Positions 1 through 64,000 of a DNA stretch of 64,000 nt are shown one piece after another. This DNA is from an uncultured Flavobacteriales bacterium (GTDB lineage: Bacteria; Bacteroidota; Bacteroidia; Flavobacteriales_G; Salibacteraceae): the NCBI GenBank assembly GCA_937121175.1, contig CAKZKD010000003.1:372001-436000 (forward strand). Direction: 5' to 3'. Numbering within the stretch: the first letter of the stretch is position 1; each line of letters opens with the position of its first letter. Under the pieces are notes generated by a model. It was not told the origin of the DNA. It worked only from the letters and a program-made list of their open reading frames with translations, and ran no database searches. The translations under genes and the position numbers were made by a program.

Positions 1-666
1 CAAATCATCATTTTCAGGATGCTCGATGTGTATATAATCCCTTTTCATGCGAGCAGCCATTTCTTTGGTTAGTTTGGTTAAAGCTTGGTTTTCATCTTTC
101 TCGTAGATCTCGCGGTAGTCATTTAAACAAATAGGCTCGCCTACATTGGTCATTACTTCAGTTCTGAATTCACGGGGGTAAGTGTAGTTATTCATTACTG
201 GTAAAATTTGTAAATCAATATCCCAGCCATGTTTAGTTACAGCACCAAATGCCATACGTGCTGTTCCTTTTTTAAGGCCGCGCAATCGCTTTTTTTGAAC
301 ACAATCTGCCTCTGGGAAAATCAGTATGTTCTCATTATTTCCTAATAAATCATACGATTGTTCAAAACTGCTTTCGTTTCTTTTCACATTATCAATTCCA
401 TCTCGGATTCTGAACATTGGAATTTGTCCAAGGTTCCATAAAAACCATCGTTTGACAGGCGTATTAAAAATATCTCCTCGAACAATAAAATACATACGAC
501 TGAGGATTGTGGCCGCGTAAACAATAGGGTCGATAAATGCATTGTTATGATTACTAATGAAAATGGTTGGCTTTGATAAATCTACTTTGTTCTCCTTTAT
601 TATAAAGTGCTTGAAAAAAACACGGTAAAGAATAATACATAGAATCCAAACGGGACGATATAGCAT
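1..666 (-). CDS. Lysophospholipid acyltransferase family protein, 3' end cut off
   Basis: The first 222 residues are visible and the C-terminus lies outside the window. The protein begins MLYRPVWILC with a hydrophobic N-terminal segment. It then has the acyltransferase block NHNNAFIDP (His40, Asp46, HX5D spacing, as in the NHPNSLxD variants of the PlsC family) and FPEADC near residue 135, which matches the glycerophosphate-binding FPEG-type block. Known members transfer an acyl chain to a lysophospholipid at the inner membrane. The substrate cannot be told from this fragment. The ATG at 666 was chosen because it lies 23 bases behind a good promoter and opens straight into the conserved domain. 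Confidence 0.85.
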   Translation of the reverse strand, partial: MLYRPVWILCIILYRVFFKHFIIKENKVDLSKPTIFISNHNNAFIDPIVYAATILSRMYFIVRGDIFNTPVKRWFLWNLGQIPMFRIRDGIDNVKRNESSFEQSYDLLGNNENILIFPEADCVQKKRLRGLKKGTARMAFGAVTKHGWDIDLQILPVMNNYTYPREFRTEVMTNVGEPICLNDYREIYEKDENQALTKLTKEMAARMKRDYIHIEHPENDDL

Positions 667-688
667 AGAAACAGGTGTGAATGATAGA

Positions 689-720
689 CAAATGTAAAAT
701 ATTTGGTTTCGGATAATCAA
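689..720 (-). promoter_or_regulatory. Promoter of the acyltransferase gene
   Basis: Read on the minus strand, TTG at 720-718 is followed after 21 bases by TACATTTG (696-689). This fits the Bacteroidota primary sigma factor pattern of a -33 TTG or TTTG and a -7 TAnnTTTG. The start codon at 666 lies 22 bases downstream. Confidence 0.6.
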
Positions 721-738
721 TGCTGAAAATCGAATTCC

Positions 739-746
739 TACTTTTG
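739..746 (+). promoter_or_regulatory. -7 promoter box of the 7-TM protein operon
   Basis: TACTTTTG matches TAnnTTTG exactly. It ends four bases before the ATG at 751, so transcription would begin at or next to the start codon (leaderless), or else translation starts at the next Met, position 775. No good -33 box is visible at the usual distance. Confidence 0.45.
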
Positions 747-750
747 TGTA

Positions 751-1458
751 ATGGAAAAAATTGCAGTGGAGATAATGGGTTTGCATCTTTATGAGCCCGT
801 TACCTATCTTTCTGACCTTATTCTTGCTGGATTCTCCATTTTTTGGTTCACAAGACTTAGAAAGGAGGGTGATCAGGATACAATGAGTAATTCCTTCTCT
901 AGGTATTTTTTGTTTATGGGTATAGGTCCATTCATATCCGGTCATGCGCATCTTTTTGACCATTACATTCATCATAATTATTTCCATGTAATAGGGTGGA
1001 GCCTAGCAGCTTTTGGAACTTATAATTTTCAGAAAGGTTGTGCGATGGATTTTTCAGTAGATTTAAAGAATCGCATCAATTGGATTATTAAGGCGTTACT
1101 GGTGTCAAGTATTCTTTTCTATTTCGCCTATCAGTTTTTAGTAGATGTCGATACAGAAAAAACAACAGTAGGTGTACCCGGATTTATGGCTGTTAGTATT
1201 TTTACTGCAGTTGGTTATTTGGCCTTTTTAGTGCCTATGAATTATGTAAAATTCACGAAAGAAAAAGATGCTGGTTCAGGATTGATACTCTTGGGTATTG
1301 TTATGACAGCAGGTACATTGGTTTTGCATTCTAAAAAGTTTTCTCTAAGTCCGCATATTAATTACAATGTGTTGGCTCATATAGTTCTGATAATTTGCTA
1401 TTACATGTATTTTTTGGGGATGAGAAAAAAAATCAGAGGTTATGAAGAAACTGATTAA
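751..1458 (+). CDS. Seven-helix membrane protein of unknown function
   Basis: The 235-residue protein has about seven hydrophobic stretches (roughly residues 19-34, 50-66, 79-95, 110-128, 139-158, 170-188, 205-222) and a short charged C-terminus. Between helices 2 and 3 there is a His-rich patch (GHAHLFDHYIHHNYFH) that could bind a metal or haem; this is inference. I do not recognise the family with certainty. The stop overlaps the next gene, an M14 carboxypeptidase, by 17 bases, so the two are probably co-translated. Met9 (775) is an alternative start. Confidence 0.75.
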   Translation: MEKIAVEIMGLHLYEPVTYLSDLILAGFSIFWFTRLRKEGDQDTMSNSFSRYFLFMGIGPFISGHAHLFDHYIHHNYFHVIGWSLAAFGTYNFQKGCAMDFSVDLKNRINWIIKALLVSSILFYFAYQFLVDVDTEKTTVGVPGFMAVSIFTAVGYLAFLVPMNYVKFTKEKDAGSGLILLGIVMTAGTLVLHSKKFSLSPHINYNVLAHIVLIICYYMYFLGMRKKIRGYEETD

Positions 1459-2620
1459 CGAGGCTTCTGAGAACTATCGTGATTTTAAACACCCAAATAT
1501 TAATTCAAAAAAACTAACCTATACCGAGTTTGCACCCCAACTTGAAAAACTAAAAGCGCTTAATTTTTTAACCGTAAAACAAATCGGAGTTTCGATCGAA
1601 CGGCGTCCAATTCACTCCATTCGCTTCGGTAAAGGGCCTAAAAAAATCATATTATGGACGCAAATGCACGGCAACGAAGCCACTGCTACTCGTGCATTGT
1701 TTGATTTTTTTAGTTTGTTGCAATCATCTGGGTTCAGTGAATTGAGAAACCAGTTGTCCAATAAAATCGAGCTTATTGCAATACCGATGCTAAATCCTGA
1801 TGGGGCAGAACGCTATCAGCGCAGAACAGCCCTGGATATTGACCCAAACCGAGATGCTGTAAGACAACAGACACCTGAAATTCAGACACTATTTTCTATT
1901 ATCGAAGCAGAAAAACCCGACTGGTGTTTCAATATGCACGACCAACGAAACTTGTTTAACGTTTCAGGCGAAAATACACCTGCAACCATTTCTTTTCTTT
2001 CACCATCCACTAATGATAAAACTCATTTCACTACCAATCAAAAAGAAGCTATGCAATTAATTGATTGTTTGACAAGTGACTTTGCCAAAAAGGCTTCTGT
2101 TGGAATTGCGAGATTCACGCACGAATTTTACCCAACTGCTACTGGAGATAACATCCAAAAAATGGGTTTTCGAACGGTTTTGGTAGAGTCAGGAGGCTTT
2201 AGAGGCGATTCTAATAGAAATGTTTCGAGAGAAGTTTGTTTCAATGCAATTGTAAACGCATGTTATTTAATTGCCTCGGATTCTTGGAATAAAGGAGCAG
2301 TTGACAATTATTTAAAAATACCAGAAAACGATACGAAGCTTTTTGATGTGCTGGTGAAGAATGTGATGCTGAATAACTCCAAAAGAACATTAGTCGATAT
2401 CGGAGTTGAATATTCCGAAACCCTCAATTCCTCGGGTCAAGTTGTGGTAACGTCAATAATTAAGGATTTGGGAGACTTGTCGCATTACTTTGGTTATCAA
2501 GAGATTGATGCTAAAGGTGGTCAATTAACAACAACGATTTCATTAGGCCTAGAGGCAAATTTTGAAATAGAATTTGAAAATAAACCAACCATTTTGGTTC
2601 GAAATGGTTGTATGAAATGA
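1442..2620 (+). CDS. M14-family zinc carboxypeptidase
   Basis: Visible motifs are HGNE (His76, Glu79) and NMHD (His166), which fit the three zinc ligands of M14 peptidases. NPDG (118-121) and DPNRD (134-138) fit the substrate-binding Asn/Arg region, and ESGGFRGD (Glu249) fits the catalytic glutamate. At 392 residues it matches single-domain bacterial M14 proteins. No signal peptide is evident, so it is probably cytoplasmic. Family members remove C-terminal residues or cleave cell-wall peptides; the substrate is not predictable here. It overlaps the upstream membrane protein gene by 17 bases and the downstream DUF2452 gene by 4. Confidence 0.9.
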   Translation: MKKLINEASENYRDFKHPNINSKKLTYTEFAPQLEKLKALNFLTVKQIGVSIERRPIHSIRFGKGPKKIILWTQMHGNEATATRALFDFFSLLQSSGFSELRNQLSNKIELIAIPMLNPDGAERYQRRTALDIDPNRDAVRQQTPEIQTLFSIIEAEKPDWCFNMHDQRNLFNVSGENTPATISFLSPSTNDKTHFTTNQKEAMQLIDCLTSDFAKKASVGIARFTHEFYPTATGDNIQKMGFRTVLVESGGFRGDSNRNVSREVCFNAIVNACYLIASDSWNKGAVDNYLKIPENDTKLFDVLVKNVMLNNSKRTLVDIGVEYSETLNSSGQVVVTSIIKDLGDLSHYFGYQEIDAKGGQLTTTISLGLEANFEIEFENKPTILVRNGCMK

Positions 2621-3072
2621 TGATGGACAACAAGGAATTTATTAATCCGATTGACGAAGATAACATAACTGAAAACCCTAAAGGGTTGGAGTATCCTCAC
2701 CATAGAGGAAGTCAACTGGTAAAACCAGAAGATACAGGAAAAGTAAAGGGAAGGGCGTTGGCTGCTATGGAACAGCAAACCAATCGTCAAATGGATCAAA
2801 TTCAAGAGCAGATTGAGTTGCTTGCCAAACAAGCGAATAAACTAAAAAGTAGGGTTGAAATCAGCGAAACTATCTATACCGCAAAAATGAATTTTGAGCC
2901 TCTTGTCGGACACGATTATTTTTTATACGAGACCGACGACCACCATTTTTTACTTTCTCTTTTATCACCAGCAGAATGGGGGAGGACACTACCGCACTTG
3001 TACAAAGCAAAAGTTTCATTATTGGCAGACCATACATGGGACGTGCTGGATTTAAACGAAGACAATAATTAA
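2617..3072 (+). CDS. DUF2452 domain protein
   Basis: The sequence NPKGLEYPHHRGSQLVKPED near the N-terminus, a central coiled-coil-like stretch (about residues 45-80) and a C-terminal WDVLDL are characteristic of the DUF2452 family, which is common in Bacteroidota and has no established function. The ATG at 2617 forms an ATGA overlap with the upstream stop. ATG codons at 2608, 2620 and 2623 are in the same frame and also possible. The protein is soluble and cytoplasmic, about 151 residues, and translationally coupled to the carboxypeptidase. Confidence 0.85.
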   Translation: MMMDNKEFINPIDEDNITENPKGLEYPHHRGSQLVKPEDTGKVKGRALAAMEQQTNRQMDQIQEQIELLAKQANKLKSRVEISETIYTAKMNFEPLVGHDYFLYETDDHHFLLSLLSPAEWGRTLPHLYKAKVSLLADHTWDVLDLNEDNN

Positions 3073-3136
3073 GACAAGACGCACATCAAGAAAGGATTGT
3101 AATGCCCAGATAAAATGGGGGATTGTAATTTATTGT

Positions 3137-5071
3137 ATGCTCTGTGTCCCTCTAGGATTCTCTCAAACACCAAATCTGAGAATTACTGAGGAAGTAGCCA
3201 AATTTGAGGCAGCCGCGTTCAAGCGAAGTTTGAAAGGAACTACCATTAATCGGTCTTATCGAGGCTTTTTTGATGTAACCAAACAGTCTATTGACATAAA
3301 GGTCAATCCAGGTATTCGCTTTATTGAAGGCGCAGTGACAACCACTTTTACAATTATTGAAGGTGGCTACAATGAAATAGAACTGAATTGTAGTGATTCC
3401 TTAAAGGTAAGCTCGGTTCTACTAGACGGAAATTCGGCTGAATATTCTGCAGGAAGGGATTTTTTGGTCATTAAAAGTTCAAATGAATTAGTACCAGAAA
3501 CGAACCATGTACTACAAATTACTTACAGCGGTATTCCTCCAGCTACTCGAGCTTTTGAGACCGATACCAACAATTATGGCGATACAGTTATGTGGACTTT
3601 GTCAGAGCCTTATGGCGCAAAAGATTGGTGGCCGTGCAAGCAAGATTTAGCCGATAAGTTTGACCAATTAGATATGCGGGTAACTGTACCGAAAAAGTAC
3701 AAAGTTGCGGCAAACGGCTTATTGCAGTCCATTACTCCTATAGGTCTAAATGATTTGCAATATCATTGGAAACACAACTACCCAATTGTTACCTATTTGG
3801 TTGCCTTTGCGGTTGCTGATTACGTCGTTATGACTGAAACTCTGGACCTCAAGGAGGGGGAGTTGGAGTTTGTGAATTATGTATATCCGCAAGATAGCGC
3901 AACTGCCGCGGAGGATTTAAGGGAATTTAAAAATACTATGGACTTGTTCGAAGATTTGCTTGGCCCTTACCCATTTAGAAAAGAACATTACGGACATGCA
4001 CAATTTGGTTGGGGAGGAGGCATGGAACATCAAACCATGAGTTTTATGGCAAACTTTAACCATGGTCTTGTTGCTCACGAATTGGCTCATCAATGGTTTG
4101 GGGACATGGTTACTTGTGGAAGTTGGGCGGATTTGTGGTTGAACGAAAGTTTTGCAACCTATTGTGATGGCCTTACCTATGATTTTTTATTCGATGAAAA
4201 CGTTTGGGAAAACTGGAAAACCATCAGCCTTGATGCGATTACTCGTAATCCATCTGGGAGTGTAAATATTCCAGACACTAGTGACGTTGGGCGTATGTTT
4301 AGTTCACGATTAACGTATCGAAAAGGCTCTTATATTTTGCACATGTTGCGCTACAAAATGGGGGATGAGGCTTTTTTTAAAGCCATCCGAGATTATATAG
4401 AAGACACAAGGCATAAGTATGGTTTTGCAACTACTGAAAATCTAATCTGGCACCTTAAAGCAAATGGTGGTTATAAAATTGACGAATTTTTTAACGATTG
4501 GTTTTATTCGCAAGGGTTTCCAATTTATCAATTGGAATGGTATCAAACCGAACAAAACAAATTGCATTTAGTGTTGAGTCAAGAGCAGAGCTACATTTGG
4601 GAAGGAACTTTCTTTGATATGGAAGTTCCTGTTCGAGTGATTGATGATGTTGAAGATTCAACCCTTGTATTTGATCATTACAAAAACAATCAAGAAATGA
4701 TTATCGATTGGCCATCAGACCGACCTGTAAGGTTAGTTTATCTGGATCAAGATAGTTGGGTTTTAAAGGGGCCAGACAGTAAGGTGATAAAATCGGACTA
4801 TAAAGCGGAAAGCGTTGAGTATAAAATTGTTCCGAACCCAGTTCAGCATGAGTTGAACCTTCAATTTTCGAACAGAATGTTGCCGAACATTGAAGTGCAA
4901 ATATTTGATATTATGGGTAAGTTGATGTATCATCATGATTATACCACTGGTTTGGCTGATAGAGAGCTAAAAATAGATACTGAGTTTTTGAATAACGGAG
5001 CATATACCCTTCAACTAAGGGATTACTGGGGAGCAAAAAGCCTGAAGTTTATTAAGGCTGGCAAGAACTAG
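3137..5071 (+). CDS. Secreted M1-family aminopeptidase with type IX sorting domain
   Basis: The M1 peptidase core is clear: GGMEH at 294-298 (the GxMEN exopeptidase motif with His for Asn), then HELAHQW at 314-320 and Glu337 in NES, giving the HEXXH-X18-E zinc site. Residues from about 560 to 644 form a Por-type C-terminal domain (VPNPVQHEL, FDIMGKLMYH), which marks export by the type IX system. The ATG at 3137 leaves only a truncated signal peptide (MLCVPLGFSQ). Upstream in-frame codons encode a Lys/Arg-rich stretch plus IKWGIVIYC, which would complete a signal peptide, but no ATG, GTG or TTG is in frame there. The true start is therefore unresolved. Confidence 0.9.
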   Translation: MLCVPLGFSQTPNLRITEEVAKFEAAAFKRSLKGTTINRSYRGFFDVTKQSIDIKVNPGIRFIEGAVTTTFTIIEGGYNEIELNCSDSLKVSSVLLDGNSAEYSAGRDFLVIKSSNELVPETNHVLQITYSGIPPATRAFETDTNNYGDTVMWTLSEPYGAKDWWPCKQDLADKFDQLDMRVTVPKKYKVAANGLLQSITPIGLNDLQYHWKHNYPIVTYLVAFAVADYVVMTETLDLKEGELEFVNYVYPQDSATAAEDLREFKNTMDLFEDLLGPYPFRKEHYGHAQFGWGGGMEHQTMSFMANFNHGLVAHELAHQWFGDMVTCGSWADLWLNESFATYCDGLTYDFLFDENVWENWKTISLDAITRNPSGSVNIPDTSDVGRMFSSRLTYRKGSYILHMLRYKMGDEAFFKAIRDYIEDTRHKYGFATTENLIWHLKANGGYKIDEFFNDWFYSQGFPIYQLEWYQTEQNKLHLVLSQEQSYIWEGTFFDMEVPVRVIDDVEDSTLVFDHYKNNQEMIIDWPSDRPVRLVYLDQDSWVLKGPDSKVIKSDYKAESVEYKIVPNPVQHELNLQFSNRMLPNIEVQIFDIMGKLMYHHDYTTGLADRELKIDTEFLNNGAYTLQLRDYWGAKSLKFIKAGKN

Positions 5072-6024
5072 TCTTTCTGCTTGGTAGCGCGCTCCAGTCG
5101 GTCGTTAATAGATTTTCCAAGGCCGTAATCAGGGAATTTTTCAGCTACAATACAATCTAAATTCAATTTATCTAGTTGGTGCAATGATTCGTACAACTTG
5201 CTTGCCGCTTCTTTTAAATTGCCAGTTTCTGAAAGTGTGATTTGAGTTTGAATATTCTGATGCGCCTCAGAACTTTCAAACAGAATTATACCTATTCTTC
5301 CAGCTTTAGTTTTAATGTATTCCGAAACATTATCTACCAAATAGGTTCTTGTTGAAGGCGCGTAATGCCGAGAAAGCATTCCAGGGGCATCGGGAGCTTT
5401 TTCCTTTTTGTTTGCAATTTCAATTGAACCAACTTCAGCTTCAATCTCTTCAATAGATATAGAGCCCAATCTGTATAATACGGGTTCGTCTCCGTTAAAT
5501 CCGATAATGGTAGATTCTAGACCATTTTCACAAGATCCGCCATCCAGCACTATAGAAAGCTGGTCGCCAAAATAATTATGAACGTGTTCTGCTCGTGTGG
5601 GGCTAATGCTTCCAAAAGGGTTTGCGCTTGGTGCAGCTAAAGGAAACTCTAAACCTTCCAATAATTTAAGTGCCACAGGGTGCTTGGGTACTCGAATGGC
5701 AACAGTGTCTTTTCCGGCAGTAATTAAATCCGGGACATTATTTTTTTTCTTTAATACCAACGTAAGTGAACCCGGCCAAAACTTCTTGGCTAAAATTTGG
5801 GCTTTGGATGGCGTATAATCAACGAATTTATCAAGTTCAGTAATCGAGTGCGTGTGAACAATAAGGGGATTAAATAAAGGTCTCTTTTTGAGTTCGAAGA
5901 TTTTTTTAATGGCGTTTTCATCGTAAATATTTCCAGCAAGACCATACACGGTTTCGGTCGGAATTGAAACAATATCTCCCCGAACTAAACATTGCACTGC
6001 TTCATTAATATCCGTCGAAATCAT
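5068..6024 (-). CDS. tsaC: L-threonylcarbamoyladenylate synthase, Sua5 type
   Basis: An N-terminal YrdC domain (about residues 5-185; PTETVYGLAG, KKRPLFNPL, KFWPGSLTL, SANPFG) is followed by a Sua5 C-terminal domain (about 205-318; PGMLSRHYAP). The family makes threonylcarbamoyl-AMP from threonine, bicarbonate and ATP for the t6A37 modification of ANN-decoding tRNAs. At 318 residues it is the long Sua5 form, not the short TsaC. The ATG at 6024 forms an ATGA overlap with the upstream glycosyltransferase stop. Its 3' end overlaps the convergent aminopeptidase gene by 4 bases. Confidence 0.95.
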   Translation of the reverse strand: MISTDINEAVQCLVRGDIVSIPTETVYGLAGNIYDENAIKKIFELKKRPLFNPLIVHTHSITELDKFVDYTPSKAQILAKKFWPGSLTLVLKKKNNVPDLITAGKDTVAIRVPKHPVALKLLEGLEFPLAAPSANPFGSISPTRAEHVHNYFGDQLSIVLDGGSCENGLESTIIGFNGDEPVLYRLGSISIEEIEAEVGSIEIANKKEKAPDAPGMLSRHYAPSTRTYLVDNVSEYIKTKAGRIGIILFESSEAHQNIQTQITLSETGNLKEAASKLYESLHQLDKLNLDCIVAEKFPDYGLGKSINDRLERATKQKD

Positions 6025-7463
6025 GATTGATTACCCTTTTTACGTTGAACCAATTTAAAACGATTAAGCGAAAGGTCAATAAATTCGTATCCTTCAGGAG
6101 TTTTTTCGGATTGTTCGAGTAGTACCAATTCAAGCATTTTTCCGGATCTATCTAAATTGATAAGGTACCTGCGTTGCAAGTAACCCATTAAGCCCCAATT
6201 TTGAACATTTACCCTTCCAATTGTTATTGTTGATGATGCGCCAAGATGCTTACCCAATATATCCACATCGCGAATCATTTCAGCATTTCGTGAGAAATTT
6301 CCAAAGGTTAAGAAACAATACACTGCAATTGCCGGAATAGTAACAAAAGCATGGTATTTAAAAATGTTGAACATGATGGTATTGGGGTTGAGACGCTCCA
6401 AAAGTTTTACTACAGCTGGTGCAACCAGAAAAGCGATTGAAAGCGCAAAATAGGGCAGAGAAGGGACAATGTAAAAGCTTAATTGCTTAGGGCTGACCAT
6501 AATGGGAACTGAAGCGCTTAAAGCGACAAGTAGAAAAAACAACGCATTTTGTTTTGCGCGAGCGTTTCTAAAAACTAGAATTAGTTTTTTCTTGTAAGCT
6601 ATGGCGCTTACTACAAGTGCCAACAATGCCGGTGCGATAATCTCTTGGAACATTACACCAACAATAAACCAGCGTGAACCCGGAATTCTTTTACCGCTTA
6701 AACTTCCCATTACTTGTGAGTTGAAATAGGCGGTTAGGTTTTCAAGCGCATCTGGAATAAAAACAAACAAAGCCACAAAAGCTCCTACTGTAAGTACAAT
6801 GAACGCTATCGAATTAATTGTTGCATGCAAAAAATGATACTGCTTTTTGAAAACTATGTAGTAAAGACCAAAAAAGGCTAGAGGATAAAGTCCCGGAAAT
6901 CCTTTGGTTAAAAAACTGCACAACAATAATAGACTGCTGATAATAATCGACATTAGACGTTTCGTTTTGCTTGAGTGTACAGAAACTAACAGAGTCAGAA
7001 ATGCCAAAATCGAAAAAAGACCCATGGTGTTTTCTAACATATTATTTTGATAGGACCAAAATCCTTTAGGAATGATTATCCACAGTAAAACCGGTAGCCA
7101 CGCAAGTTTTCTTACGTTTGAATTCCAAGAGGATTGAAGCCAAAGAAGCACAATACATATAGCAGTGAATAGGGCAGTTAGTCCTGAATAAATTTTTTCG
7201 ATATAAAACGCAGACCCAAAAGCGTCTATGAACCAGCTTTGAAGAATAAACCCAAAAGGCGGATGTTCATTAAATATGGGGGCTATGGTTTTTGTGAATT
7301 CAGGATACCAATAACTCCCGTTACCCACACTCAGGTTGTTGGCTATTGAAGCATAGATTAACCCATCCATGAATATTCCATCTTGGAACATAGTAGGTAG
7401 CACTAAAGCTGAAAATACCGAAGTAGTGAACAACCAAAACGCTATGTTAACCGATTTGTTCAT
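6021..7463 (-). CDS. Membrane glycosyltransferase of the GT39/ArnT-like superfamily
   Basis: A polytopic protein of about 480 residues with some ten hydrophobic helices. The first periplasmic loop has FMDGLIYASIA with an acidic residue and, further on, NEHPPFGF, as in ArnT and other GT-C enzymes that use polyprenyl-phosphate sugars. Such enzymes add a sugar to lipid or protein on the outer face of the inner membrane; the acceptor is unknown. The start at 7463 was chosen because it makes an ATGA overlap with the aroE stop (an ATG at 7481 is the alternative). The upstream popT gene, a carrier-lipid recycling candidate, fits a glycan role. Confidence 0.8.
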   Translation of the reverse strand: MNKSVNIAFWLFTTSVFSALVLPTMFQDGIFMDGLIYASIANNLSVGNGSYWYPEFTKTIAPIFNEHPPFGFILQSWFIDAFGSAFYIEKIYSGLTALFTAICIVLLWLQSSWNSNVRKLAWLPVLLWIIIPKGFWSYQNNMLENTMGLFSILAFLTLLVSVHSSKTKRLMSIIISSLLLLCSFLTKGFPGLYPLAFFGLYYIVFKKQYHFLHATINSIAFIVLTVGAFVALFVFIPDALENLTAYFNSQVMGSLSGKRIPGSRWFIVGVMFQEIIAPALLALVVSAIAYKKKLILVFRNARAKQNALFFLLVALSASVPIMVSPKQLSFYIVPSLPYFALSIAFLVAPAVVKLLERLNPNTIMFNIFKYHAFVTIPAIAVYCFLTFGNFSRNAEMIRDVDILGKHLGASSTITIGRVNVQNWGLMGYLQRRYLINLDRSGKMLELVLLEQSEKTPEGYEFIDLSLNRFKLVQRKKGNQS

Positions 7464-8203
7464 GTACTTTCTTTTTGCCAAATTTCCCAGCCTTTTTCTG
7501 CTTGAATAGAAAGCATTTCTAGTCCGTTTTTAATTGTAGCACTTGCTAACTCAAACTTTCTTAAAAACTGCGTCTTCTCTGGGTTGTAGATTAAATCGTA
7601 AGCAATATGCTGATTAGTTATACCTAGATAAGGAATGAACGGAAACTCATTCCCATTTGGACTCATTCCAATTGGAGTTGTATTAATTATGAGTTTGTGG
7701 TTTTTTATTTCTTGTTCAGTGAGTTCTTCGTAGGTGATATCGCCTCTTTCCCTGCTCACCAGCTTATGCGGAATGTTGAGCTGCATTAGTGCGTAACATA
7801 TTGCTTTCGAGGCTCCACCAGTTCCTAAAACAAGTGCCTTGAATTCTAGGTTCGGTTTTAATAAGGGTTCCAAAGAATTCTTAAAACCTATCCAATCTGT
7901 ATTGTGTCCAATTAGTTTTACTTCGTTGGATCTTTGAATTAAAATACAGTTAACTGCTCCAATTTTTTTTGCGTTATTCGATACTGAATCCAAAAGTGGA
8001 ATCACATCTTCTTTGAACGGAATAGTTACATTAAGTCCTGCGAGCGTTGAGTCGGTTTTTACTAACTCAATTAATTCTTCCACCGTGTTTAGCTCAAAAT
8101 TAGAGTAGGTGTGTTCTAGGTTTGAATTTTGAAATTTTTTTTCAAAGTATGGCTTTGAAAATGAGTGACTTAGTGTTTTTCCTATAAGTCCGAAGGTTGC
8201 CAA
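7460..8203 (-). CDS. aroE: Shikimate dehydrogenase
   Basis: The family NADPH-dependently reduces 3-dehydroshikimate to shikimate in aromatic amino acid biosynthesis. The substrate-binding block LSHSFSK (11-17), catalytic Lys64 in NVTIPFKED, Asp103 in NTDW, the Rossmann loop LGTGGASKA (126-134) and NTTPIGMSP are all present. At 247 residues it is slightly shorter than E. coli AroE, as is common in this phylum. It lies one base after popT and overlaps the next gene, so it is mid-operon. Confidence 0.95.
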   Translation of the reverse strand: MATFGLIGKTLSHSFSKPYFEKKFQNSNLEHTYSNFELNTVEELIELVKTDSTLAGLNVTIPFKEDVIPLLDSVSNNAKKIGAVNCILIQRSNEVKLIGHNTDWIGFKNSLEPLLKPNLEFKALVLGTGGASKAICYALMQLNIPHKLVSRERGDITYEELTEQEIKNHKLIINTTPIGMSPNGNEFPFIPYLGITNQHIAYDLIYNPEKTQFLRKFELASATIKNGLEMLSIQAEKGWEIWQKEST

Positions 8204-8204
8204 A

Positions 8205-9131
8205 TTAAGCTTCTTTTTTTGGCGAAAACATGTCCATTATAACAATTAAAGCAAATCCAACAGCCATCATGATTAGGGCGGCAAAAATCATAGGTTCAGC
8301 TTCGGTGTAATTTTTTGGTAAAACACTCATTTGGGTTACAGGTACAATTTCTCCGTGAGAGTTAATGCGTGTTGTAAGTGTTTCTTTCCAAGGCCACACT
8401 TTGTTTAAAGAGCCAATCATAAAGCCAGTAAGTATGGCAATAGTCATGTTTTGAAACTTTTTGAACATGTAACTGAGCACGTGCGAAAATGAGATTAACC
8501 CCAGCAAGCAGCCTACCATGAAAGTGATAATAATACTGATATTTAAATCACTCAATGCACCAACAATATATGCGTATTTACCAAGAAGCAGAAGAATGAA
8601 AGCGCCTGATATACCGGGTAAAATCATGGCGCAAATTGCCAACATTCCACATAAAAAAATAAACCATAAATCTGTAGGGGTTTGGGCAGGCGTTGCCACA
8701 GTAATGTAGTATGCAATCGCACTACCAATGATAATACCACCAATAGATTTTAGGTTCCATTGCGTAATGCTTTTTGAAATAACATAGGCCGAAGCTATTA
8801 TTAATCCAAAGAAGAAACTCCAAACCATTATTGGATGCTCAGCCAGTAAATACTTAATCACCTTAGATAAAGACACTACAGAAATGCCTATTCCGATGAA
8901 TAAAGCCACTAGGAAGTTTCCGTTAACCTTTTGCCACGTTTTTGGAATGCCTTCGGAGAATAGCATCTTAATGGTACTTGGGTCAATTGATTTCAGAGAA
9001 TTGATTAATTCTTCGTAAATACCTGTAATAAAAGCAATAGTGCCTCCAGAAACTCCAGGAACTACATCAGCAGCTCCCATGCCCATGCCTTTTGCTGTAA
9101 TTAGCAAATAGTCTTTAAGTGTTCTTTTCAT
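8205..9131 (-). CDS. popT: DUF368 / PopT-family polyprenyl-phosphate translocase candidate
   Basis: The polytopic 308-residue protein carries the two DUF368 signature repeats, VVPGVSGGTIAFITGIY (residues 23-39) and MILPGISGAFILLLLGKY (169-186). These are an internal duplication. Family members (PopT) have been implicated in flipping undecaprenyl phosphate back across the membrane for reuse in cell-wall and glycan synthesis. Assigning that activity here is by family only. It sits 3 bases after the rhodanese gene and 1 base before aroE. It shares the operon with a membrane glycosyltransferase expected to use lipid-linked sugars. Confidence 0.85.
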   Translation of the reverse strand: MKRTLKDYLLITAKGMGMGAADVVPGVSGGTIAFITGIYEELINSLKSIDPSTIKMLFSEGIPKTWQKVNGNFLVALFIGIGISVVSLSKVIKYLLAEHPIMVWSFFFGLIIASAYVISKSITQWNLKSIGGIIIGSAIAYYITVATPAQTPTDLWFIFLCGMLAICAMILPGISGAFILLLLGKYAYIVGALSDLNISIIITFMVGCLLGLISFSHVLSYMFKKFQNMTIAILTGFMIGSLNKVWPWKETLTTRINSHGEIVPVTQMSVLPKNYTEAEPMIFAALIMMAVGFALIVIMDMFSPKKEA

Positions 9132-9134
9132 GTT

Positions 9135-9455
9135 TTAGTAAGGTGCTTTTGACGCATCAATTTCTTCTGACCAGGCCAAAATTCCTCCAGTAAGATTGTG
9201 AAGGTTAGTGAAGTTGTGTGTACACTCTAAGTAATCAATCATTGCCTCGGCGCGTTTACCAGTTCTGCAGTGTATTATTACGTTGAGTTCACGCGAAATC
9301 TCACTTATCTTATCACTTACCGTAGCCATGGGCATAAGAATAGATTGCTCAAGATGGGAGTACTCGTATTCGTATGGTTCCCGAATATCAATGATTTGAA
9401 TAGGCTCCTTGGAATCTATCAGTTTTTTTAATTCTGCAGGGCTCAATTGATTCAT
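9135..9455 (-). CDS. Single-domain rhodanese-like protein
   Basis: A 106-residue rhodanese fold: IIDIREPYEYEYSHL near the N-terminus and the active-site loop CRTGKR at 63-68, with Cys63 as the persulfide-carrying residue. The loop is six residues long, typical of sulfurtransferases and not of Cdc25-like phosphatases. There is no signal peptide, so it is cytoplasmic. It follows comA by three bases; a sulfur or sulfite-handling partnership is plausible but only inferred from position. Confidence 0.9.
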   Translation of the reverse strand: MNQLSPAELKKLIDSKEPIQIIDIREPYEYEYSHLEQSILMPMATVSDKISEISRELNVIIHCRTGKRAEAMIDYLECTHNFTNLHNLTGGILAWSEEIDASKAPY

Positions 9456-9458
9456 GGC

Positions 9459-10253
9459 TTACTCTTGGTGTTTATCAACTATTGATTCAGGTAAGAAGTG
9501 CATAAATGTGTCGCCTCTTAGTCCAACTCTCAATGTTTCTAACGGGATTACTTCTTCCGGGCCAATGTTTCCGAGGTTTACATTGTGCCCAAATTGGTCA
9601 ATAAACCAAACTTGCTGTGGCTTCTTTGGAGCCTCCCACAGAATGTTCTCTACCTTTATATTGGCAATGATTTTATTTACCAACATGGTGTGAGCTGTTC
9701 CGTTAGGCCTGTAAATACCAACGTTTCCTGACTCTCTCGCTTCCGCAATTACCTTGACACTGCCAGCTTCTAGTTCATCGCGCATCATATTGATCCACAT
9801 TCCGGGACTAATAAAAATACCTTCTTCCTTACTGCCAACTTCACTCAGTACTTCGACCTCCTTGGATAAATCCGCGATTAATTCGCATTTTTTGCCATGG
9901 TCTAAATAAATCGAACCGTCAGAAATCTCCGCACATTCTAAGTTCAATTTGCTTAATAATTTCTTGTAATCGTCATACTTATCACGAATCAAAAAAGCTT
10001 CAAACAAGGTTCCGCCTAAATAAACTTTGATGTTTGCTTCGTGGTATAGCTTTATTTTTTCTTCGATTCGTTTAGTTAAAAATGAAGTTCCAAATCCAAG
10101 CTTTACATAATCTGTAAGGTCTGCAGCTTGTTCTATGAAATCTTCAACTTGTCGAACGCTTAAGCCTTTATCCATCATCATGGTAACACCATTTGCACGG
10201 GGCTTATCAGTTCTTTCGGGTATATAGGGAAGTGTGAAATTCATTTTATGCAA
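9459..10253 (-). CDS. comA: Phosphosulfolactate synthase (ComA family)
   Basis: The protein matches the ComA family over its whole length (264 residues): PRANGVTMMMDKGL near residues 18-31, DYVKLGFGTS (48-57), a YLGGTLFE barrel strand and WEAPKKPQQ near the C-terminus. The family adds sulfite to phosphoenolpyruvate to give (R)-phosphosulfolactate. In methanogens this starts coenzyme M synthesis. Bacteroidota lack that pathway, so here the product may feed sulfolactate, cysteate or sulfonolipid synthesis (inference). The start may be 10253, overlapping the TPR gene stop by 8, or 10244. Confidence 0.88.
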   Translation of the reverse strand: MHKMNFTLPYIPERTDKPRANGVTMMMDKGLSVRQVEDFIEQAADLTDYVKLGFGTSFLTKRIEEKIKLYHEANIKVYLGGTLFEAFLIRDKYDDYKKLLSKLNLECAEISDGSIYLDHGKKCELIADLSKEVEVLSEVGSKEEGIFISPGMWINMMRDELEAGSVKVIAEARESGNVGIYRPNGTAHTMLVNKIIANIKVENILWEAPKKPQQVWFIDQFGHNVNLGNIGPEEVIPLETLRVGLRGDTFMHFLPESIVDKHQE

Positions 10254-11643
10254 AAAAGTCCTTTATATCAACGTCAGCCTTAAGTTGTGGGCAATATTCG
10301 AAGATAGATTGTTTAAGTTTATCGTCAATTATGGACGCGTTTGTCCAATATTCAAAAGCATTATTTTTTCGACCAATCAGAAAGTGGTACGTTCCTAGGC
10401 GGTATATTAAATCGGGTTGTTCAATGAACAAGGCCAAGCCAAGTTCAATCTGTTCTATAGCTTCTTCTTTTTCATCGTTGCAGAACAATAAATCTGAATA
10501 GTCTAAATATATTTCGCTATTGGACGGGTCAAGTTCAATAACCTTGTCGTACGCACGCTTAGCGGCGTCAAAGTATCCCAAAGCTTTACAGATATCCCCA
10601 TATAGATATTGAACAAGGCTATTTTCTGTTTCCAGCTTGAGTGTTTTTTCACAATAATTCAGTGCTTCCTCAGCATCACCTAATTCCAAATAACAGTTTG
10701 CCGCACCAATCCACGCGTCTAGGTGGTCTTCGTCTAATTTTATTGCCTCTTGAAAAGCTTTTTTAGCTTTTCCAAATTTCCCAATGTTTTCAAAGCAATC
10801 TCCAATGTAGAAGTACGTCTGCGCAGCAGGGCCTTCAAGTTCTAATGTTTTTTCAAATGCTTCAATCGCTTCTCTGTATCTTCCCAAACGTCCAAGAATG
10901 TTTCCTTTGTTGTACCACCCAGAGGAAAACTCTTCGAAAGAAATTACGGAATAATCAAAGGCGTTTAAAGCATCATTATAACGCTCAAGAGTCGTGTATA
11001 AGTTTCCTAAGTTGAACCACGCATGGTGGTTGTAGGGATGCTTGTAAAGAAAAGACTTAAAAAACTCAGCACCAGAGTTTTGTGTGCCATTTACTTCATA
11101 GCAAAAAGCCATTTCGTAAAGTCCTTCAATGCTCTCTGGAAATTCATTTAGCAAAACCTTTAACCAGTAAATCGCTTGTGCTGGTTTTTCTAGTGATTGG
11201 CATTCAGCAGCAATTTGAATGTATAATTCCTCCTTGCCCTCGTCGGTAAGTTCCAACGCACGTTTGTAATGCTTAACGGCGGTGTAATGTTCAGCTTTAC
11301 GGCTATAAACCTCTGCTAGGGCGATAAAAATATCTGGATTGAAAGGAAAACTTCCTTCTAGTTTCTTTAGTAAAGCTATGGCTCTGTCCAATTGGTTTTG
11401 CTCCATTAGCACTTCGGCTTTCTTAAGGTTAAGTTCTGCAGATTGTGGATGTTGATTTTGAGCAAAATCTATGGCCTTTGCAGCTTTTTCAAGGCGTAAA
11501 GTGTTGAGGTAGTGGTCAATAATTCCTTCCCATTCAATAACATCAAAATAGTAATAGGCTGAGTCGGAAAACATGTCTTCCAATTTTACCAATCTTTCTT
11601 GGTTATTATTCTCGTTATACGAAGGGTCGAAATCTTCTTTCAT
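10246..11643 (-). CDS. Tetratricopeptide-repeat protein
   Basis: About 465 residues made almost entirely of TPR units, roughly ten to eleven. Typical helix pairs include WYNKGNILGRLGRYREAIEA, YFYIGDCFENIGKFGKAKKA and LYGDICKALGYFDAAKRAY. It has no signal peptide or membrane helix and is likely a cytoplasmic scaffold. I start it at ATG 11643 (MKEDFDPSYN). A further upstream extension is open but hydrophobic and unlike a TPR protein, and it would overlap the promoter region of the divergent gene. It is the first gene of the leftward operon that continues with comA. Its specific partner is unknown. Confidence 0.88.
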   Translation of the reverse strand: MKEDFDPSYNENNNQERLVKLEDMFSDSAYYYFDVIEWEGIIDHYLNTLRLEKAAKAIDFAQNQHPQSAELNLKKAEVLMEQNQLDRAIALLKKLEGSFPFNPDIFIALAEVYSRKAEHYTAVKHYKRALELTDEGKEELYIQIAAECQSLEKPAQAIYWLKVLLNEFPESIEGLYEMAFCYEVNGTQNSGAEFFKSFLYKHPYNHHAWFNLGNLYTTLERYNDALNAFDYSVISFEEFSSGWYNKGNILGRLGRYREAIEAFEKTLELEGPAAQTYFYIGDCFENIGKFGKAKKAFQEAIKLDEDHLDAWIGAANCYLELGDAEEALNYCEKTLKLETENSLVQYLYGDICKALGYFDAAKRAYDKVIELDPSNSEIYLDYSDLLFCNDEKEEAIEQIELGLALFIEQPDLIYRLGTYHFLIGRKNNAFEYWTNASIIDDKLKQSIFEYCPQLKADVDIKDFFA

Positions 11644-11668
11644 AAGCCTGAAACAGCCACTATACAAA

Positions 11669-11676
11669 CAAATGTA
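11669..11676 (-). promoter_or_regulatory. -7 box for the TPR-comA-popT-aroE operon
   Basis: TACATTTG on the minus strand matches TAnnTTTG exactly and lies 25 bases upstream of the ATG at 11643. No clear -33 TTG is visible at 19-21 bases. Confidence 0.45.
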
Positions 11677-11756
11677 GCTATTATAGAATGCGCCGTTTTT
11701 AAGGGTACGCAAAGTTGTCAAAAAGAAATTAACAGCAAAGAACAAAGGTGGTTTTC

Positions 11757-11790
11757 TTTGAGAACTGACCCTCACTAAAAATTATATTTG
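11757..11790 (+). promoter_or_regulatory. Promoter of the glmM-iscS operon
   Basis: TTTG at 11757-11760, a 22-base spacer, then TATATTTG at 11783-11790: a good Bacteroidota -33/-7 pair. The predicted leader to the ATG at 11827 is about 30 bases. Confidence 0.6.
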
Positions 11791-11826
11791 CGCCCCTAAA
11801 AACCATATTTAAAGTAAATACTTAAA

Positions 11827-13215
11827 ATGACATTAATTAAATCGATTTCAGGTATCAGGGGTACTATTGGTGGAAAGCCCGGAGAAGGTCTTACACCTGT
11901 AGATGTTGTGAAGTTTGCATCTGCATTTGGTACATGGGTTCTTAACCGACATAATGGTCAGCGATCAAAAATTGTAATTGGACGCGATGCTCGAATATCC
12001 GGGGAGGTAGTATCTAATTTAGTTAGTTCTACCATTCAAAGTTTAGGAATTGATATTGTTGATTTAGGTTTAACAACTACTCCGACCGTTGAGGTTGCGG
12101 TTACTCACGAAAACGCACAAGCAGGAATTATACTTACAGCAAGTCATAACCCAATTCAGTGGAATGCGCTGAAATTATTAAATGAAAAAGGTGAGTTTAT
12201 TTCTGGAGATGATGGTGCTGAAGTGCTTGATATAGCTGAACGAGAGGCCTTTGAGTATGCCAATGTAAAAAAACTAGGTAAGTACCTTCAGAACGAAACG
12301 TACTTGCATAAACACATCGATATGATTTTGGCGATGGATTTGGTTGACGTGGATGCTGTGCGCAAAAAGCAATTTAAAGTAGTGGTTGACGGTGTGAATT
12401 CCACTGGAGGGGTTTATGTGCCTGCTTTGCTTAAAGCTCTTGGAGTAGAGGTTGTGGAGCTACATTGTCTTCCTACCGGTCATTTTGCTCATAATCCAGA
12501 GCCACTGCCTGAGCATTTGACAGAGATATCAGCCTTGGTTCGCAAACACGATGCTCACATGGGTATTGTAGTGGATCCTGATGTTGATCGATTGGCTTTT
12601 GTTTGTGAAGATGGTGAAATGTTCGGAGAGGAATATACATTGGTTGCTATAGCTGATTATATACTGAGCAAAACCCCTGGGAATACGGTTTCGAATATGA
12701 GCTCAACCAGAGCTTTGAGAGATGTGACTCAAAAACACGGGCAATCCTATACTGCTTCTGCGGTTGGAGAGGTTAATGTTGTTACCGCTATGAAAGCCAC
12801 GGACGCTGTGATTGGTGGAGAGGGTAATGGAGGTATTATTTATCCGGAGTTGCATTACGGTAGGGATGCCCTAGTGGGTATCGCTTTGTTTTTAACTCAT
12901 TTGGCATATCAGAACAAAACCTTGTCGATATTAAAAGCGACCTACCCAAGCTACCATATTTCTAAAAATAAGATTGAACTAACACCTGAAATAGATGTAG
13001 ATAACGTGTTGAATTCCATAGAGAAAAAGTACGGTAACTACCCGATAAATACAGTTGATGGTATAAAGATTGATTTTGATGAAGAATGGGTTCATTTACG
13101 AAAATCCAATACAGAGCCTATCATTAGAATTTATACCGAAAGTGCAAGTGCGAACACAGCAAAAAACCTTGCTAAGAAAATCATTAGTGATATCAAAGAA
13201 ATAATTAAGAACTGA
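11827..13215 (+). CDS. glmM: Phosphoglucosamine/phosphohexose mutase (GlmM-like)
   Basis: An alpha-D-phosphohexomutase of 462 residues with all four landmark loops: catalytic TASHNP (Ser106 at 104-109), metal-binding DPDVDR (250-255), sugar-binding GGEGNGG, and the phosphate-binding KSNTEP near residue 430. GlmM converts glucosamine-6-phosphate to glucosamine-1-phosphate for UDP-GlcNAc. The sugar loop reads GEGNGG instead of the GEQSGH of classical GlmM, so phosphomannomutase activity cannot be excluded. It overlaps the cysteine desulfurase gene by one base (TGATG). Confidence 0.85.
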   Translation: MTLIKSISGIRGTIGGKPGEGLTPVDVVKFASAFGTWVLNRHNGQRSKIVIGRDARISGEVVSNLVSSTIQSLGIDIVDLGLTTTPTVEVAVTHENAQAGIILTASHNPIQWNALKLLNEKGEFISGDDGAEVLDIAEREAFEYANVKKLGKYLQNETYLHKHIDMILAMDLVDVDAVRKKQFKVVVDGVNSTGGVYVPALLKALGVEVVELHCLPTGHFAHNPEPLPEHLTEISALVRKHDAHMGIVVDPDVDRLAFVCEDGEMFGEEYTLVAIADYILSKTPGNTVSNMSSTRALRDVTQKHGQSYTASAVGEVNVVTAMKATDAVIGGEGNGGIIYPELHYGRDALVGIALFLTHLAYQNKTLSILKATYPSYHISKNKIELTPEIDVDNVLNSIEKKYGNYPINTVDGIKIDFDEEWVHLRKSNTEPIIRIYTESASANTAKNLAKKIISDIKEIIKN

Positions 13216-14354
13216 TGGCGAAAAAACAGGTTTACCTAGATAATGCGGCAACTACTCCCATTGCACCAGAAGTGGTAGAAGCTATGATTCCGATTATGAA
13301 AGATTTTTATGGAAATCCTTCATCCAGTCATGCATTTGGGCGTTCTGTTCGAGCAAAAATTGAATATTCTCGACGTTCAATTGCAAGTCAATTGAATGTT
13401 TCACCTTCCGAAATCATTTTTACTTCAGGGGGTACAGAAGCAGATAATATGGCGGTACGTTGCTCATTAAAGCATTTAGGACTGAAGCATGCTATAACCA
13501 CCGATATTGAGCATCATGCGGTGTTAGACACTGTAGAGCAGGTATGCGAAGAAGAAAATGTAAAGTTGAGTAAGGTTAACTTGACCAAGAAGGGGTATGT
13601 AGATTTAGTGCATCTTGAAGAATTATTGGTGAGCAATGAACGGTCTTTTGTTTCATTAATGCACGCAAACAATGAGATTGGTAATCTGTTGGATTTAGAT
13701 AAAGTTGCTGCAATTTGCAAGCGGTACGATGCTGTATTTCATACAGATACGGTGCAAACTATGGGGCATTATCCGTTCGATTTTTCTAAAACAAGGGTTC
13801 AATTTGCTACATGTGCGGCGCATAAATTTCATGGCCCTAAAGGAGTTGGTTTTTTGTATATCAATAACAGTCTTAAAATACCGTCGTTTATAATTGGCGG
13901 CGGTCAAGAGAGGGGTATGAGAGCTGGAACCGAAAATGTGTATGGTATCGTTGGTTTGGCGAAGGCATTGGATTTGGCCTATGAAGATGTCGAGGAGCAT
14001 GAAAAGCATGTAAAAGCTCTGAAGTACCACATGATTGACCGGTTTGAGAAAGAGCTGCCCGGAGTTTGTTTCAATGGAGATCCAAAAGGCGAAGCATTAT
14101 ACACGGTCTTGAATGTTGGAATGCCACCGACGGAGAAAGGCGGTATGTTGCTATTTAACCTCGATATTAATGGGGTAGCGGCATCAGGTGGTTCTGCTTG
14201 CAGTAGTGGCGCGGCAATATCTTCGCATGTATTGCAAGGTATTGATGCGAATCCTGAATGTCCGGCTGTTCGTTTTTCGTTTTCGAGATACTCCACAAAA
14301 GAAGAGGTGGATTACGCCGTAGATTGTGTGTTAGACTTTTACAATAAAAAGTAG
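13215..14354 (+). CDS. Cysteine desulfurase (NifS/IscS family)
   Basis: A class V PLP aminotransferase fold of 379 residues. PLP-binding Lys204 lies in AHKFHGPKG, His100-His101 in DIEHHA, and catalytic Cys329 in GGSACSSGA on the mobile loop. It moves sulfur from cysteine to acceptor proteins for Fe-S clusters and thiolated tRNA. No iscU or other Fe-S gene is adjacent; the neighbours are a sugar phosphate mutase and a membrane glycosyltransferase, so the operon gives no clue to a specialised role. Confidence 0.93.
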   Translation: MAKKQVYLDNAATTPIAPEVVEAMIPIMKDFYGNPSSSHAFGRSVRAKIEYSRRSIASQLNVSPSEIIFTSGGTEADNMAVRCSLKHLGLKHAITTDIEHHAVLDTVEQVCEEENVKLSKVNLTKKGYVDLVHLEELLVSNERSFVSLMHANNEIGNLLDLDKVAAICKRYDAVFHTDTVQTMGHYPFDFSKTRVQFATCAAHKFHGPKGVGFLYINNSLKIPSFIIGGGQERGMRAGTENVYGIVGLAKALDLAYEDVEEHEKHVKALKYHMIDRFEKELPGVCFNGDPKGEALYTVLNVGMPPTEKGGMLLFNLDINGVAASGGSACSSGAAISSHVLQGIDANPECPAVRFSFSRYSTKEEVDYAVDCVLDFYNKK

Positions 14355-14355
14355 T

Positions 14356-15867
14356 TTGAGGCGAATAAGATATTACTGGGACAATAAACCATTAGAGTTT
14401 ATTCTAGTATTGTCTTTTCTTACTCGATTAGTTTCCGTTGTTTTTAGTAAGGGTTACGGAATGCACGATGATCATTTTTTGGTGGTTGAATCTGCACAAG
14501 CTTGGATTGATGGTGACACAGAGTTTCAATGGTTGCCCTCTGAAAGTTCCACTGGTTCACCTTCTGGGCATTCCTGGTTTTACGTCGGTCTTCATTATTA
14601 TCTGTTTCAATTTCTTGATATAATAGGGTTGAATGCTCCGCAAGGAAAAATGTACGTAGTTCGGCTAATTCACGCATTGTGGTATTTGTTGGCAATCAAA
14701 TTTGCCTACAAAACTGTTTTAAAGCTTTCTACAAGCGAAACTGCTAAATGGGTAGGATTGTTTATTGGAGTGCTTTGGTTTACCCCTATTATGAGCGTAA
14801 GAAACCTTGTTGAGGTAGTTTGTTTAACTCCTTTGCTTGGTGCTACCTATTATTTGATAAAAGAAGAGAGGCTTGCCTGGAAGCATATTTTCGCAGCAGG
14901 AATGTTGCTTGGTGTTGCGGTGGCAGTTCGTTTTCAAACCGTACTTTTTGTTGGTGGGATTGGATTGGTGTTGTTGTCTAAGAATGTTATGAAGGCTTTT
15001 GGTTTAGGGGTGTTCTTTGCTATCTCCTTGTTCTTAACTCAAATTGCCGATTTATACTTTTGGGGACAACCTTTCGCTGAATTTTCGGAGTATATAGCCT
15101 ATAACTTTGCAAACAAGACCACTTATTTTTCTCGCCCTTGGTACATGTATTTTGGCACAATATCGGGACTGTTGCTGCCTCCATTTAGTGTTTTCCTTTT
15201 TATAGGTTTGTCTAAAGTTTTTAAGAAAAAGTACTTGTTGTTGGTAGTTCCTTCGTTAATTTTCTTTGGTTTTCACTGCTACTTTCCTAACAAACAAGAG
15301 CGATTCATTATTCCGTTTATTCCTTATTTTATGATGTTAGGCTGGATAGGATGGTCTGAGTTGCTTGAAAGTGGAGGAGTCCACATTCATAAGTGGAATA
15401 AGTACGGAATGCGTTTCTTTTGGGGGTTAAATACGGTTTTATTACTGGCAATAACACCTGCGTACACCAAGAAAAGTAGAGTAGAAGTTATGGAGTTCGT
15501 TGGCGGCGAGGAAGGTTATAGTGGTCTAATCGCTGAACAATCAATTGAATACGAAGTTCCTTTAATGCCTCGGTTTTATTCAGACCATTGGACCAAACAC
15601 TACGACTTAGCCAAAGGGGATGATGTTGCTGCTTTGGTGCAGCGTTACACGCATCCTACAAACAATAAAAGACCAAGTCATATCGCGTTTTTTCAACCGG
15701 ATGAATTGGATGAACGAAAAAAGAAAGTAGAGGTTAATTGTGGTTGTGAGCTGGTTGAGAAGGCCGTAATTGAGCCTAGTTATCTTGATAAATTTGTGCA
15801 TTGGTTAAATCCAGTAAACGATAATGAAATGGCGTTTGTTTACGAGTTAAACTATTTCGATAAATGA
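14356..15867 (+). CDS. Membrane mannosyltransferase-like protein (GT22-like, GT-C fold)
   Basis: A 503-residue protein with about ten membrane helices. The first extracytoplasmic loop carries GYGMHDDHFLVVE, an acidic pair as in GT-C catalytic loops. The motif NKQERFIIPFIPYF resembles the HKExRF motif of GT22 (ALG9/PIG-B) enzymes, which use lipid-linked mannose. It starts with TTG, one base after the iscS stop; no ATG occurs until after the catalytic acidic residues, so TTG is well supported. It forms an ATGA overlap with the next gene. The acceptor is unknown. Confidence 0.8.
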   Translation: MRRIRYYWDNKPLEFILVLSFLTRLVSVVFSKGYGMHDDHFLVVESAQAWIDGDTEFQWLPSESSTGSPSGHSWFYVGLHYYLFQFLDIIGLNAPQGKMYVVRLIHALWYLLAIKFAYKTVLKLSTSETAKWVGLFIGVLWFTPIMSVRNLVEVVCLTPLLGATYYLIKEERLAWKHIFAAGMLLGVAVAVRFQTVLFVGGIGLVLLSKNVMKAFGLGVFFAISLFLTQIADLYFWGQPFAEFSEYIAYNFANKTTYFSRPWYMYFGTISGLLLPPFSVFLFIGLSKVFKKKYLLLVVPSLIFFGFHCYFPNKQERFIIPFIPYFMMLGWIGWSELLESGGVHIHKWNKYGMRFFWGLNTVLLLAITPAYTKKSRVEVMEFVGGEEGYSGLIAEQSIEYEVPLMPRFYSDHWTKHYDLAKGDDVAALVQRYTHPTNNKRPSHIAFFQPDELDERKKKVEVNCGCELVEKAVIEPSYLDKFVHWLNPVNDNEMAFVYELNYFDK

Positions 15868-16625
15868 GGTTAACTTTTCTAGGAACAGGCACTTCTCAAG
15901 GGATACCAGTAATTGGAAGTAAGCACCCGGTCTGTTTGTCCGCAGACTCCAAAGACAAGCGTATGAGGACAAGTGCTTATCTGGAGATTGATGGCAAATC
16001 ACTTGTTTTTGATACTGGCCCTGACTTTAGGGCGCAAATGCTAAATAATAATATTGATAAGTTGGATGCGGTCTTGTTTACACACGAGCATAAAGACCAT
16101 ACAGCCGGGTTCGATGATATTCGACCTTTCAACTTCATGCAGAAGCGCGATATGCCTGTGTATTGTTCTGCTAGAGTTGCAAAAGCACTCAAGAATGATT
16201 ACGCGTATGTTTTTGAAGCTAACAAATATCCAGGAGCACCTGGAGCAGTAATTCATGAAATTGAAAACAAACCTTTCGAAATTGATGGTGTTGATATAAC
16301 TCCAATAGAGGTGATGCACATGAAAATGCCGGTTTTTGGTTTTCGAATAAAAGACTTGACTTACATAACTGATGCTAAGTCAATTGGTGATAAAGAAATG
16401 AATAAGATAAAAGGATCTAAAGTTTTGGTATTAAATTGTTTAAGAGTAGAAGAACATTACTCTCATTTTAATTTACAAGAGGCGTTAGATTTAGTTGAAA
16501 AGCTTCAACCCAAACGCGCATACTTCACACACATTTCACATTTACTTGGTTTTCACGAGGAGGTTTCAAAACAACTTCCTCCCAATATACAATTAGCTTA
16601 TGATGGACTTCAGATTGAAATATAG
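15864..16625 (+). CDS. MBL-fold metal-dependent hydrolase (PhnP-like)
   Basis: A metallo-beta-lactamase fold protein of 253 residues. FLGTGTSQGIPVIG at the N-terminus and HEHKDH at 74-79 are the dinuclear metal site, and a C-terminal THISHLLGFH supplies further ligands. The GTGTSQG opening places it with PhnP and RNase Z-like phosphodiesterases. In Bacteroidota this gene is a widespread single-domain protein of uncertain substrate. It is cytoplasmic and overlaps the upstream gene by ATGA. Confidence 0.9.
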   Translation: MRLTFLGTGTSQGIPVIGSKHPVCLSADSKDKRMRTSAYLEIDGKSLVFDTGPDFRAQMLNNNIDKLDAVLFTHEHKDHTAGFDDIRPFNFMQKRDMPVYCSARVAKALKNDYAYVFEANKYPGAPGAVIHEIENKPFEIDGVDITPIEVMHMKMPVFGFRIKDLTYITDAKSIGDKEMNKIKGSKVLVLNCLRVEEHYSHFNLQEALDLVEKLQPKRAYFTHISHLLGFHEEVSKQLPPNIQLAYDGLQIEI

Positions 16626-18216
16626 TACTACGTTAATTCTATTAATTCCTGCTTGGCTTTTTAGTCAAACCAATATTGATTTTGGAACGGTCAATGAAAA
16701 GTCTTCATCGACAAAGTCTTTGAATTACGATGCAACGAATTTTCCTACGGGAAGTAACGATTCTGTGTATGCGTATTTCACTCTAATGGGTGTCGGTTGG
16801 TTTAATGATGCGACCAGTATGGTAAGCAAAAAAGGAGATACGGCTGGCGTAACCGGTCAAGTTGACTTAGAATTCAAGCCAAAGCAGAATGTAGTACACA
16901 ACGGAGTGGTTTTAATAGAAAATGAGTATTCCGTTACTGAAATAGTTGATTTAAAAGGGCAAGGAACCTTCTCTAATACGTATTACTCAACTATAAGAAA
17001 TAAGAGCGAAGAAGCGCTTAAAACAGCATTAAAAACATTGTTGAATAACGGTGCTGTAAGTTTAGGTTACAATCGGGCAAGAGACAATATGTACGCTACC
17101 ATTGATAATGTGAATGGTGAGGTAGAGTGCGTTTATACTGGGAAGAAGGCCACATTTAATACAAGAGCGGGGGCAAATAGCTCAAGTTTTAACTGCGAAC
17201 ATACTTACCCGCAAGGCTTTTTTAGTAGTTCTGATCCTGAGAAATCTGATATACATCACTTGTTTCCTACTACAACTACTTCTAACTCTAGACGTGGAAA
17301 TGATGAGTTTGGCACTGTGAGTAGTGCAAGCTGGCAAGATGGTGGTTCTAGGTCCGGAGGTGGTAAATTCGAACCAAGAGACGTGCATAAAGGAGCCGTA
17401 GCACGTTCAATGATGTACTTTGTGTTACGTCATGGAGACTTTAGTTCATTTTTAAGTAAACAGGAATCTGTACTAAGAACTTGGAACAGTCAGTTTGCTG
17501 TATCTCAAAAAGAGATTGACCGAAACGACGCCATTTTCGGATTACAAAAAAACAGAAGTCCATTTGTAGATTACCCTCAGCTGTTAGAACGTATTACTAA
17601 AATTTCTGGAAACTCAGTTGCTGCTGCAAAGTATGAACTTCAGTTCAGTAGAAACTTGAGGGATACACAGTTTGATACTGTTTTTAATATGGAAATCAAA
17701 GCGGTTATTTACAATAGCGGAAATCAAGCTGTGACGATTACATCAATCGCCTCTTCAGATAATGATAACTATTTGGTTGTTGCTGAAAAATATGATGGAA
17801 CCGTTATTCAGCCCGGGAATTACTTGGAATTTAAGTACAACCTTTCAGGTACAAATGACGGCGGTCACATGGGCTTAGATCATTCATTAACCATTAAAAC
17901 ATCAGCACCAAATTTCGCTACTAAGGTTGTTAACTACAAGGGAGTAGTGAATACTGGAAGTAGTATTGCTGAACAAGGATTAAAACGAATTACTGCTTAT
18001 CCAAATCCTTCAAGCGGTAGTATTCAGTTTGAGGGTCTGACATTGAATGAGTCGGATTTGAGCATTGAGGTCTTTGACCTGGTTGGAAGTAAAGTTGCCT
18101 CGCAAGTATTGAATTCAAATCAATTGGATATTTCTGAATTTAAGGCTGGTTCTTATGTAGCTGTAATCTCCAAAAACGGCGAGCAATTGTACCAGACAAG
18201 GTTTATCAGGGAGTAG
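16603..18216 (+). CDS. Secreted endonuclease I family nuclease with type IX sorting domain
   Basis: A signal peptide (LKYSTTLILLIPAWLFSQ) is followed by an N-terminal beta region (about 20-120), then the endonuclease I domain (about 120-320) with FNCEHTYPQGFF and SDIHHLFPTTTTSNSRRGN, the H-N-H-like metal site of EndA/Vvn nucleases. An Ig-like segment and a type A sorting domain (ITAYPNPSSGSI to the end) finish the 537-residue protein. It probably degrades extracellular DNA or RNA for nutrients. ATG codons at 16600 and 16603 both lie inside the 3' end of the MBL gene, so the genes are coupled. Confidence 0.9.
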   Translation: MDFRLKYSTTLILLIPAWLFSQTNIDFGTVNEKSSSTKSLNYDATNFPTGSNDSVYAYFTLMGVGWFNDATSMVSKKGDTAGVTGQVDLEFKPKQNVVHNGVVLIENEYSVTEIVDLKGQGTFSNTYYSTIRNKSEEALKTALKTLLNNGAVSLGYNRARDNMYATIDNVNGEVECVYTGKKATFNTRAGANSSSFNCEHTYPQGFFSSSDPEKSDIHHLFPTTTTSNSRRGNDEFGTVSSASWQDGGSRSGGGKFEPRDVHKGAVARSMMYFVLRHGDFSSFLSKQESVLRTWNSQFAVSQKEIDRNDAIFGLQKNRSPFVDYPQLLERITKISGNSVAAAKYELQFSRNLRDTQFDTVFNMEIKAVIYNSGNQAVTITSIASSDNDNYLVVAEKYDGTVIQPGNYLEFKYNLSGTNDGGHMGLDHSLTIKTSAPNFATKVVNYKGVVNTGSSIAEQGLKRITAYPNPSSGSIQFEGLTLNESDLSIEVFDLVGSKVASQVLNSNQLDISEFKAGSYVAVISKNGEQLYQTRFIRE

Positions 18217-18252
18217 TTCTAGATACAGTTTTATTCCGTGAGCTCTATAAAA

Positions 18253-18410
18253 TCACTCGAACTGACATCAAGTAAAATTTTTACTATAATGTCATAACGA
18301 GTGATGTGAGTAAAGAGCGTTGTATCAAGAATCCTTGATTCCTTTTGTCAGTTCGAGTGATTCGACGCAGGAGAATAGTATCGAGAACTCTTTTATCTTT
18401 ATGTCAGTTC
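18253..18410. repeat. Intergenic repeat element with 56-base period
   Basis: The 222-base gap between two convergent genes contains TCACTCGAACTGACA at 18253-18267 and its perfect inverse at 18346-18360. TGTCAnnnCGAGTGA-type units begin at 18290, 18346 and 18402, each exactly 56 bases apart; the third is partial. Unit 2 contains GTATCGAGAACTC and unit 1 the diverged GTATCAAGAATCC. Similar TGTCAGTTCGAGTGA/GTATCGAGAAC repeats are, to my knowledge, dispersed between genes in many Bacteroidota genomes. No ORF or transposase is present. Confidence 0.75.
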
Positions 18411-18438
18411 TAGTACCGCAACTTCATTTAGATTTTGT

Positions 18439-20091
18439 TTACGTCTGAATCACTCCAACGTTAAAGCGTTTTTTGATAGGAGCTCCGTTGGCTACTTCAA
18501 TGCCCATACTTATCCAGTTCCTGGTCTCAATTGGATTAATAATAGCATCTAACCAAATACGAGAAGCGGCATAATAAGCAGTCGTTTGCTCATCGTATCG
18601 GTCAGTAATTTTCTTCAATAGTTCAGCTTCTTTCTCTTTTGATATTTCTTCGCCTCTGGCTTTCATACTTGCAACCTGAATCTGCAACAGCGTTTTCGCT
18701 GCCTGTGCGCCACCCATAACCGCAACTTTAGCTGTAGGCCAACCAACAATAAACCGTGGGTCATACGCCTTACCACACATAGCGTAGTTTCCGGCACCAT
18801 AAGAATTGCCCATTATGACCGTGAACTTAGGTACAACAGAATTTGAAACCGCATTAACTAACTTGGCGCCATCTTTAATAATTCCAGCGTGTTCTGATTT
18901 ACTTCCAACCATAAACCCAGTCACATCTTGCAAGAAGACCAATGGGATTTTCTTTTGGTTACAATTCATGATAAAACGCGCGGCTTTGTCCGCGGAGTCG
19001 TTATAAATAACCCCTCCAAATTGCATTTGACCTGTTTTAGATTTTACCAATTCGCGCTGATTAGCAACAATACCAACTGCCCAGCCGTCAATTCGTGCAG
19101 TAGCGCAAACAATGGTTTTACCAAATCCTTCTTTATATTCTTCAAACTCCGATTTATCGACCATTCGGGCAATCACATCACGAACATCATAAGGCTTTAC
19201 GCTTTGTTCAGGGATAATTCCTAGAATTTCTTCAGCCTTAAATTTTGGTTTCTCTGGTTTGGAGCGGTTAAAACCAGCTTCTTCAAAAGAGCCAATTTTG
19301 TCCATCATCTTCTTTATTCTGTCTAAGCAGTCTTTATCATTAAGTGCTTTTACATCGCAGACGCCAGAAACTTCTGTGTGGGTTGTAGCGCCTCCAAGTG
19401 TTTCATTATCAATAGTTTCTCCAATCGCAGCCTTCACCAAGTAGGAGCCTGCTAAGAAAATAGTACCCGTTTTATCCACTATTAAACTCTCGTCAGACAT
19501 AATTGGCAAGTAGGCACCTCCAGCAACACAAGAACCCATAACCGCGGCAATTTGGATAATACCTTCAGAAGACATGATTGCATTGTTTCTGAATATGCGC
19601 CCGAAGTGTTCTTTATCTGGAAAAATTTCGTCTTGCATTGGTAAGAACACTCCCGCACTATCTACCAAGTAAATAATGGGCAATCGATTTTCCATTGCAA
19701 TTTCTTGTGCTCTTAAATTCTTTTTACCTGTAATTGGAAACCACGCTCCAGCTTTTACTGTTGCATCATTGGCCACTATCATGGCCCGGCGGCCTGCAAT
19801 TTTACCCACACCACAAACTACTCCTCCTGCAGGACAACCACCGTATTCTTCATACATTCCCATTCCAGCAAATGCACCAACTTCAAAAAAGTCATTGGGA
19901 TCATCAATTAAGTAATCGATGCGCTCACGTGCGGTCATTTTTCCCTTGGCATGCAGTTTTTCAACGCGTTTTTTTCCACCACCTTCAGCAATTTTGGCCA
20001 AATGCCGGTTGAGTTCAGCAATTTTGAGTTTCATTTTGTCCTCATTCTTGTTAAACTCTAACTCTTCTTTTTTTGATTTTGCAGCGCTCAT
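18439..20091 (-). CDS. Acyl-CoA carboxylase carboxyltransferase (beta) subunit, methylcrotonyl-CoA type
   Basis: A full-length biotin-dependent carboxyltransferase of about 550 residues with both crotonase-like halves: GGxxT-type VDSAGVFLPMQ and FPDKEHFGRIF in the N-half and VTGFMVGSKSEH in the C-half. The HFGRIF/FPD motif is closest to 3-methylcrotonyl-CoA carboxylase beta, which acts in leucine breakdown; propionyl- or geranyl-CoA specificity is possible. No biotin carboxylase subunit is nearby. The start is ATG 20091; a TTG at 20118 in the same frame sits inside the -7 box and is rejected. Confidence 0.9.
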   Translation of the reverse strand: MSAAKSKKEELEFNKNEDKMKLKIAELNRHLAKIAEGGGKKRVEKLHAKGKMTARERIDYLIDDPNDFFEVGAFAGMGMYEEYGGCPAGGVVCGVGKIAGRRAMIVANDATVKAGAWFPITGKKNLRAQEIAMENRLPIIYLVDSAGVFLPMQDEIFPDKEHFGRIFRNNAIMSSEGIIQIAAVMGSCVAGGAYLPIMSDESLIVDKTGTIFLAGSYLVKAAIGETIDNETLGGATTHTEVSGVCDVKALNDKDCLDRIKKMMDKIGSFEEAGFNRSKPEKPKFKAEEILGIIPEQSVKPYDVRDVIARMVDKSEFEEYKEGFGKTIVCATARIDGWAVGIVANQRELVKSKTGQMQFGGVIYNDSADKAARFIMNCNQKKIPLVFLQDVTGFMVGSKSEHAGIIKDGAKLVNAVSNSVVPKFTVIMGNSYGAGNYAMCGKAYDPRFIVGWPTAKVAVMGGAQAAKTLLQIQVASMKARGEEISKEKEAELLKKITDRYDEQTTAYYAASRIWLDAIINPIETRNWISMGIEVANGAPIKKRFNVGVIQT

Positions 20092-20115
20092 AGGATGTTC
20101 ATTATATGAAGGAAA

Positions 20116-20123
20116 CAAATGTA
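20116..20123 (-). promoter_or_regulatory. -7 box of the carboxylase gene
   Basis: TACATTTG on the minus strand lies 24 bases upstream of ATG 20091. No convincing -33 box is seen. Confidence 0.45.
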
Positions 20124-20146
20124 ATTATTGAAGGTTTCCGTGAGGG

Positions 20147-20767
20147 TTAAAAATTACTTTTCAGCCAAATTCTACTTTCCGGGCCATGATTGAACAATAA
20201 ATCTAGAATAGAGAGGTGTGGAATGAAAGGCATTTTACGGTCAAAGTTGAGTTGATAATAAGATTGTTTCAGGTCAATAAACTGCTCAGTTCTGTGCTGG
20301 CGGAAATCTATTTTAGGTTTTTCTTCAAAGTAGGTTTCAGTATAGTTGACTTTAAGTTCCAATTGAAGAATTCTACAAATGGTATTGAATGTCCAATTAT
20401 TTAATGCAACTAGAGATTCAAATTCAGTTGAAAAAACAGGCATCAGTTCATCTATGTAATGTTCAAAAAACGGGGTAGAGGAGTAGGCCGCTTCCAACGT
20501 TCGAAGGTGTTCTTTTTGCCAAGGCATATCGTAATTGATAACAACATTCGGCAGGAGAGTTTTTGAGCTTTTCGAAACTAGTGGAATTGTTAAAAGTAAG
20601 GGGCCTTGAGCACTGTAAATTCGATAACGATTCCGCACAGTTTGCTTCAAAAAGAAATCGTTCGTTTCTATTACTGCTGGATAGTCCGAATTACTTTGCT
20701 TTACAATGAGAGCAAAATAACTTACAGGAGCAAAGACAGCCGATGGTAGAATAATTGAGTTACTCAA
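20147..20767 (-). CDS. WbqC-family protein
   Basis: The 206-residue protein matches the WbqC family: PSAVFAPVSYFALI at the N-terminus, a Lys/Arg-rich strand FLKQTVRNRYRI, TIPLVSKSSKTLLP, and WQKEHLRTLEAAYSSTPFF. Homologues occur in O-antigen loci and in this conserved chromosomal block, with no proven biochemical role. It uses a TTG start at 20767 that overlaps the lepB stop by 8 bases; no in-frame ATG precedes the conserved N-terminus. It is the last gene of the parA-lepB operon. Confidence 0.88.
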   Translation of the reverse strand: MSNSIILPSAVFAPVSYFALIVKQSNSDYPAVIETNDFFLKQTVRNRYRIYSAQGPLLLTIPLVSKSSKTLLPNVVINYDMPWQKEHLRTLEAAYSSTPFFEHYIDELMPVFSTEFESLVALNNWTFNTICRILQLELKVNYTETYFEEKPKIDFRQHRTEQFIDLKQSYYQLNFDRKMPFIPHLSILDLLFNHGPESRIWLKSNF

Positions 20768-22331
20768 TCCACGTAAACATTCTGTCCCAACGAATTTTAC
20801 CTTCGGTTAATCCCAAATCTTGGTCTAGACTCAACCAAATAAAACTTGCTTTACCTACAACATGATCTTCCGGAACAAATCCCCAAAATCTTGAATCTAA
20901 AGAATTGTGACGATTATCTCCCATCAGCCAGTAGTAGTTCATCTTAAATGTGTATTCGGTTGCTTCTTCACCGTTAATATAAACCACACCTTTGACTATC
21001 TTAAGGTCATTGCCTTCGTACGTACCAATAATTCGTTTGTAGGGTGCAATGGTTTCAGCAGATATTGGAACGGTCACTCCAGCTTGAGGAACCCATAAAG
21101 GGCCAAAGAAGTCTTCATTATAATTGTAACCTTCCTCATTCGGGAAAACTCTATTCATAGGGTCAGAAGTGCTTTTGTTGATGTGCGGAGCAATATCAAC
21201 AACCCTAGAAAAGGAACGCATTTTTTTCTGACTTTCCAGAGTTAGGGGAATGATGTACCCTGAACTTCCACCTACTTTTTGAAGGTCAGCAAAATTTATG
21301 TTGTAATCCTGTTTCATTCTTTTTTGATTCAACCAATCGTTGGTTTTAATGTAATACTTGTACTGCATTTTTGGAGGAATGTACGCGGTTTCTCCATTTA
21401 CGTATAAAATGCCAGATTCAATTTTTAACGTATCACCGGCAATTGCTACACAGCGTTTTACATAGTTTTCTCTTTTATCAACCGGACGAATGGAGATGTC
21501 GGTATTGCTCCATAAATAATCTCGCGATAGGCTTTCATAGTAACCGTTAGTCATTTCTTTTTTTCCAGCACTTCTATCGCGCATTCTAAAACGTACTGCA
21601 TATTCTCTAACTACATCTTCGTAGCTTCGGTCCTGTTGCTCTAGTATAACGGTGTCTCCGGCAGGGAAATTAAAAACCACCACATCGTTTCGTTCAATAT
21701 TTCCTATTCCAGGAAGTCTGAAATAAGGAAGTTTCAGGATTTCTGTATAAGATTTCGAATTAATGAACGGAAGAGTGTGATGCACAAAAGGAATAGCCAA
21801 CGGGGTTTGCGGTGATTTAGGGCCGTAGGCAACTTTACTTACAAATAAAAAATCACCAATCAAAAGTGATTTTTCCATCGAGCCTGTTGGAATAGTGTAA
21901 GCCTCGAAAACGTACGTTCTAATTATTGATGCGGCAACTATTGCGAAAAGAATAGCATCTCTCCATTCTGTTGCGGCTGATTTCTTTTTGTCTTTCGTGT
22001 CTTCTGGGCCAACATAGGTAGCAGATTTGTTCATAGCCAACAAGGGCAAGAAAACAAAAGGAAGAAAGAAGGCGAAAATGTTATCCGAAGATTTTCGTTG
22101 ATTGAATGCATTGGCCAAGTTCGCGCTCATTATCATTATCATCAAAAAGTTTACCCCAGGAAATAGAAGTAGGAAAATCCACCACCACGGTTGTTTGGTG
22201 ATTTTTAACCAGATGTATAAGTTATATCCAGGAATAGCTGCTTCCCAAACTAGTCTGTTCGCTTTTGGAAAAAGCAAGAAAAGGGATGCGTAGATAGGTA
22301 AACAAAAAACTAATATTACTAATGTATTCAT
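20760..22331 (-). CDS. lepB: Signal peptidase I, long Bacteroidota form
   Basis: Removes signal peptides on the outer face of the inner membrane. Three to four N-terminal hydrophobic segments (about 1-22, 35-70, 85-100, 125-140) precede the catalytic Ser151 in PTGSM. Lys292 in YVKRCVAIAGD is the general base, and MGDNRHNSLDSR near the C-terminus is box E. At 523 residues it is far longer than E. coli LepB (324) because of inserts between Ser and Lys and after Lys. It follows dapB by 10 bases in the operon. Confidence 0.95.
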   Translation of the reverse strand: MNTLVILVFCLPIYASLFLLFPKANRLVWEAAIPGYNLYIWLKITKQPWWWIFLLLFPGVNFLMIMIMSANLANAFNQRKSSDNIFAFFLPFVFLPLLAMNKSATYVGPEDTKDKKKSAATEWRDAILFAIVAASIIRTYVFEAYTIPTGSMEKSLLIGDFLFVSKVAYGPKSPQTPLAIPFVHHTLPFINSKSYTEILKLPYFRLPGIGNIERNDVVVFNFPAGDTVILEQQDRSYEDVVREYAVRFRMRDRSAGKKEMTNGYYESLSRDYLWSNTDISIRPVDKRENYVKRCVAIAGDTLKIESGILYVNGETAYIPPKMQYKYYIKTNDWLNQKRMKQDYNINFADLQKVGGSSGYIIPLTLESQKKMRSFSRVVDIAPHINKSTSDPMNRVFPNEEGYNYNEDFFGPLWVPQAGVTVPISAETIAPYKRIIGTYEGNDLKIVKGVVYINGEEATEYTFKMNYYWLMGDNRHNSLDSRFWGFVPEDHVVGKASFIWLSLDQDLGLTEGKIRWDRMFTWIE

Positions 22332-22341
22332 GAGGAGTAAA

Positions 22342-23061
22342 TTACAGACCCAAAAGGTCGTTCATGGTGAAAACACCTTTTTGATCAACTAAAAATTCAG
22401 CTGCTAATACGCTTCCAAGAGCAAACCCCTTGCGGCTTTTAGCTTCGTGTGTAAGTTCTATTTTATCTATTTCAGACTCGTAAGTAACTGTGTGGGTTCC
22501 GGGAACGTTGGGTAATCGTTCAGCGGTAATTGGAAGATATTCTTGTGACATTTCTTTTTCTTTAACCAATTTCCAATCCGTTACTTTTTGCTGAGCACCT
22601 ATCAATTTCTCAGCAGTGGTTATAGCTGTACCGCTTGGTGTATCTAATTTTTCGGTATGATGTATTTCATTAATTCGGGGCGAATATTCTGGATGACCTT
22701 CTATTAGCGTCGCCATTGTCTCGGTAAGCTTCCAAAATAGATTAACGCCTAGGCTAAAATTTGACGCATAGAACAAAGATTGTTGTTTTGATGTACAAGT
22801 CTCCACAACAGCATCAAAATCATCGTACCAAGCAGTTGTACCAACTACAACAGGAAGATTGGCCTCAAAACATTTTTGAATATTCCTTTTAGCTGCTTCA
22901 GGCACAGAAAATTCAATTGCAATATCACTTGAAGTTAAATCTGATGGTGAATAATTGGCATTTTCTCGAGTTACTTTAAATGAAATTGAATGTCCACGTT
23001 CAAGTGCTATTTTTTCAATTTCGCGACCCATTTTGCCGTAACCGATTAATGCAATTCTCAT
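22342..23061 (-). CDS. dapB: 4-hydroxy-tetrahydrodipicolinate reductase
   Basis: Catalyses an NAD(P)H-dependent step in lysine and meso-diaminopimelate synthesis. The Rossmann motif GYGKMGREIE (7-16), VGTTAWYD, the catalytic HHTEKLDTPSGTA loop and the C-terminal FxxxDLLGL are present. At 239 residues it is the short Bacteroidota form. The ATGA overlap with the DUF5683 gene shows coupling. Its partner in the operon, lepB, is functionally unrelated, which is usual for this conserved block. Confidence 0.95.
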   Translation of the reverse strand: MRIALIGYGKMGREIEKIALERGHSISFKVTRENANYSPSDLTSSDIAIEFSVPEAAKRNIQKCFEANLPVVVGTTAWYDDFDAVVETCTSKQQSLFYASNFSLGVNLFWKLTETMATLIEGHPEYSPRINEIHHTEKLDTPSGTAITTAEKLIGAQQKVTDWKLVKEKEMSQEYLPITAERLPNVPGTHTVTYESEIDKIELTHEAKSRKGFALGSVLAAEFLVDQKGVFTMNDLLGL

Positions 23062-23645
23062 TTGATGTTTAATTTCAAGCTTAAACCCAAAGTAGGTCTA
23101 ATTCGGTGTTCAGCAAATGCTAAATTATTCAAATTCAAAACTGTAGGCTCAACTCGGAGGGATAAATCGTCGCTAACATCAAAGTACATAAGATGTGCAT
23201 CTACGGCAGCATCAACTATTTGGATGGCATATACGGCAATGGAAGCAATGACCATCAACTCAAAGTTTTTTTGATATTTTTCCATCTCCGACGACACACC
23301 ATCTTGGGTTAACTCGGGGAATGAATCTAATGCATCAGAACAGGTATCCACTCTCGAAATAAGCGTTTGTCTGAAGAGTTGATAGTTTTTGTAATTGTTG
23401 GCGGCAAAATAAATGGTTGTTCCTCCTAGGCCATAAATAATTGGAACTTTCCAATACTTTCTATTAAAAACCTGTCCACCACCTGGAATCAATGATAGAA
23501 GAGCTGCCTTTTTTGGAGAATGTAATTGCGCTTTCACAGAATCTGGTAGCTCCTCTTCACTAGTTACTTCACCTACAACATCTTTTACTTGAGAGTAAGT
23601 GTTGAAAGCAATGAGTGTGAAAATGAGGAAGACTAACGTGCGCAC
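23058..23645 (-). CDS. DUF5683 membrane protein
   Basis: A signal-peptide-like N-terminus (LVFLIFTLIAFNTYSQ) is followed by the family core KKAALLSLIPGGGQVFNRKYWK and IIYGLGGTTIYFAANNYKNY, then a second hydrophobic segment near residues 130-150. The family (DUF5683) is restricted mainly to Bacteroidota and nearly always lies between parB and dapB; its function is unknown. At 195 residues it is full length. It starts 51 bases after parB. Confidence 0.88.
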   Translation of the reverse strand: MRTLVFLIFTLIAFNTYSQVKDVVGEVTSEEELPDSVKAQLHSPKKAALLSLIPGGGQVFNRKYWKVPIIYGLGGTTIYFAANNYKNYQLFRQTLISRVDTCSDALDSFPELTQDGVSSEMEKYQKNFELMVIASIAVYAIQIVDAAVDAHLMYFDVSDDLSLRVEPTVLNLNNLAFAEHRIRPTLGLSLKLNIK

Positions 23646-23696
23646 GGCGCGAAAATACAGATTAAAAACAGCTGTAACTATTGATTTTACAGAGTA

Positions 23697-24593
23697 TTAC
23701 TGTTTTAATTTCTTAATCAATTCTTCCATTTCTGAAGGAGAGGAAAAATGAAAAACAAGTTTTCCTTTTCCTTCTGAATCACGGTTTAAGCCGACTTTGG
23801 TTTCAAAGTTATTTTCGAGTGTATTTACCCAGCTCTTTTCTTCAAAAGAAAGGGGGGAGGCCTTGGTTCTTTTCTTGGATTCTTCTCCTGAATGATTTAC
23901 CAACCCTTTCACGGCCTCTTCTACTTTTCGAACAGATATTTGCTCACTCAGAATGGTTTTGTACAGTTTAAGGATTTGCTTTTTATCTTCTAAAGACAGT
24001 AGAGCTCTAGCATGACCCATAGAAAGTTTACGTTCTTGCAAACCTTTCTTTACTTCTTCAGGTAAATTCAATAAACGAAGAAAGTTAGTGACAGAAGTTC
24101 TGCTTTTACCAACACGTCTAGACATTTCTTCTTGTGTCAAATTACATTCAGAAATCAATCTATTATAGGATTCTGCGACTTCAATGGGGTCTAAATTCTC
24201 TCGTTGAATGTTTTCGATCAATGCCATCTCCAGCATTGATTGATCATTTGCAATCTTCACATAAGCTGGAATAGATTTTAAACCAGCTATGGTCGATGCT
24301 CTGAATCTTCGTTCTCCTGAAACCAATTGAAATTGGTCGTTACCAATTTTGCGAACAGTAACAGGTTGAATTACTCCGTGAATATTTATGGAATCGACTA
24401 AATCCTGAAGTGCTTCTGCAGTGAAGTGCTTTCTTGGTTGAAAAGGATTAGGTGAAATAGAAGAAATTTCAATTTCACTTACGGAACCTGCAACATGATT
24501 TTCAGCTGCGGAATAATTTGAAGTGATGTCGGTATTGGCGTTTTCCAATAACGCACTAAGCCCACGACCAAGAGCTCTTTTTTTAGTGGCCAT
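23697..24593 (-). CDS. parB: Chromosome-partitioning protein ParB
   Basis: KKRALGRGLSALL at the N-terminus is the ParA-activating peptide. The CTP-binding ParB/Srx domain follows (SISPNPFQPRK, GERRFRA), then the helix-turn-helix region (LTQEEMSRRVGKSRTSVTNF) and a C-terminal dimerisation domain. It binds parS sites near the origin and loads with CTP as a sliding clamp. At 298 residues it is of normal length. It overlaps parA by 11 bases. I found no convincing parS site in this window. Confidence 0.95.
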   Translation of the reverse strand: MATKKRALGRGLSALLENANTDITSNYSAAENHVAGSVSEIEISSISPNPFQPRKHFTAEALQDLVDSINIHGVIQPVTVRKIGNDQFQLVSGERRFRASTIAGLKSIPAYVKIANDQSMLEMALIENIQRENLDPIEVAESYNRLISECNLTQEEMSRRVGKSRTSVTNFLRLLNLPEEVKKGLQERKLSMGHARALLSLEDKKQILKLYKTILSEQISVRKVEEAVKGLVNHSGEESKKRTKASPLSFEEKSWVNTLENNFETKVGLNRDSEGKGKLVFHFSSPSEMEELIKKLKQ

Positions 24594-25398
24594 TTCCTAC
24601 TTCAATAATTTTTTCTTCGTCAGTCAGACGAGTAAGTTTATTCTTTTGGAGAATTTCACGAGCAAGATTCAGGTAATTTACAGCCCCTTTGCAGGTTGCG
24701 TCAAACATAATGGCTGTTTCTCCATGACTTGGCGCTTCACCCAACTTAGTATTTCTAAAAATAATGGTATTGAAAACTAACTGTTGGAAGTGCATTTTTA
24801 CTTCTTCCACCACTTGATTTGCAAGACGAAGTCTTTGGTCGTACATGGTCAATAACATACCTTCAATCTCCAAATCTTTATTCAATAAATTTTGAACGAT
24901 TTTTACCGTGTTCAATAATTTCCCTAGTCCTTCTAATGCAAAATATTCACACTGAACTGGAATAATTACCGAATCTGCTGCGGTTAGTGCATTCACAGTA
25001 ACCAATCCCAACGAAGGAGAACAGTCAATAATTATGAAGTCATATTCATCTTTGATGTTCGATAATGCCATGCGCATCATCTTTTCACGATTGGGCAAGT
25101 TAATCATTTCAATTTCCGCTCCAACTAAATCAATGTGACCGGGTAAAATATCTAAGTTGGGAGAGTCGGTATGCAGAATAATGTCAGCTGGGTTAATGTT
25201 ATGAATGATACATTCGTAAATACTGGTTTTTACATTTTTAGGATCTAAACCAACACCAGAAGTTGCATTTGCTTGCGGATCGGCATCTACAATCAATACT
25301 TTCTTTTCGAGCGCGCCTAAACTTGCACCCAAATTTATTGCAGAAGTAGTTTTGCCTACTCCACCTTTTTGATTTGCAATTGCTATTATTTTTCCCAT
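24583..25398 (-). CDS. parA: Chromosome-partitioning ATPase ParA/Soj
   Basis: A deviant Walker A motif KGGVGKTT starts near residue 11, with DADPQANAT (Walker A') and FIIIDCSPSLGL (Walker B). These define a MinD/ParA ATPase of 271 residues. It forms nucleoid-bound dimers that pull ParB-parS complexes apart. It is the first gene of the leftward conserved operon; the 194-base divergent gap upstream contains a perfect hairpin but no obvious TAnnTTTG box. Confidence 0.95.
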   Translation of the reverse strand: MGKIIAIANQKGGVGKTTSAINLGASLGALEKKVLIVDADPQANATSGVGLDPKNVKTSIYECIIHNINPADIILHTDSPNLDILPGHIDLVGAEIEMINLPNREKMMRMALSNIKDEYDFIIIDCSPSLGLVTVNALTAADSVIIPVQCEYFALEGLGKLLNTVKIVQNLLNKDLEIEGMLLTMYDQRLRLANQVVEEVKMHFQQLVFNTIIFRNTKLGEAPSHGETAIMFDATCKGAVNYLNLAREILQKNKLTRLTDEEKIIEVGNGH

Positions 25399-25528
25399 TG
25401 TCGAGTTTTTAGTAAAAATGAACTCTAAAAACTATGTTGTTTATCAATTGAAATTCAAGATGTTAAGCCTTGAAATAAAACTGAGTAAACCGTAGTTTCT
25501 CGATAAGCTAAAAGTACTTTATTTGCAG

Positions 25529-25552
25529 GCGAAGGTATTTTGGAGCCTTCGC
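25529..25552. other. Perfect hairpin in the parA-FMN reductase divergent region
   Basis: GCGAAGG at 25529-25535 and CCTTCGC at 25546-25552 form a 7-bp GC-rich stem with a 10-base loop. It is followed by the palindrome TGTTTAAACA at 25564-25573. There is no U-run, so it is not an evident terminator. It may be an operator or leader structure; the function is unknown. Confidence 0.45.
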
Positions 25553-25592
25553 ATTTATAAACAATGTTTAAACACAGATTTGTTGACAAGGC

Positions 25593-26120
25593 ATGATTAG
25601 TATAATTGCAAGTACAAACCGAAAGTCCAGCAATAGCTTGATTTTTGCACAAAAAATAAAGGAGTTAATTGAGCAAAAGAACGGCCTTTGTCAAATTTTG
25701 GATTTAAAGGATTTACCATCAAATTTTATATTCGAAAACGAAGTGTTTGGGAATGATAATGCTCCTGTGAATCAAATCGCTGAACGATTTATTTCAAATG
25801 CCAACAAATTAATTTTTGTAATTCCGGAGTATAATGGCAGCTTTCCAGGTGTTCTAAAATCATTTATTGACAGTTTTGCACCTAGCAGAATTAAGGGAAA
25901 GTATGCTTTGATTTTTGGCATTAGCAGTGGAAGAGCCGGAAATGTAAGAGGTTTAGATCATTTTACAGGCGTATTGAACTACCTGGACGTTAATGTGTTG
26001 CCTACCAAGATTGCTGTAAGTCAATGTCATTCCCTGATTGATTATGAAGAAAATAAATTGACAGACTCGGCTACTATTGAGCTGCTTGAAACTCAAGTAA
26101 ATCGTTTTTTAACTATATAA
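25593..26120 (+). CDS. NAD(P)H-dependent FMN reductase family protein
   Basis: A flavodoxin-like fold of 175 residues with the FMN phosphate loop near the start (STNRKSSNS, residues 7-15), the flavin-contacting PEYNGSFPGVLKSFID and GISSGRAGN. Such proteins reduce FMN, quinones or azo compounds with NAD(P)H in the cytoplasm. It is a single-gene unit, divergent from parA, and overlaps the convergent rimM stop by 8 bases. The substrate is not predictable. Confidence 0.9.
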   Translation: MISIIASTNRKSSNSLIFAQKIKELIEQKNGLCQILDLKDLPSNFIFENEVFGNDNAPVNQIAERFISNANKLIFVIPEYNGSFPGVLKSFIDSFAPSRIKGKYALIFGISSGRAGNVRGLDHFTGVLNYLDVNVLPTKIAVSQCHSLIDYEENKLTDSATIELLETQVNRFLTI

Positions 26121-26637
26121 ATAGGTCTAGCAAGCCTTCTTGAATATTAACCTTTAAGGTTTTTTCTTTTCGATTGAGTTTAATAATGGTATCTTCCAAA
26201 ATTGGAATCAACAGTTCTTTACCATTATTAACTACCACAATTAAATCTTGAGCAGGGGAGTCCTGAATTTCTTTAATTGAGCCAATAGGCGTTTCTGATT
26301 GGTCAATCAATTGGTAATCTTCTATCTCGTGATGGTAAAAATGATTGCCAGTTAACTTTGGAAGAACAGCCAACGGTAGAAATAATTTTTTTCCTACAAT
26401 TCGTTTAGCTTCTTGTGTAGAGTTTATGTCTTCGAACTCAACTCGGCTTTTTCCGTTAGGTTGAATGGTTATGTCGGAAATAAAAAATGGAACCAGTTGT
26501 CCGTCCAATTGAACAAACACTGATTCCAAATTTGAATATTCTTGAGGTATGCTTACGTCTAAAAAGGCTTGAAACGCGCCCTTAAATCCGTGTGGTTTGA
26601 CGATGTAACCTAAATAGTAACAATCGTCAGTTTGCAT
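26113..26637 (-). CDS. rimM: Ribosome maturation factor RimM
   Basis: The N-terminal RimM barrel (YYLGYIVKPHGFKGAFQAF) and C-terminal PRC-barrel (HHEIEDYQLIDQ, GKELLIPI) are both present in 174 residues. RimM helps fold the 3' domain of 16S rRNA in 30S assembly. It lies 2 bases after rpsP, the usual pairing; no trmD follows, unlike in Proteobacteria. Confidence 0.95.
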   Translation of the reverse strand: MQTDDCYYLGYIVKPHGFKGAFQAFLDVSIPQEYSNLESVFVQLDGQLVPFFISDITIQPNGKSRVEFEDINSTQEAKRIVGKKLFLPLAVLPKLTGNHFYHHEIEDYQLIDQSETPIGSIKEIQDSPAQDLIVVVNNGKELLIPILEDTIIKLNRKEKTLKVNIQEGLLDLFI

Positions 26638-26639
26638 GC

Positions 26640-27332
26640 TTAGTCCTCTTTCTTTTCTTCTTCTGTTGCAGTAGCATCTTTAGCTGCATCAACAACTTCC
26701 TCTACTTTTTCGGCAACCGCTTCAGCAGCTTCTTCAACTTTTTCAACTACTGCTTCGGTTGCATCAGCAACTACTTCAGCAGCTTGTTCAATAGCTCCAG
26801 CTTCATCGGTTGATGCCTCTTCAGCAACAACTTCTTCGACAGGGGCATTCTCAGCTTCAGCAGCAGCATGAATTGCAGCCTCCTTAGCTTGAATTTCAGC
26901 TAAACGCTTTTCGTTAACTTCTTTTTCAGCTGCAAGTTTTTTCGCATCTGCTGCATCTTGAGACTTTTGGAGTCCTTCGATTTTACCTTCAATTTTAGAA
27001 GCCTTTTCAGACATCCACTTATCAAATTTAGCATCTGCTTGTGCCTGCGTGTGAGCTCCTTTAGTAACCCCTTTATCTAAGTGGTTCTTCATCATTACAC
27101 CTTTGTACGATAAAATCGCTCTAGCTGTATCTGTAGGTTGAGCACCTGCTTTTACCCAGTCCAAAGTTTTATCAAAATCTAAATTGATAGTTGCTGGGTT
27201 TGTGTTTGGATTGTAATCACCTAAACGTTCGATGTACTTTCCATCTCTTTTTACACGACTGTCAATTGCAACTATATAATAGTATGCTCTTCTTTTCTTT
27301 CCGTGTCTTTGGAGTCTAATTTTTGTAGCCAT
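26640..27332 (-). CDS. rpsP: 30S ribosomal protein S16 with long acidic/alanine-rich tail
   Basis: Residues 1 to about 80 are canonical S16 (IRLQRHGKKRRAYYYIVAID, SYKGVMMKNHL). The remaining 150 residues are a Lys/Ala/Glu-rich, coiled-coil-like extension that becomes strongly acidic, with imperfect repeats of AEKVEE type, and ends EEEKKED. S16 is about 80-90 residues in E. coli; tails are known in Bacteroidota S16, and this one is long. It starts the rpsP-rimM operon; a hairpin (27346-27360) lies 13 bases before the ATG. Confidence 0.95.
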   Translation of the reverse strand: MATKIRLQRHGKKRRAYYYIVAIDSRVKRDGKYIERLGDYNPNTNPATINLDFDKTLDWVKAGAQPTDTARAILSYKGVMMKNHLDKGVTKGAHTQAQADAKFDKWMSEKASKIEGKIEGLQKSQDAADAKKLAAEKEVNEKRLAEIQAKEAAIHAAAEAENAPVEEVVAEEASTDEAGAIEQAAEVVADATEAVVEKVEEAAEAVAEKVEEVVDAAKDATATEEEKKED

Positions 27333-27345
27333 AATGTTACATTTT

Positions 27346-27360
27346 GCGGTACGAAACCGC
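27346..27360 (-). promoter_or_regulatory. Hairpin in the rpsP leader
   Basis: GCGGT at 27346-27350 pairs with ACCGC at 27356-27360 over a 5-base loop, 13 bases upstream of the rpsP ATG. It may affect translation or be a ribosomal-protein autoregulation site; nothing in the sequence proves this. Confidence 0.35.
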
Positions 27361-27447
27361 GGTTAATAATTTGGGCGGCAAATATCTTATTAATTTTTAG
27401 ATAATTCAGAAGCAATTGATATTTAATTCAACTGTATTTTCGCGAAC

Positions 27448-27855
27448 GTGGAAGACGCTGAATTACCCAATAACATTGTGTTTTACGACGGAGTTTGTAG
27501 CCTTTGTAACTCAACGGTTAATTTTTTAATTGAACATGACACTCAAAAGCAGCTCAATTTTTCTCACATAGATTCAGAAATATATCAAAAGTTGGTTGTG
27601 CGTTTCCCGGAAATTGAAGGTATAGATTCCATTTTATTTTATCATAATGATCAGATTATTATAAAGTCTCGTGCCGTGCTTGAAATTGCAAGATTATTGC
27701 CAAGGTACTCGTGGTTGGGTAGGTTTGATGTTGTGCCAACAGGAATTGGAGATGGTATTTATTCAGTTATCGCGAATAATAGATACCGATGGTTTGGTAG
27801 AAATAAGGCTTGTTTACTACCTTCAAAGTCGATTGGATCTAGGTTTCTAAAATAA
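27448..27855 (+). CDS. DCC-family (DUF393) thiol-disulfide oxidoreductase-like protein
   Basis: VFYDGVCSLCNS carries the family CxxC (Cys17, Cys20) preceded by the YDG motif. FSHIDSE, HNDQIIIKSRAVLEIARLLP and YSVIANNRYRWFG complete the DUF393 pattern in 135 residues. The family has a thioredoxin-like fold with mostly unproven activities. It starts with GTG at 27448; no in-frame ATG precedes the motif. A one-mismatch -7 box (TATTTTCG, 27435-27442) lies just before. Confidence 0.88.
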   Translation: MEDAELPNNIVFYDGVCSLCNSTVNFLIEHDTQKQLNFSHIDSEIYQKLVVRFPEIEGIDSILFYHNDQIIIKSRAVLEIARLLPRYSWLGRFDVVPTGIGDGIYSVIANNRYRWFGRNKACLLPSKSIGSRFLK

Positions 27856-27933
27856 ATTTAATCGCTGAAATGTGTGTTTTGTCGGATGTTGTAACATAAT
27901 GACCTATATGTTTTCATACGCCGTTGCCTTGTT

Positions 27934-27941
27934 TATTTTTG
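27934..27941 (+). promoter_or_regulatory. -7 box of the OmpA/PD40 protein gene
   Basis: TATTTTTG matches TAnnTTTG exactly, 17 bases before the TTG start at 27959. No clear -33 element is seen. Confidence 0.4.
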
Positions 27942-27958
27942 TGTGAAATATAACACCC

Positions 27959-30016
27959 TTGAAATTGAAACATACAATAGGATTTTTGCTCATTTTTTGT
28001 ACTCTTCTTGTTTTTTCGCAAGAGAAGCTAACGAATGATGAAAAGAAAAAAGTACTCAAGAAAGCGCGCACATACTTCCAACAGGAGGAATACACAGACG
28101 CTTTCGAATTATACTCGATTTTACATGCTGACGATACAAATGACTATCGAGTCAATTTTGAATTGGGTATGACAATTTATGAAGGTTCATTTAATAAGGT
28201 CGCTGCAAAAAAGTATCTGGAGAAAGCCGAGCGTGATGGAAAGCGTGAAGACATGCCAGAATTATTCTATTATATGGGGCGTGTTTATCACCTAGAACAC
28301 AATTTCCTTTTTGCCACGGCATCATACTCAACGTACATGGCTGAAGCTTTGCCTCCGGGTAAACAAGGTAAGTTAAGACAAAAAGAAGTTGAAGCCTACA
28401 TTCAACAGTGTGAAGAGGGAAAAGACCTCATGGAGCAAAGCGAAGAGATTTTAGAAAGTGTAGAAAAAGATGAAAAGAACATTCAGAAATACTACTTGGA
28501 CGATGATCGCTATGTGAAAATTGAAAATTTAGGTGAAGAAGTAAATTCTGCGTTTTCAGAATACGGACCCATTATTATGAATAATGGTACCAAATTGTTG
28601 TTCACATCGAGACGAGAAGGCTCAACTGGTGGACAGCTATATACCGATGGAGAGTATTTTGAGGATGTTTACACAGCGAATCATAAATTTGGTTTGTTTA
28701 CCGAAGTCCAGAACATTAACAACGTTGAAATTTTTGATAATGTAGTAAGGAACTCAGAAAAACATGATGCGACCGTTTCTATTTCTCGGAGTGAAAAAGA
28801 TTTATATCTATATAAAGACAACCATATTATTCATATCAACAACGATGGAGAAAAGTGGGTTCAGCCAGCTAAGTTTAGCGAACAGTTTAATAGAGCGGGC
28901 TCCCAAATTACCAGCGCTACGATTTCTCCTGATGGTTCTGTAATGATTTTGTCTGCAACAAGATTCGATTGTCTAGGAGGAAGAGACTTGTATATAAGTG
29001 AAAATTTGGGAGAAGATCAATGGGGTGAATTAAAGAACTTTGGGTCTAGCCTTAATACCGAACAAGATGAAGATTCGCCGTTTTTGTCTGATGACACAAC
29101 ACTTTATTTTAGTTCTAAAGGACATTCCTCCATAGGTGGGTACGACATATTTGTTTCTTATTTGAGAGACGGTAAATGGTCAGAACCTGAGAATTTAAAG
29201 ATTCCAATAAACAGCCCTTACGATGAAATCAATTATTTGGATGGTCATGATGGTTCACATGCGTTTATTGCATCTAATAGACAAGGTGGTTTTGGAGCTT
29301 TTGATATTTACATGATTACTGAAGGTTCCGAAAAAGAAATTGATGACGATATGTTGTCCAATTTGGGTAAAAAAGTACCATCAATTTTAATTATTGATAG
29401 TATTCAATTAGATAGCCAAGGAAATGTGGATTCACTGTACATGGCTCGTCTTAATGACAAGATTGCAATCATGGATGCAAACCCGAATGTGAAAGCAGAA
29501 ATTTATGGCGCTGCATTACCTGGAGAAGATTCTGATATGGCCAGAAAACGGGCTCTAAAAGCATATAATTATATGATTGATAATGGTATAGATGCTTCTC
29601 GATTAACGGCTAATTACCCTGGAAAGGATGAACTAGACGGAGAGAAGCAGGACAATGCTGACGGGCCTTTTGTAGCCAAATACGAGCAGACAATACATTT
29701 TGGAACTAATTCCAAGTTGGTTACCGAGTACAGCAGAGGTAAACTAGAAAAGTTTTTTGAATACATAAAAGATAAACCCAACGCAAAAATTTATTTGAGC
29801 GGGCATGCCGACCATGTTGGTTCTGAGAAATATAACCTAGAGTTGTCTAAAAAGCGTGTAGATTCCGTTGAAGAGTATTTCAGAAGCAAAGGGATTAAAC
29901 AAGAAATTCGAAAAGAATATTTTGGCGAATCAACTCCGAGGGTTTCTCAGGATGAGGTTCGAAATGACCCCAAAAAATTGATTTTAAACCGACGAGTTAA
30001 TATTGTAATATTCTAA
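27959..30016 (+). CDS. Outer-membrane OmpA-family protein with TPR and PD40 repeats
   Basis: Signal peptide (TIGFLLIFCTLLVFSQ), TPR-like helices (about 30-150), WD40-like PD40 beta-propeller segments (about 190-460; TISPDGSVMILSATR, DEDSPFLSDDTTLYFSSKG), then a C-terminal OmpA peptidoglycan-binding domain (LSGHADHVGSEKYNLELSKKR, about 620-660). This order matches OmpA-family proteins of Bacteroidota such as PorE, a type IX secretion anchor, though many paralogues exist. It starts with TTG at 27959, 685 residues. It is followed by fabG after 19 bases. Confidence 0.9.
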   Translation: MKLKHTIGFLLIFCTLLVFSQEKLTNDEKKKVLKKARTYFQQEEYTDAFELYSILHADDTNDYRVNFELGMTIYEGSFNKVAAKKYLEKAERDGKREDMPELFYYMGRVYHLEHNFLFATASYSTYMAEALPPGKQGKLRQKEVEAYIQQCEEGKDLMEQSEEILESVEKDEKNIQKYYLDDDRYVKIENLGEEVNSAFSEYGPIIMNNGTKLLFTSRREGSTGGQLYTDGEYFEDVYTANHKFGLFTEVQNINNVEIFDNVVRNSEKHDATVSISRSEKDLYLYKDNHIIHINNDGEKWVQPAKFSEQFNRAGSQITSATISPDGSVMILSATRFDCLGGRDLYISENLGEDQWGELKNFGSSLNTEQDEDSPFLSDDTTLYFSSKGHSSIGGYDIFVSYLRDGKWSEPENLKIPINSPYDEINYLDGHDGSHAFIASNRQGGFGAFDIYMITEGSEKEIDDDMLSNLGKKVPSILIIDSIQLDSQGNVDSLYMARLNDKIAIMDANPNVKAEIYGAALPGEDSDMARKRALKAYNYMIDNGIDASRLTANYPGKDELDGEKQDNADGPFVAKYEQTIHFGTNSKLVTEYSRGKLEKFFEYIKDKPNAKIYLSGHADHVGSEKYNLELSKKRVDSVEEYFRSKGIKQEIRKEYFGESTPRVSQDEVRNDPKKLILNRRVNIVIF

Positions 30017-30035
30017 AAAATTAGTACAAGATTTT

Positions 30036-30788
30036 ATGAAATTATTAGAGGGAAAAGTTGCTGTTGTTACCGGTGCATCCAGAGGAATAGGAAGTGGAAT
30101 AGCAATGAAGTTTGCTCAAGCGGGGTGTAATGTTGCGTTTACTTATTTGTCATCTGAAGAAAAGGCGAAAGCGCTTGAAAATGAATTAAAAGCGTTTGGT
30201 GTTGATGCGAAAGGGTATAAGTCTGATGCATCCAAATTCGAAATGGCTGAGCAATTAATTGCAGATGTGTCTAAAGATTTTGGTGGCCGAATTGACATTG
30301 TTGTAAACAACGCCGGTATTACCAAGGATAATTTATTGATGCGAATGACAGAAGAAATGTGGGATGATGTTGTTAACATTAACATGAAGTCTGTGTTCAA
30401 TATGACTAAAGCAGTCCAGAGAACTATGCTTAAGCAGCGCGAAGGTTCTATTATTAATTTAAGTTCTGTTGTGGGAGTAAAAGGTAACGCAGGGCAGTCT
30501 AACTACGCTGCATCAAAAGCAGGAATCCTTGGTTTTACTCGCTCTATTGCCCTTGAACTGGGTTCAAGAAACATAAGATGCAATGCTATTGCTCCTGGAT
30601 TTATTGAAACTGAAATGACCGGTAAGTTGCCAGAAGAAACAGTGCAACAATGGAGAGATGCGATTCCTTTGAAAAGAGGCGGTACTCCAGAGGACGTTGC
30701 TAATCTTGCCTTATTTTTAGCTTCTGACATGTCAGGGTATATAACTGGACAAACGCTAAATGTTGACGGCGGAATGTTAACGTTCTAA
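30036..30788 (+). CDS. fabG: 3-oxoacyl-[acyl-carrier-protein] reductase
   Basis: A short-chain dehydrogenase of 250 residues with the cofactor motif TGASRGIGSG (11-20), NNAGIT, catalytic Ser in NLSSVVGVKGN, YAASK, and the FabG signature IAPGFIETEMT. It reduces beta-ketoacyl-ACP with NADPH in fatty acid elongation. It ends shortly before a terminator-like hairpin at 30835. Confidence 0.93.
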   Translation: MKLLEGKVAVVTGASRGIGSGIAMKFAQAGCNVAFTYLSSEEKAKALENELKAFGVDAKGYKSDASKFEMAEQLIADVSKDFGGRIDIVVNNAGITKDNLLMRMTEEMWDDVVNINMKSVFNMTKAVQRTMLKQREGSIINLSSVVGVKGNAGQSNYAASKAGILGFTRSIALELGSRNIRCNAIAPGFIETEMTGKLPEETVQQWRDAIPLKRGGTPEDVANLALFLASDMSGYITGQTLNVDGGMLTF

Positions 30789-30834
30789 AACAACATTTGT
30801 AAACATTACGTAGTAATTATTTTGCAACTTTGAA

Positions 30835-30857
30835 AGTCCCGTTTCGGGGCTTTTTTT
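30835..30857 (+). terminator. Rho-independent terminator after fabG, abutting the next start codon
   Basis: AGTCCC (30835-30840), loop GTTTC, GGGGCT (30846-30851), then seven T in all up to 30857. The ATG of the next gene follows at once at 30858, so the hairpin and U-tract form that gene's entire proximal leader. Confidence 0.7.
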
Positions 30858-32945
30858 ATGGTTCAATTTGGAGAAAATATAGCTTGGATGCTTCTACTTT
30901 TTGTAGGGTCACTTCTAGCAAGTACGTTTCTATACTTTTATCAGAAAGATGGTTACGCTAGGTTAACTAGATCTTCACTAGCCGTTCTTCGATTTGGAGT
31001 CTTGTTTTTTATTGGTCTATTTTTACTTGACCCTCTTATTAAGTATAATTCGACGGAGGAAGAAAAACCGATTTACATTATTGGAATCGACAAATCCGAA
31101 TCTATTGTTGCCAATGCAGATAGTTCTGAGATAAAGATTATTTTACGAAATCTGATTCAAGAAGTGTCTGAAAATCAAAATGTTAAAGTTGAAGTGTTGG
31201 GTTTTGTGAATTCGACTATTTCGGAATTTGATACAACCTTTAACGGGACAGAAACCAACATTTCTAGCTTCCTCAATTACGTAAATGACAATTATGCATT
31301 TCGAAATGTGGCGGGTCAATTATTGATTTCTGATGGAATCCTGAATAAAGGGCTAGACCCTCAATACTTAAATTTAAAAACAAATGCGGCTATTGATGTA
31401 ATTGCTCTTGGAGATACAGCAATCCGCCCCGATCATAGAATTACAGAAACTCGGTACAACAAGTTGGTGTATTTAAACAATAAATTTCCTTTAGCCGTTT
31501 CCATTGCCTCAGATAATTTAAAGGGAAAGAGTGCTGAGTTGTTGGTTCAAAGTTCAAGCGGTGAATCCTATTCTAAACAAGTAAATTACAGCTCAAATTT
31601 TGAACTGCAAACATTTGATTTTCAGTTAGAAGCTCAAAAAACAGGCATTCAAATAGTTACTATTAATTTGGCAGTAATTGACGGAGAAAGTAATGCTCAA
31701 AACAATAGAGTTACAATTCCTATTGAAGTTTTAGATACTAAAGAACAAGTGGCGTTGATTTATCAGAACCTATCGCCAGACATTGGAGTGTTTAACAAGG
31801 TACTTTCAAAGAATGAAAACATCGATTTGGAATTAATTAAATTATCCGAATTGGACGCTGTAAAAATTGATGAGTTGGCAAATGAGTTTAATAGCCTGAT
31901 TTTGTACCAATTACCAAGTACAACGGTGAAAGCAAATACTGCATTATTGAAAAAAGTATTTGAATTGGAGGTGCCAAAAATGTATGTAATAGGAACAGGA
32001 ACGAATTTGTTTTTGTTCGATAACTTAAACTCAAGTTTTACCCGTAAGGGGAGTGATAATGGCATGTTCAATACGGCAACACCTCGTTTAAATCAAGATT
32101 TCACCTTGTTCAATCTACCTGAAGATGTTAATTCGATACTTACACAATTACCTCCGGTTTTTACGCCATTTGGAGAATTTGAAATTAAGGGTAAAATGAG
32201 TCACCTTTTATATCAAAACATTGGCACAGTAAAGTCTGAATACCCACTTTGGAGTTTCGCTGAGTTCAACGGTGTGAATTCCGTGTATTTGTTTGCAAAT
32301 GGTTTCTGGCGTTGGCCATTGAGTGAATATCAAGTAACCAAAAAGAGTGAATTTGTTACCAGTTTGGTTGAAAATAGTGTTTCGTATTTATCTGTTCGTA
32401 AGGATAAAAGTAGGCTGAGAATAAAATCAGAATCTAATTATAATGGGAATGAAGAGGTACTCATTCAAGCAGAATTGTATAACGAATTGTATGAGCCAAT
32501 TAATGATCCAAATATTGAATTGGAGTTGGTTGCTCAAGATACGCTTAGCTACAAATACAATTTTGAACGCAAGGGAAACGGGTATGAACTCAACCTCGGT
32601 AAGTTAGAGTCTGGTTTATACGACTATAAAGCTTCTGTGAAGGAATCGGGCGAAGAAATAATTAAAAAAGGACAGTTTTCGGTTTCAAAACAAAAATTAG
32701 AATTGACCAATTTGAGAGCAAATCATAATTTACTTTATAAATTGTCTGAACGGACAGAAGGTGGGTTTTATACACTTGAAAATATTGATGAGTGGAAAAC
32801 TAAATTCAATAATACTAAGTATAGTTCTGTGCTTTATACAGAAATAAATTTTAGAGATTTAATTGATTTACAATGGCTTTTTGTAGCTCTTCTCTTTCTG
32901 CTTAGTACTGAGTGGTTGGTGAGGAAACGAGAAGGTTTCCTTTAG
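30858..32945 (+). CDS. Membrane-anchored von Willebrand A-like domain protein
   Basis: Two N-terminal membrane helices (about 10-28 and 41-58) are followed by a vWA-like domain with an intact MIDAS DxSxS (DKSES, 78-82), a TETN threonine and ISDG near 160. Further beta-rich domains follow, and then a final helix before WLVRKREGFL. The architecture resembles Bacteroidota BatA-type and glutamine-amidotransferase-like vWA membrane proteins; its job is unknown. The 695-residue reading frame starts with an ATG directly on the T-tract of a terminator; Met11 is an alternative. It overlaps the convergent mnmD gene by 4 bases. Confidence 0.85.
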   Translation: MVQFGENIAWMLLLFVGSLLASTFLYFYQKDGYARLTRSSLAVLRFGVLFFIGLFLLDPLIKYNSTEEEKPIYIIGIDKSESIVANADSSEIKIILRNLIQEVSENQNVKVEVLGFVNSTISEFDTTFNGTETNISSFLNYVNDNYAFRNVAGQLLISDGILNKGLDPQYLNLKTNAAIDVIALGDTAIRPDHRITETRYNKLVYLNNKFPLAVSIASDNLKGKSAELLVQSSSGESYSKQVNYSSNFELQTFDFQLEAQKTGIQIVTINLAVIDGESNAQNNRVTIPIEVLDTKEQVALIYQNLSPDIGVFNKVLSKNENIDLELIKLSELDAVKIDELANEFNSLILYQLPSTTVKANTALLKKVFELEVPKMYVIGTGTNLFLFDNLNSSFTRKGSDNGMFNTATPRLNQDFTLFNLPEDVNSILTQLPPVFTPFGEFEIKGKMSHLLYQNIGTVKSEYPLWSFAEFNGVNSVYLFANGFWRWPLSEYQVTKKSEFVTSLVENSVSYLSVRKDKSRLRIKSESNYNGNEEVLIQAELYNELYEPINDPNIELELVAQDTLSYKYNFERKGNGYELNLGKLESGLYDYKASVKESGEEIIKKGQFSVSKQKLELTNLRANHNLLYKLSERTEGGFYTLENIDEWKTKFNNTKYSSVLYTEINFRDLIDLQWLFVALLFLLSTEWLVRKREGFL

Positions 32946-33622
32946 ACCAATTTAGTACCTCTGAGCATTTCTCGTTTGCCCGGTGGACCTGGTAACCGCT
33001 CTACCTCAAAACCCAATTCTTGTAGGTTTCTCCTCACACTTCCTTTGGCGCAATACGTTACTAATACTCCGTTTGGCTTCAGCATGTTGAACAAAATGTT
33101 AAGTATCGGTTTTTCCCATAAATGCGGTTGAACTCTAGGGCCAAAAGCATCGTAAAAAACTACGTCTATTTCACTTGAAATGGAAATAGTTTCAATTTCG
33201 GCTTCTAATTTCAGCAAAGTAAAATACGCATGAATTTGTGTTTGCATGTCCCAAGTGGAGCTATGAATGCTGTCAAAGTAGGTTTTAGAATCTTCGTTTT
33301 TAAGTAAATCACTGTAGTTGCAACTTGCAATTTGCTGATTATTGAGAACTACTTTTTCAATTCCTATGTAATTAACTGAAACTTTGTTCTTTTTTGCCCA
33401 GAGTGCGGTCAGTAAACAATTTAAACCAGTTCCCAACCCCATTTCGAAAATGGAAAGTGAACTAGGTTCAAATAAGCCTACAAAATGGGATAATCCGGTT
33501 TCTATGAATACATGCTCCGCTTCCTGCAAAGCTCCGTGTCTGGAGTGGTACGTTTCATCTAATTCTGAGTTATACAAAGAAGTGGAACCATCAGAAGTAA
33601 TAATTGATTCAAGCTCAGGCAT
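32942..33622 (-). CDS. mnmD: tRNA (mnm5s2U34)-methyltransferase MnmD
   Basis: Residues 1-40 show the MnmC N-domain opening SDGSTSLYNSELDETYHSRHGA. EMGLGTGLNC is the SAM-binding loop and FYDAFGPRVQPHLW the catalytic region. At 226 residues it is the stand-alone methyltransferase (DUF752) without the FAD oxidase half of MnmC, so it finishes mnm5 at the tRNA wobble position. It overlaps the upstream acpH-like gene by 8 bases. Confidence 0.92.
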   Translation of the reverse strand: MPELESIITSDGSTSLYNSELDETYHSRHGALQEAEHVFIETGLSHFVGLFEPSSLSIFEMGLGTGLNCLLTALWAKKNKVSVNYIGIEKVVLNNQQIASCNYSDLLKNEDSKTYFDSIHSSTWDMQTQIHAYFTLLKLEAEIETISISSEIDVVFYDAFGPRVQPHLWEKPILNILFNMLKPNGVLVTYCAKGSVRRNLQELGFEVERLPGPPGKREMLRGTKLV

Positions 33623-34193
33623 GGTTTGGCTTTACAAAGTCAATTAGTTCGGCGAAGAATGTCTCAAATAGTTTCTCCAATTCGTTATGATTGGATTGTA
33701 ACGTAGCAACAGCAAGGTTTAAATTGGTCTCGAATTTTGTTCGTGAATTAATCCCCTTAAACACCATATTAAGCGTTTCTGAATTTTGGTAATTCACTAA
33801 TAAATCGTGGGCAACCATGTACGTATAAAAGCGTCTTCCTTTTTCAGGAATATGCTCCCAATTATTTTCAATAAGTTGATATGCGTTTTGAGAAAACTGA
33901 TTCAAGCTTTCTCTGTGATAATTCGACCAGTTATTAGCCAGGTAGTGGTCAAAGAAAATATCCATAGCAACACCTGCAAATTTTCCCAAATTAGGTCGAA
34001 CCAACTTAGTTGCCATTCTAAATACAGCGTGGTTGTCAGTATAAGAGTCTATAGCCCTGTGCAGTTGAATACCTGCTTGAATATTTTGTGGAATCGCACT
34101 GAAATCATTGCCTCTAGTATAATCTGCAATGTAATTTCCAATCATCAGGTTTTCATCGTTTCCAGAAAGGTAAATATGAGCAAGGTGATTCAT
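33615..34193 (-). CDS. Acyl-carrier-protein phosphodiesterase family (AcpH-like)
   Basis: MNHLAHIYLSG and NYIADYTRG, LHRAIDSYTDNH, MDIFFDHYLANNW match the AcpH family, whose His/Asp-rich helices form a metal-dependent HD-like site. The family cleaves phosphopantetheine from holo-ACP. At 192 residues it is full length. The ATG lies 4 bases behind a perfect -7 box, suggesting a leaderless transcript with mnmD second. Confidence 0.88.
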   Translation of the reverse strand: MNHLAHIYLSGNDENLMIGNYIADYTRGNDFSAIPQNIQAGIQLHRAIDSYTDNHAVFRMATKLVRPNLGKFAGVAMDIFFDHYLANNWSNYHRESLNQFSQNAYQLIENNWEHIPEKGRRFYTYMVAHDLLVNYQNSETLNMVFKGINSRTKFETNLNLAVATLQSNHNELEKLFETFFAELIDFVKPNHA

Positions 34194-34197
34194 TGTA

Positions 34198-34205
34198 CAA
34201 ATTTA
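34198..34205 (-). promoter_or_regulatory. -7 box of the acpH-mnmD unit
   Basis: TAAATTTG on the minus strand ends 4 bases before the ATG at 34193. Transcription would begin at or inside the start codon. Confidence 0.5.
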
Positions 34206-34252
34206 AGTTTTGGATAGGTAATTGTACTTTGCATGTTGTTTTATTTGTAAAT

Positions 34253-35713
34253 ATGAATACAGTGAAATTTTTTCTAGTTCAATCCATTTTTATCATTTCT
34301 CTTTTTTCTGCTAGTGCCCAGAATTTCAGAAGCTATATGACCGATAATAATTGGGTGTTTTATAATAAGAACATCCAGTCGTTTAATAATCAACAGTTAG
34401 GTGCTTCTTTGAAATACGGGTTACATACTGATTATATTGATAATTTAATAGCGGAAGACCATCCTATCTACCATTCCCGCGAAGCGCTGTATAAGGAAAC
34501 CTATTCGATTGTCGATTTTGATGAACCTTATAACGTCACATATTACAAGCTAGAATTCTCTAAAAACCAAGTGCTTTCATTTCCAGAATTACTCTGTTAT
34601 ATGGGTAAAAATTATTCAGCATTTTTTAGAGGTCCAAATCGGGAGACGTTGGTAGTGAAAGAGCACGCTCGACATTTGATAGATTCTTTGCAGCTGAACA
34701 AAAGTACCAAAATCGTACTTAGGGAGTTTTGGTATTATAATGAAGAAATTCAGTCAATGGATGCGAGGTTAATTGAAGCAGGAATCATACCTAACGGCTC
34801 TAAAGAAAACACCCCCGTTTTATGGGTTGATTTTGCCTACATAAAGCATGAAGATTTATCCAGAATTGAGCCTATAAACCTCGAAGGAGTTTCGAATCTT
34901 GTAGAGTTGTTAGATAAACCTACTTATACCCGCTCATTTTATTCGGTTAACTTCTCCCGATTCGAAATGCAAAAAGATTTGCTAGAGTACTCGACTCACA
35001 TTGATGCCAATTTTTGGTTAACAGAGCTAGACAATCAAATTCGGGCATACAAAATGGATTCTACAATTAAAAACAAATGGAAAAAGAACAAAGTCAAATC
35101 CTTAAAACTGAAAGGTTCCGTTACTGAGGAGCACAAACGCACTGGTAGTTGGGAAATTTACGGTTGGGATAAAACTTTGAGAGGTCAGTTTGAATTTAAG
35201 CAGGGTGTGGCAACAGGGAGGTACAAATTGTTTCATTCCAATGGCAGAATCAAAGAATCGGGACAGTTTCAGAGTGGTTTGAAGAATGGAGAAATAAAGA
35301 CGTACAATTTAAATGGTAAAGAAATTTCATCACAACAATACCAAATGGGAAAACTGGACGGTTCAACGATTTTCAAATATGGTTCAGGTAAAACTCATAC
35401 AGTTTGTTTCTACCAAAATGATAGTCTGCAAGGGGAATATCAGCGGTTTTATGAAGATGGAAAAATCAAAGTGAAAGGGGGCTTTAAGGATGGCTATGCT
35501 TTCGGAGAATGGACGTTTAATATCAGATTAAACGAAGTGTGTTGTACTTTCTTGATTGATGAAAAAGGTTATAGCTTGTTGGACGGGTACTTTGAAGAGA
35601 ATGCAATGGACGATTGTACTGCAAGTTTTGATATGTTATTTGAGCATAAGATAAATAAAGATTGTTATCGAGGTGTGTGCGTAATTCCAAGGTTTACCAG
35701 TCCAATCCGCTAA
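34253..35713 (+). CDS. Exported protein with C-terminal MORN-like repeats
   Basis: Starts at ATG 34253 with a clear signal peptide (VKFFLVQSIFIISLFSASAQ). Residues about 25-300 are an unrecognised globular domain. From about 330 there are four to six MORN-variant repeats of the YwqK type (GRYKLFHSNGRIKESGQF, GEIKTYNLNGKEI, GEYQRFYEDGKIKVKGGF). Such repeats are common in Bacteroidota exported proteins and are of unknown function. The C-terminal segment has several cysteines. An upstream extension to 34193 is open but would destroy the signal peptide. It overlaps the convergent TIGR02757 gene by 4 bases. Confidence 0.82.
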   Translation: MNTVKFFLVQSIFIISLFSASAQNFRSYMTDNNWVFYNKNIQSFNNQQLGASLKYGLHTDYIDNLIAEDHPIYHSREALYKETYSIVDFDEPYNVTYYKLEFSKNQVLSFPELLCYMGKNYSAFFRGPNRETLVVKEHARHLIDSLQLNKSTKIVLREFWYYNEEIQSMDARLIEAGIIPNGSKENTPVLWVDFAYIKHEDLSRIEPINLEGVSNLVELLDKPTYTRSFYSVNFSRFEMQKDLLEYSTHIDANFWLTELDNQIRAYKMDSTIKNKWKKNKVKSLKLKGSVTEEHKRTGSWEIYGWDKTLRGQFEFKQGVATGRYKLFHSNGRIKESGQFQSGLKNGEIKTYNLNGKEISSQQYQMGKLDGSTIFKYGSGKTHTVCFYQNDSLQGEYQRFYEDGKIKVKGGFKDGYAFGEWTFNIRLNEVCCTFLIDEKGYSLLDGYFEENAMDDCTASFDMLFEHKINKDCYRGVCVIPRFTSPIR

Positions 35714-36471
35714 AACTTTTCAATGGCTCCTAATCCAAAAAGGGCAAAGTCATATTTAATTGGGTCTTCTGAATCAAATTCCTTGAGTTGATTCGTTATT
35801 TCCTCAACCGTTTTCCAGTCGTTTTGTTTCCGTTTTAATAATCCCAATTTTCTGGAGATAGTACCTGTGTGAACGTCCAACGGTAACATTAAATCAGCAG
35901 GGGAGTGTTGTTTCCAAATTCCAAAATCGACTCCTTTTTTATCGTTGCGCACCATCCAGCGCAAGTACATATTCAAGCGTTTGGTGGCACTGTTTTTTGC
36001 GGGTGAACTTACGTGTTTTCTCGATTTTTCAGGAACCTCAATTCCATCTAGACTAAAAAACAATTTTTGAAAGTTTGTAATTCGTTCAAAAGCTGAACTT
36101 CCAATATTAAAGGCATGTTCAAGACCTTTGTTATGAGTATATATTTCCTTTATGGCTTTAAAAAAGAATGCCAAATCAATTGCATTGAACGTACGATGCA
36201 CGAAACCGTCGAAATAGAAGTCATCCCCATCATTTTCCATTAAGAATCTGAAGGGTTCATGTTCCATGAAATCTATAATCCGATTCGCATTTTTGACAAT
36301 TGTTTTTCGTTGACCCCATGCTATAGTGGCCGCTAAAAAACCAGCTATTTCAATGTCTTCTTTTTTAGAGAATTTGCGAGGAATACCTAATGGGTCATCT
36401 TCAATGAAATTAGGACGGTTGTAGAGCTCCTCTTTTTCATCCAAAAATGCTTTGAGGTCTTTTTTATTCAA
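35710..36471 (-). CDS. TIGR02757 (DUF2400) family protein
   Basis: [48 protein letters not shown] and [16 protein letters not shown] match the TIGR02757 family over the full 253 residues. The arrangement recalls HhH-GPD DNA glycosylases, but no activity is established. The start overlaps the LolD-type ATPase gene by 8 bases. Confidence 0.9.
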
Positions 36472-37117
36472 CGATTACTCCGTCTTGAATAGTGAGTTTA
36501 CGGTCTGCCATGGCTGCTAATTCGTCGTTGTGCGTAACAATAATGAACGTCTGATTGAACTCTTTTCTTAGCTGAAAAAACAAGTCGTGTAGCTCTTTAG
36601 CATTTTTAGAATCTAAATTACCGCTCGGTTCATCTGCCAAAATAATGGCCGGTTTATTTACTAACGCCCTCGCAACAGCAACCCGTTGTTGTTCTCCACC
36701 AGAAAGTTCCGAAGGTTTGTGTGATGCCCGGTGTTCCAATCCTAGAAATTGTAAGTAGTTCAGTGCTTCTTGCTCTGCAACTTTTTTTGATTTTCCAGCA
36801 ATAAACGCCGGAATACATACATTTTCTAACGCAGTAAATTCAGGTAGAAGCTGATGAAATTGGAAAATAAATCCAATTTGTTTATTTCTAAAAGCAGATA
36901 GTTGTTTGTTTTTCATTAACGTAATGTCTTCATTGTTAATGAATAAATGGCCGCTGCTTGGCTTGTCCAAAGTTCCTAGAATTTGGAGTAATGTTGTTTT
37001 TCCCGCACCGGAAGCACCAACAATACTAACAACCTCTCCTTGTTTTACTTCAAGGTTCAATGCGTTTAGAACATTGAGATCGCCATAATTTTTTGAAATA
37101 TTTTCTGCTTTTACCAC
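36464..37117 (-). CDS. ABC transporter ATP-binding protein, LolD/MacB type
   Basis: Walker [11 protein letters not shown]-loop [16 protein letters not shown], signature [15 protein letters not shown] and Walker [14 protein letters not shown] are intact in 217 residues. The LLPEF/ENV motif and short length fit the LolD-MacB-FtsE subfamily, which drives lipoprotein release or similar mechanotransmission. No permease gene is adjacent. It starts with GTG at 37117, 4 bases after a perfect -7 box. Confidence 0.92.
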
Positions 37118-37121
37118 AAGT

Positions 37122-37129
37122 CAAATGTA
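37122..37129 (-). promoter_or_regulatory. -7 box of the LolD-type ATPase gene
   Basis: TACATTTG on the minus strand ends 4 bases before the GTG start at 37117, again implying a leaderless message. No -33 box is obvious. Confidence 0.45.
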
Positions 37130-37143
37130 AGTGTAACCGCTAG

Positions 37144-37800
37144 TTATTCATCGGCCTCTTTTCTAGGGTCTTTGAGTTCTCCTTCTTTGAGTGCCCTAAA
37201 AAATTCGGACCACGCGAAGGGGTTGAAAATAGTCATTGGTGGTGCTTGTCCTGCATAGTACATGCGCTCCATGTACATTTGATTAGAGTGCTTATAATTG
37301 ATACTTCCCCAATTAGGAACCCCGGTAATATGGTCTCTTTTTTCGGCTAATTCAAGATTTTTTCTTGCACGTTCCAAATCATCATCTGGGATGTACATTT
37401 CTAAGAAAGCTTCTCTAAACTCTTCTTTACTCGGCCATGGAAAAATTACCGCTTCCGGCAAATTGTAAGTATCCTTGCTAAAGAGCTGAACGAGTGTGTA
37501 TCGTTTCGTGGAAAGTGTATCAGGTATAGTACACCGAAATGGCTTGTATCCTACACAGGAAAACTGAACCGTATCTCCTTTGTGGGCTACAAAAGAAAAT
37601 GCACCTTGAAAGTCTGTAGTGGTTCCTTTATCTCTATTAACAACAATGATGTTTACCCATGGTACGGGTGTGAGACTATCAGCATCTAGAAACACACCTG
37701 AAAATTGAATCAAAGAGGAGTCTCTCTTGATTACCTGCCCAGAACTATTGAAAGTTATTGTCAGAAAAATTGATATGAACAATGCAATTCGCACAGTCAA
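37144..37800 (-). CDS. Exported protein with carboxypeptidase-regulatory-like (beta-sandwich) domain
   Basis: A signal peptide (RIALFISIFLTITFNSSG) precedes a CarboxypepD_reg-like domain (about 25-110; FSGVFLDADSLTPVPWVNI, TDFQGAFSF, FSCVGYKPF) and a helical C-terminal region ending acidic. It probably sits in the periplasm or outer membrane; function unknown. No ATG is available: TTG at 37800 or GTG at 37794. The TTG is part of a perfect TAAATTTG -7 box (37798-37805), so either the start is GTG or that box is not used. It follows the M23 peptidase gene by 53 bases and may be co-transcribed. Confidence 0.8.
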   Translation of the reverse strand: MTVRIALFISIFLTITFNSSGQVIKRDSSLIQFSGVFLDADSLTPVPWVNIIVVNRDKGTTTDFQGAFSFVAHKGDTVQFSCVGYKPFRCTIPDTLSTKRYTLVQLFSKDTYNLPEAVIFPWPSKEEFREAFLEMYIPDDDLERARKNLELAEKRDHITGVPNWGSINYKHSNQMYMERMYYAGQAPPMTIFNPFAWSEFFRALKEGELKDPRKEADE

Positions 37801-37853
37801 ATTTAGGTTTTGGTACAGTGATAAACGTTTCAGATATGTTGTATTTCCTAAAA

Positions 37854-39578
37854 TCAGTAAATAAAAGAACTGGAGTACGATTTTTTGTTGCCAACTTTAT
37901 CCAAAATTAGAATGCTGAGTTGATGAATACTTTGGTTTTGGGTAATATCATTCAAATCGAAAAATAGCTGTTTTCTATTCTTTTCGTATTCAACCAAAAC
38001 CCACTTTCCATCCACTTCTGCCCAATATTCACCTAGTCCAGAAATGTCGTCTTTACAATAAAAATATAACCGCTTGGCACTATTATAAGTAGCACCAGGT
38101 TTGTAGTTCTTTGGACTTACAGTTGGCGATTTGGAGTCTAAAAAAACAGTGTAGGGGCCAAAGCTTCTTGTCTTGCATCCTATCCAATCACCATTCAGCG
38201 TACCTCCTTCAGCCGCCAAAACTTGTTTGTTTGCTTTTAGCGACACTATGGTGGCGTTTTTTCTTTCCGATGTGTCGATGTGGGAAAGGTTAAACTTTAA
38301 TTCCATGTAATCATTAAGTGGGTCATTTAGGGTATTGATGTATGCGATTGGAGTTACACAACGTCCAATTTTTGGTTCATATTTAATGGTTAATGGTGTG
38401 TTCTCGTATAGGCACGTAGCAGGCAAGTTGAGTTCAATAATTGAATCGGAATACGAATTGGGTTCACCAAATTTCAAAACTTGATTGGAAGTTTTGGGTA
38501 GAATGTCAAAAGATTTTTCGGAACCAATAACTTCAAAATTCACCTCTGAATCGTTTCCATTAAAGTCAGTGATGACATATTTCATTTGAACAGTATCGTC
38601 TTTCAAAAAATAGAATTCTCCCTTATTCACCACATTGGAGTAGGTGTTTAACTTATTGCCTTGAAGTAAAAAACTGCGCTGCATTTTTTTTCTGTTCTTT
38701 TTAGCTTCGTAATAATCCATGTGAGCATTCATACAACGAGTGGTTTCAAAATCTAGGCTATCCAGTTTGTGTTCATAAACCAATTGATTTTGTTTGAACA
38801 ATTTAATGGAATAGACTCCGAAATTAAATCGTGAACCTGTGATTTTATCTCTGGTTTGAACAGCAAACCCTATTTTACCATTGACCACAATTGGGTCGTT
38901 TGTTTGGTCAATCGAATACTTGTTACCGCCAATTGTTTTGACGATTCTTTTTTGATTTTTGCCATTCACTGAGCTTTTTTCATTTAACGGATAAACACCG
39001 ACCGAATAAACTCTCGGATACATATTGTCCTTCACGTCAAATCCAAAATGCAAAGGATTTATAGGATGTTCAGTAGCGGTATTTCTGATTTCAAAATGTA
39101 GGTGTGGGCCGGCTGAACCACCAGTATTTCCTGATAATGCAATCACTTCGCCTTTTTTTACTTTCAACGAAGTATCCGCAAGCACAGAATCAAATTGAAA
39201 TTCGTGAAGGTTGTATTGAACCATTTTTGCAATTTTCTCAATTTTGACATTGAACTTTCTTAAATGGGCATAAACCGAAGTGTAGCCATTGGAATGAGTG
39301 ATGTATAACGCCTTTCCGTATCCACCTTCCGAAACAGCTATTCTGCTTACATAGCCATCCTCAATCGCATAAATGTTTAATCCAACCTTGCCTTGAGTTC
39401 GAATATCCAAACCAGCATGAAAATGCCCGGGTCTGAGTTCACCAAAATTCCCTGACAAATCCAAAGGAATGTCCATAGGCGAGCGAAAATTCGAATTTAC
39501 CTGTGCTGCAATTGAGCTGTAGGAAAGCAAACCAATGATTAACCCAATGGTAAACTTGAACAGAGTTGTTGTACTCAT
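37854..39578 (-). CDS. M23-family (LytM) peptidase, exported
   Basis: A signal peptide (FTIGLIIGLLSYSSIAAQ) is followed by the M23 domain: HFHAGLDIR (His54, Asp58) and HLHFEIRN (His159, His161) make up the zinc site. The rest (about 180-574) is beta-rich Ig-like sequence of the kind seen in Bacteroidota M23 proteins. It probably cleaves peptidoglycan cross-links or regulates an amidase. A strong divergent promoter pair lies upstream (39598-39699). Confidence 0.93.
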   Translation of the reverse strand: MSTTTLFKFTIGLIIGLLSYSSIAAQVNSNFRSPMDIPLDLSGNFGELRPGHFHAGLDIRTQGKVGLNIYAIEDGYVSRIAVSEGGYGKALYITHSNGYTSVYAHLRKFNVKIEKIAKMVQYNLHEFQFDSVLADTSLKVKKGEVIALSGNTGGSAGPHLHFEIRNTATEHPINPLHFGFDVKDNMYPRVYSVGVYPLNEKSSVNGKNQKRIVKTIGGNKYSIDQTNDPIVVNGKIGFAVQTRDKITGSRFNFGVYSIKLFKQNQLVYEHKLDSLDFETTRCMNAHMDYYEAKKNRKKMQRSFLLQGNKLNTYSNVVNKGEFYFLKDDTVQMKYVITDFNGNDSEVNFEVIGSEKSFDILPKTSNQVLKFGEPNSYSDSIIELNLPATCLYENTPLTIKYEPKIGRCVTPIAYINTLNDPLNDYMELKFNLSHIDTSERKNATIVSLKANKQVLAAEGGTLNGDWIGCKTRSFGPYTVFLDSKSPTVSPKNYKPGATYNSAKRLYFYCKDDISGLGEYWAEVDGKWVLVEYEKNRKQLFFDLNDITQNQSIHQLSILILDKVGNKKSYSSSFIY

Positions 39579-39597
39579 TTTTTGTAACCTTAATAAT

Positions 39598-39629
39598 CAA
39601 AAGTACCACTCCCTAATAATGGTGCCAAA
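39598..39629 (-). promoter_or_regulatory. Promoter of the M23 peptidase gene
   Basis: TTTG (39629-39626), 20-base spacer, TACTTTTG (39605-39598) on the minus strand; ATG 39578 is 19 bases downstream. An excellent match to the Bacteroidota consensus. Confidence 0.7.
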
Positions 39630-39668
39630 GCGCAATAAACAAGCTATGCACAAAAACATTTTAAAAAC

Positions 39669-39699
39669 TTGCTTTCTCTTGATTACCCTGCTAAATTTG
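39669..39699 (+). promoter_or_regulatory. Promoter of the coiled-coil-zapA operon
   Basis: TTG at 39669-39671, 20-base spacer, TAAATTTG at 39692-39699; the ATG at 39721 lies 21 bases downstream. Confidence 0.65.
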
Positions 39700-39720
39700 T
39701 GGGACATTAAGTAGGGCAAT

Positions 39721-39957
39721 ATGGCTACTAGTAGTGTTGAGGAAATACAAGAAAAAGTTAATCGTTTGATAAATGCGTATCGCAGCAATATCAAGGAGCT
39801 AGAAGAGTTGCGCTCTGAGAATACAAAATTGCGAAACACCATAAGTCAATCAAATCACAATAGTGAATCAAATTCTTTTGAAAAAGAACAGATGCGCAAG
39901 AAAGTGGATACATTGATAGCTGAAGTTGATAAGTGTGTAAGACTAATGGCTAAGTAA
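39721..39957 (+). CDS. Small coiled-coil protein upstream of zapA
   Basis: A 78-residue, highly charged protein with two heptad-rich helices (about 6-43 and 52-75) and a Ser/Asn-rich hinge (SQSNHNSESNS). It lacks a signal peptide or membrane segment. Its stop overlaps the zapA start by one base, so the two are translationally coupled. Size and heptads recall ZapB, the coiled-coil partner of ZapA in Proteobacteria, but I see no sequence motif that proves homology. A role as ZapA or Z-ring partner is inference. Confidence 0.75.
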   Translation: MATSSVEEIQEKVNRLINAYRSNIKELEELRSENTKLRNTISQSNHNSESNSFEKEQMRKKVDTLIAEVDKCVRLMAK

Positions 39958-40253
39958 TGGGTTCTAAAACAATTGAAATTCAAATTGGAAAACGGACGTA
40001 TCCGATAGAAGTGGAGAACGAAACGGAAGAAACGAAGGTGAAACTTTCGGCTCAACTGGTTAACGATAACATAAATAAACTCAAAGGAAATTACGTAGTC
40101 ACAGACTATGTTGATTTATTAGCAATGACAGCATTGGAATTTGCCAGTAATGGCCCCGATACTAGTGAAGCTAACGAATCCGCATATAATAAATTAATGG
40201 ATGATGAACTTGCCGAGCTAAATTCTAAGCTTGACGAAGTACTGAATTCATAG
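39957..40253 (+). CDS. zapA: Cell division protein ZapA
   Basis: KTIEIQIGKRTYPIEV at the N-terminus, a central LLAMTALEFA helix and a C-terminal coiled coil (ELNSKLDEVL) match ZapA in 98 residues. ZapA bundles FtsZ filaments at the division site. It overlaps the coiled-coil gene upstream. It is followed by a structured RNA, the same zapA-6S RNA neighbourhood as in many bacteria. Confidence 0.9.
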   Translation: MGSKTIEIQIGKRTYPIEVENETEETKVKLSAQLVNDNINKLKGNYVVTDYVDLLAMTALEFASNGPDTSEANESAYNKLMDDELAELNSKLDEVLNS

Positions 40254-40270
40254 ACGTTCTTTAATTTTTA

Positions 40271-40292
40271 ACTACTTCGGTAGTAACTTTTT
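40271..40292 (+). terminator. Hairpin with UUCG loop after zapA
   Basis: ACTAC-TTCG-GTAGT at 40271-40284, then AAC and a run of six T. The stem is short (5 bp), so this may be a weak terminator between zapA and the downstream RNA. Confidence 0.45.
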
Positions 40293-40491
40293 TGCCCGCA
40301 TAATTGCGTTTTGTAAACTCAACATTTTAAACGTTGGGAATGTAAAGCTAAAAGTAAAAGAAGGCCTGTTTATCGCGTATTTGCGTTGAAATTCCATTTT
40401 TGGGACGCTGGACTCTTGCACTTACCTAGGTTACATTCCATTCTTGTACTTATTGGAGTTTACAAGAACTTTTTGTGCGGGCATTTTTTTT
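40293..40491 (+). ncRNA. ssrS: Probable 6S RNA between zapA and rny
   Basis: The non-coding stretch has nested long-range pairings: TGCCCGCA (40293-40300) with TGCGGGCA (40476-40483), TTGTAAACTC (40311-40320) with GAGTTTACAA (40456-40465), and GGAATGTAA (40337-40345) with TTACATTCC (40431-40439), around a large central region with little pairing (40346-40430). This rod with a central bubble is the 6S RNA design that mimics an open promoter and binds RNA polymerase. A T-tract (40484-40491) ends it. 6S RNA next to zapA is known from several phyla and a flavobacterial 6S family exists. Exact ends are uncertain; the mature RNA may be only about 40311-40470. Confidence 0.72.
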
Positions 40492-40506
40492 AAACTAAAA
40501 CTAAAA

Positions 40507-42048
40507 ATGGATATAATAAGTGTGATAATTGGGTTGGTTCCCGGAGCTGTTGTTGGAGGTGTTGTAGTAAGCATTATCCTTAAAAAAGGCGCTCAACAAA
40601 AGGCCAATCAAATTTTAGAAGAAGCCAAGGCCGAAGCTGAGGTGGTGAGGAAAGATAAAGTGTTACAAGCAAAAGAGAAATTTTTGCATTTGAAAAGTGA
40701 ACACGAAAAATCAATAAATGAAAAGAATAATAAAATAAATCAAGCCGAAAATAGAATTCGTCAGAAAGAAGAAAGCCTAAACAAAAAGCTTAAAAACGTA
40801 AATCAACAGGAAGCGGATTATAACAGAAAACAGGCGCGGTTAAATGACCAATTTACTGTTCTTGAAGGCAAAGAAACGGCCTTGGATAAGTTGAATCACC
40901 AGTTAGTTTCTAAGCTTGAAGAAGTATCTAATTTAAGTGCTGAAGAGGCTAAAAATGAGATGACAGAGGCGTTGAAGGAAGAGGCTCGCACAAATGCAAT
41001 GGCGCTTATTCAGGAAATGACCGAAGAGGCAAAAATCAATGCTAGTAAAGAAGCTAAGAAAATTGTTATTCAAACCATTCAGCGTGTAGCCACTGAGCAT
41101 GCTATTGAAAATTCTGTTTCTGTATTTAACATCGAAAGCGACGACGTTAAAGGGCGAATTATTGGAAGAGAAGGTAGAAACATTAGAGCGTTAGAAGCTG
41201 CAACAGGTGTTGAGATTATTGTTGACGATACTCCAGAGGCAATTATTCTTAGTTGCTTCGACCCAGTTAGAAGAGAAATCGCAAGATTGTCGCTACACCA
41301 ATTGGTAACTGACGGAAGAATCCATCCAGCTAGAATTGAAGAAGTTGTAGCCAAAACACAGAAAAGAATAGAAGAAGAAATAGTTGAAGTTGGTAAACGG
41401 ACGGCTATTGATTTGGGAATTCATGGATTGCATCCAGAACTATTGAGAATGGTGGGTCGAATGAAGTACAGATCTTCTTATGGTCAGAATTTACTTCAAC
41501 ACTCCAGAGAAGTAGCCAATTTATGTGCTACAATGGCTTCTGAATTAGGATTGAATACTAAGGTTGCAAAAAGAGCTGGATTACTTCATGATATAGGCAA
41601 GGTACCAGATGACGAGCCAGAATTACCACACGCAATTTTGGGGATGAAAATCGCGGAGAAGCATGGCGAAAAATCAGATGTATGTAATGCAATTGGTGCT
41701 CACCACGATGAGATAGAAATGACTTCGATGATTTCACCGCTGGTTCAAGTTTGTGATGCAATTTCAGGAGCACGTCCAGGAGCGAGAAGAGAAGTAGTTG
41801 AATCTTACATTCAAAGACTTAAAGATTTGGAAAGTTTGGCCATGAGCCATTCTGGTGTTGAAAAAGCCTTTGCTATACAAGCGGGAAGGGAACTTCGAGT
41901 AATGGTTGATTGCGATAAGGTTGATGACAAGCAAGCTTCTGAATTAAGTTATAAAATATCGACGAAAATTCAGGAAGAAATGACGTATCCTGGTCAAGTT
42001 AAAGTAACCCTTATTCGAGAGACCAGAGCGGTTTCTTACGCTAAGTAA
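40507..42048 (+). CDS. rny: Ribonuclease Y
   Basis: An N-terminal membrane helix ([20 protein letters not shown]), a long Lys/Glu coiled coil (about 30-190), a KH domain ([19 protein letters not shown], about 205-265) and an HD domain with HSREVANLC and LLHDIGKV make up the full RNase Y order in 513 residues. It is a membrane-bound endoribonuclease that starts mRNA decay. ATG 40507 is chosen because it opens directly on the membrane helix; the open frame back to 40444 lies inside the structured RNA. Confidence 0.95.
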
Positions 42049-42051
42049 AAC

Positions 42052-43047
42052 ATGAATAGAATATCCAATAAAGTTGTTGTTGTAACTGGAGGAGCTGGTT
42101 TTATAGGTTCTAATTTATGCAATGATTTAGTTAAAGACAATGAAGTCGTTTGCTTGGATAATTTCATGACAGGTAAACGTGAGAATATCAATCATTTACT
42201 GGAACATTCTAACTTCAAACTGGTTGAGGGTGATATTCGGAATGAAGAAGATTGTAAAACAGCCATAGCGGGTGCTGATATTGTGTTGCATCAAGCTGCA
42301 CTCGGTTCTGTTCCACGTTCAATCGAAAATCCCATTTTAACGAATAGCGTTAACATTGATGGTTTTTTGATGGTATTGAACACCTGCTTAAAACAAGGTG
42401 TTAAACGCTTTGTTTATGCGGCAAGTTCCTCAACCTATGGTGATCACCCTGGTTTGCCTAAAGTGGAGGAAAAAATAGGAAACCCTCTTTCTCCTTATGC
42501 GGTCACTAAATATGTCAATGAATTATATGCGCGTGTTTATTACCAATTACACGGTTTAGAAGTTATGGGGCTGAGGTATTTCAATGTTTTCGGAAGAAAT
42601 CAAGACCCGGACGGCGCCTACGCCGCAGCAATTCCAAAATTTCTAAAAGCATTTTTAGCTCATGAAAGTCCAATAGTTCATGGAGATGGAGAGCAATCTA
42701 GAGATTTTACCTACATCGAAAATGTTATTCAGGCTAATCATTTGGCTGGAATAGTTAAGAATGAAAAAGCAATTGGAGAAGTTTACAATGTTGCATTTGG
42801 AGACAGAACTACTGTAAATCAATTGATTAAAGCGATTAAGTCGAGCTTGTCAACATTTGATTCTGGTGTTAATTCGGTAGAAGTAAATCATGGCGAAGAG
42901 CGTGTTGGTGATGTAAAACATTCATTAGCGTCCATAGATAAAGCAAAAGAATTATTGGGGTATAATCCTGAGTATTCTTTAGAAAAGGGATTGGAAGAAG
43001 CAATATCTTGGTATTACGGATATCTTAAAAACAAAGCACATGTCTAA
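42052..43047 (+). CDS. NAD-dependent sugar epimerase, UDP-N-acetylglucosamine 4-epimerase (WbpP/TviC) type
   Basis: An extended SDR of 331 residues: TGGAGFIGSN (12-21), LHQAALGSVPRSIENP (79-94), catalytic Ser in ASSSTYGD, Tyr149/Lys153 in YAVTK, and RYFNVFGRNQDP. The GSVPRS motif is typical of the WbpP/TviC group that interconverts UDP-GlcNAc(A) and UDP-GalNAc(A). It lies 3 bases after rny and overlaps the next gene, an oxidoreductase, by 8 bases. Together they probably make a sugar nucleotide for surface polysaccharide. Confidence 0.88.
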   Translation: MNRISNKVVVVTGGAGFIGSNLCNDLVKDNEVVCLDNFMTGKRENINHLLEHSNFKLVEGDIRNEEDCKTAIAGADIVLHQAALGSVPRSIENPILTNSVNIDGFLMVLNTCLKQGVKRFVYAASSSTYGDHPGLPKVEEKIGNPLSPYAVTKYVNELYARVYYQLHGLEVMGLRYFNVFGRNQDPDGAYAAAIPKFLKAFLAHESPIVHGDGEQSRDFTYIENVIQANHLAGIVKNEKAIGEVYNVAFGDRTTVNQLIKAIKSSLSTFDSGVNSVEVNHGEERVGDVKHSLASIDKAKELLGYNPEYSLEKGLEEAISWYYGYLKNKAHV

Positions 43048-44059
43048 AAAAGAAGTCACATTTGGAATTGTAGGTTATGGTCATATCGGAAAACGGCATG
43101 CATCAATGGTATCCGGCAACGGACAAGGCAAGGTGGTTGGAGTTGTAGAACCAAATGATGAACGAAGGGCAGATGCTGAAAAAACAGAAGGATGCAAAGC
43201 TTTTTCTACCGTTCAAGAAATGTACGATGCAGGCATAAAGCCTGATGTTGTTAATGTTTGCACTCCCAATGGATTACACGCTAAACTGGCGTTAGAAGTT
43301 TTGGAAAATCGTTCTCATGTGGTTATCGAAAAACCCATGGGATTAACCAAGGCCGAATCTGAAAACGTTATTTACCGAGCATTGCAAGTGAGCAAGCAGG
43401 TGTTTTTAGTAAAACAAAATCGGTATAGTCCTACCTCTGTATGGTTGAAATCTATCATCGACGAAGGCAGGCTCGGAGAGTTGTTCATGATTCAATTGAA
43501 TTGCTACTGGAACAGAGATAACCGATACTACAAACCTGGTGGTTGGAAAGGTACCATGGACATGGACGGAGGAACGCTCTTCACTCAATTCAGCCATTTT
43601 ATTGACATAATGTATTGGCTTTGTGGTGATATTGAAAACATAGAAGGGCGCAGTACCAACTTTAATCATCCTTCAACGGCATTCGAAGATACTGGAGTGG
43701 TCAATTTCGATTTTGTAAACGGTGGAATGGGTTCGATGAACTTCAGCACTTCCATTTGGGGACAGAATTTGGAAAGCAGCATTACCATTATTGGGGAAAA
43801 AGGTTCGGTAAAAGTATCTGGTCAGTATATGGATAAAGTAGAAGCTTGCCATGTTGAAAATTACGAAAAGCCAGAATTACCTCCTGCAAATCCACCAAAC
43901 GATTATGGTGATTATAAAGGCTCAGCGGCTAACCATCATTACATCATTCAAAACGTTATTGATGTACTCACTGGTAAAGGTGAAATAGCTACTAATGCTC
44001 TTGAAGGCATGAAAGTAGTGGAGATGATTGAACGCATTTATGAGAAGATTAGGGATTAG
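43040..44059 (+). CDS. Gfo/Idh/MocA-family oxidoreductase, WbpB-like
   Basis: An NAD(P)-binding GIVGYGHIGKRH (9-20), the family EKPMG motif near residue 98 and QNRYSPTSVWLK and GGTLFTQFSHFIDIMYWLCG in the C-terminal domain make up 339 residues. WbpB and relatives oxidise C3 of UDP-GlcNAcA. The overlap with a WbpP-type epimerase gene supports a sugar-nucleotide role; the exact substrate is inferred. Confidence 0.85.
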   Translation: MSKKEVTFGIVGYGHIGKRHASMVSGNGQGKVVGVVEPNDERRADAEKTEGCKAFSTVQEMYDAGIKPDVVNVCTPNGLHAKLALEVLENRSHVVIEKPMGLTKAESENVIYRALQVSKQVFLVKQNRYSPTSVWLKSIIDEGRLGELFMIQLNCYWNRDNRYYKPGGWKGTMDMDGGTLFTQFSHFIDIMYWLCGDIENIEGRSTNFNHPSTAFEDTGVVNFDFVNGGMGSMNFSTSIWGQNLESSITIIGEKGSVKVSGQYMDKVEACHVENYEKPELPPANPPNDYGDYKGSAANHHYIIQNVIDVLTGKGEIATNALEGMKVVEMIERIYEKIRD

Positions 44060-44065
44060 GTTTTA

Positions 44066-44093
44066 GTGACAAGTGACAAGTGACAAGTGACAA
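44066..44093. repeat. Four tandem copies of GTGACAA
   Basis: Perfect heptamer repeats at 44066, 44073, 44080 and 44087, just after the oxidoreductase stop. The rest of the 159-base gap to the next gene is AT-rich with an imperfect GCGTA/TACGC inverted pair and no clear promoter. AGTGACA-type tandem repeats are seen between genes in other Bacteroidota. Confidence 0.85.
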
Positions 44094-44218
44094 GATGGTT
44101 CATGGATGTGTAATAATCAATTATTTGCTGCTCGTCATTAAAAGTGTTCATGCCCCGATTTATTCGAGATTGCGCGTATTACAGTCTAGTTTTTTTACGC
44201 TAAAAATGCTTTTAAATT

Positions 44219-45622
44219 ATGGATTTCAATAATATTACCAAGGCACATTTTGAAGCATTGCTTTTAATTGTTGGCGCTGATTACGTCTCGATTGACGAAG
44301 AACAGCTCGTCGAATATGGACACGATGAAACCGAAGACTTTTCCTTTCCGCCAGAAGTATTGGTGAAACCTGCCAGTACAGAACAGATTTCTGACATTTT
44401 AAAATTAGCCAATGAAGAAAATTTACCCGTTACTCCTATTGGAGCTAGAACAGGCCTAAGCGGTGGCGCTTTGTCTATTCACGGTGGAATTGGCCTTAGC
44501 TTAGAACGGTTGAATAAAATTCTTGAAATCGACGAAAAGAACTTGCAAGCCACGGTTGAACCAGCGGTAATTACTCAAGTTTTTCATAATGAGTGCAAGG
44601 AGAAGGGGCTCTTTTATCCACCCGACCCTAGTAGCTGGGGTTCTTGTTTTATTGGTGGAAACTTAGCGTACAATTCTGGTGGACCGAAGGCGGTAAAGTA
44701 CGGAGTAACTAAAGATTATGTGCTGAACCTAGAGGTAGTGCTGCCTAACGGCGACATTATTTGGACGGGTGCCAATGTGCTTAAAAACTCTACCGGGTAC
44801 AACCTTACCCAACTTATGGTGGGTAGTGAAGGAACGCTCGGAATTATTACGAAAGCAGTTTTTAGATTGATTCCTTACCCTAAACACATCCTCACTCTAT
44901 TGGTGCCTTTTGATTCCCCAGAATCTGCATGCGAGGCCGTTTCTTCTGTTTTTAGAGCAGGACTTACACCTTGTGCTATGGAGTTTATGGAAAGAGATGC
45001 TTTAGAATGGACCATTCCTTATGTGGATGATTTTAATATCGACGTACCCGACAACGTAAAGGCACATTTACTAATTGAAGTGGACGGAAACGAATTGGAT
45101 AGCTTATATAAAGAGTGTGAGCAGATTTCGGAAATCATGCTCGAACATGGAAGTAGTGAGGTATTATTCGCTGACGATTCCACTCAAAAAGATGCGCTTT
45201 GGAAATTGCGGAGAAGAGTAGGAGAGGCGGTAAAATCGCATTCAATCTACAAAGAAGAAGATACGGTAGTACCGCGTTACGAAATGCCTAAGCTATTGGC
45301 GGGTGTAAAAGAAATTGGAAGTCGATATGGTTTTAAATCTGTGTGCTACGGTCATGTTGGAGATGGTAACCTACACGTAAACATTGTAAAGGGCGAAATG
45401 TCTAACGAAGATTGGAACAACAAACTGACCGATGGTATCCGAGAAATTTTTGAATTGACCAAAAAACTAGGCGGTACCATATCTGGCGAACACGGCATCG
45501 GCTATGTGCAAAAAGGCTACTTGGATATTGTGTTTAACGAAGCCGAACTCAACATACAAAAGGGTGTAAAGCAACTCTTTGACCCGAATGGAATTTTGAA
45601 TCCTGGGAAGGTTTTTGAGTAA
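44219..45622 (+). CDS. FAD-binding oxidase, GlcD / D-lactate dehydrogenase type
   Basis: A PCMH-type FAD domain (about 40-220; PVTPIGARTGLSGGALS, PDPSSWGSCFIGGNLAYNSG as two separate blocks) and an FAD-oxidase C-terminal domain with GHVGDGNLHVN and GTISGEHGIG are present in 467 residues. Family members oxidise D-2-hydroxyacids such as glycolate or D-lactate at the membrane face. No GlcE, GlcF or lactate permease gene is adjacent, so the substrate is open. Confidence 0.9.
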   Translation: MDFNNITKAHFEALLLIVGADYVSIDEEQLVEYGHDETEDFSFPPEVLVKPASTEQISDILKLANEENLPVTPIGARTGLSGGALSIHGGIGLSLERLNKILEIDEKNLQATVEPAVITQVFHNECKEKGLFYPPDPSSWGSCFIGGNLAYNSGGPKAVKYGVTKDYVLNLEVVLPNGDIIWTGANVLKNSTGYNLTQLMVGSEGTLGIITKAVFRLIPYPKHILTLLVPFDSPESACEAVSSVFRAGLTPCAMEFMERDALEWTIPYVDDFNIDVPDNVKAHLLIEVDGNELDSLYKECEQISEIMLEHGSSEVLFADDSTQKDALWKLRRRVGEAVKSHSIYKEEDTVVPRYEMPKLLAGVKEIGSRYGFKSVCYGHVGDGNLHVNIVKGEMSNEDWNNKLTDGIREIFELTKKLGGTISGEHGIGYVQKGYLDIVFNEAELNIQKGVKQLFDPNGILNPGKVFE

Positions 45623-45635
45623 CTATTCATAGGTT

Positions 45636-46559
45636 ATGAGATTGAACCTACATCTTCACCTGTTAGTTTACATTCTATTCGTCGGAATCACTGCCTTTGC
45701 CCAAAAAGTACAACCTCATTTTACCCATGAAGTATTCAATCAGCTTGAGTTTGCGCACCGTGGAGGTTATGCGAATGGCCCTGAGAATACGCTACAAACT
45801 ATTTTGAAAAACATTAACAATGGAGTAAAAGCTGTTGAGGTGGATGTGCAAATGACAAGGGACTCCCAGCTGGTTTTGTTTCACGATAAAACTATTAACC
45901 GGGTCTTAGCTTCTGATAAAGAAACGTTTGTTACTGATTTAAGCCTAGCAGAACTTAAAGCAATTCCCTTGCGAGATGCATCACAGGGAATACAATTCAT
46001 TTGCACCCTTTCGGAATTAGTAGATACGCTAGCCGTATTAATTCCGAAGTTGGGAAAAAAGGATTTTATCTTAGAGTTAGATTTTAAACCAAGTGGTGAA
46101 CAGACCGTTCCTGCGATAATGGAACTGTGCAGTATGATTATTACCAACAAGAAAAGCGTTGGCGAAAATTTGTACAATTATTTTTACGTATCTACTTTCT
46201 ACCCAAATGTTTTAAAGGAACTAGCTAAAGCTGATGCTAAAATAGTGACAGGGTATGCCTTACATAACTCCCCAGAAGATAAAAAACTAGTAGCGAAGAT
46301 TTCGATTTGGCTGGCATCCTGTTTTATGCGGAAAAACAATGCAACGGTGCTGGATGCCAATATCTGCATGATTAATCAACGCTTTGTGAAAAAATGGACT
46401 AAAAAAGGAATTTTAATCAATGCCTATTCTGCCAATACGCAATGCGAGAAGGAATACATTTCGGGATTTGATATTGCCTACACCACCGATTGCCCGGCAG
46501 GGTGTTGCAGTTCTGATACTTATGGAAAACCAAAAAAATGGTGCAAAAGCTGTAAATAG
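45636..46559 (+). CDS. Exported glycerophosphodiester phosphodiesterase-like protein
   Basis: A signal peptide (LHLHLLVYILFVGITAFAQ) precedes a GDPD TIM barrel: EFAHRGGYANGPENT (the HRG and ENT metal motifs), VEVDVQMTRDSQLVLFHD and, later, the LDANICMINQR region. The family hydrolyses glycerophosphodiesters. The C-terminal 22 residues hold five cysteines (CPAGCC, WCKSC) beyond the usual domain end. Starts at ATG 45636, 13 bases after the oxidase gene. Confidence 0.85.
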   Translation: MRLNLHLHLLVYILFVGITAFAQKVQPHFTHEVFNQLEFAHRGGYANGPENTLQTILKNINNGVKAVEVDVQMTRDSQLVLFHDKTINRVLASDKETFVTDLSLAELKAIPLRDASQGIQFICTLSELVDTLAVLIPKLGKKDFILELDFKPSGEQTVPAIMELCSMIITNKKSVGENLYNYFYVSTFYPNVLKELAKADAKIVTGYALHNSPEDKKLVAKISIWLASCFMRKNNATVLDANICMINQRFVKKWTKKGILINAYSANTQCEKEYISGFDIAYTTDCPAGCCSSDTYGKPKKWCKSCK

Positions 46560-46573
46560 AGTTGAAAGGGTAG

Positions 46574-46629
46574 TTCAAAATTTAAGTTGGATAATGACTT
46601 CCTGGCGGATTTATTTCTTGAATTTTGAG
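46574..46629. other. Imperfect inverted repeat after the GDPD gene
   Basis: TTCAAAATTTAAG (46574-46586) and CTTGAATTTTGAG (46617-46629) match as inverted copies at 11 of 13 positions. No T-run follows. The remainder of the 259-base gap to 46819 shows a near-tandem TTTGTAAACG/TTTGTAACCC at about 46669-46688 and TACCTTAG, one mismatch from a -7 box, before the first cassette-like gene. Confidence 0.35.
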
Positions 46630-46818
46630 TGGTAAGTTGAATGATTATGGTTTATTAATTTGTAAACGTTTGTAACCCTTTTAAGTTAGTAAGTTTTGAT
46701 TATCAATGATTAACGTTTGTTTGAGTGTTTTTCCATCAAGCGAAATAAGAGAAATTTTTTAAGGGATTTGTTACCTTAGCGAGTTGTTATAGTACATTTC
46801 ACAAGTAACCCAAATAAA

Positions 46819-47409
46819 ATGAACCTTAAATCAATAAAATCGCTCATCCCATTTCTCCTGACCTCAGTATTTACACTTATTTCGGTTTTAACACCTCTTT
46901 TAACTCCCAGCTATGTAAATGCAAATGGTGAAACTGTTTCATCTGGCGTAATCAGTGAAGTAGTCATTGCGGCGTTTTCATTGTCAATTGTAGGCTTATT
47001 GGTTTTGACTAAATCCGTATATTGGAAACATGTATTTCTAATAACTATTTTTCTATCGTGGGGCGGGTTGATTCAATTCGTTCCATTTGGATTTCAATTA
47101 TCATTCGGGTTTATCGTTCTTGATTTCGTTGCTCTCACAATTATGTTTTTTCACCTAATGTTCAACCCTGATTTACTTGATGAAGTATTATCCTATTTAC
47201 CTTCTCGAAAAGCTGAAAAATCTAAACTTGAGGAAATTCAGTTGAACGAAAAAAGAGTTGAACACTTCCAAAATAATTTTAATTCTAAAAGTGAAGCTGA
47301 GCTTAAAAGAATTGTTGAGCAAAATGACCGCGTTCCAGAAGCGGTGGAAGCAGCAAGAAGAATACTCGTTAGTACCAGCGTACTATTACAGCAGCCAAAA
47401 GGCAAATAG
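46819..47409 (+). CDS. Four-helix membrane protein with helical tail (first gene of cassette-like patch)
   Basis: Four hydrophobic segments (about 9-29, 45-65, 70-88, 93-116) are followed by a charged cytoplasmic helical tail. The tail holds a SEAELKRIVEQND...VPEAVEAARRIL motif, a short helical motif I associate with Bacteroidota membrane proteins. Function unknown. The last eight or so codons (LLQQPKGK) lie inside the 63-bp direct repeat, so the repeat supplies the stop codon; this suggests the 3' end was fused to the repeat. Confidence 0.75.
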   Translation: MNLKSIKSLIPFLLTSVFTLISVLTPLLTPSYVNANGETVSSGVISEVVIAAFSLSIVGLLVLTKSVYWKHVFLITIFLSWGGLIQFVPFGFQLSFGFIVLDFVALTIMFFHLMFNPDLLDEVLSYLPSRKAEKSKLEEIQLNEKRVEHFQNNFNSKSEAELKRIVEQNDRVPEAVEAARRILVSTSVLLQQPKGK

Positions 47410-47450
47410 GGCGGCTTGTGTAAATTTGAAACCAATGAAATTTAATAACC
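47388..47450 (+). repeat. Direct repeat copy 1 of the cassette-like element
   Basis: Runs from ACAGCAGCCAAAAGGC to AATTTAATAACC and matches copy 2 (48082-48145) at about 59 of 64 aligned positions, with one gap. Its 5' part can fold as AGCAGCC/GGCGGCT around a small inner GCC-AAAA-GGC hairpin; its 3' part is AT-rich with TTGAAAC. It overlaps the end of the preceding ORF. Confidence 0.85.
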
Positions 47451-47514
47451 CAAACCCAAGACCCGAAGAGTGCACCACGAAAGGCCTACTTCTCATGGCC
47501 GCGGGGCGTTACTA
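47443..47514 (+). other. 72-bp imperfect palindrome, element 1 (attC-like)
   Basis: Starts TAATAACC and ends GGGGCGTTACTA: the outer arms TAATAAC/GTTACTA pair at 6 of 7 positions and AACCC faces GGGG inside. GGCC (47483-47486) and GGCC (47497-47500) form an inner stem. The interior sequence differs from element 2 but the length, 72 bases, is the same. AATAGG follows shortly (47530-47535), as it does in element 2. Confidence 0.5.
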
Positions 47515-47536
47515 GCAACCTCTGGCCGCAATAGGA

Positions 47537-48079
47537 ATGAATAAAATAATATCAATATTAGCTTTACTCGGGTTTGTTAGCATCATGCATGGTGAAACGA
47601 TTGATACAACCTCAGTTGACTCCGTGCTTCAAATATCGCAATCAGTAAATCCAACGGAAACCGAAATTCAAGACGATTTTTCCCCTATGCAATTTGCAAT
47701 GGTTGCCATTCTCGGAGTTCTTGTATTAATGGCTGTTGGAGCTGGAATTGTAATCACAGTAATTCTCCTTTTAATTTTATTTGGTTTAGTTTCAGCAGGG
47801 ATTGTTTCGACTTCCATTCTTGTTGGATTACAACAAAAATCAATTAAAAAAGGCTTTAAGTCATCCATTATTCTCGCAGGAGCTGTTACGGGAACATTTG
47901 GAGGAGCTATTCTGCTAATAATAATTAATAAGATTCAGCACTATACCTCTTCTTTAAACGCGGGAATCGTTGGCGGATTAACTGGATTGGTCGGCGGCCT
48001 TATTCTTGGCTTTTTAGCATTTACGATAATTAAGAGATTGACCGAGTGGTTCAAGAAGAAAATTCAAACCGGCAGCTAG
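47537..48079 (+). CDS. Exported/membrane protein of unknown function inside the repeat-bounded cassette
   Basis: A 180-residue protein with a signal peptide-like start (IISILALLGFVSIMHG), a Thr/Ser/Glu-rich stretch (about 20-48) and three to four membrane helices (about 52-88, 90-100, 112-130, 143-165) rich in Gly and Val; the C-terminus is basic (RLTEWFKKKIQ). I do not recognise a named family. It sits alone between the two direct repeats, about 86 bases after repeat 1 and 2 bases before repeat 2, the arrangement of a single-gene cassette. Confidence 0.75.
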   Translation: MNKIISILALLGFVSIMHGETIDTTSVDSVLQISQSVNPTETEIQDDFSPMQFAMVAILGVLVLMAVGAGIVITVILLLILFGLVSAGIVSTSILVGLQQKSIKKGFKSSIILAGAVTGTFGGAILLIIINKIQHYTSSLNAGIVGGLTGLVGGLILGFLAFTIIKRLTEWFKKKIQTGS

Positions 48080-48081
48080 TA

Positions 48082-48145
48082 ACAGCAGCCACAAGGCAAA
48101 TAGGGCGGCTTATTGTAAATTTGAAACGAATAAAATTTAATAACC
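48082..48145 (+). repeat. Direct repeat copy 2 of the cassette-like element
   Basis: About 92% identical to copy 1 (47388-47450), starting 694 bases downstream of it. Differences lie in the small loop, one extra A after GGCGGCTT, and three substitutions in the AT-rich part. The repeat starts three bases after the stop of the preceding ORF. Confidence 0.85.
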
Positions 48146-48209
48146 ATACGTCGAGCGTCGGAGAGGTCACCATAAAGGTGCCAGTTGTGGCTTCGACATG
48201 TTGGTACTA
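48138..48209 (+). other. 72-bp imperfect palindrome, element 2 (attC-like)
   Basis: Starts TAATAACC and ends GGTACTA. GTCGAGC (48150-48156) pairs with GCTTCGAC (48190-48197) with one extra base, and GGTCACC (48165-48171) pairs with GGTGCC (48177-48182) with a bulge around loop ATAAA. Unpaired single bases on one arm recall the extrahelical bases of integron attC sites. A GTTAAAT (fits GTTRRRY) lies just beyond at 48214-48220. Confidence 0.5.
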
Positions 48210-48231
48210 ATAGGTTAAATATCAAATAAAG

Positions 48232-48609
48232 ATGAAAGTTACTCTCGAAAAAAATGAAAAAGTCGCTAATATGATTTTTGCATCTATTTATCCGTTGTAC
48301 TTAAATAGATTGGAGAAGAATGGTAGAACAAAAGAAGAACTCAATCAAGTAATCGAATGGTTTACTGGTTTTGATAAAGCGGCTTTAGAAGCTCTTATTG
48401 AAGAGAAGGTAACGTTTAGAACATTTTTTCAAAAAGCTAAAATTCATTCAAATGCACACTTAATTAAAGGAGTTGTTTGTGGATACCGAATAGAAGAAAT
48501 AGAAGATGAATTTGAGTTGTACAAACAATGCAGACGCATGGAAAAACTCATTGATGAATTGGCCAAAGGACGAAAAATGGAGAAGATTTTACGCAAAGAA
48601 AAAAAGTAG
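48232..48609 (+). CDS. DUF2200 family protein
   Basis: IFASIYPLYLNRLEKNGRT, VIEWFTGFD, HLIKGVVCGYRIEEIEDE and KLIDELAKGRKMEKIL match DUF2200 from end to end in 125 residues. The family is small, cytoplasmic and of unknown function. It is the third gene of the cassette-like patch, 22 bases after element 2, but no repeat follows it; uvrA comes in the opposite direction 51 bases later. Confidence 0.88.
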   Translation: MKVTLEKNEKVANMIFASIYPLYLNRLEKNGRTKEELNQVIEWFTGFDKAALEALIEEKVTFRTFFQKAKIHSNAHLIKGVVCGYRIEEIEDEFELYKQCRRMEKLIDELAKGRKMEKILRKEKK

Positions 48610-48660
48610 AAACTAGTGGGAATACCGCTGACTTAAAATTCAGAAAAGCCAATTCTTGAA

Positions 48661-51480
48661 CTATCCAATTTCCTTCCCCAAAAACTCACCTGTATAAGAT
48701 TTTTTATTCTTGAGTAGTCCTTTCATATCTCCTTGATAGACAACCGTTCCGCCATCTTTTCCACCTTCGGGGCCAATGTCTATGAAATGGTCGCCAACTT
48801 TAATGAAATCCATGTTGTGCTCAATTACAAGCACCGTATTTCCTTGGTCAACAAGCCGATTCAATACTTTAAGTAATATTCGAATATCTTCAAAATGAAG
48901 TCCAGTAGTTGGTTCGTCAAGAATATAAAACGTATTTCCAGTATTTCTTTTAGAGAGTTCAGTGGCTAATTTTACACGCTGTGCCTCTCCACCAGAGAGT
49001 GTAACGCTAGATTGCCCAAGGGATATGTAACCTAAACCAACCTCATTTAAAGTTCTAATTTTTTGAACAATAGATGGGATATTCTCGAAAAAGGGTTGGG
49101 AATCCTCCAAGGTCATATTCAACACATCTGAAATAGATTTACCCTTAAATCTAACCTCTAAGGTTTCTCGGTTGTACCGTTTTCCATTACAAGCCTCACA
49201 ATGCACATAAACATCAGGTAAGAAGTTCATTTCGATGGTTTTTACACCTGCACCTTTGCAAGTTTCGCATCGACCACCTTTTACGTTGAATGAAAACCGT
49301 CCGGGTTTGTATCCTCGAATCTTTGCTTCAGGCAATTGCGAAAATAGGTTTCTAATATCGCTAAATACCCCAGTATAAGTTGCTGGATTAGAACGCGGTG
49401 TCCTACCAATTGGACTTTGGTCAATTTCTATAACCTTGTCGATATGTTCGAGCCCTTTAATGCTTTTGTATGGTAATGGTTTTTTTACCGATTTGTAAAA
49501 ATGCTGATTCAGAATGGGGTAGAGGGTATGGTTAATCAAACTACTTTTTCCACTTCCCGAAACTCCTGTCACCAAAATGAATTTTCCAAGCGGAAACTCC
49601 ACATCAATATTTTTTAGGTTGTGGCCGATTGCTCCTTTTAACAGAAGTTTTTTACCTGTGCCTTTTCTCGGCTTAGTTTGTACTTCAATTTCTTTTTTAC
49701 CAGCTAGGTAGGCCGCAGTTTCACTTTTTCCTTTTAGTATTTCCTCAGGTGTGCCCTTAGCAACGATGTTTCCGCCATGAATACCAGCTCCTGGTCCAAT
49801 GTCAAAAATGTAATCCGACTCCAACATCATGTCTTTGTCGTGTTCCACCACCATTACAGAATTACCAACATCTCGTAGGTCTTTCAGCGCTTTTATCAAC
49901 CTAGAATTATCGCGTTGGTGCAATCCAATACTCGGTTCGTCGAGTATGTAAAGAACTCCAACCAACTGAGAACCAATTTGAGTCGCTAACCGAATGCGTT
50001 GTGCTTCGCCTCCAGACAATGTTTTTGCTGAACGGTTTAGGGTAAGGTAGTTAAGTCCGACATCCAATAAAAATTGAATTCGGTTTCTAATTTCCTTAAC
50101 CACTTCCTCGGCAATTTTGCCTTGAGTTTCAGAAAGTTTTGAGTGAATAGAACCAAACCAATCGTCTAGTTCCGAAATATTTAGACTGGCAATTTCTCCA
50201 ATATTTTTATTGTCAATTTTAAAATAAAGTGCTTGTTTTTTAAGTCGTGAACCTTCGCAAGTCGGACATGCCACTTTATTCATGAAACTTTGTGCCCAAC
50301 GCTGGTAGCCTTTACCGAACTCTTCATCCATTTGCTGAGTCAGCATATTCACTATTCCATCAAATTGGAATTTGTAGTTGTTGTTGACGCCTGCTATCTG
50401 AGATTCGACTACAAATTCTTCGTTGCTTCCGTAAAGTAGTTGGTCGAGTGTTTGTTCATCAAACTCAGAAAGAGGAGTGGTGAGTTTGTAACCTCTTGAT
50501 TCAATGAGACCAGCTACTTGTTTGAACACCCAGTTGACTTTGTATTTGCCAAGGGGGGCTAATCCACCTTGCTTTACTGATTTTTTGGTATCCGGAATTA
50601 TTTTATCCAAATCCACTTCCGAAACTTCTCCCAATCCGCTGCACCTTGGGCATGCTCCTTTGGGGGAATTAAAAGAAAATAAGTTAGGAGCCGGCAAGTC
50701 GTACGCTATTCCTGTTGTTGGGCACATTAAATTTCGTGAGAAAAAGCGACCATTTTTCTCACCTTCTTCCAATACCATGATAACACTATTCCCCATTTTC
50801 ATGGCTAGCTTAAACGATTCTTTTAATCGGTCTGATGATTTTGGTTCAACCTTGAGCCTATCAATAACTAACTCAATATCATGGGTTTTGTAACGGTCGA
50901 GTTGCATTCTGGGCACAATGTCTTGCATTTCACCGTTTACTCGAACTTTAAGAAATCCCTTTTTGCCGACATTTTGGAAAAGCTCCCGATAATGTCCCTT
51001 TCGCCCACGGACAAGAGGCGCGAGAATGGATATTTTATTTCCCTTAAAATCTTTATTGAGCAGTTTCAGAATTTCTTCATCGGTGTACTGCACCATTTTT
51101 TCACCGGTGTTATATGAATAGGAGTCGGATGCCCTTGCGAATAACAATCGAATGAAATCGTAAATTTCTGTAATGGTGCCTACTGTGGAGCGAGGACTTT
51201 TGTTTACCGTTTTTTGCTCAATACTAATAACAGGACTGAGGCCATTTATTTTATCAACGTCGGGTCTTTCTAGGGCTCCAATAAACTGACGAGCATAAGA
51301 GGCAAAGGTTTCTATGTATCTGCGCTGACCCTCGGCATATATGGTGTCAAACGCAAGCGAAGATTTTCCACTACCGCTCAGTCCAGTAATAACAACTAAC
51401 TGATTACGCGGTATTTTTACATCAATATTTTTTAGGTTGTGCTCTCTAGCACCGTAAACCTCTAAAAACTCCTTTTGCAT
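48661..51480 (-). CDS. uvrA: Excinuclease ABC subunit A
   Basis: Damage-recognition ATPase of nucleotide excision repair. Two ABC modules are complete: GLSGSGKSSLAFD near residue 34 and GVSGSGKSSLI near 645, each with its LSGGEAQR signature and Walker B (YILDEPS/YILDEPT). The zinc-binding CETCKGAGVKT and CEACNGKRYN motifs are intact. At 939 residues it has normal length. It is the last gene of a leftward run that begins at wecA, one base after the lytic transglycosylase gene. Confidence 0.97.
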   Translation of the reverse strand: MQKEFLEVYGAREHNLKNIDVKIPRNQLVVITGLSGSGKSSLAFDTIYAEGQRRYIETFASYARQFIGALERPDVDKINGLSPVISIEQKTVNKSPRSTVGTITEIYDFIRLLFARASDSYSYNTGEKMVQYTDEEILKLLNKDFKGNKISILAPLVRGRKGHYRELFQNVGKKGFLKVRVNGEMQDIVPRMQLDRYKTHDIELVIDRLKVEPKSSDRLKESFKLAMKMGNSVIMVLEEGEKNGRFFSRNLMCPTTGIAYDLPAPNLFSFNSPKGACPRCSGLGEVSEVDLDKIIPDTKKSVKQGGLAPLGKYKVNWVFKQVAGLIESRGYKLTTPLSEFDEQTLDQLLYGSNEEFVVESQIAGVNNNYKFQFDGIVNMLTQQMDEEFGKGYQRWAQSFMNKVACPTCEGSRLKKQALYFKIDNKNIGEIASLNISELDDWFGSIHSKLSETQGKIAEEVVKEIRNRIQFLLDVGLNYLTLNRSAKTLSGGEAQRIRLATQIGSQLVGVLYILDEPSIGLHQRDNSRLIKALKDLRDVGNSVMVVEHDKDMMLESDYIFDIGPGAGIHGGNIVAKGTPEEILKGKSETAAYLAGKKEIEVQTKPRKGTGKKLLLKGAIGHNLKNIDVEFPLGKFILVTGVSGSGKSSLINHTLYPILNQHFYKSVKKPLPYKSIKGLEHIDKVIEIDQSPIGRTPRSNPATYTGVFSDIRNLFSQLPEAKIRGYKPGRFSFNVKGGRCETCKGAGVKTIEMNFLPDVYVHCEACNGKRYNRETLEVRFKGKSISDVLNMTLEDSQPFFENIPSIVQKIRTLNEVGLGYISLGQSSVTLSGGEAQRVKLATELSKRNTGNTFYILDEPTTGLHFEDIRILLKVLNRLVDQGNTVLVIEHNMDFIKVGDHFIDIGPEGGKDGGTVVYQGDMKGLLKNKKSYTGEFLGKEIG

Positions 51481-51481
51481 G

Positions 51482-52474
51482 TTAGTTTTTAGAATCTAGT
51501 GTATCGCTTTCTGCTATTGGCAATTGGGTTTGTAGTTGATTTATAAAATGCTCATCAGGAATTTGAATTTGATAGGTTTTACCCTTCGAGTTGTAGAGTT
51601 TTTTATCTCTAAGCCAAGGGTTCAAGTACTTCAATACCTTGTAATTAATGCCAAGTTGAGCAGCATAGTTCACAAAATTGGTAACTGAAGAATCTAACGT
51701 AACTGTTTTGTGCGAAATAGTAGGGTACAAGTCTTTATCTCTATAGTTAAATCCAAATTGTTTGGGGTTGCTAAGTATGTGCTTAGCTGCAAGTATCCGA
51801 AACAAGTACCTAGAAGTTTCTGTGTTTAGTAACAGGTCGTAGTAATTATTAACTTTCTGGCGGTTCAATTGTTTGGCTAGCCCTGCTTGCCCCATATTAT
51901 AGGAAGCCGCAGCTAATGTCCAACTTCCAAATTTTTCCTTGGCCTCCTTTAAGTATTGGCAAGCGGCTTTTGTTGATTTTTCGACATGATATCGCTCATC
52001 AACTTCGCTGTTAACTTCTAAACCATACTCAGGGGCAGTTTTTTTCATGATTTGCCAAAATCCTGTGGCTCCTGTTGGAGATACAATTTGAGTTAACCCA
52101 CTTTCAATTAAGGCAAGATATTTAAAATCATTAGGGACTCCTTCGTTTTTTAATATGGATTCAATAACTGGAAACCATCGATGGGTTCTTTTGATAAAAA
52201 AAAGAGTATTGGATTGCCAGTAGGTATTAACGTGTAATTCTCGGTCTAGCTTTTCTCGAACATCGATAAGGTTAAGTGGAACTTCCTCACCTGCGAAACT
52301 CATATCTGATGGTTGGTTTAAAGCAAATATTTTGTAATTATTTTCGAATGTTTCTTGATAAGATTGATTTTCTTTTTCTTCGTACGTAGAGTAGGTGAAA
52401 AGATTAATGCTTGCCACCGATACGAACATTATGCAAAATGCAAGGCCTATGCCTTTGAGGATATTAGGATTCAT
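51482..52474 (-). CDS. Lytic murein transglycosylase (SLT domain, MltD-like)
   Basis: An N-terminal hydrophobic anchor (LAFCIMFVSVASINLF) leads to an SLT domain (about 105-230) with catalytic Glu124 in LIESGLTQI, GATGFWQIMKKTA and AAASYNMGQAGL. The final region (about 270-320; YAAQLGINYKVLKYLNPWL) resembles a LysM-like segment. It cleaves peptidoglycan glycan strands in the periplasm. It overlaps wecA by 11 bases. Confidence 0.92.
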   Translation of the reverse strand: MNPNILKGIGLAFCIMFVSVASINLFTYSTYEEKENQSYQETFENNYKIFALNQPSDMSFAGEEVPLNLIDVREKLDRELHVNTYWQSNTLFFIKRTHRWFPVIESILKNEGVPNDFKYLALIESGLTQIVSPTGATGFWQIMKKTAPEYGLEVNSEVDERYHVEKSTKAACQYLKEAKEKFGSWTLAAASYNMGQAGLAKQLNRQKVNNYYDLLLNTETSRYLFRILAAKHILSNPKQFGFNYRDKDLYPTISHKTVTLDSSVTNFVNYAAQLGINYKVLKYLNPWLRDKKLYNSKGKTYQIQIPDEHFINQLQTQLPIAESDTLDSKN

Positions 52475-53561
52475 TTATTTCTTTAAATCTTTTTTTAGTT
52501 TTTGGTAATTGTGTGATTCCAAAAAGAACACCAAAAACGACGAGAAACCAACTGCCAAAAATCAATGTATATGAGATGTCCCAAACTTTATAGACATTTA
52601 CAATTAAGTAGATAAGAATGAAGCTGATACAGGCAATTAATGAGAATATTTGGGCGACATTTCTGTCATTCAGACCAAGAAATGTAATATGATGAGTGGT
52701 GTGGTCTTTACCGCCAACAAACGGAGACTGTCCTCGTCGAAGTCTATTAATTATTACGGTAAGCGTATCGCTTATTGGAATTACAAAAGCTATGAGAACA
52801 ATAACTAGTTGTTTAGTTATTGATTCATCTGAAACGCCGATGGCTTTATTGTTCCAAAAGAAAATAATTCCGAAAGCTGCTAGAAATATGCCTAAAAATT
52901 GACTTCCAGTATCGCCCATGAACATCTTTGAAGGGTGCCAATTAAAAAATAGAAACCCAACCAAACTTCCGGCTACTCCAACCAAAGAAGTAAGGTAAAA
53001 GTGGTTGAATTCTGGACTAACCCATGATGCACAAATTGCGCAAAAGATGATGAATAGGGAGACAATGGTGGTAATTGAATCCATGTTGTCAAGCATGTTA
53101 ATCGAATTCATTACCGCAACCACCCAAACAACTGTCAGAAGATAATTGAACAACTGTAGTTCAAAGAAGGAAATATAGGTGCCTGTGAGAATGAGCACAC
53201 CACCACATGAAACTTGAACAATGAATTTTAAGAGAGGATTAGTATTGTATGCATCGTCCGAAAGACCCATTAAGAATGCCATCCCAGCTGCTATTAAAAC
53301 CCCAATTTGTTGGAGACTGAGTTGCTCAATAATAGGATGGAAAAATAAGGTATACAGCATGTAAGTGACTAAAAAAACAATGTAAAAACTAATTCCACCT
53401 AATGCTGGTTTCGATACTGGAGACCACCTTACAATTGTTTCGTCAACATTTCGTCTTCCCAAGTTTTTGGAGAATTTGAGGAATATCGTATTCATCAAAA
53501 CAGAAAGCAATACCGAGAAACAAAAAATCCCGGTGTACTTGTATAAAATTAGGTTTTCCAT
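52464..53561 (-). CDS. Polyprenyl-phosphate N-acetylhexosamine-1-phosphate transferase, WecA/MraY family
   Basis: About ten membrane helices in 365 residues. Key motifs: KPALGGISF (51-59), GLSDDAYN with Asp102-103, NMLDNMDSI (Asp158, Asp161), FMGDTGS (Asp217) and GKDHTTHH (285-291). Such enzymes load a sugar phosphate on undecaprenyl phosphate. Position next to the capsule genes and the lack of mur genes favour a WecA role in surface polysaccharide, not MraY. Confidence 0.9.
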   Translation of the reverse strand: MENLILYKYTGIFCFSVLLSVLMNTIFLKFSKNLGRRNVDETIVRWSPVSKPALGGISFYIVFLVTYMLYTLFFHPIIEQLSLQQIGVLIAAGMAFLMGLSDDAYNTNPLLKFIVQVSCGGVLILTGTYISFFELQLFNYLLTVVWVVAVMNSINMLDNMDSITTIVSLFIIFCAICASWVSPEFNHFYLTSLVGVAGSLVGFLFFNWHPSKMFMGDTGSQFLGIFLAAFGIIFFWNNKAIGVSDESITKQLVIVLIAFVIPISDTLTVIINRLRRGQSPFVGGKDHTTHHITFLGLNDRNVAQIFSLIACISFILIYLIVNVYKVWDISYTLIFGSWFLVVFGVLFGITQLPKTKKRFKEINES

Positions 53562-53569
53562 TTACGATT

Positions 53570-53577
53570 CAAAGCTA
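53570..53577 (-). promoter_or_regulatory. -7 box of the wecA-SLT-uvrA unit
   Basis: TAGCTTTG on the minus strand, 8 bases before ATG 53561. No -33 TTG is evident. The leader would be only a few bases. Confidence 0.45.
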
Positions 53578-53622
53578 AAAAAGGTCGATTGAATAATGCA
53601 GAATTTTGAAAGGTTGAATCCG

Positions 53623-54177
53623 CTACTTATACACAAAAGGGCTGTCGAATTCATCAAAGGTTAGATTGATTTTATCTTTCTCAGAAAGTATCGGTTGGTT
53701 AGTTTTCCAGTCAATATTTAAGGTTTGATCATTCCACAGAATACCACCTTCTGATGGTTGATTGTAAACATTTGAGCATTTGTAATTGAATAGTGAATTT
53801 TGCTGGAGCGTAACAAAACCGTGCGCAAAACCTTCTGGGATAAACAAAAATGTTTTATTCGTTTCGGATAGTTCAATTCCAAAATGTTCTCCAAAAGTCG
53901 GTGAACCTTTTCTGATATCAACTACCACATCGTACACAGAACCCAAAACTGCTCTTACCAATTTGGCCTGAGCAAATGGTGGTTTCTGAAAATGTAATCC
54001 TCTTAAAACACCCTTTTCAACTGAAAGAGATTGGTTGTCTTGCAGAAAATTACAAGTAATACCTAAGTCATTAAAAATCTTTTGGTTGTACGATTCGAAA
54101 AAGTATCCTCGCTGATCTTCGAAAATATTTGGTTGTAAAACTAATAAGCCAGGGAGCGGTTCTTTTACTAATTTCAT
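53623..54177 (-). CDS. rfbC: dTDP-4-dehydrorhamnose 3,5-epimerase
   Basis: A cupin of 184 residues with FLQDNQSLSVEKGVLRG, LHFQKPPFAQAKLVR, VVVDIRKGSPTFG and FIPEGFAHGF, the catalytic His/Lys/Tyr framework of RfbC/RmlC. It makes dTDP-4-keto-L-rhamnose. No rfbA, rfbB or rfbD lies in the window. It directly abuts the wzc stop. Confidence 0.93.
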   Translation of the reverse strand: MKLVKEPLPGLLVLQPNIFEDQRGYFFESYNQKIFNDLGITCNFLQDNQSLSVEKGVLRGLHFQKPPFAQAKLVRAVLGSVYDVVVDIRKGSPTFGEHFGIELSETNKTFLFIPEGFAHGFVTLQQNSLFNYKCSNVYNQPSEGGILWNDQTLNIDWKTNQPILSEKDKINLTFDEFDSPFVYK

Positions 54178-56658
54178 TTAGGATTTTTTAGTGAAGAATC
54201 CGTTAGATTTAGGTTCCTTTTTTTCAGGTTCTTCGTAGTATCCTCCATACCCGTAACCATATCCATATCCATACCCATATCCGTATCCATAGCTATAATT
54301 GTAACTATAGCGGCCACTTCTAATTTCAACTCCATTAAGAACCACTGATAAATTAGTAAGGTTGTTTTCATTTACAACTCGGTCAACCATCTGCACAAAG
54401 TTACGCTTGCTATATTCTGCTCTGAAAATATACAATGGGTAGTCCGCTAGTTTTAGACAATATATCCCATCGGTAACAAGTCCAACCGGAGGGTTATCAA
54501 TAATAATGGTGTCGTAAGTTTGTTTTAATTCATTCAGTAAATCGATTAGTTTACCATTAATAATGAGTTCAGAAGGGTTTGGAGGAACAGGTCCAGCTGT
54601 AATGAAGTCCAAATTATTTTGTTGACTATGTTGCACAGCATCCTCAATCTTGTCTTTTCCAATTAATAGAGTGGACATGCCATTTTTGTTTTGCGCGTTA
54701 AAACCTTTGTGAATTTTGGGTTTACGCATGTCTAAATCAAGGATGATTACCTTTCTGCCTGAAAAGGCTATTATTCCACCAAGATTAATAGCCACAAATG
54801 TTTTTCCTTCTCCAGAAATGGTGGAGGTAATTGCAATTATTTTAGATCCTTCGGATTTTGCAGAAATAAATTGAAGGTTTGTTCTTAAGGCCCTAAAAGA
54901 TTCCGCCAAAACAGATTTTGGTCTCTTATCTACTACTAATTGACTTACAGGTATGTTCTCTTTCACTTTTGGCACAATGCCGAGCGTACCTACCGAGGCA
55001 TTGGTCATTTTTACAATTTCGTTTAATGAACCAATGTGGTTGTAGGTTAAATACCTCAATACAACTACGAGAATTGATAAAAAAAGTGCTACAATCAAAA
55101 ATATGCTGTATATTAATTTTTTATCAGGAGATATTGGGATGTGTTTTGCCGAGGCTCGCTCTAGTAAAACACTTTCGGGGACAATACCTGCCTTGGCAAT
55201 TGCATATTCTGCTTTTTTCTCAAGTAGTAAGGTGTAGAATTTTTCATTAATAGTGAATATCCTCTTTAACCTGGAGTACTTAAGCTCTTGAAGAGGCAGA
55301 CCTGAGAAAGTGGACTCTATTTCGTTCACTTTACTTTGAAGGCTTGTAATTTTATTTTGCAATTTAGTTTCCATTGAAAGAATACTTTCAATAAGCAATT
55401 TCTTTTGAATACGTACTTGGTAATCTAAATTTTGAGCACGGCCACTGGCAGATGTAACCTCGTACAGGCTTTGCTCTTTTTCGAGTTGTAACCCCTGTAA
55501 ATAGGTGATTTGCTGCATTATGTTGTCTTCAAATTGGGTTCCAGCAAGTAGCGGAATCAATTCATGAACCTCAATGGAGTCTGAATTGGAGGTTGCCGCT
55601 GATTTTACTTCAGAAAGTATTTCTTGTTCGAGTTGAAGTTTGATGAGCTCTTCTTCAAAATTGCCCAATCGGTCTAAGTATAATCCTGAAAGTTCTTCTG
55701 AGCCAGTTACTTTATTTGTGAGTTTAAACTCTTGAATGGAAACTTCAGAAGCCTTCAGGTTACTGTACACTTCAGAAATTTGATTGTCAATAAATTCTAT
55801 AATCTGACTTGAGCTATGAATTTTTCGTTCCAAATCGTAGTTAATAAACCCAGAAGCAATAGCGTTGGCTAAGTCAGCAGCCTTAGTGGGATTAGCGTCA
55901 GTGAAACTTATACTAATTGATTTAGCAGCCTGACTGAGTATTTTTAATGTTAGGCTATGGCTATATTTTGAAAGGATTTCTTTTTGATTATACAACTCAA
56001 AAAACACATCATTTTCCTTTTCCGAGCTTCCTGCTTGGTCTTTTTGAATAATATCAAAGTCTAGAACCGTAATCGAAAATGATACATAGGGCAGATTTAC
56101 CTTCTCAGAAAGTAAAAAAGTTTGATAATTGGATTCTCCAATTGGCTCATCTATAGAAATATTTACCTCGTTCTTATTTGGGTAGTAGATGTAATATTTA
56201 TGTTGGTAAGCTTCTGCACTTTTTACATCGTAGTCAATTATATAAGGCGAGGATTTGTATAATTCAAAATTCAACAATTCACCTTCATTGAAGTAAGCTA
56301 CATCTAGTGGTAGTTTTGCGAAAATAGTTTTAAGAAATTCTTTCGATTTAATTATTTCTAAATCCGACATGATATCTTCACCGCCATTACCTTTAACCAT
56401 GTCCAGCTCAAGTAATTGCGAAGCTTTGTTCGATTCTTTTAGTTGCAGTACACTACTACTTTCATACAATGGTTGTGAATAGCGCAAGTATAAAAACGCA
56501 CAAGTAAAAGCAGCAAGGAAGAATAAGATAATCCAGACTAGGGATCGTTGAGCTAGGTGAATAAATAACCCAAGTTCAAAATCTTGACTGAACTTTGTTA
56601 GACGCTCTTTGTAAAGGTCTATGTTTTCGCTATTAGCTTCAGTAGATTCCTGGTACAT
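54178..56658 (-). CDS. wzc: Polysaccharide copolymerase / tyrosine autokinase (Wzc)
   Basis: A Wzz domain with first membrane helix (about 30-55), a long coiled-coil periplasmic region (about 280-480), a second helix (about 505-525) and a cytoplasmic BY-kinase domain with Walker A ISGEGKT, Walker A' LDLDMRKP and Walker B IIIDNPP. The C-terminus (about 780-807) is a tyrosine cluster built on eight Tyr-Gly repeats, the expected autophosphorylation site. It controls capsule or exopolysaccharide chain export with Wza. 826 residues, one base before wza. Confidence 0.95.
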   Translation of the reverse strand: MYQESTEANSENIDLYKERLTKFSQDFELGLFIHLAQRSLVWIILFFLAAFTCAFLYLRYSQPLYESSSVLQLKESNKASQLLELDMVKGNGGEDIMSDLEIIKSKEFLKTIFAKLPLDVAYFNEGELLNFELYKSSPYIIDYDVKSAEAYQHKYYIYYPNKNEVNISIDEPIGESNYQTFLLSEKVNLPYVSFSITVLDFDIIQKDQAGSSEKENDVFFELYNQKEILSKYSHSLTLKILSQAAKSISISFTDANPTKAADLANAIASGFINYDLERKIHSSSQIIEFIDNQISEVYSNLKASEVSIQEFKLTNKVTGSEELSGLYLDRLGNFEEELIKLQLEQEILSEVKSAATSNSDSIEVHELIPLLAGTQFEDNIMQQITYLQGLQLEKEQSLYEVTSASGRAQNLDYQVRIQKKLLIESILSMETKLQNKITSLQSKVNEIESTFSGLPLQELKYSRLKRIFTINEKFYTLLLEKKAEYAIAKAGIVPESVLLERASAKHIPISPDKKLIYSIFLIVALFLSILVVVLRYLTYNHIGSLNEIVKMTNASVGTLGIVPKVKENIPVSQLVVDKRPKSVLAESFRALRTNLQFISAKSEGSKIIAITSTISGEGKTFVAINLGGIIAFSGRKVIILDLDMRKPKIHKGFNAQNKNGMSTLLIGKDKIEDAVQHSQQNNLDFITAGPVPPNPSELIINGKLIDLLNELKQTYDTIIIDNPPVGLVTDGIYCLKLADYPLYIFRAEYSKRNFVQMVDRVVNENNLTNLSVVLNGVEIRSGRYSYNYSYGYGYGYGYGYGYGYGGYYEEPEKKEPKSNGFFTKKS
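54244..54291 (-). repeat. Eight 6-bp repeats encoding Tyr-Gly in the Wzc tail
   Basis: Eight consecutive TAY-GGN units on the minus strand encode (Tyr-Gly)8, residues about 790-805. Codon choices alternate TAT/TAC and GGA/GGT/GGG, so the array is a degenerate microsatellite. Confidence 0.9.
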
Positions 56659-57450
56659 TTAGTTGTTTAATGCTGATAACGCTTGTAGGGTAGTTATTGT
56701 AAGCAATACGGAGGAAAGTAAGGTCACGAAAGGTGTAATTTCTCGTAACACATTAGCTGCAATCCTTCTTCGAGGTTCAACATAAATAATATCCTCAGTT
56801 TGAACCACTAAACTTGCATACTGAACACCTTGAATAGTGCTCAAATCAAATTCGTACACAAGCGGATTTTCGGGGTCTGTAGTTTTACGAATAAGCTTGA
56901 TTTTTTGGGCTTTTCCAAATTCAGAAACTCCCCCTGCCAATGCCAGTGCTTCTATTAAGGTGGTATTATTGTTTCGCAAGCTAACTACGGTAGCAGCACC
57001 AGCTGCACCTGGAAAAACAAAAACTCTTCGGTTATTCACAAATACCTGAACGAATGGATCATTAAAAGAGAAAGCGTACTTTTCTTGTAAGAACAACTCG
57101 GCTTCTCGAACAGTTTTACCACCAATTTTTACTCTACCTAAGACAGGTAATTTTGTAGTGCTATCCGTTTCAACAAGATAACTGAACATAGCCAATCCTT
57201 GTTGGTTCATTCCCATCATGCCGCCATTTTGACCTTCGTTGGTAAGGTCAACTAATTTGAAGCCATCGTTTGCGTAGAGTCTAAAAAGAAATAAATCATT
57301 GGGCTGAATGACATAGCTGCCAGATACAGTGTCCTGAGGAGTGTCAAAGGCATAGTCTTTTTGAGTTTTGAGCATTATACTCTGGTTGATACAGCTGCTC
57401 ATAAACATTCCAGAAACCAATAAAAACAGAACTACTTTAAATATTTTCAT
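56659..57450 (-). CDS. wza: Polysaccharide export outer-membrane lipoprotein (Wza-like)
   Basis: ATG 57450 opens a lipoprotein signal (KVVLFLLVSGMFMSSC, lipobox Cys). A poly_export domain (YVIQPNDLFLFRLYAN), a SLBB domain (GAAGAATVVSLRNNNTTLIEALALAGGVSEFG) and a C-terminal hydrophobic segment (LLSSVLLTITTLQAL) follow, as in Bacteroidota Wza-type proteins that keep a C-terminal membrane helix. About 263 residues. An ATG at 57471 overlaps the -7 box and is rejected. Confidence 0.92.
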   Translation of the reverse strand: MKIFKVVLFLLVSGMFMSSCINQSIMLKTQKDYAFDTPQDTVSGSYVIQPNDLFLFRLYANDGFKLVDLTNEGQNGGMMGMNQQGLAMFSYLVETDSTTKLPVLGRVKIGGKTVREAELFLQEKYAFSFNDPFVQVFVNNRRVFVFPGAAGAATVVSLRNNNTTLIEALALAGGVSEFGKAQKIKLIRKTTDPENPLVYEFDLSTIQGVQYASLVVQTEDIIYVEPRRRIAANVLREITPFVTLLSSVLLTITTLQALSALNN

Positions 57451-57468
57451 GCTTATTTTTTGCGTTTG

Positions 57469-57476
57469 CAAAGTTA
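57469..57476 (-). promoter_or_regulatory. -7 box of the wza-wzc-rfbC unit
   Basis: TAACTTTG on the minus strand, 18 bases before ATG 57450; a clean match to TAnnTTTG. Confidence 0.55.
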
Positions 57477-57484
57477 ATTAATTC

Positions 57485-57499
57485 CGCAGGTTTACTGCG
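57485..57499 (-). other. Hairpin between the glycosyltransferase stop and the wza promoter
   Basis: CGCAG (57485-57489) and CTGCG (57495-57499) form a perfect 5-bp stem with a 5-base loop, directly between the stop at 57501 and the -7 box. It could be a weak terminator for the upstream genes or an operator at the -33 position. Confidence 0.35.
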
Positions 57500-57500
57500 A

Positions 57501-58685
57501 TTATCGAGCACTTAATAGGTCTTTGTATAGATCTTGAACATCTTCTATCAATCGTTGATAGCTAAAATTTTCTAGAACCATTTTTTTACCTGATGTGGAC
57601 ATTTGGTTTCTTAATTCATCATTTTCCAACAGTTTAAGGCAATTCTGGCAAAACAAATCTTCTTGGTCAATTTTTGATAACAAAGCAGATTCTCCTGGTA
57701 TTACTACATTTTTAATTCCACCAACTTCGGTAGTTACAATTGCCTTTCCTGCGGCTTGTGCTTCAATTAAACTGACTGGAGTTCCTTCATTTAAACTCGT
57801 CAAACAAACTATGTCTAATCCTGCCAACGCCCAATCTACTTCTTTTATCCAAGATGTAAAAATTATTGGCGCGTGTACATTCCGGTCGGTGCTAAATTTT
57901 AGGTCGTATTGTGAACAAAGTGTTTCAATTTCTTCTCTCGAATCACCATCACCTATAATAACAAATCGAACAGGTTTTTTGGTATTCTCCAATACATAAG
58001 AAGCTGCTTTAATAAACAGCTGATGATTTTTTATTGGCACCAATCTTCCAATAATACCCAGTACAATTTCATCGGAGCCTATGTCGTAAGTGTTCCTGAA
58101 ATCATCCCTTTTTTCCTTCGAAGAGTGAGCAAATTTCTCTAAATCAAAACCTAAAGGAATTACTTTTACTTTGTTGCTATCAGCAATGTTGTGTTCTTGT
58201 TCAAGTTCTTTTTTTTGGAGTTTGCTTATGGCAATTATTGCGCTCGATTTTTTTGCCAGATAGCGTTCGATAACCTTGTAAGCAATTGTCGTAATAGGAT
58301 TAAAATACCCATGAAATACGTGTCCGTGAAAGGTGTGGACAATTACCGGAACATTGCAAGAAATTGCTGCTAGCCTTCCTAACGCTCCTGCCTTGGAGGC
58401 ATGAGTGTGAACTATGTCCGGTTTAAATTCTTCAATAATCTGTTTGATTTTTAAGAATGCTTTTCTGTCCTGAATTGGATTAAGAGAACGTCGCATTTCT
58501 GGAATTACAATTGGTTTTAGGCCTAATTTTTCGGCCATGTAAAGAGAAGACGCTTCACTTATGTCTTTTTCGCCGCCAATTAATAAAGTCTCGTAATTGT
58601 CGGATAGATATTTAGTAAGGTAGGTGGCATTGTAAGTTGGCCCTCCAACATTAAAACGATTTAGTATTCTTAAAACTCTAGGCAT
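57501..58685 (-). CDS. Glycosyltransferase family 4
   Basis: A GT-B fold enzyme of 394 residues: NVGGPTYNATYLTKYL at the acceptor-domain start, HTHASKAGALGRLAA, GIIGRLVPIKNHQLFIKAA and the nucleotide-sugar site LTSLNEGTPVSLIEAQAAGKAIV (given as the E-x7-E region). It acts in the cytoplasm on a lipid-linked acceptor. ATG 58685 gives the canonical start MPRVLRILNRFNVGG and lies 10 bases after asnB; an ATG at 58733 lies inside asnB. Confidence 0.93.
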   Translation of the reverse strand: MPRVLRILNRFNVGGPTYNATYLTKYLSDNYETLLIGGEKDISEASSLYMAEKLGLKPIVIPEMRRSLNPIQDRKAFLKIKQIIEEFKPDIVHTHASKAGALGRLAAISCNVPVIVHTFHGHVFHGYFNPITTIAYKVIERYLAKKSSAIIAISKLQKKELEQEHNIADSNKVKVIPLGFDLEKFAHSSKEKRDDFRNTYDIGSDEIVLGIIGRLVPIKNHQLFIKAASYVLENTKKPVRFVIIGDGDSREEIETLCSQYDLKFSTDRNVHAPIIFTSWIKEVDWALAGLDIVCLTSLNEGTPVSLIEAQAAGKAIVTTEVGGIKNVVIPGESALLSKIDQEDLFCQNCLKLLENDELRNQMSTSGKKMVLENFSYQRLIEDVQDLYKDLLSAR

Positions 58686-58695
58686 TTGAAGCAAA

Positions 58696-60636
58696 TTACA
58701 TGAAGTGATTTTTATACCAACGCTGAAAGACAAGTAAGTTCCAAAGTGTCCCGGAAGAGTTACCTGTATCCTTTGACTTTATTTTTTTTAGTTGTTTTTG
58801 AATTGCTGGCCAGTTAAAAATACCTTGGTGTTCTATGAAATCTGAGCTAAACAGTTCAGATTCAAGCATATAGTTTAATTCGGTTTTTAACCAGCTGGTA
58901 ACCGGGATTTCAAATCCCTTCTTGGACCGGTTATAGAGTCGTTCGGGTAAAATTTTCCTGAACGAATCTTGCACTATCTTCTTTCGAATGTTTTGGTTAA
59001 TCTTGAATTGAACCGGAATTTCAAAAGCGAAATTCACCAAATTATGGTCTAAAAATGGTGTCCGAACTTCAAGTCCATTAGCCATGGACATATGGTCAAC
59101 TTTGAACAACATGTCGTTTGGTAGCACCAAATTCATATCTGTATATAGAACGTCGTTGACAGTTCCATCTTTTTCAATGTGCTTAAGTATTTTCTCTTTT
59201 CTCTTTTTGTACGAGTATGCCCCATCAGATAACCGTTGGATTTTTTTCTGATAGCTTTCTCTAATCAAGTAATTAGCAGTTTCTTCATTTCTGAATGTGG
59301 CCCATTGCCAGTAGCGTTCTTTGTTGGGTAGTTTAGTACCTTCCGCAAAACGATGCAGCTGCCGATTCACATTCCATAATTTACTGTCTCTATTTTTCGG
59401 TAAAGGTTTCGTTAGCGGAGCTAGGGTAGTGGCCAGTTTACCGAAGTTACCCGGATTTCTTGCCTTGAATTCCGCCGCATGTTTATTATACCCAGCAAAC
59501 ATTTCATCAGCACCATCACCGCTGAGTGCGACTTTAATGTGTTCCTTAGTTTTTTTACTGAGAATGAACATATTTATGGCGCTAGAATCGGCAAATGGTT
59601 CGTCAATGTAGTCCAAGGCTTCGTCAACGTGGTCCAATAAATCTTGGTTGGTGAGTTTAAATGTTGTGTGGTCTGTTTTGAATTTTGCTGCAACTTCTTC
59701 CGCATAGTCAGTTTCATCGAAAAATGGATGGTCAGCAAAACCAATAGAAAATGTTTTCAGGTTGTCCGTGTATCTCGAGGCTAGCGCACAAACCACCGAG
59801 CTATCAATTCCACCGCTCAAAAAGGCACCCAAAGGAACATCTGAAATCATTCGACGTTCAACCGACTCCTTCATTAATTCCATGAAGTTGGTTCGAGCGG
59901 TTTCGTAAGAAATTGGGTTTAAATCTCGATGGGTAAAATCCGGTTTAGGAATAGAGTAGTAAGGAATTGGCTTTTTTTCTTCTTCCGAAATTGATTCTAT
60001 GTTGTTAAAGTACAGGTAATTACCCGGTGAAAGTTTTTGTATGTTGTTGAATATGCTATGGGGTGCAGGTACGTAATTCAATTGTAAATAGGTGAATAAA
60101 GAAACTTGGTCAATTTCTTTTTCAATAGGTAATTGATTTAATGATTTTAGCTCTGAGCTAAACGCGAAAAATTTTTCTTGAAAAGAGTAGAGCAGTGGTT
60201 TGATTCCTATTCTGTCGCGTGCAATAAATAGAGATTTTTCTACATTATCAAATATTGCAAACGCGAAAAAGCCGTTGAGTTTATTTAAACATTTAACTCC
60301 CTCGTTAATATAAAGTTGAAGTAAAACTTCGGTATCTGAATTGGTTTTGAAAACTATTCCTTGGTTGATTAGCATTTCTCGATAAACCCGATAATTGTAT
60401 ATCTCACCATTAAACACAATGGTGTAACGGTCTGAAATATCAGTCATTGGTTGGTTAGCAGAAGATTCTGTATCAATGATAGAAAGACGCCGATGGCCTA
60501 ATGCAATGTTGCCTTCTCTAAAAATACCCTGTGCATCTGGCCCCCGTTTATTCAGTACAGCAGTCATGTCCTCAATTGAATCAAGGACTGAGTGAGATTC
60601 GTTAGAGAAAGAAATTATTCCTGATATTCCGCACAT
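58696..60636 (-). CDS. asnB: Asparagine synthase (glutamine-hydrolysing)
   Basis: MCGISGIIS gives the Cys2 nucleophile of the N-terminal glutaminase domain (about 2-210). SGGIDSSVV near 270 is the ATP pyrophosphatase loop of the synthetase domain, with SGDGADEMFAGY beyond. 646 residues is typical of the family found in polysaccharide loci, where it may amidate an uronic acid and not make asparagine; this is inference from its place beside glycosyltransferase and export genes. Confidence 0.93.
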   Translation of the reverse strand: MCGISGIISFSNESHSVLDSIEDMTAVLNKRGPDAQGIFREGNIALGHRRLSIIDTESSANQPMTDISDRYTIVFNGEIYNYRVYREMLINQGIVFKTNSDTEVLLQLYINEGVKCLNKLNGFFAFAIFDNVEKSLFIARDRIGIKPLLYSFQEKFFAFSSELKSLNQLPIEKEIDQVSLFTYLQLNYVPAPHSIFNNIQKLSPGNYLYFNNIESISEEEKKPIPYYSIPKPDFTHRDLNPISYETARTNFMELMKESVERRMISDVPLGAFLSGGIDSSVVCALASRYTDNLKTFSIGFADHPFFDETDYAEEVAAKFKTDHTTFKLTNQDLLDHVDEALDYIDEPFADSSAINMFILSKKTKEHIKVALSGDGADEMFAGYNKHAAEFKARNPGNFGKLATTLAPLTKPLPKNRDSKLWNVNRQLHRFAEGTKLPNKERYWQWATFRNEETANYLIRESYQKKIQRLSDGAYSYKKRKEKILKHIEKDGTVNDVLYTDMNLVLPNDMLFKVDHMSMANGLEVRTPFLDHNLVNFAFEIPVQFKINQNIRKKIVQDSFRKILPERLYNRSKKGFEIPVTSWLKTELNYMLESELFSSDFIEHQGIFNWPAIQKQLKKIKSKDTGNSSGTLWNLLVFQRWYKNHFM

Positions 60637-60720
60637 GGTTTTTAAAGCTTCAAAATGTGAAGGTAAAAATCGATTTGGTACAAATGTTTTCTATTGGATT
60701 AAATCATTAAACAATCGAGC

Positions 60721-60750
60721 AAAAAAAAGCCCCGTATTAAATTACAGGGC
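60721..60750 (-). terminator. Rho-independent terminator of lpdA
   Basis: On the minus strand GCCCTG (60750-60745) pairs with CGGGGC (60734-60729), with one G-U pair, and is followed by eight T (60728-60721). It lies 23 bases after the lpdA stop. Confidence 0.8.
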
Positions 60751-60772
60751 TTGTAATAAATATAAATTTTTG

Positions 60773-62161
60773 TTACACGTGAATTACTTCATCATAAGCC
60801 GCTGCAGCAGCTTCCATAACTGCCTCACTCATAGTAGGGTGAGGATGAATAGTTTTGATGATTTCATGTCCTGTAGTTTCTAATTTTCTGAGTGCAACAA
60901 TTTCAGCAATCATTTCAGTTACATTGTAGCCAATCATGTGACCTCCAAGTAACTCTCCGTACTTAGCATCGAAAATTAATTTAACGAAACCTTCGTTGTG
61001 CCCGGCAGCACTGGCTTTTCCAGAAGCAGAGAATGGGAATTTACCCACTTTAATATCATAACCAGCCTCTTTGGCAGCAGCCTCAGTGTATCCAACAGAG
61101 GCCACTTCAGGGAAGCAATATGTACAGCCTGGAATGTTATTATAATCGATAGCTTCTGGGTTAAGACCAGCCATTTTTTCAACGGCTGTAATTCCTTCAG
61201 CAGAAGCTACGTGAGCCAGTGCTTGTCCAGGAACAATATCTCCAATTGCCCAAACAGTAGGAATGTTTGTTTGGTAATAATCGTTTACCATTACCTTACC
61301 TTTATCTGTGGCAACTCCTACGTCTTCCAATCCAATGTTTTCAAGATTAGTTGCAATACCTACAGCAGAGAGTACAACGTCGCAATCAATTACCTCTTCG
61401 CCTTTTTTCGTTTTTACGGTAACCTTACATCCGGTTCCTTTAGTGTCAACCGAAAGTACCTCTGAACCGGTCATAACTTTCATTCCTGATTTCTTAAAAG
61501 AACGTCCAAGTTGTTTGGATACTTCAACATCTTCAACAGGAACAATTTCAGGTAAATACTCGATAAGAGTAACTTCAGTACCCATGGTTTGGTAGAAATA
61601 GGCAAACTCAGAACCGATAGCACCAGAACCCACAACCACTAATTTCTTTGGTTGTTTTGGTAGAGTCATAGCTTCTCGATATCCAATAATTTTCTTTCCA
61701 TCTTGTGGCAAGTTTGGTAATTCTCTGGAACGAGCGCCAGTTGCAAGAATGATGTTTTTTGCAGAGTAAACAGCATCTTTTCCTTTATCATCTGTAACGG
61801 TAAGTTCGGTTCCAGATTTTAGTTTACCCGTACCCATAATAACTTCAATCTTGTTTTTCTTCATCAAGAATTGAATTCCGTTACTCATTTTTTCAGCAAC
61901 ACCACGACTTCTTTTTACCACGGCGTTAAAATCCGCGTTCGCATCTTTAATGTTAATGCCGAAATCTTCTGCATGACTTAAGTAACTAAATACCTGAGCA
62001 GACTTCAAAAGTGCTTTGGTAGGAATACAGCCCCAGTTAAGGCAGATTCCACCTAAAGATTCACGTTCAACAATAGCAACTTTTTGTCCAAGCTGCGCTG
62101 CGCGAATTGCTGCAACATATCCACCTGGTCCGCTTCCTAATACTATAAGGTCAAAATTCAT
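60773..62161 (-). CDS. lpdA: Dihydrolipoyl dehydrogenase
   Basis: The E3 component of 2-oxoacid dehydrogenase complexes. FAD-binding GSGPGGYVAA (9-18), redox-active Cys40/Cys45 in GGICLNWGCIPTK, the NAD motif VGSGAIGSEFA and the C-terminal HPHPTMSE (His441/Glu446 dyad) are all intact in 462 residues. No E1 or E2 gene lies nearby. It ends with a strong terminator (60721-60750); upstream is a 169-base AT-rich gap with repeated ATTGA-type words and no clear -7 box. Confidence 0.95.
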   Translation of the reverse strand: MNFDLIVLGSGPGGYVAAIRAAQLGQKVAIVERESLGGICLNWGCIPTKALLKSAQVFSYLSHAEDFGINIKDANADFNAVVKRSRGVAEKMSNGIQFLMKKNKIEVIMGTGKLKSGTELTVTDDKGKDAVYSAKNIILATGARSRELPNLPQDGKKIIGYREAMTLPKQPKKLVVVGSGAIGSEFAYFYQTMGTEVTLIEYLPEIVPVEDVEVSKQLGRSFKKSGMKVMTGSEVLSVDTKGTGCKVTVKTKKGEEVIDCDVVLSAVGIATNLENIGLEDVGVATDKGKVMVNDYYQTNIPTVWAIGDIVPGQALAHVASAEGITAVEKMAGLNPEAIDYNNIPGCTYCFPEVASVGYTEAAAKEAGYDIKVGKFPFSASGKASAAGHNEGFVKLIFDAKYGELLGGHMIGYNVTEMIAEIVALRKLETTGHEIIKTIHPHPTMSEAVMEAAAAAYDEVIHV

Positions 62162-62330
62162 ATATCGTGTTTTTCTTTGAGTTCAATTAAGTTGCGCGAA
62201 TTTAATCAATTGTCTAATTATCGATTCCTCAATTATCAATGTTTTTGAATTCTCTGCGTTTCATTTTGGTTAATTGAATCGCTGAAAATTGAACCATTGA
62301 AAATTATTTCATTCCGCGTTCTTTCTTGAT

Positions 62331-63041
62331 TTAGTCGTAGGCTTCTTGAACTTTTTGGAATTTTTCTTTAGCGGCTTTTTGGTATTCTTCTCCGAGGTTT
62401 GAGACCTTGTCGGGATGATACTCCACTGCAAGTTTTCGATACGCTTTTTTTACCTCACCATCAGTAGCGTTTTTTGTTATGCTCAATACGTCGTAATGCG
62501 AGGCTGTATCAACGTAAAACATAGCTTTTAGGGAATTAAAATCGGCTGAAGAGATATTAAGGCCGTTTGCAATTTTCTTCAATAAATCCAATTCGTTGTT
62601 GTCAACTGTTCCGTCTGCCCTTGCAATGCCAAATAAATATTGCATTAGCTGTACACGAATTGGCGCCGCCATATTGAGTGATATTTGTGCAGTAACGTCA
62701 CTAAGAGGGATGGGACGGTCGAGAATATCTCGAAGTGCCAGTAGCAAATCGCGAGCATTATGCTCGCCAAATTGTCCAACTAAGAATTTTTTTACGTATT
62801 CCAGTTCGCTTTTTTTGACCTTACCGTTGGCTTTCATTACAGCAGCGCTAAGCACTAAAAGACTCATATTGAAATCTCCACTGCTGGTGGTGGTTCTCCT
62901 AGTGGGATTGCCATCAGTGAGTTGAGTGGTATGCGCCGCATTGTCTAAAACACTACCAACAGCAAATCCAATTATTCCTCCAATCGGGCCTCCAAAAGCC
63001 CAACCTAAACCTCCTGCAATCCACTTATTGTATTTTCCCAT
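62331..63041 (-). CDS. TerB-like / DnaJ-domain protein (DjlA-like)
   Basis: A glycine-rich N-terminal membrane-associated segment ([20 protein letters not shown]), a TerB-like helical domain (about 55-165; [34 protein letters not shown]) and a C-terminal J domain with the HPD motif (209-211) are present in 236 residues. The order matches DjlA, a co-chaperone that recruits DnaK to a membrane site. The J domain ends the protein. Confidence 0.9.
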
Positions 63042-63056
63042 AATAAATATGTATTC

Positions 63057-63854
63057 TTACCAAGAGCCACCGGCTCCACCGCCACCAGTTTTATGGTTGT
63101 TGTTGGCACTAAAACTTCCTGAACTTGACGAAAACTCGCTCCAACCACCTGCCGAACCCACACTGGTAGAGCCACCAAGCCAAATGGTGCTCCAAAAGGG
63201 TGTGGCGTGAGATGAAAAATTTCGTTTTTGGTATTTTTTGAAAAAGAAGAATAGGAAAATCCCAGCGAGTATCAAGGGAAGTAATGCTAAATATTTGGTG
63301 TATGAATTTGTACGTGAAATGTATTCATCCCCTGTTAATTCACCAGTCGAAATCGAGTAAAGAGCTTTGATGCTTCTGTGAACACCTTCATAGTATTGCT
63401 GTTTGTTGAAATATGGTTCCAGCTCAGTTTCAATAATTCGTTTAGCAACATTCTTCGCAATATGGGATTTTAAGGAAGGGCTAGTTTCAATAAATGCCTT
63501 TTCACTCGTTCCGTTTCCTTGGGGCTTAATTAATAAAATTATACCGTCTTCACTGGAATTTGGGTAATTCCAATTAGTGACGATTTTTTCGGCCATAGCG
63601 TCAACTTCAAATCCATTAAGGAAGGGAATTAGAACTAAGTTGATTTCAATATTTGTAGTTGTCCTAAAATTTTCTAATTCTTTTTCAAGTAGTTGTGTTT
63701 CTTGATTGGAAAACAAGTTAGGTGAACCATCTATAACTATGAGAGCGTTTTCAGTATTCGGGTTGAACGGAATGCCTTCCTTATCAAAAACTTGTTGCCC
63801 TATTCCTAAAACGAAACAAGAAAAAAAGATAAGTGCAAGAAGAATTTTCTTCAT
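63057..63854 (-). CDS. TPM-domain (YgcG-like) exported membrane protein
   Basis: Signal peptide (ILLALIFFSCFVLGIGQ), TPM domain (about 25-160; LEKELENFRTTTNIEINLVL, NSSEDGIILLIKPQGNG), a membrane helix near residues 193-208 (LALLPLILAGIFLFFFF) and a Ser/Gly-rich tail ending GGGGAGGSW. TPM proteins are thought to act in membrane or photosystem-like quality control; function here unknown. 265 residues, 3 bases after the next gene upstream, also TPM. Confidence 0.9.
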   Translation of the reverse strand: MKKILLALIFFSCFVLGIGQQVFDKEGIPFNPNTENALIVIDGSPNLFSNQETQLLEKELENFRTTTNIEINLVLIPFLNGFEVDAMAEKIVTNWNYPNSSEDGIILLIKPQGNGTSEKAFIETSPSLKSHIAKNVAKRIIETELEPYFNKQQYYEGVHRSIKALYSISTGELTGDEYISRTNSYTKYLALLPLILAGIFLFFFFKKYQKRNFSSHATPFWSTIWLGGSTSVGSAGGWSEFSSSSGSFSANNNHKTGGGGAGGSW

Positions 63855-63857
63855 CCT

Positions 63858-64000
63858 CTAATCCGTTCCAAAAGAAATTTCATCGCTCAATTCATTTATG
63901 TCATCATCTTGATACGGAAAGAACTCCTTCAGTTGATTACCAGCTGATTCAATGCCTGTAACTAGTCCATCACAGAAACTTCCCGCTTTAAATTTATCGA
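63858..64000 (-). CDS. TPM-domain protein, C-terminal fragment at window end
   Basis: Only the last 46 residues are in the window, ending with TAG at 63858. KAGSFCDGLVTGIESAGNQL and DDINELSDEISFG are typical of the short TPM proteins that precede YgcG-like genes and follow lemA in Bacteroidota. The assignment rests on this short piece and on the neighbour. Confidence 0.7.
   Translation of the reverse strand, partial: DKFKAGSFCDGLVTGIESAGNQLKEFFPYQDDDINELSDEISFGTD

Follow-up and report, generated by a model that had tools for sequence, protein, structure and literature searches.

Repeats in a Flavobacteriales genome as attC-type sites of a probable integron-like system of Bacteroidota with an I2-less recombinase

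The window, a stretch of 64,000 nucleotides from an uncultured bacterium of the order Flavobacteriales, presents two tandem cassettes followed by a possible last cassette or old flank, all on the forward strand. Cassette 1 (46787..47508) begins at G46786^TTATAGTACATTT and closes with an attC-like site (site 1). Its 5′ end TAGTAC-A matches the 3′ end CCAGCGTACTA (TAGTAC-G), located before TTACAG and read as its reverse complement, with the same mismatch at position 7 as in other cassettes (see below). Cassette 2 (47509..48200) starts with TTACTAGC, ends with GCTAGTAAC plus a degenerate attC-like site (site 2) and has complementary ends as well (CTAGC/GCTAG). The ORF of cassette 1 (46819-47409, 196 aa) corresponds to no Pfam family above the cut-off, and that of cassette 2 (47537-48079, 180 aa) has no Pfam match. 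The stretch beyond (48201..48609) begins with TTGGTACTAATAGG and contains, directly behind site 2, an ORF (48232-48609) encoding a DUF2200 protein (PF09966; Pfam score 156 bits). No closing site was found behind this ORF, and our site model R1 gives no further match in the window.

Site 1 (47386..47511) extends from the R″ box TTAC (47386-47389) to the R′ box GTTA (47508-47511), its right arm ending in GGCCTACTTCTCATGGCCGCGGGGC. It scores 105.9 bits (E = 2.9e-24) with model R1, whose training set included it, and 24.0 bits with a second model, R2. Comparison of its arms with those of 62 other sites identified it as a hybrid of a family-A left arm and a family-B right arm; the left arm is that of the AAGGCAAATAGGGC family and the right arm that of the GGCCTACTTCTCATGG family. 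The L stem of site 1 pairs poorly because its arms come from two families, and the hybrid perhaps originated by exchange through the shared central sequence GTAAATTTGAAAC. Site 2 (48080..48203; R″ TAAC 48080-48083, R′ GTTG 48200-48203) has a normal left arm and a diverged right half; it was not in the training set of model R1, which detects it with 36.8 bits (E = 1.2e-6).

A previous sequence-only reading of this region had described two palindromes of 72 bp attached to a 64-bp repeat and proposed that these resemble attC sites, with conserved ends and variable interiors that fold as single strands. The repeat is indeed present in two copies, starting at 47388 and 48082 and both running into TAATAACC, and the two 72-base stretches do end in GTTACTA and GGTACTA. 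As folding units these stretches behave about like shuffled sequences, with z-scores between -1.78 and +0.98 (47443-47514: -0.04 for the top strand and +0.98 for the bottom strand; 48138-48209: -1.08 and -1.78, respectively), and the palindromes are largely accidental. AATAGG, which was said to follow both of them, is located about 15 nt beyond the first stretch and partly inside the second, whose end it overlaps. The true site runs from TAACAG (R″) to GCGTTA (R′): the 64-bp repeat is its left arm and the 3′ end of the site its right arm, the terminal GCCGCGGGGCGTTA pairing with the start of the repeat, TTACAGCAGCC. The central idea of attC-like sites was thus retained with new boundaries, and additional copies do present conserved ends and strong covariation on these boundaries. 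The palindromes looked odd because site 1 is a hybrid and the right half of site 2 has diverged, which also makes these two sites poor examples of their class.

The host genome contains 55 DNA matches to the region. A motif search for site ends separated by no more than 330 nt retrieved 66 pairs, of which 64 span 120 nt or more; both counts far exceed chance. More than 60 such sites are organized in co-oriented arrays, separated by ORFs or short gene-less stretches. The aligned sites measure 124-129, 173 or about 195-212 bases from the initial TAACAG to the final GCGTTA, and nearly all carry the TAAC/GTTA R boxes. Rfam has no match in three of the host arrays or in the window region. On the bottom strand of 31 short sites, TAAC pairs with GTTA, followed by an asymmetric unpaired spacer (GCCCC versus T) and by a covarying stem that ends in a variable terminal structure and carries a 2-nt bulge on the L″ side, where two additional bases interrupt it. 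This anatomy agrees with that of published attC sites (PMC2727003), which share the R boxes, the unpaired central spacer, the conserved G after AAC and the variable terminal structure.

In the alignment of the 31 host sites, 93.1% of the cells in paired positions are paired, versus 78.2% after shuffling, and 111 changes are double-sided, versus 41 (0 of 500 shuffles); shifting the partner by 1-3 columns reduces the pairing to 33-51%. Among 24 sites from distant genomes, 94.9% of the cells are paired (71.0% for the control), a value inflated by the selection of many of these sites in structure-aware searches, and double-sided changes affect 14 of the 15 L-stem pairs. The L stem of the distant sites is nearly perfect, and most of them have fixed G-T pairs and no bulge. 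A single stem position is G-U in all 31 host sites and in 23 of the 24 distant ones; on the top strand it corresponds to an A/C mismatch, so that the G-T pairs only exist on the bottom strand. Folding energies also favour the bottom strand, which is the more stable one in 57 of 63 sites, with a mean difference of 2.3 kcal/mol. Recombination of the bottom strand only would fit both this bias and the fixed G-U pairs. Individual sites fold modestly better than shuffled sequences (mean bottom-strand z of -1.57); minimum-energy folding is a weak test because the interiors are long and variable, and covariation and cassette ends are much stronger evidence.

The bases that follow the inferred crossover point G^TTA are complementary to those that precede TAAC in the same cassette. 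In 70 cassettes, a mean of 4.86 of 6 positions are complementary, versus 1.91 in shuffled controls, a value reached by none of 5000 shuffles. Position 7 is almost always A/C, which corresponds to a G-T pair on the bottom strand. Of 32 neighbouring pairs at 12 distant loci, 17 reach at least 5 matching positions out of 6, where 0.96 would be expected; undetected intervening sites may explain many of the non-matching pairs. One cassette is present twice on host contig C1, in copies 97% identical located behind different sites. The two copies diverge right past GGGGCG^TTAG, with unrelated sequence upstream, which is evidence of base-precise movement. The cassettes are bounded at G^TTA by attC-type sites with R″ and R′ boxes, in arrays of a single orientation.

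The array of contig C1 starts directly behind a tyrosine recombinase gene transcribed from the same strand. Seven genomes of our first survey encode relatives of this recombinase with the same arrangement, gene and sites having the order and orientation seen in C1. At named loci, all 11 matches of model R1 are located downstream of the recombinase on the same strand, and a sequence-independent scan around recombinases of the family gave 16 downstream sites in the orientation of the gene and 0 in the opposite one, versus 1 and 0 upstream. Some recombinase loci have no sites in the stretch scanned, and many contigs break off no more than about 3 kb past the recombinase gene, as repeats would cause. 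At most loci, an attI-like sequence is present just past the stop codon of the recombinase gene; its usual forms are TATAACGAG^TTA and a palindromic variant with G^TT at its end. This candidate attI, assigned from sequence alone, adjoins the gene, and its G^TT starts the first cassette.

The recombinase gene of C1 (L032:6485-7751) is frameshifted in this assembly, and that of a same-genus genome, G002 (L070:15085-16293), contains an in-frame TGA stop codon; the copy of a genome from the same family (L077) is intact. The defects may stem from decay, assembly error or another cause; these copies may be dead, and their arrays either fossil or dependent on a recombinase acting in trans. The region upstream of the C1 gene (L032:7780-8400) contains several direct repeats, imperfect and about 240 bases long (CCTCAAAAGGAAACAAAAACGCTTTGGAGG), which are unrelated to the attC-like sites. 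A second complete system is present on host contig C4 (84246-107883; L052:6247-14001 and L193), with an intact recombinase gene followed by attI. Its first cassette, of 6 kb, encodes a DNA cytosine methylase, an ATPase-like protein, a helicase with similarity to MzaC and one more protein; it is closed by a site with matching ends and followed by five further sites, six in all. A cassette gene of the C1 array (L032:4420-5289) matches the PADLOC candidate defence family PDC-S35 (294 bits) and, weakly, TIR effectors. Defence genes seem to be part of the cassette cargo.

Model R2, built from the distant sites and used with a threshold of E ≤ 0.001 (E-values are rough, from a short calibration), has matches in 158 of 197 Bacteroidia genomes sampled (about 80%), with three or more in 127 of these 158, and in 24 of 80 genomes from another class of the phylum. 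All five named Bacteroidota were positive, with 10-28 matches each, and none of 24 genomes from outside Bacteroidota, five of which encode IntI-type recombinases, had a match. The recombinase, attI and several sites are also found in this order on a complete Chryseobacterium plasmid (NZ_CP041688.1); a structural scan detected no array on plasmids of Chryseobacterium oryzae or Pontibacter. The automatic NCBI name of the protein from NZ_CP041688.1, ‘site-specific tyrosine recombinase/integron integrase’, hints at integrons; the system itself is not worked out there. This plasmid (L182) contains three near-identical 142-bp sites (10171-10312, 12266-12407 and 14647-14788). The same stretch without genes, GGGAAAAATCGCCC..GGGACGATTTTTCC, precedes each of them; its two ends are perfectly complementary, and it is apparently a gene-less mini-cassette inserted several times.

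The catalytic part of the recombinase has its best match with XerA, both in sequence and in fold. The three members scored individually with the XerA-type model NF040815 obtained 201, 217.8 and 210.7 bits, just below the cut-off of 220. Membership of the XerC and XerD families was rejected (175 and 173 bits for cut-offs of 330 and 335, and a separate position in the tree). TIGR02249, the IntI model, is a strong secondary match; it aligns with the family in two pieces and below cut-off, leaving the IntI-specific stretch unmatched. The spacing between KGxKDR and HxxRH is 57-59 residues in all 18 members measured, versus 100 in all 11 measured IntI proteins, so the 42-residue I2 insert is missing from the former and present in the latter, and the integrase of a strictly defined integron is lacking. 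(An apparent gap of 100 in L105 and L106 was a pattern artefact; their sequences show about 58.) The recombinases also share an N-terminal domain of their own that we did not see in IntI. The AlphaFold model (pLDDT 83.5, pTM 0.58) matches the XerA and IntI folds; its domain arrangement is uncertain, and the absence of I2 was established independently of it. Outside of Bacteroidota, plasmid matches to the recombinase (in Acinetobacter, Rhizobiaceae and others) cover the catalytic part only. In a tree of 105 proteins, unrooted and obtained by a quick method, IntI proteins form one fully supported clade (including a partial IntI-like protein, L175), and the Bacteroidota recombinases branch outside of it, within a larger group that includes XerA-like proteins and IntI and is separate from XerC/XerD.

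These data point with high confidence to an integron-like system of Bacteroidota in which a recombinase encoded upstream of the array acts on folded attC-type sites. What can be read directly from the DNA and protein sequences is the anatomy of the sites, their covariation and bottom-strand bias, the base-precise boundaries, the way in which recombinase, attI and array are ordered and oriented, and the absence of I2. We infer the recombinase as catalyst, a single-stranded substrate and junction resolution by replication. In the mechanism that we propose, the tyrosine recombinase, whose gene directly precedes the array and has its orientation, would recognize the folded bottom strand of a site, in which R″ and R′ form a duplex of TAAC/GTTA and about 6 further bp specific to the cassette, followed by the unpaired spacer and the long L stem. 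Strand exchange would take place at G^TTA with a double-stranded attI-like site directly after the recombinase's own stop codon, resulting in cassette insertion or excision, and the junction would be resolved by replication. With I2 absent and most distant sites free of a bulge, the strand could be marked by the fixed wobbles, which are located in the L stem except for one in the R stem. The repeats of the window would then be attC-type sites of a small satellite array, the main arrays being elsewhere in the host genome; together with the full integron-like explanation, we consider this very likely.

The recombinase could also be an integron integrase by descent that secondarily lost I2, making the system neither independent of known integrons nor older. 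This origin would be compatible with the mechanism proposed above, and it is suggested by the common tree group formed apart from XerC/XerD and by an SPxD motif near the C-terminus that the recombinases have in common with IntI. We nevertheless consider it unlikely, given the position of the Bacteroidota recombinases outside of the IntI clade in this unrooted, quick-method tree and their own N-terminal domain. The similarity of the catalytic domain to XerA, together with the nearly perfect, bulge-free L stems of the distant sites, could alternatively indicate that the palindromic sites are double-stranded or cruciform dif-like targets of Xer-like recombination. This is rather improbable: the fixed G-T pairs are specific to the bottom strand, the spacer is asymmetric, and the covariation of the arms and the cassette-specific part of the R boxes, complementary only within one cassette, would be needless for a double-stranded site.

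The published attC features of the sites and the secondary match to TIGR02249 would be expected of a classical integron whose true IntI was missed or lost from the genome (CALIN). We detected no IntI above cut-off in the host genome or in 42 genomes of its order, and the recombinase that does adjoin the arrays has no IntI insert and branches outside of IntI. Model R2 was, in addition, blank in the five genomes from outside the phylum that encode IntI-type recombinases. This reading, to which we give very little credence, is already largely refuted. In the phylum as a whole, IntI was detected above or near the cut-off in 84 of 296 genomes, 83 of them from other classes and one from the same class; true IntI is common in these other classes (L064, L090-L101), unlike in literature surveys, which used fewer genomes. 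Finally, in a reading without any site-specific recombinase, the repeats would have spread by ordinary homologous recombination or would be hairpins with a different function, such as terminators or REP-like elements. The frameshift in the C1 gene fits this reading, as does the hybrid site 1, a form that homologous exchange would make; the reading is hardly credible in view of the cassette-specific complementary ends, the base-precise breakpoints, the strict orientation and recombinase linkage, and the presence of the whole arrangement on a plasmid.

We conclude that the integron-like system of Bacteroidota corresponds to a second, I2-less integron lineage, which resembles integrons in nearly every anatomical feature examined and lacks the integrase that strictly defines them. 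It is rather probable that this is a second kind of integron present throughout the class Bacteroidia, whose recombinase never had I2 and in which fixed G-T wobbles replace extrahelical bases. The I2 helix of IntI docks extrahelical bases and impedes second-strand exchange (PMC7790495); it is held to be the innovation that permitted single-strand recombination, and its origin has been called a chicken-and-egg paradox (PMC4792948, PMC7790495). The present system, a natural example lacking I2, makes the origin of this helix testable, and, if the proposal is correct, single-strand cassette recombination either arose twice or preceded I2. Integrons are almost absent from surveys of Bacteroidetes, in which only In0 elements were first reported and then a single complete integron, in Salinibacter (PMC9024848), and standard integron software requires the IntI-specific domain (PMC9668308). 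In the literature covered, which did not extend to preprints or to the majority of subscription journals, we found no description of this I2-less system of Bacteroidota; an earlier one may exist. Sites with attC anatomy are present in most Bacteroidia genomes sampled, on chromosomes as well as on a Chryseobacterium plasmid, in a group thought to be nearly free of integrons, and they point to a large unexamined pool of cassettes, defence genes included, in a dominant bacterial group.

Among known systems, the closest are integrons, especially sedentary chromosomal ones with long attC sites, which likewise have a co-oriented array, a G^TTA boundary, R″ and R′ boxes, a spacer, an L stem and a variable terminal structure, and further resemble the present system in the G after AAC of R′, the bottom-strand bias, the recombinase and attI located at one end and the defence genes among the cassettes. 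Unlike that of integrons, the Bacteroidota recombinase has no I2, carries an extra N-terminal domain, is transcribed towards the array and is not recognized by TIGR02249; most of the distant sites have fixed G-T pairs and no extrahelical bulge, and R-box pairing is longer by about 6 cassette-specific bases. The catalytic part, with about 58 residues from KGxKDR to HxxRH, most resembles that of XerA, the archaeal type of Xer recombinase (NF040815; PDB 4A8E and 5HXY), from which the family differs by its scores just under the NF040815 cut-off in the members scored, by its extra N-terminal domain and by its location before cassette arrays. CTXphi and IMEX, in which XerCD acts on folded single strands, offer a parallel for a folded single-strand site, putative in our case, used by a recombinase without I2 (PMC4792948, PMC7790495). 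Whereas CTXphi borrows the XerCD of its host and has no cassette array, the system described here has a dedicated recombinase linked to attI and to many cassettes.
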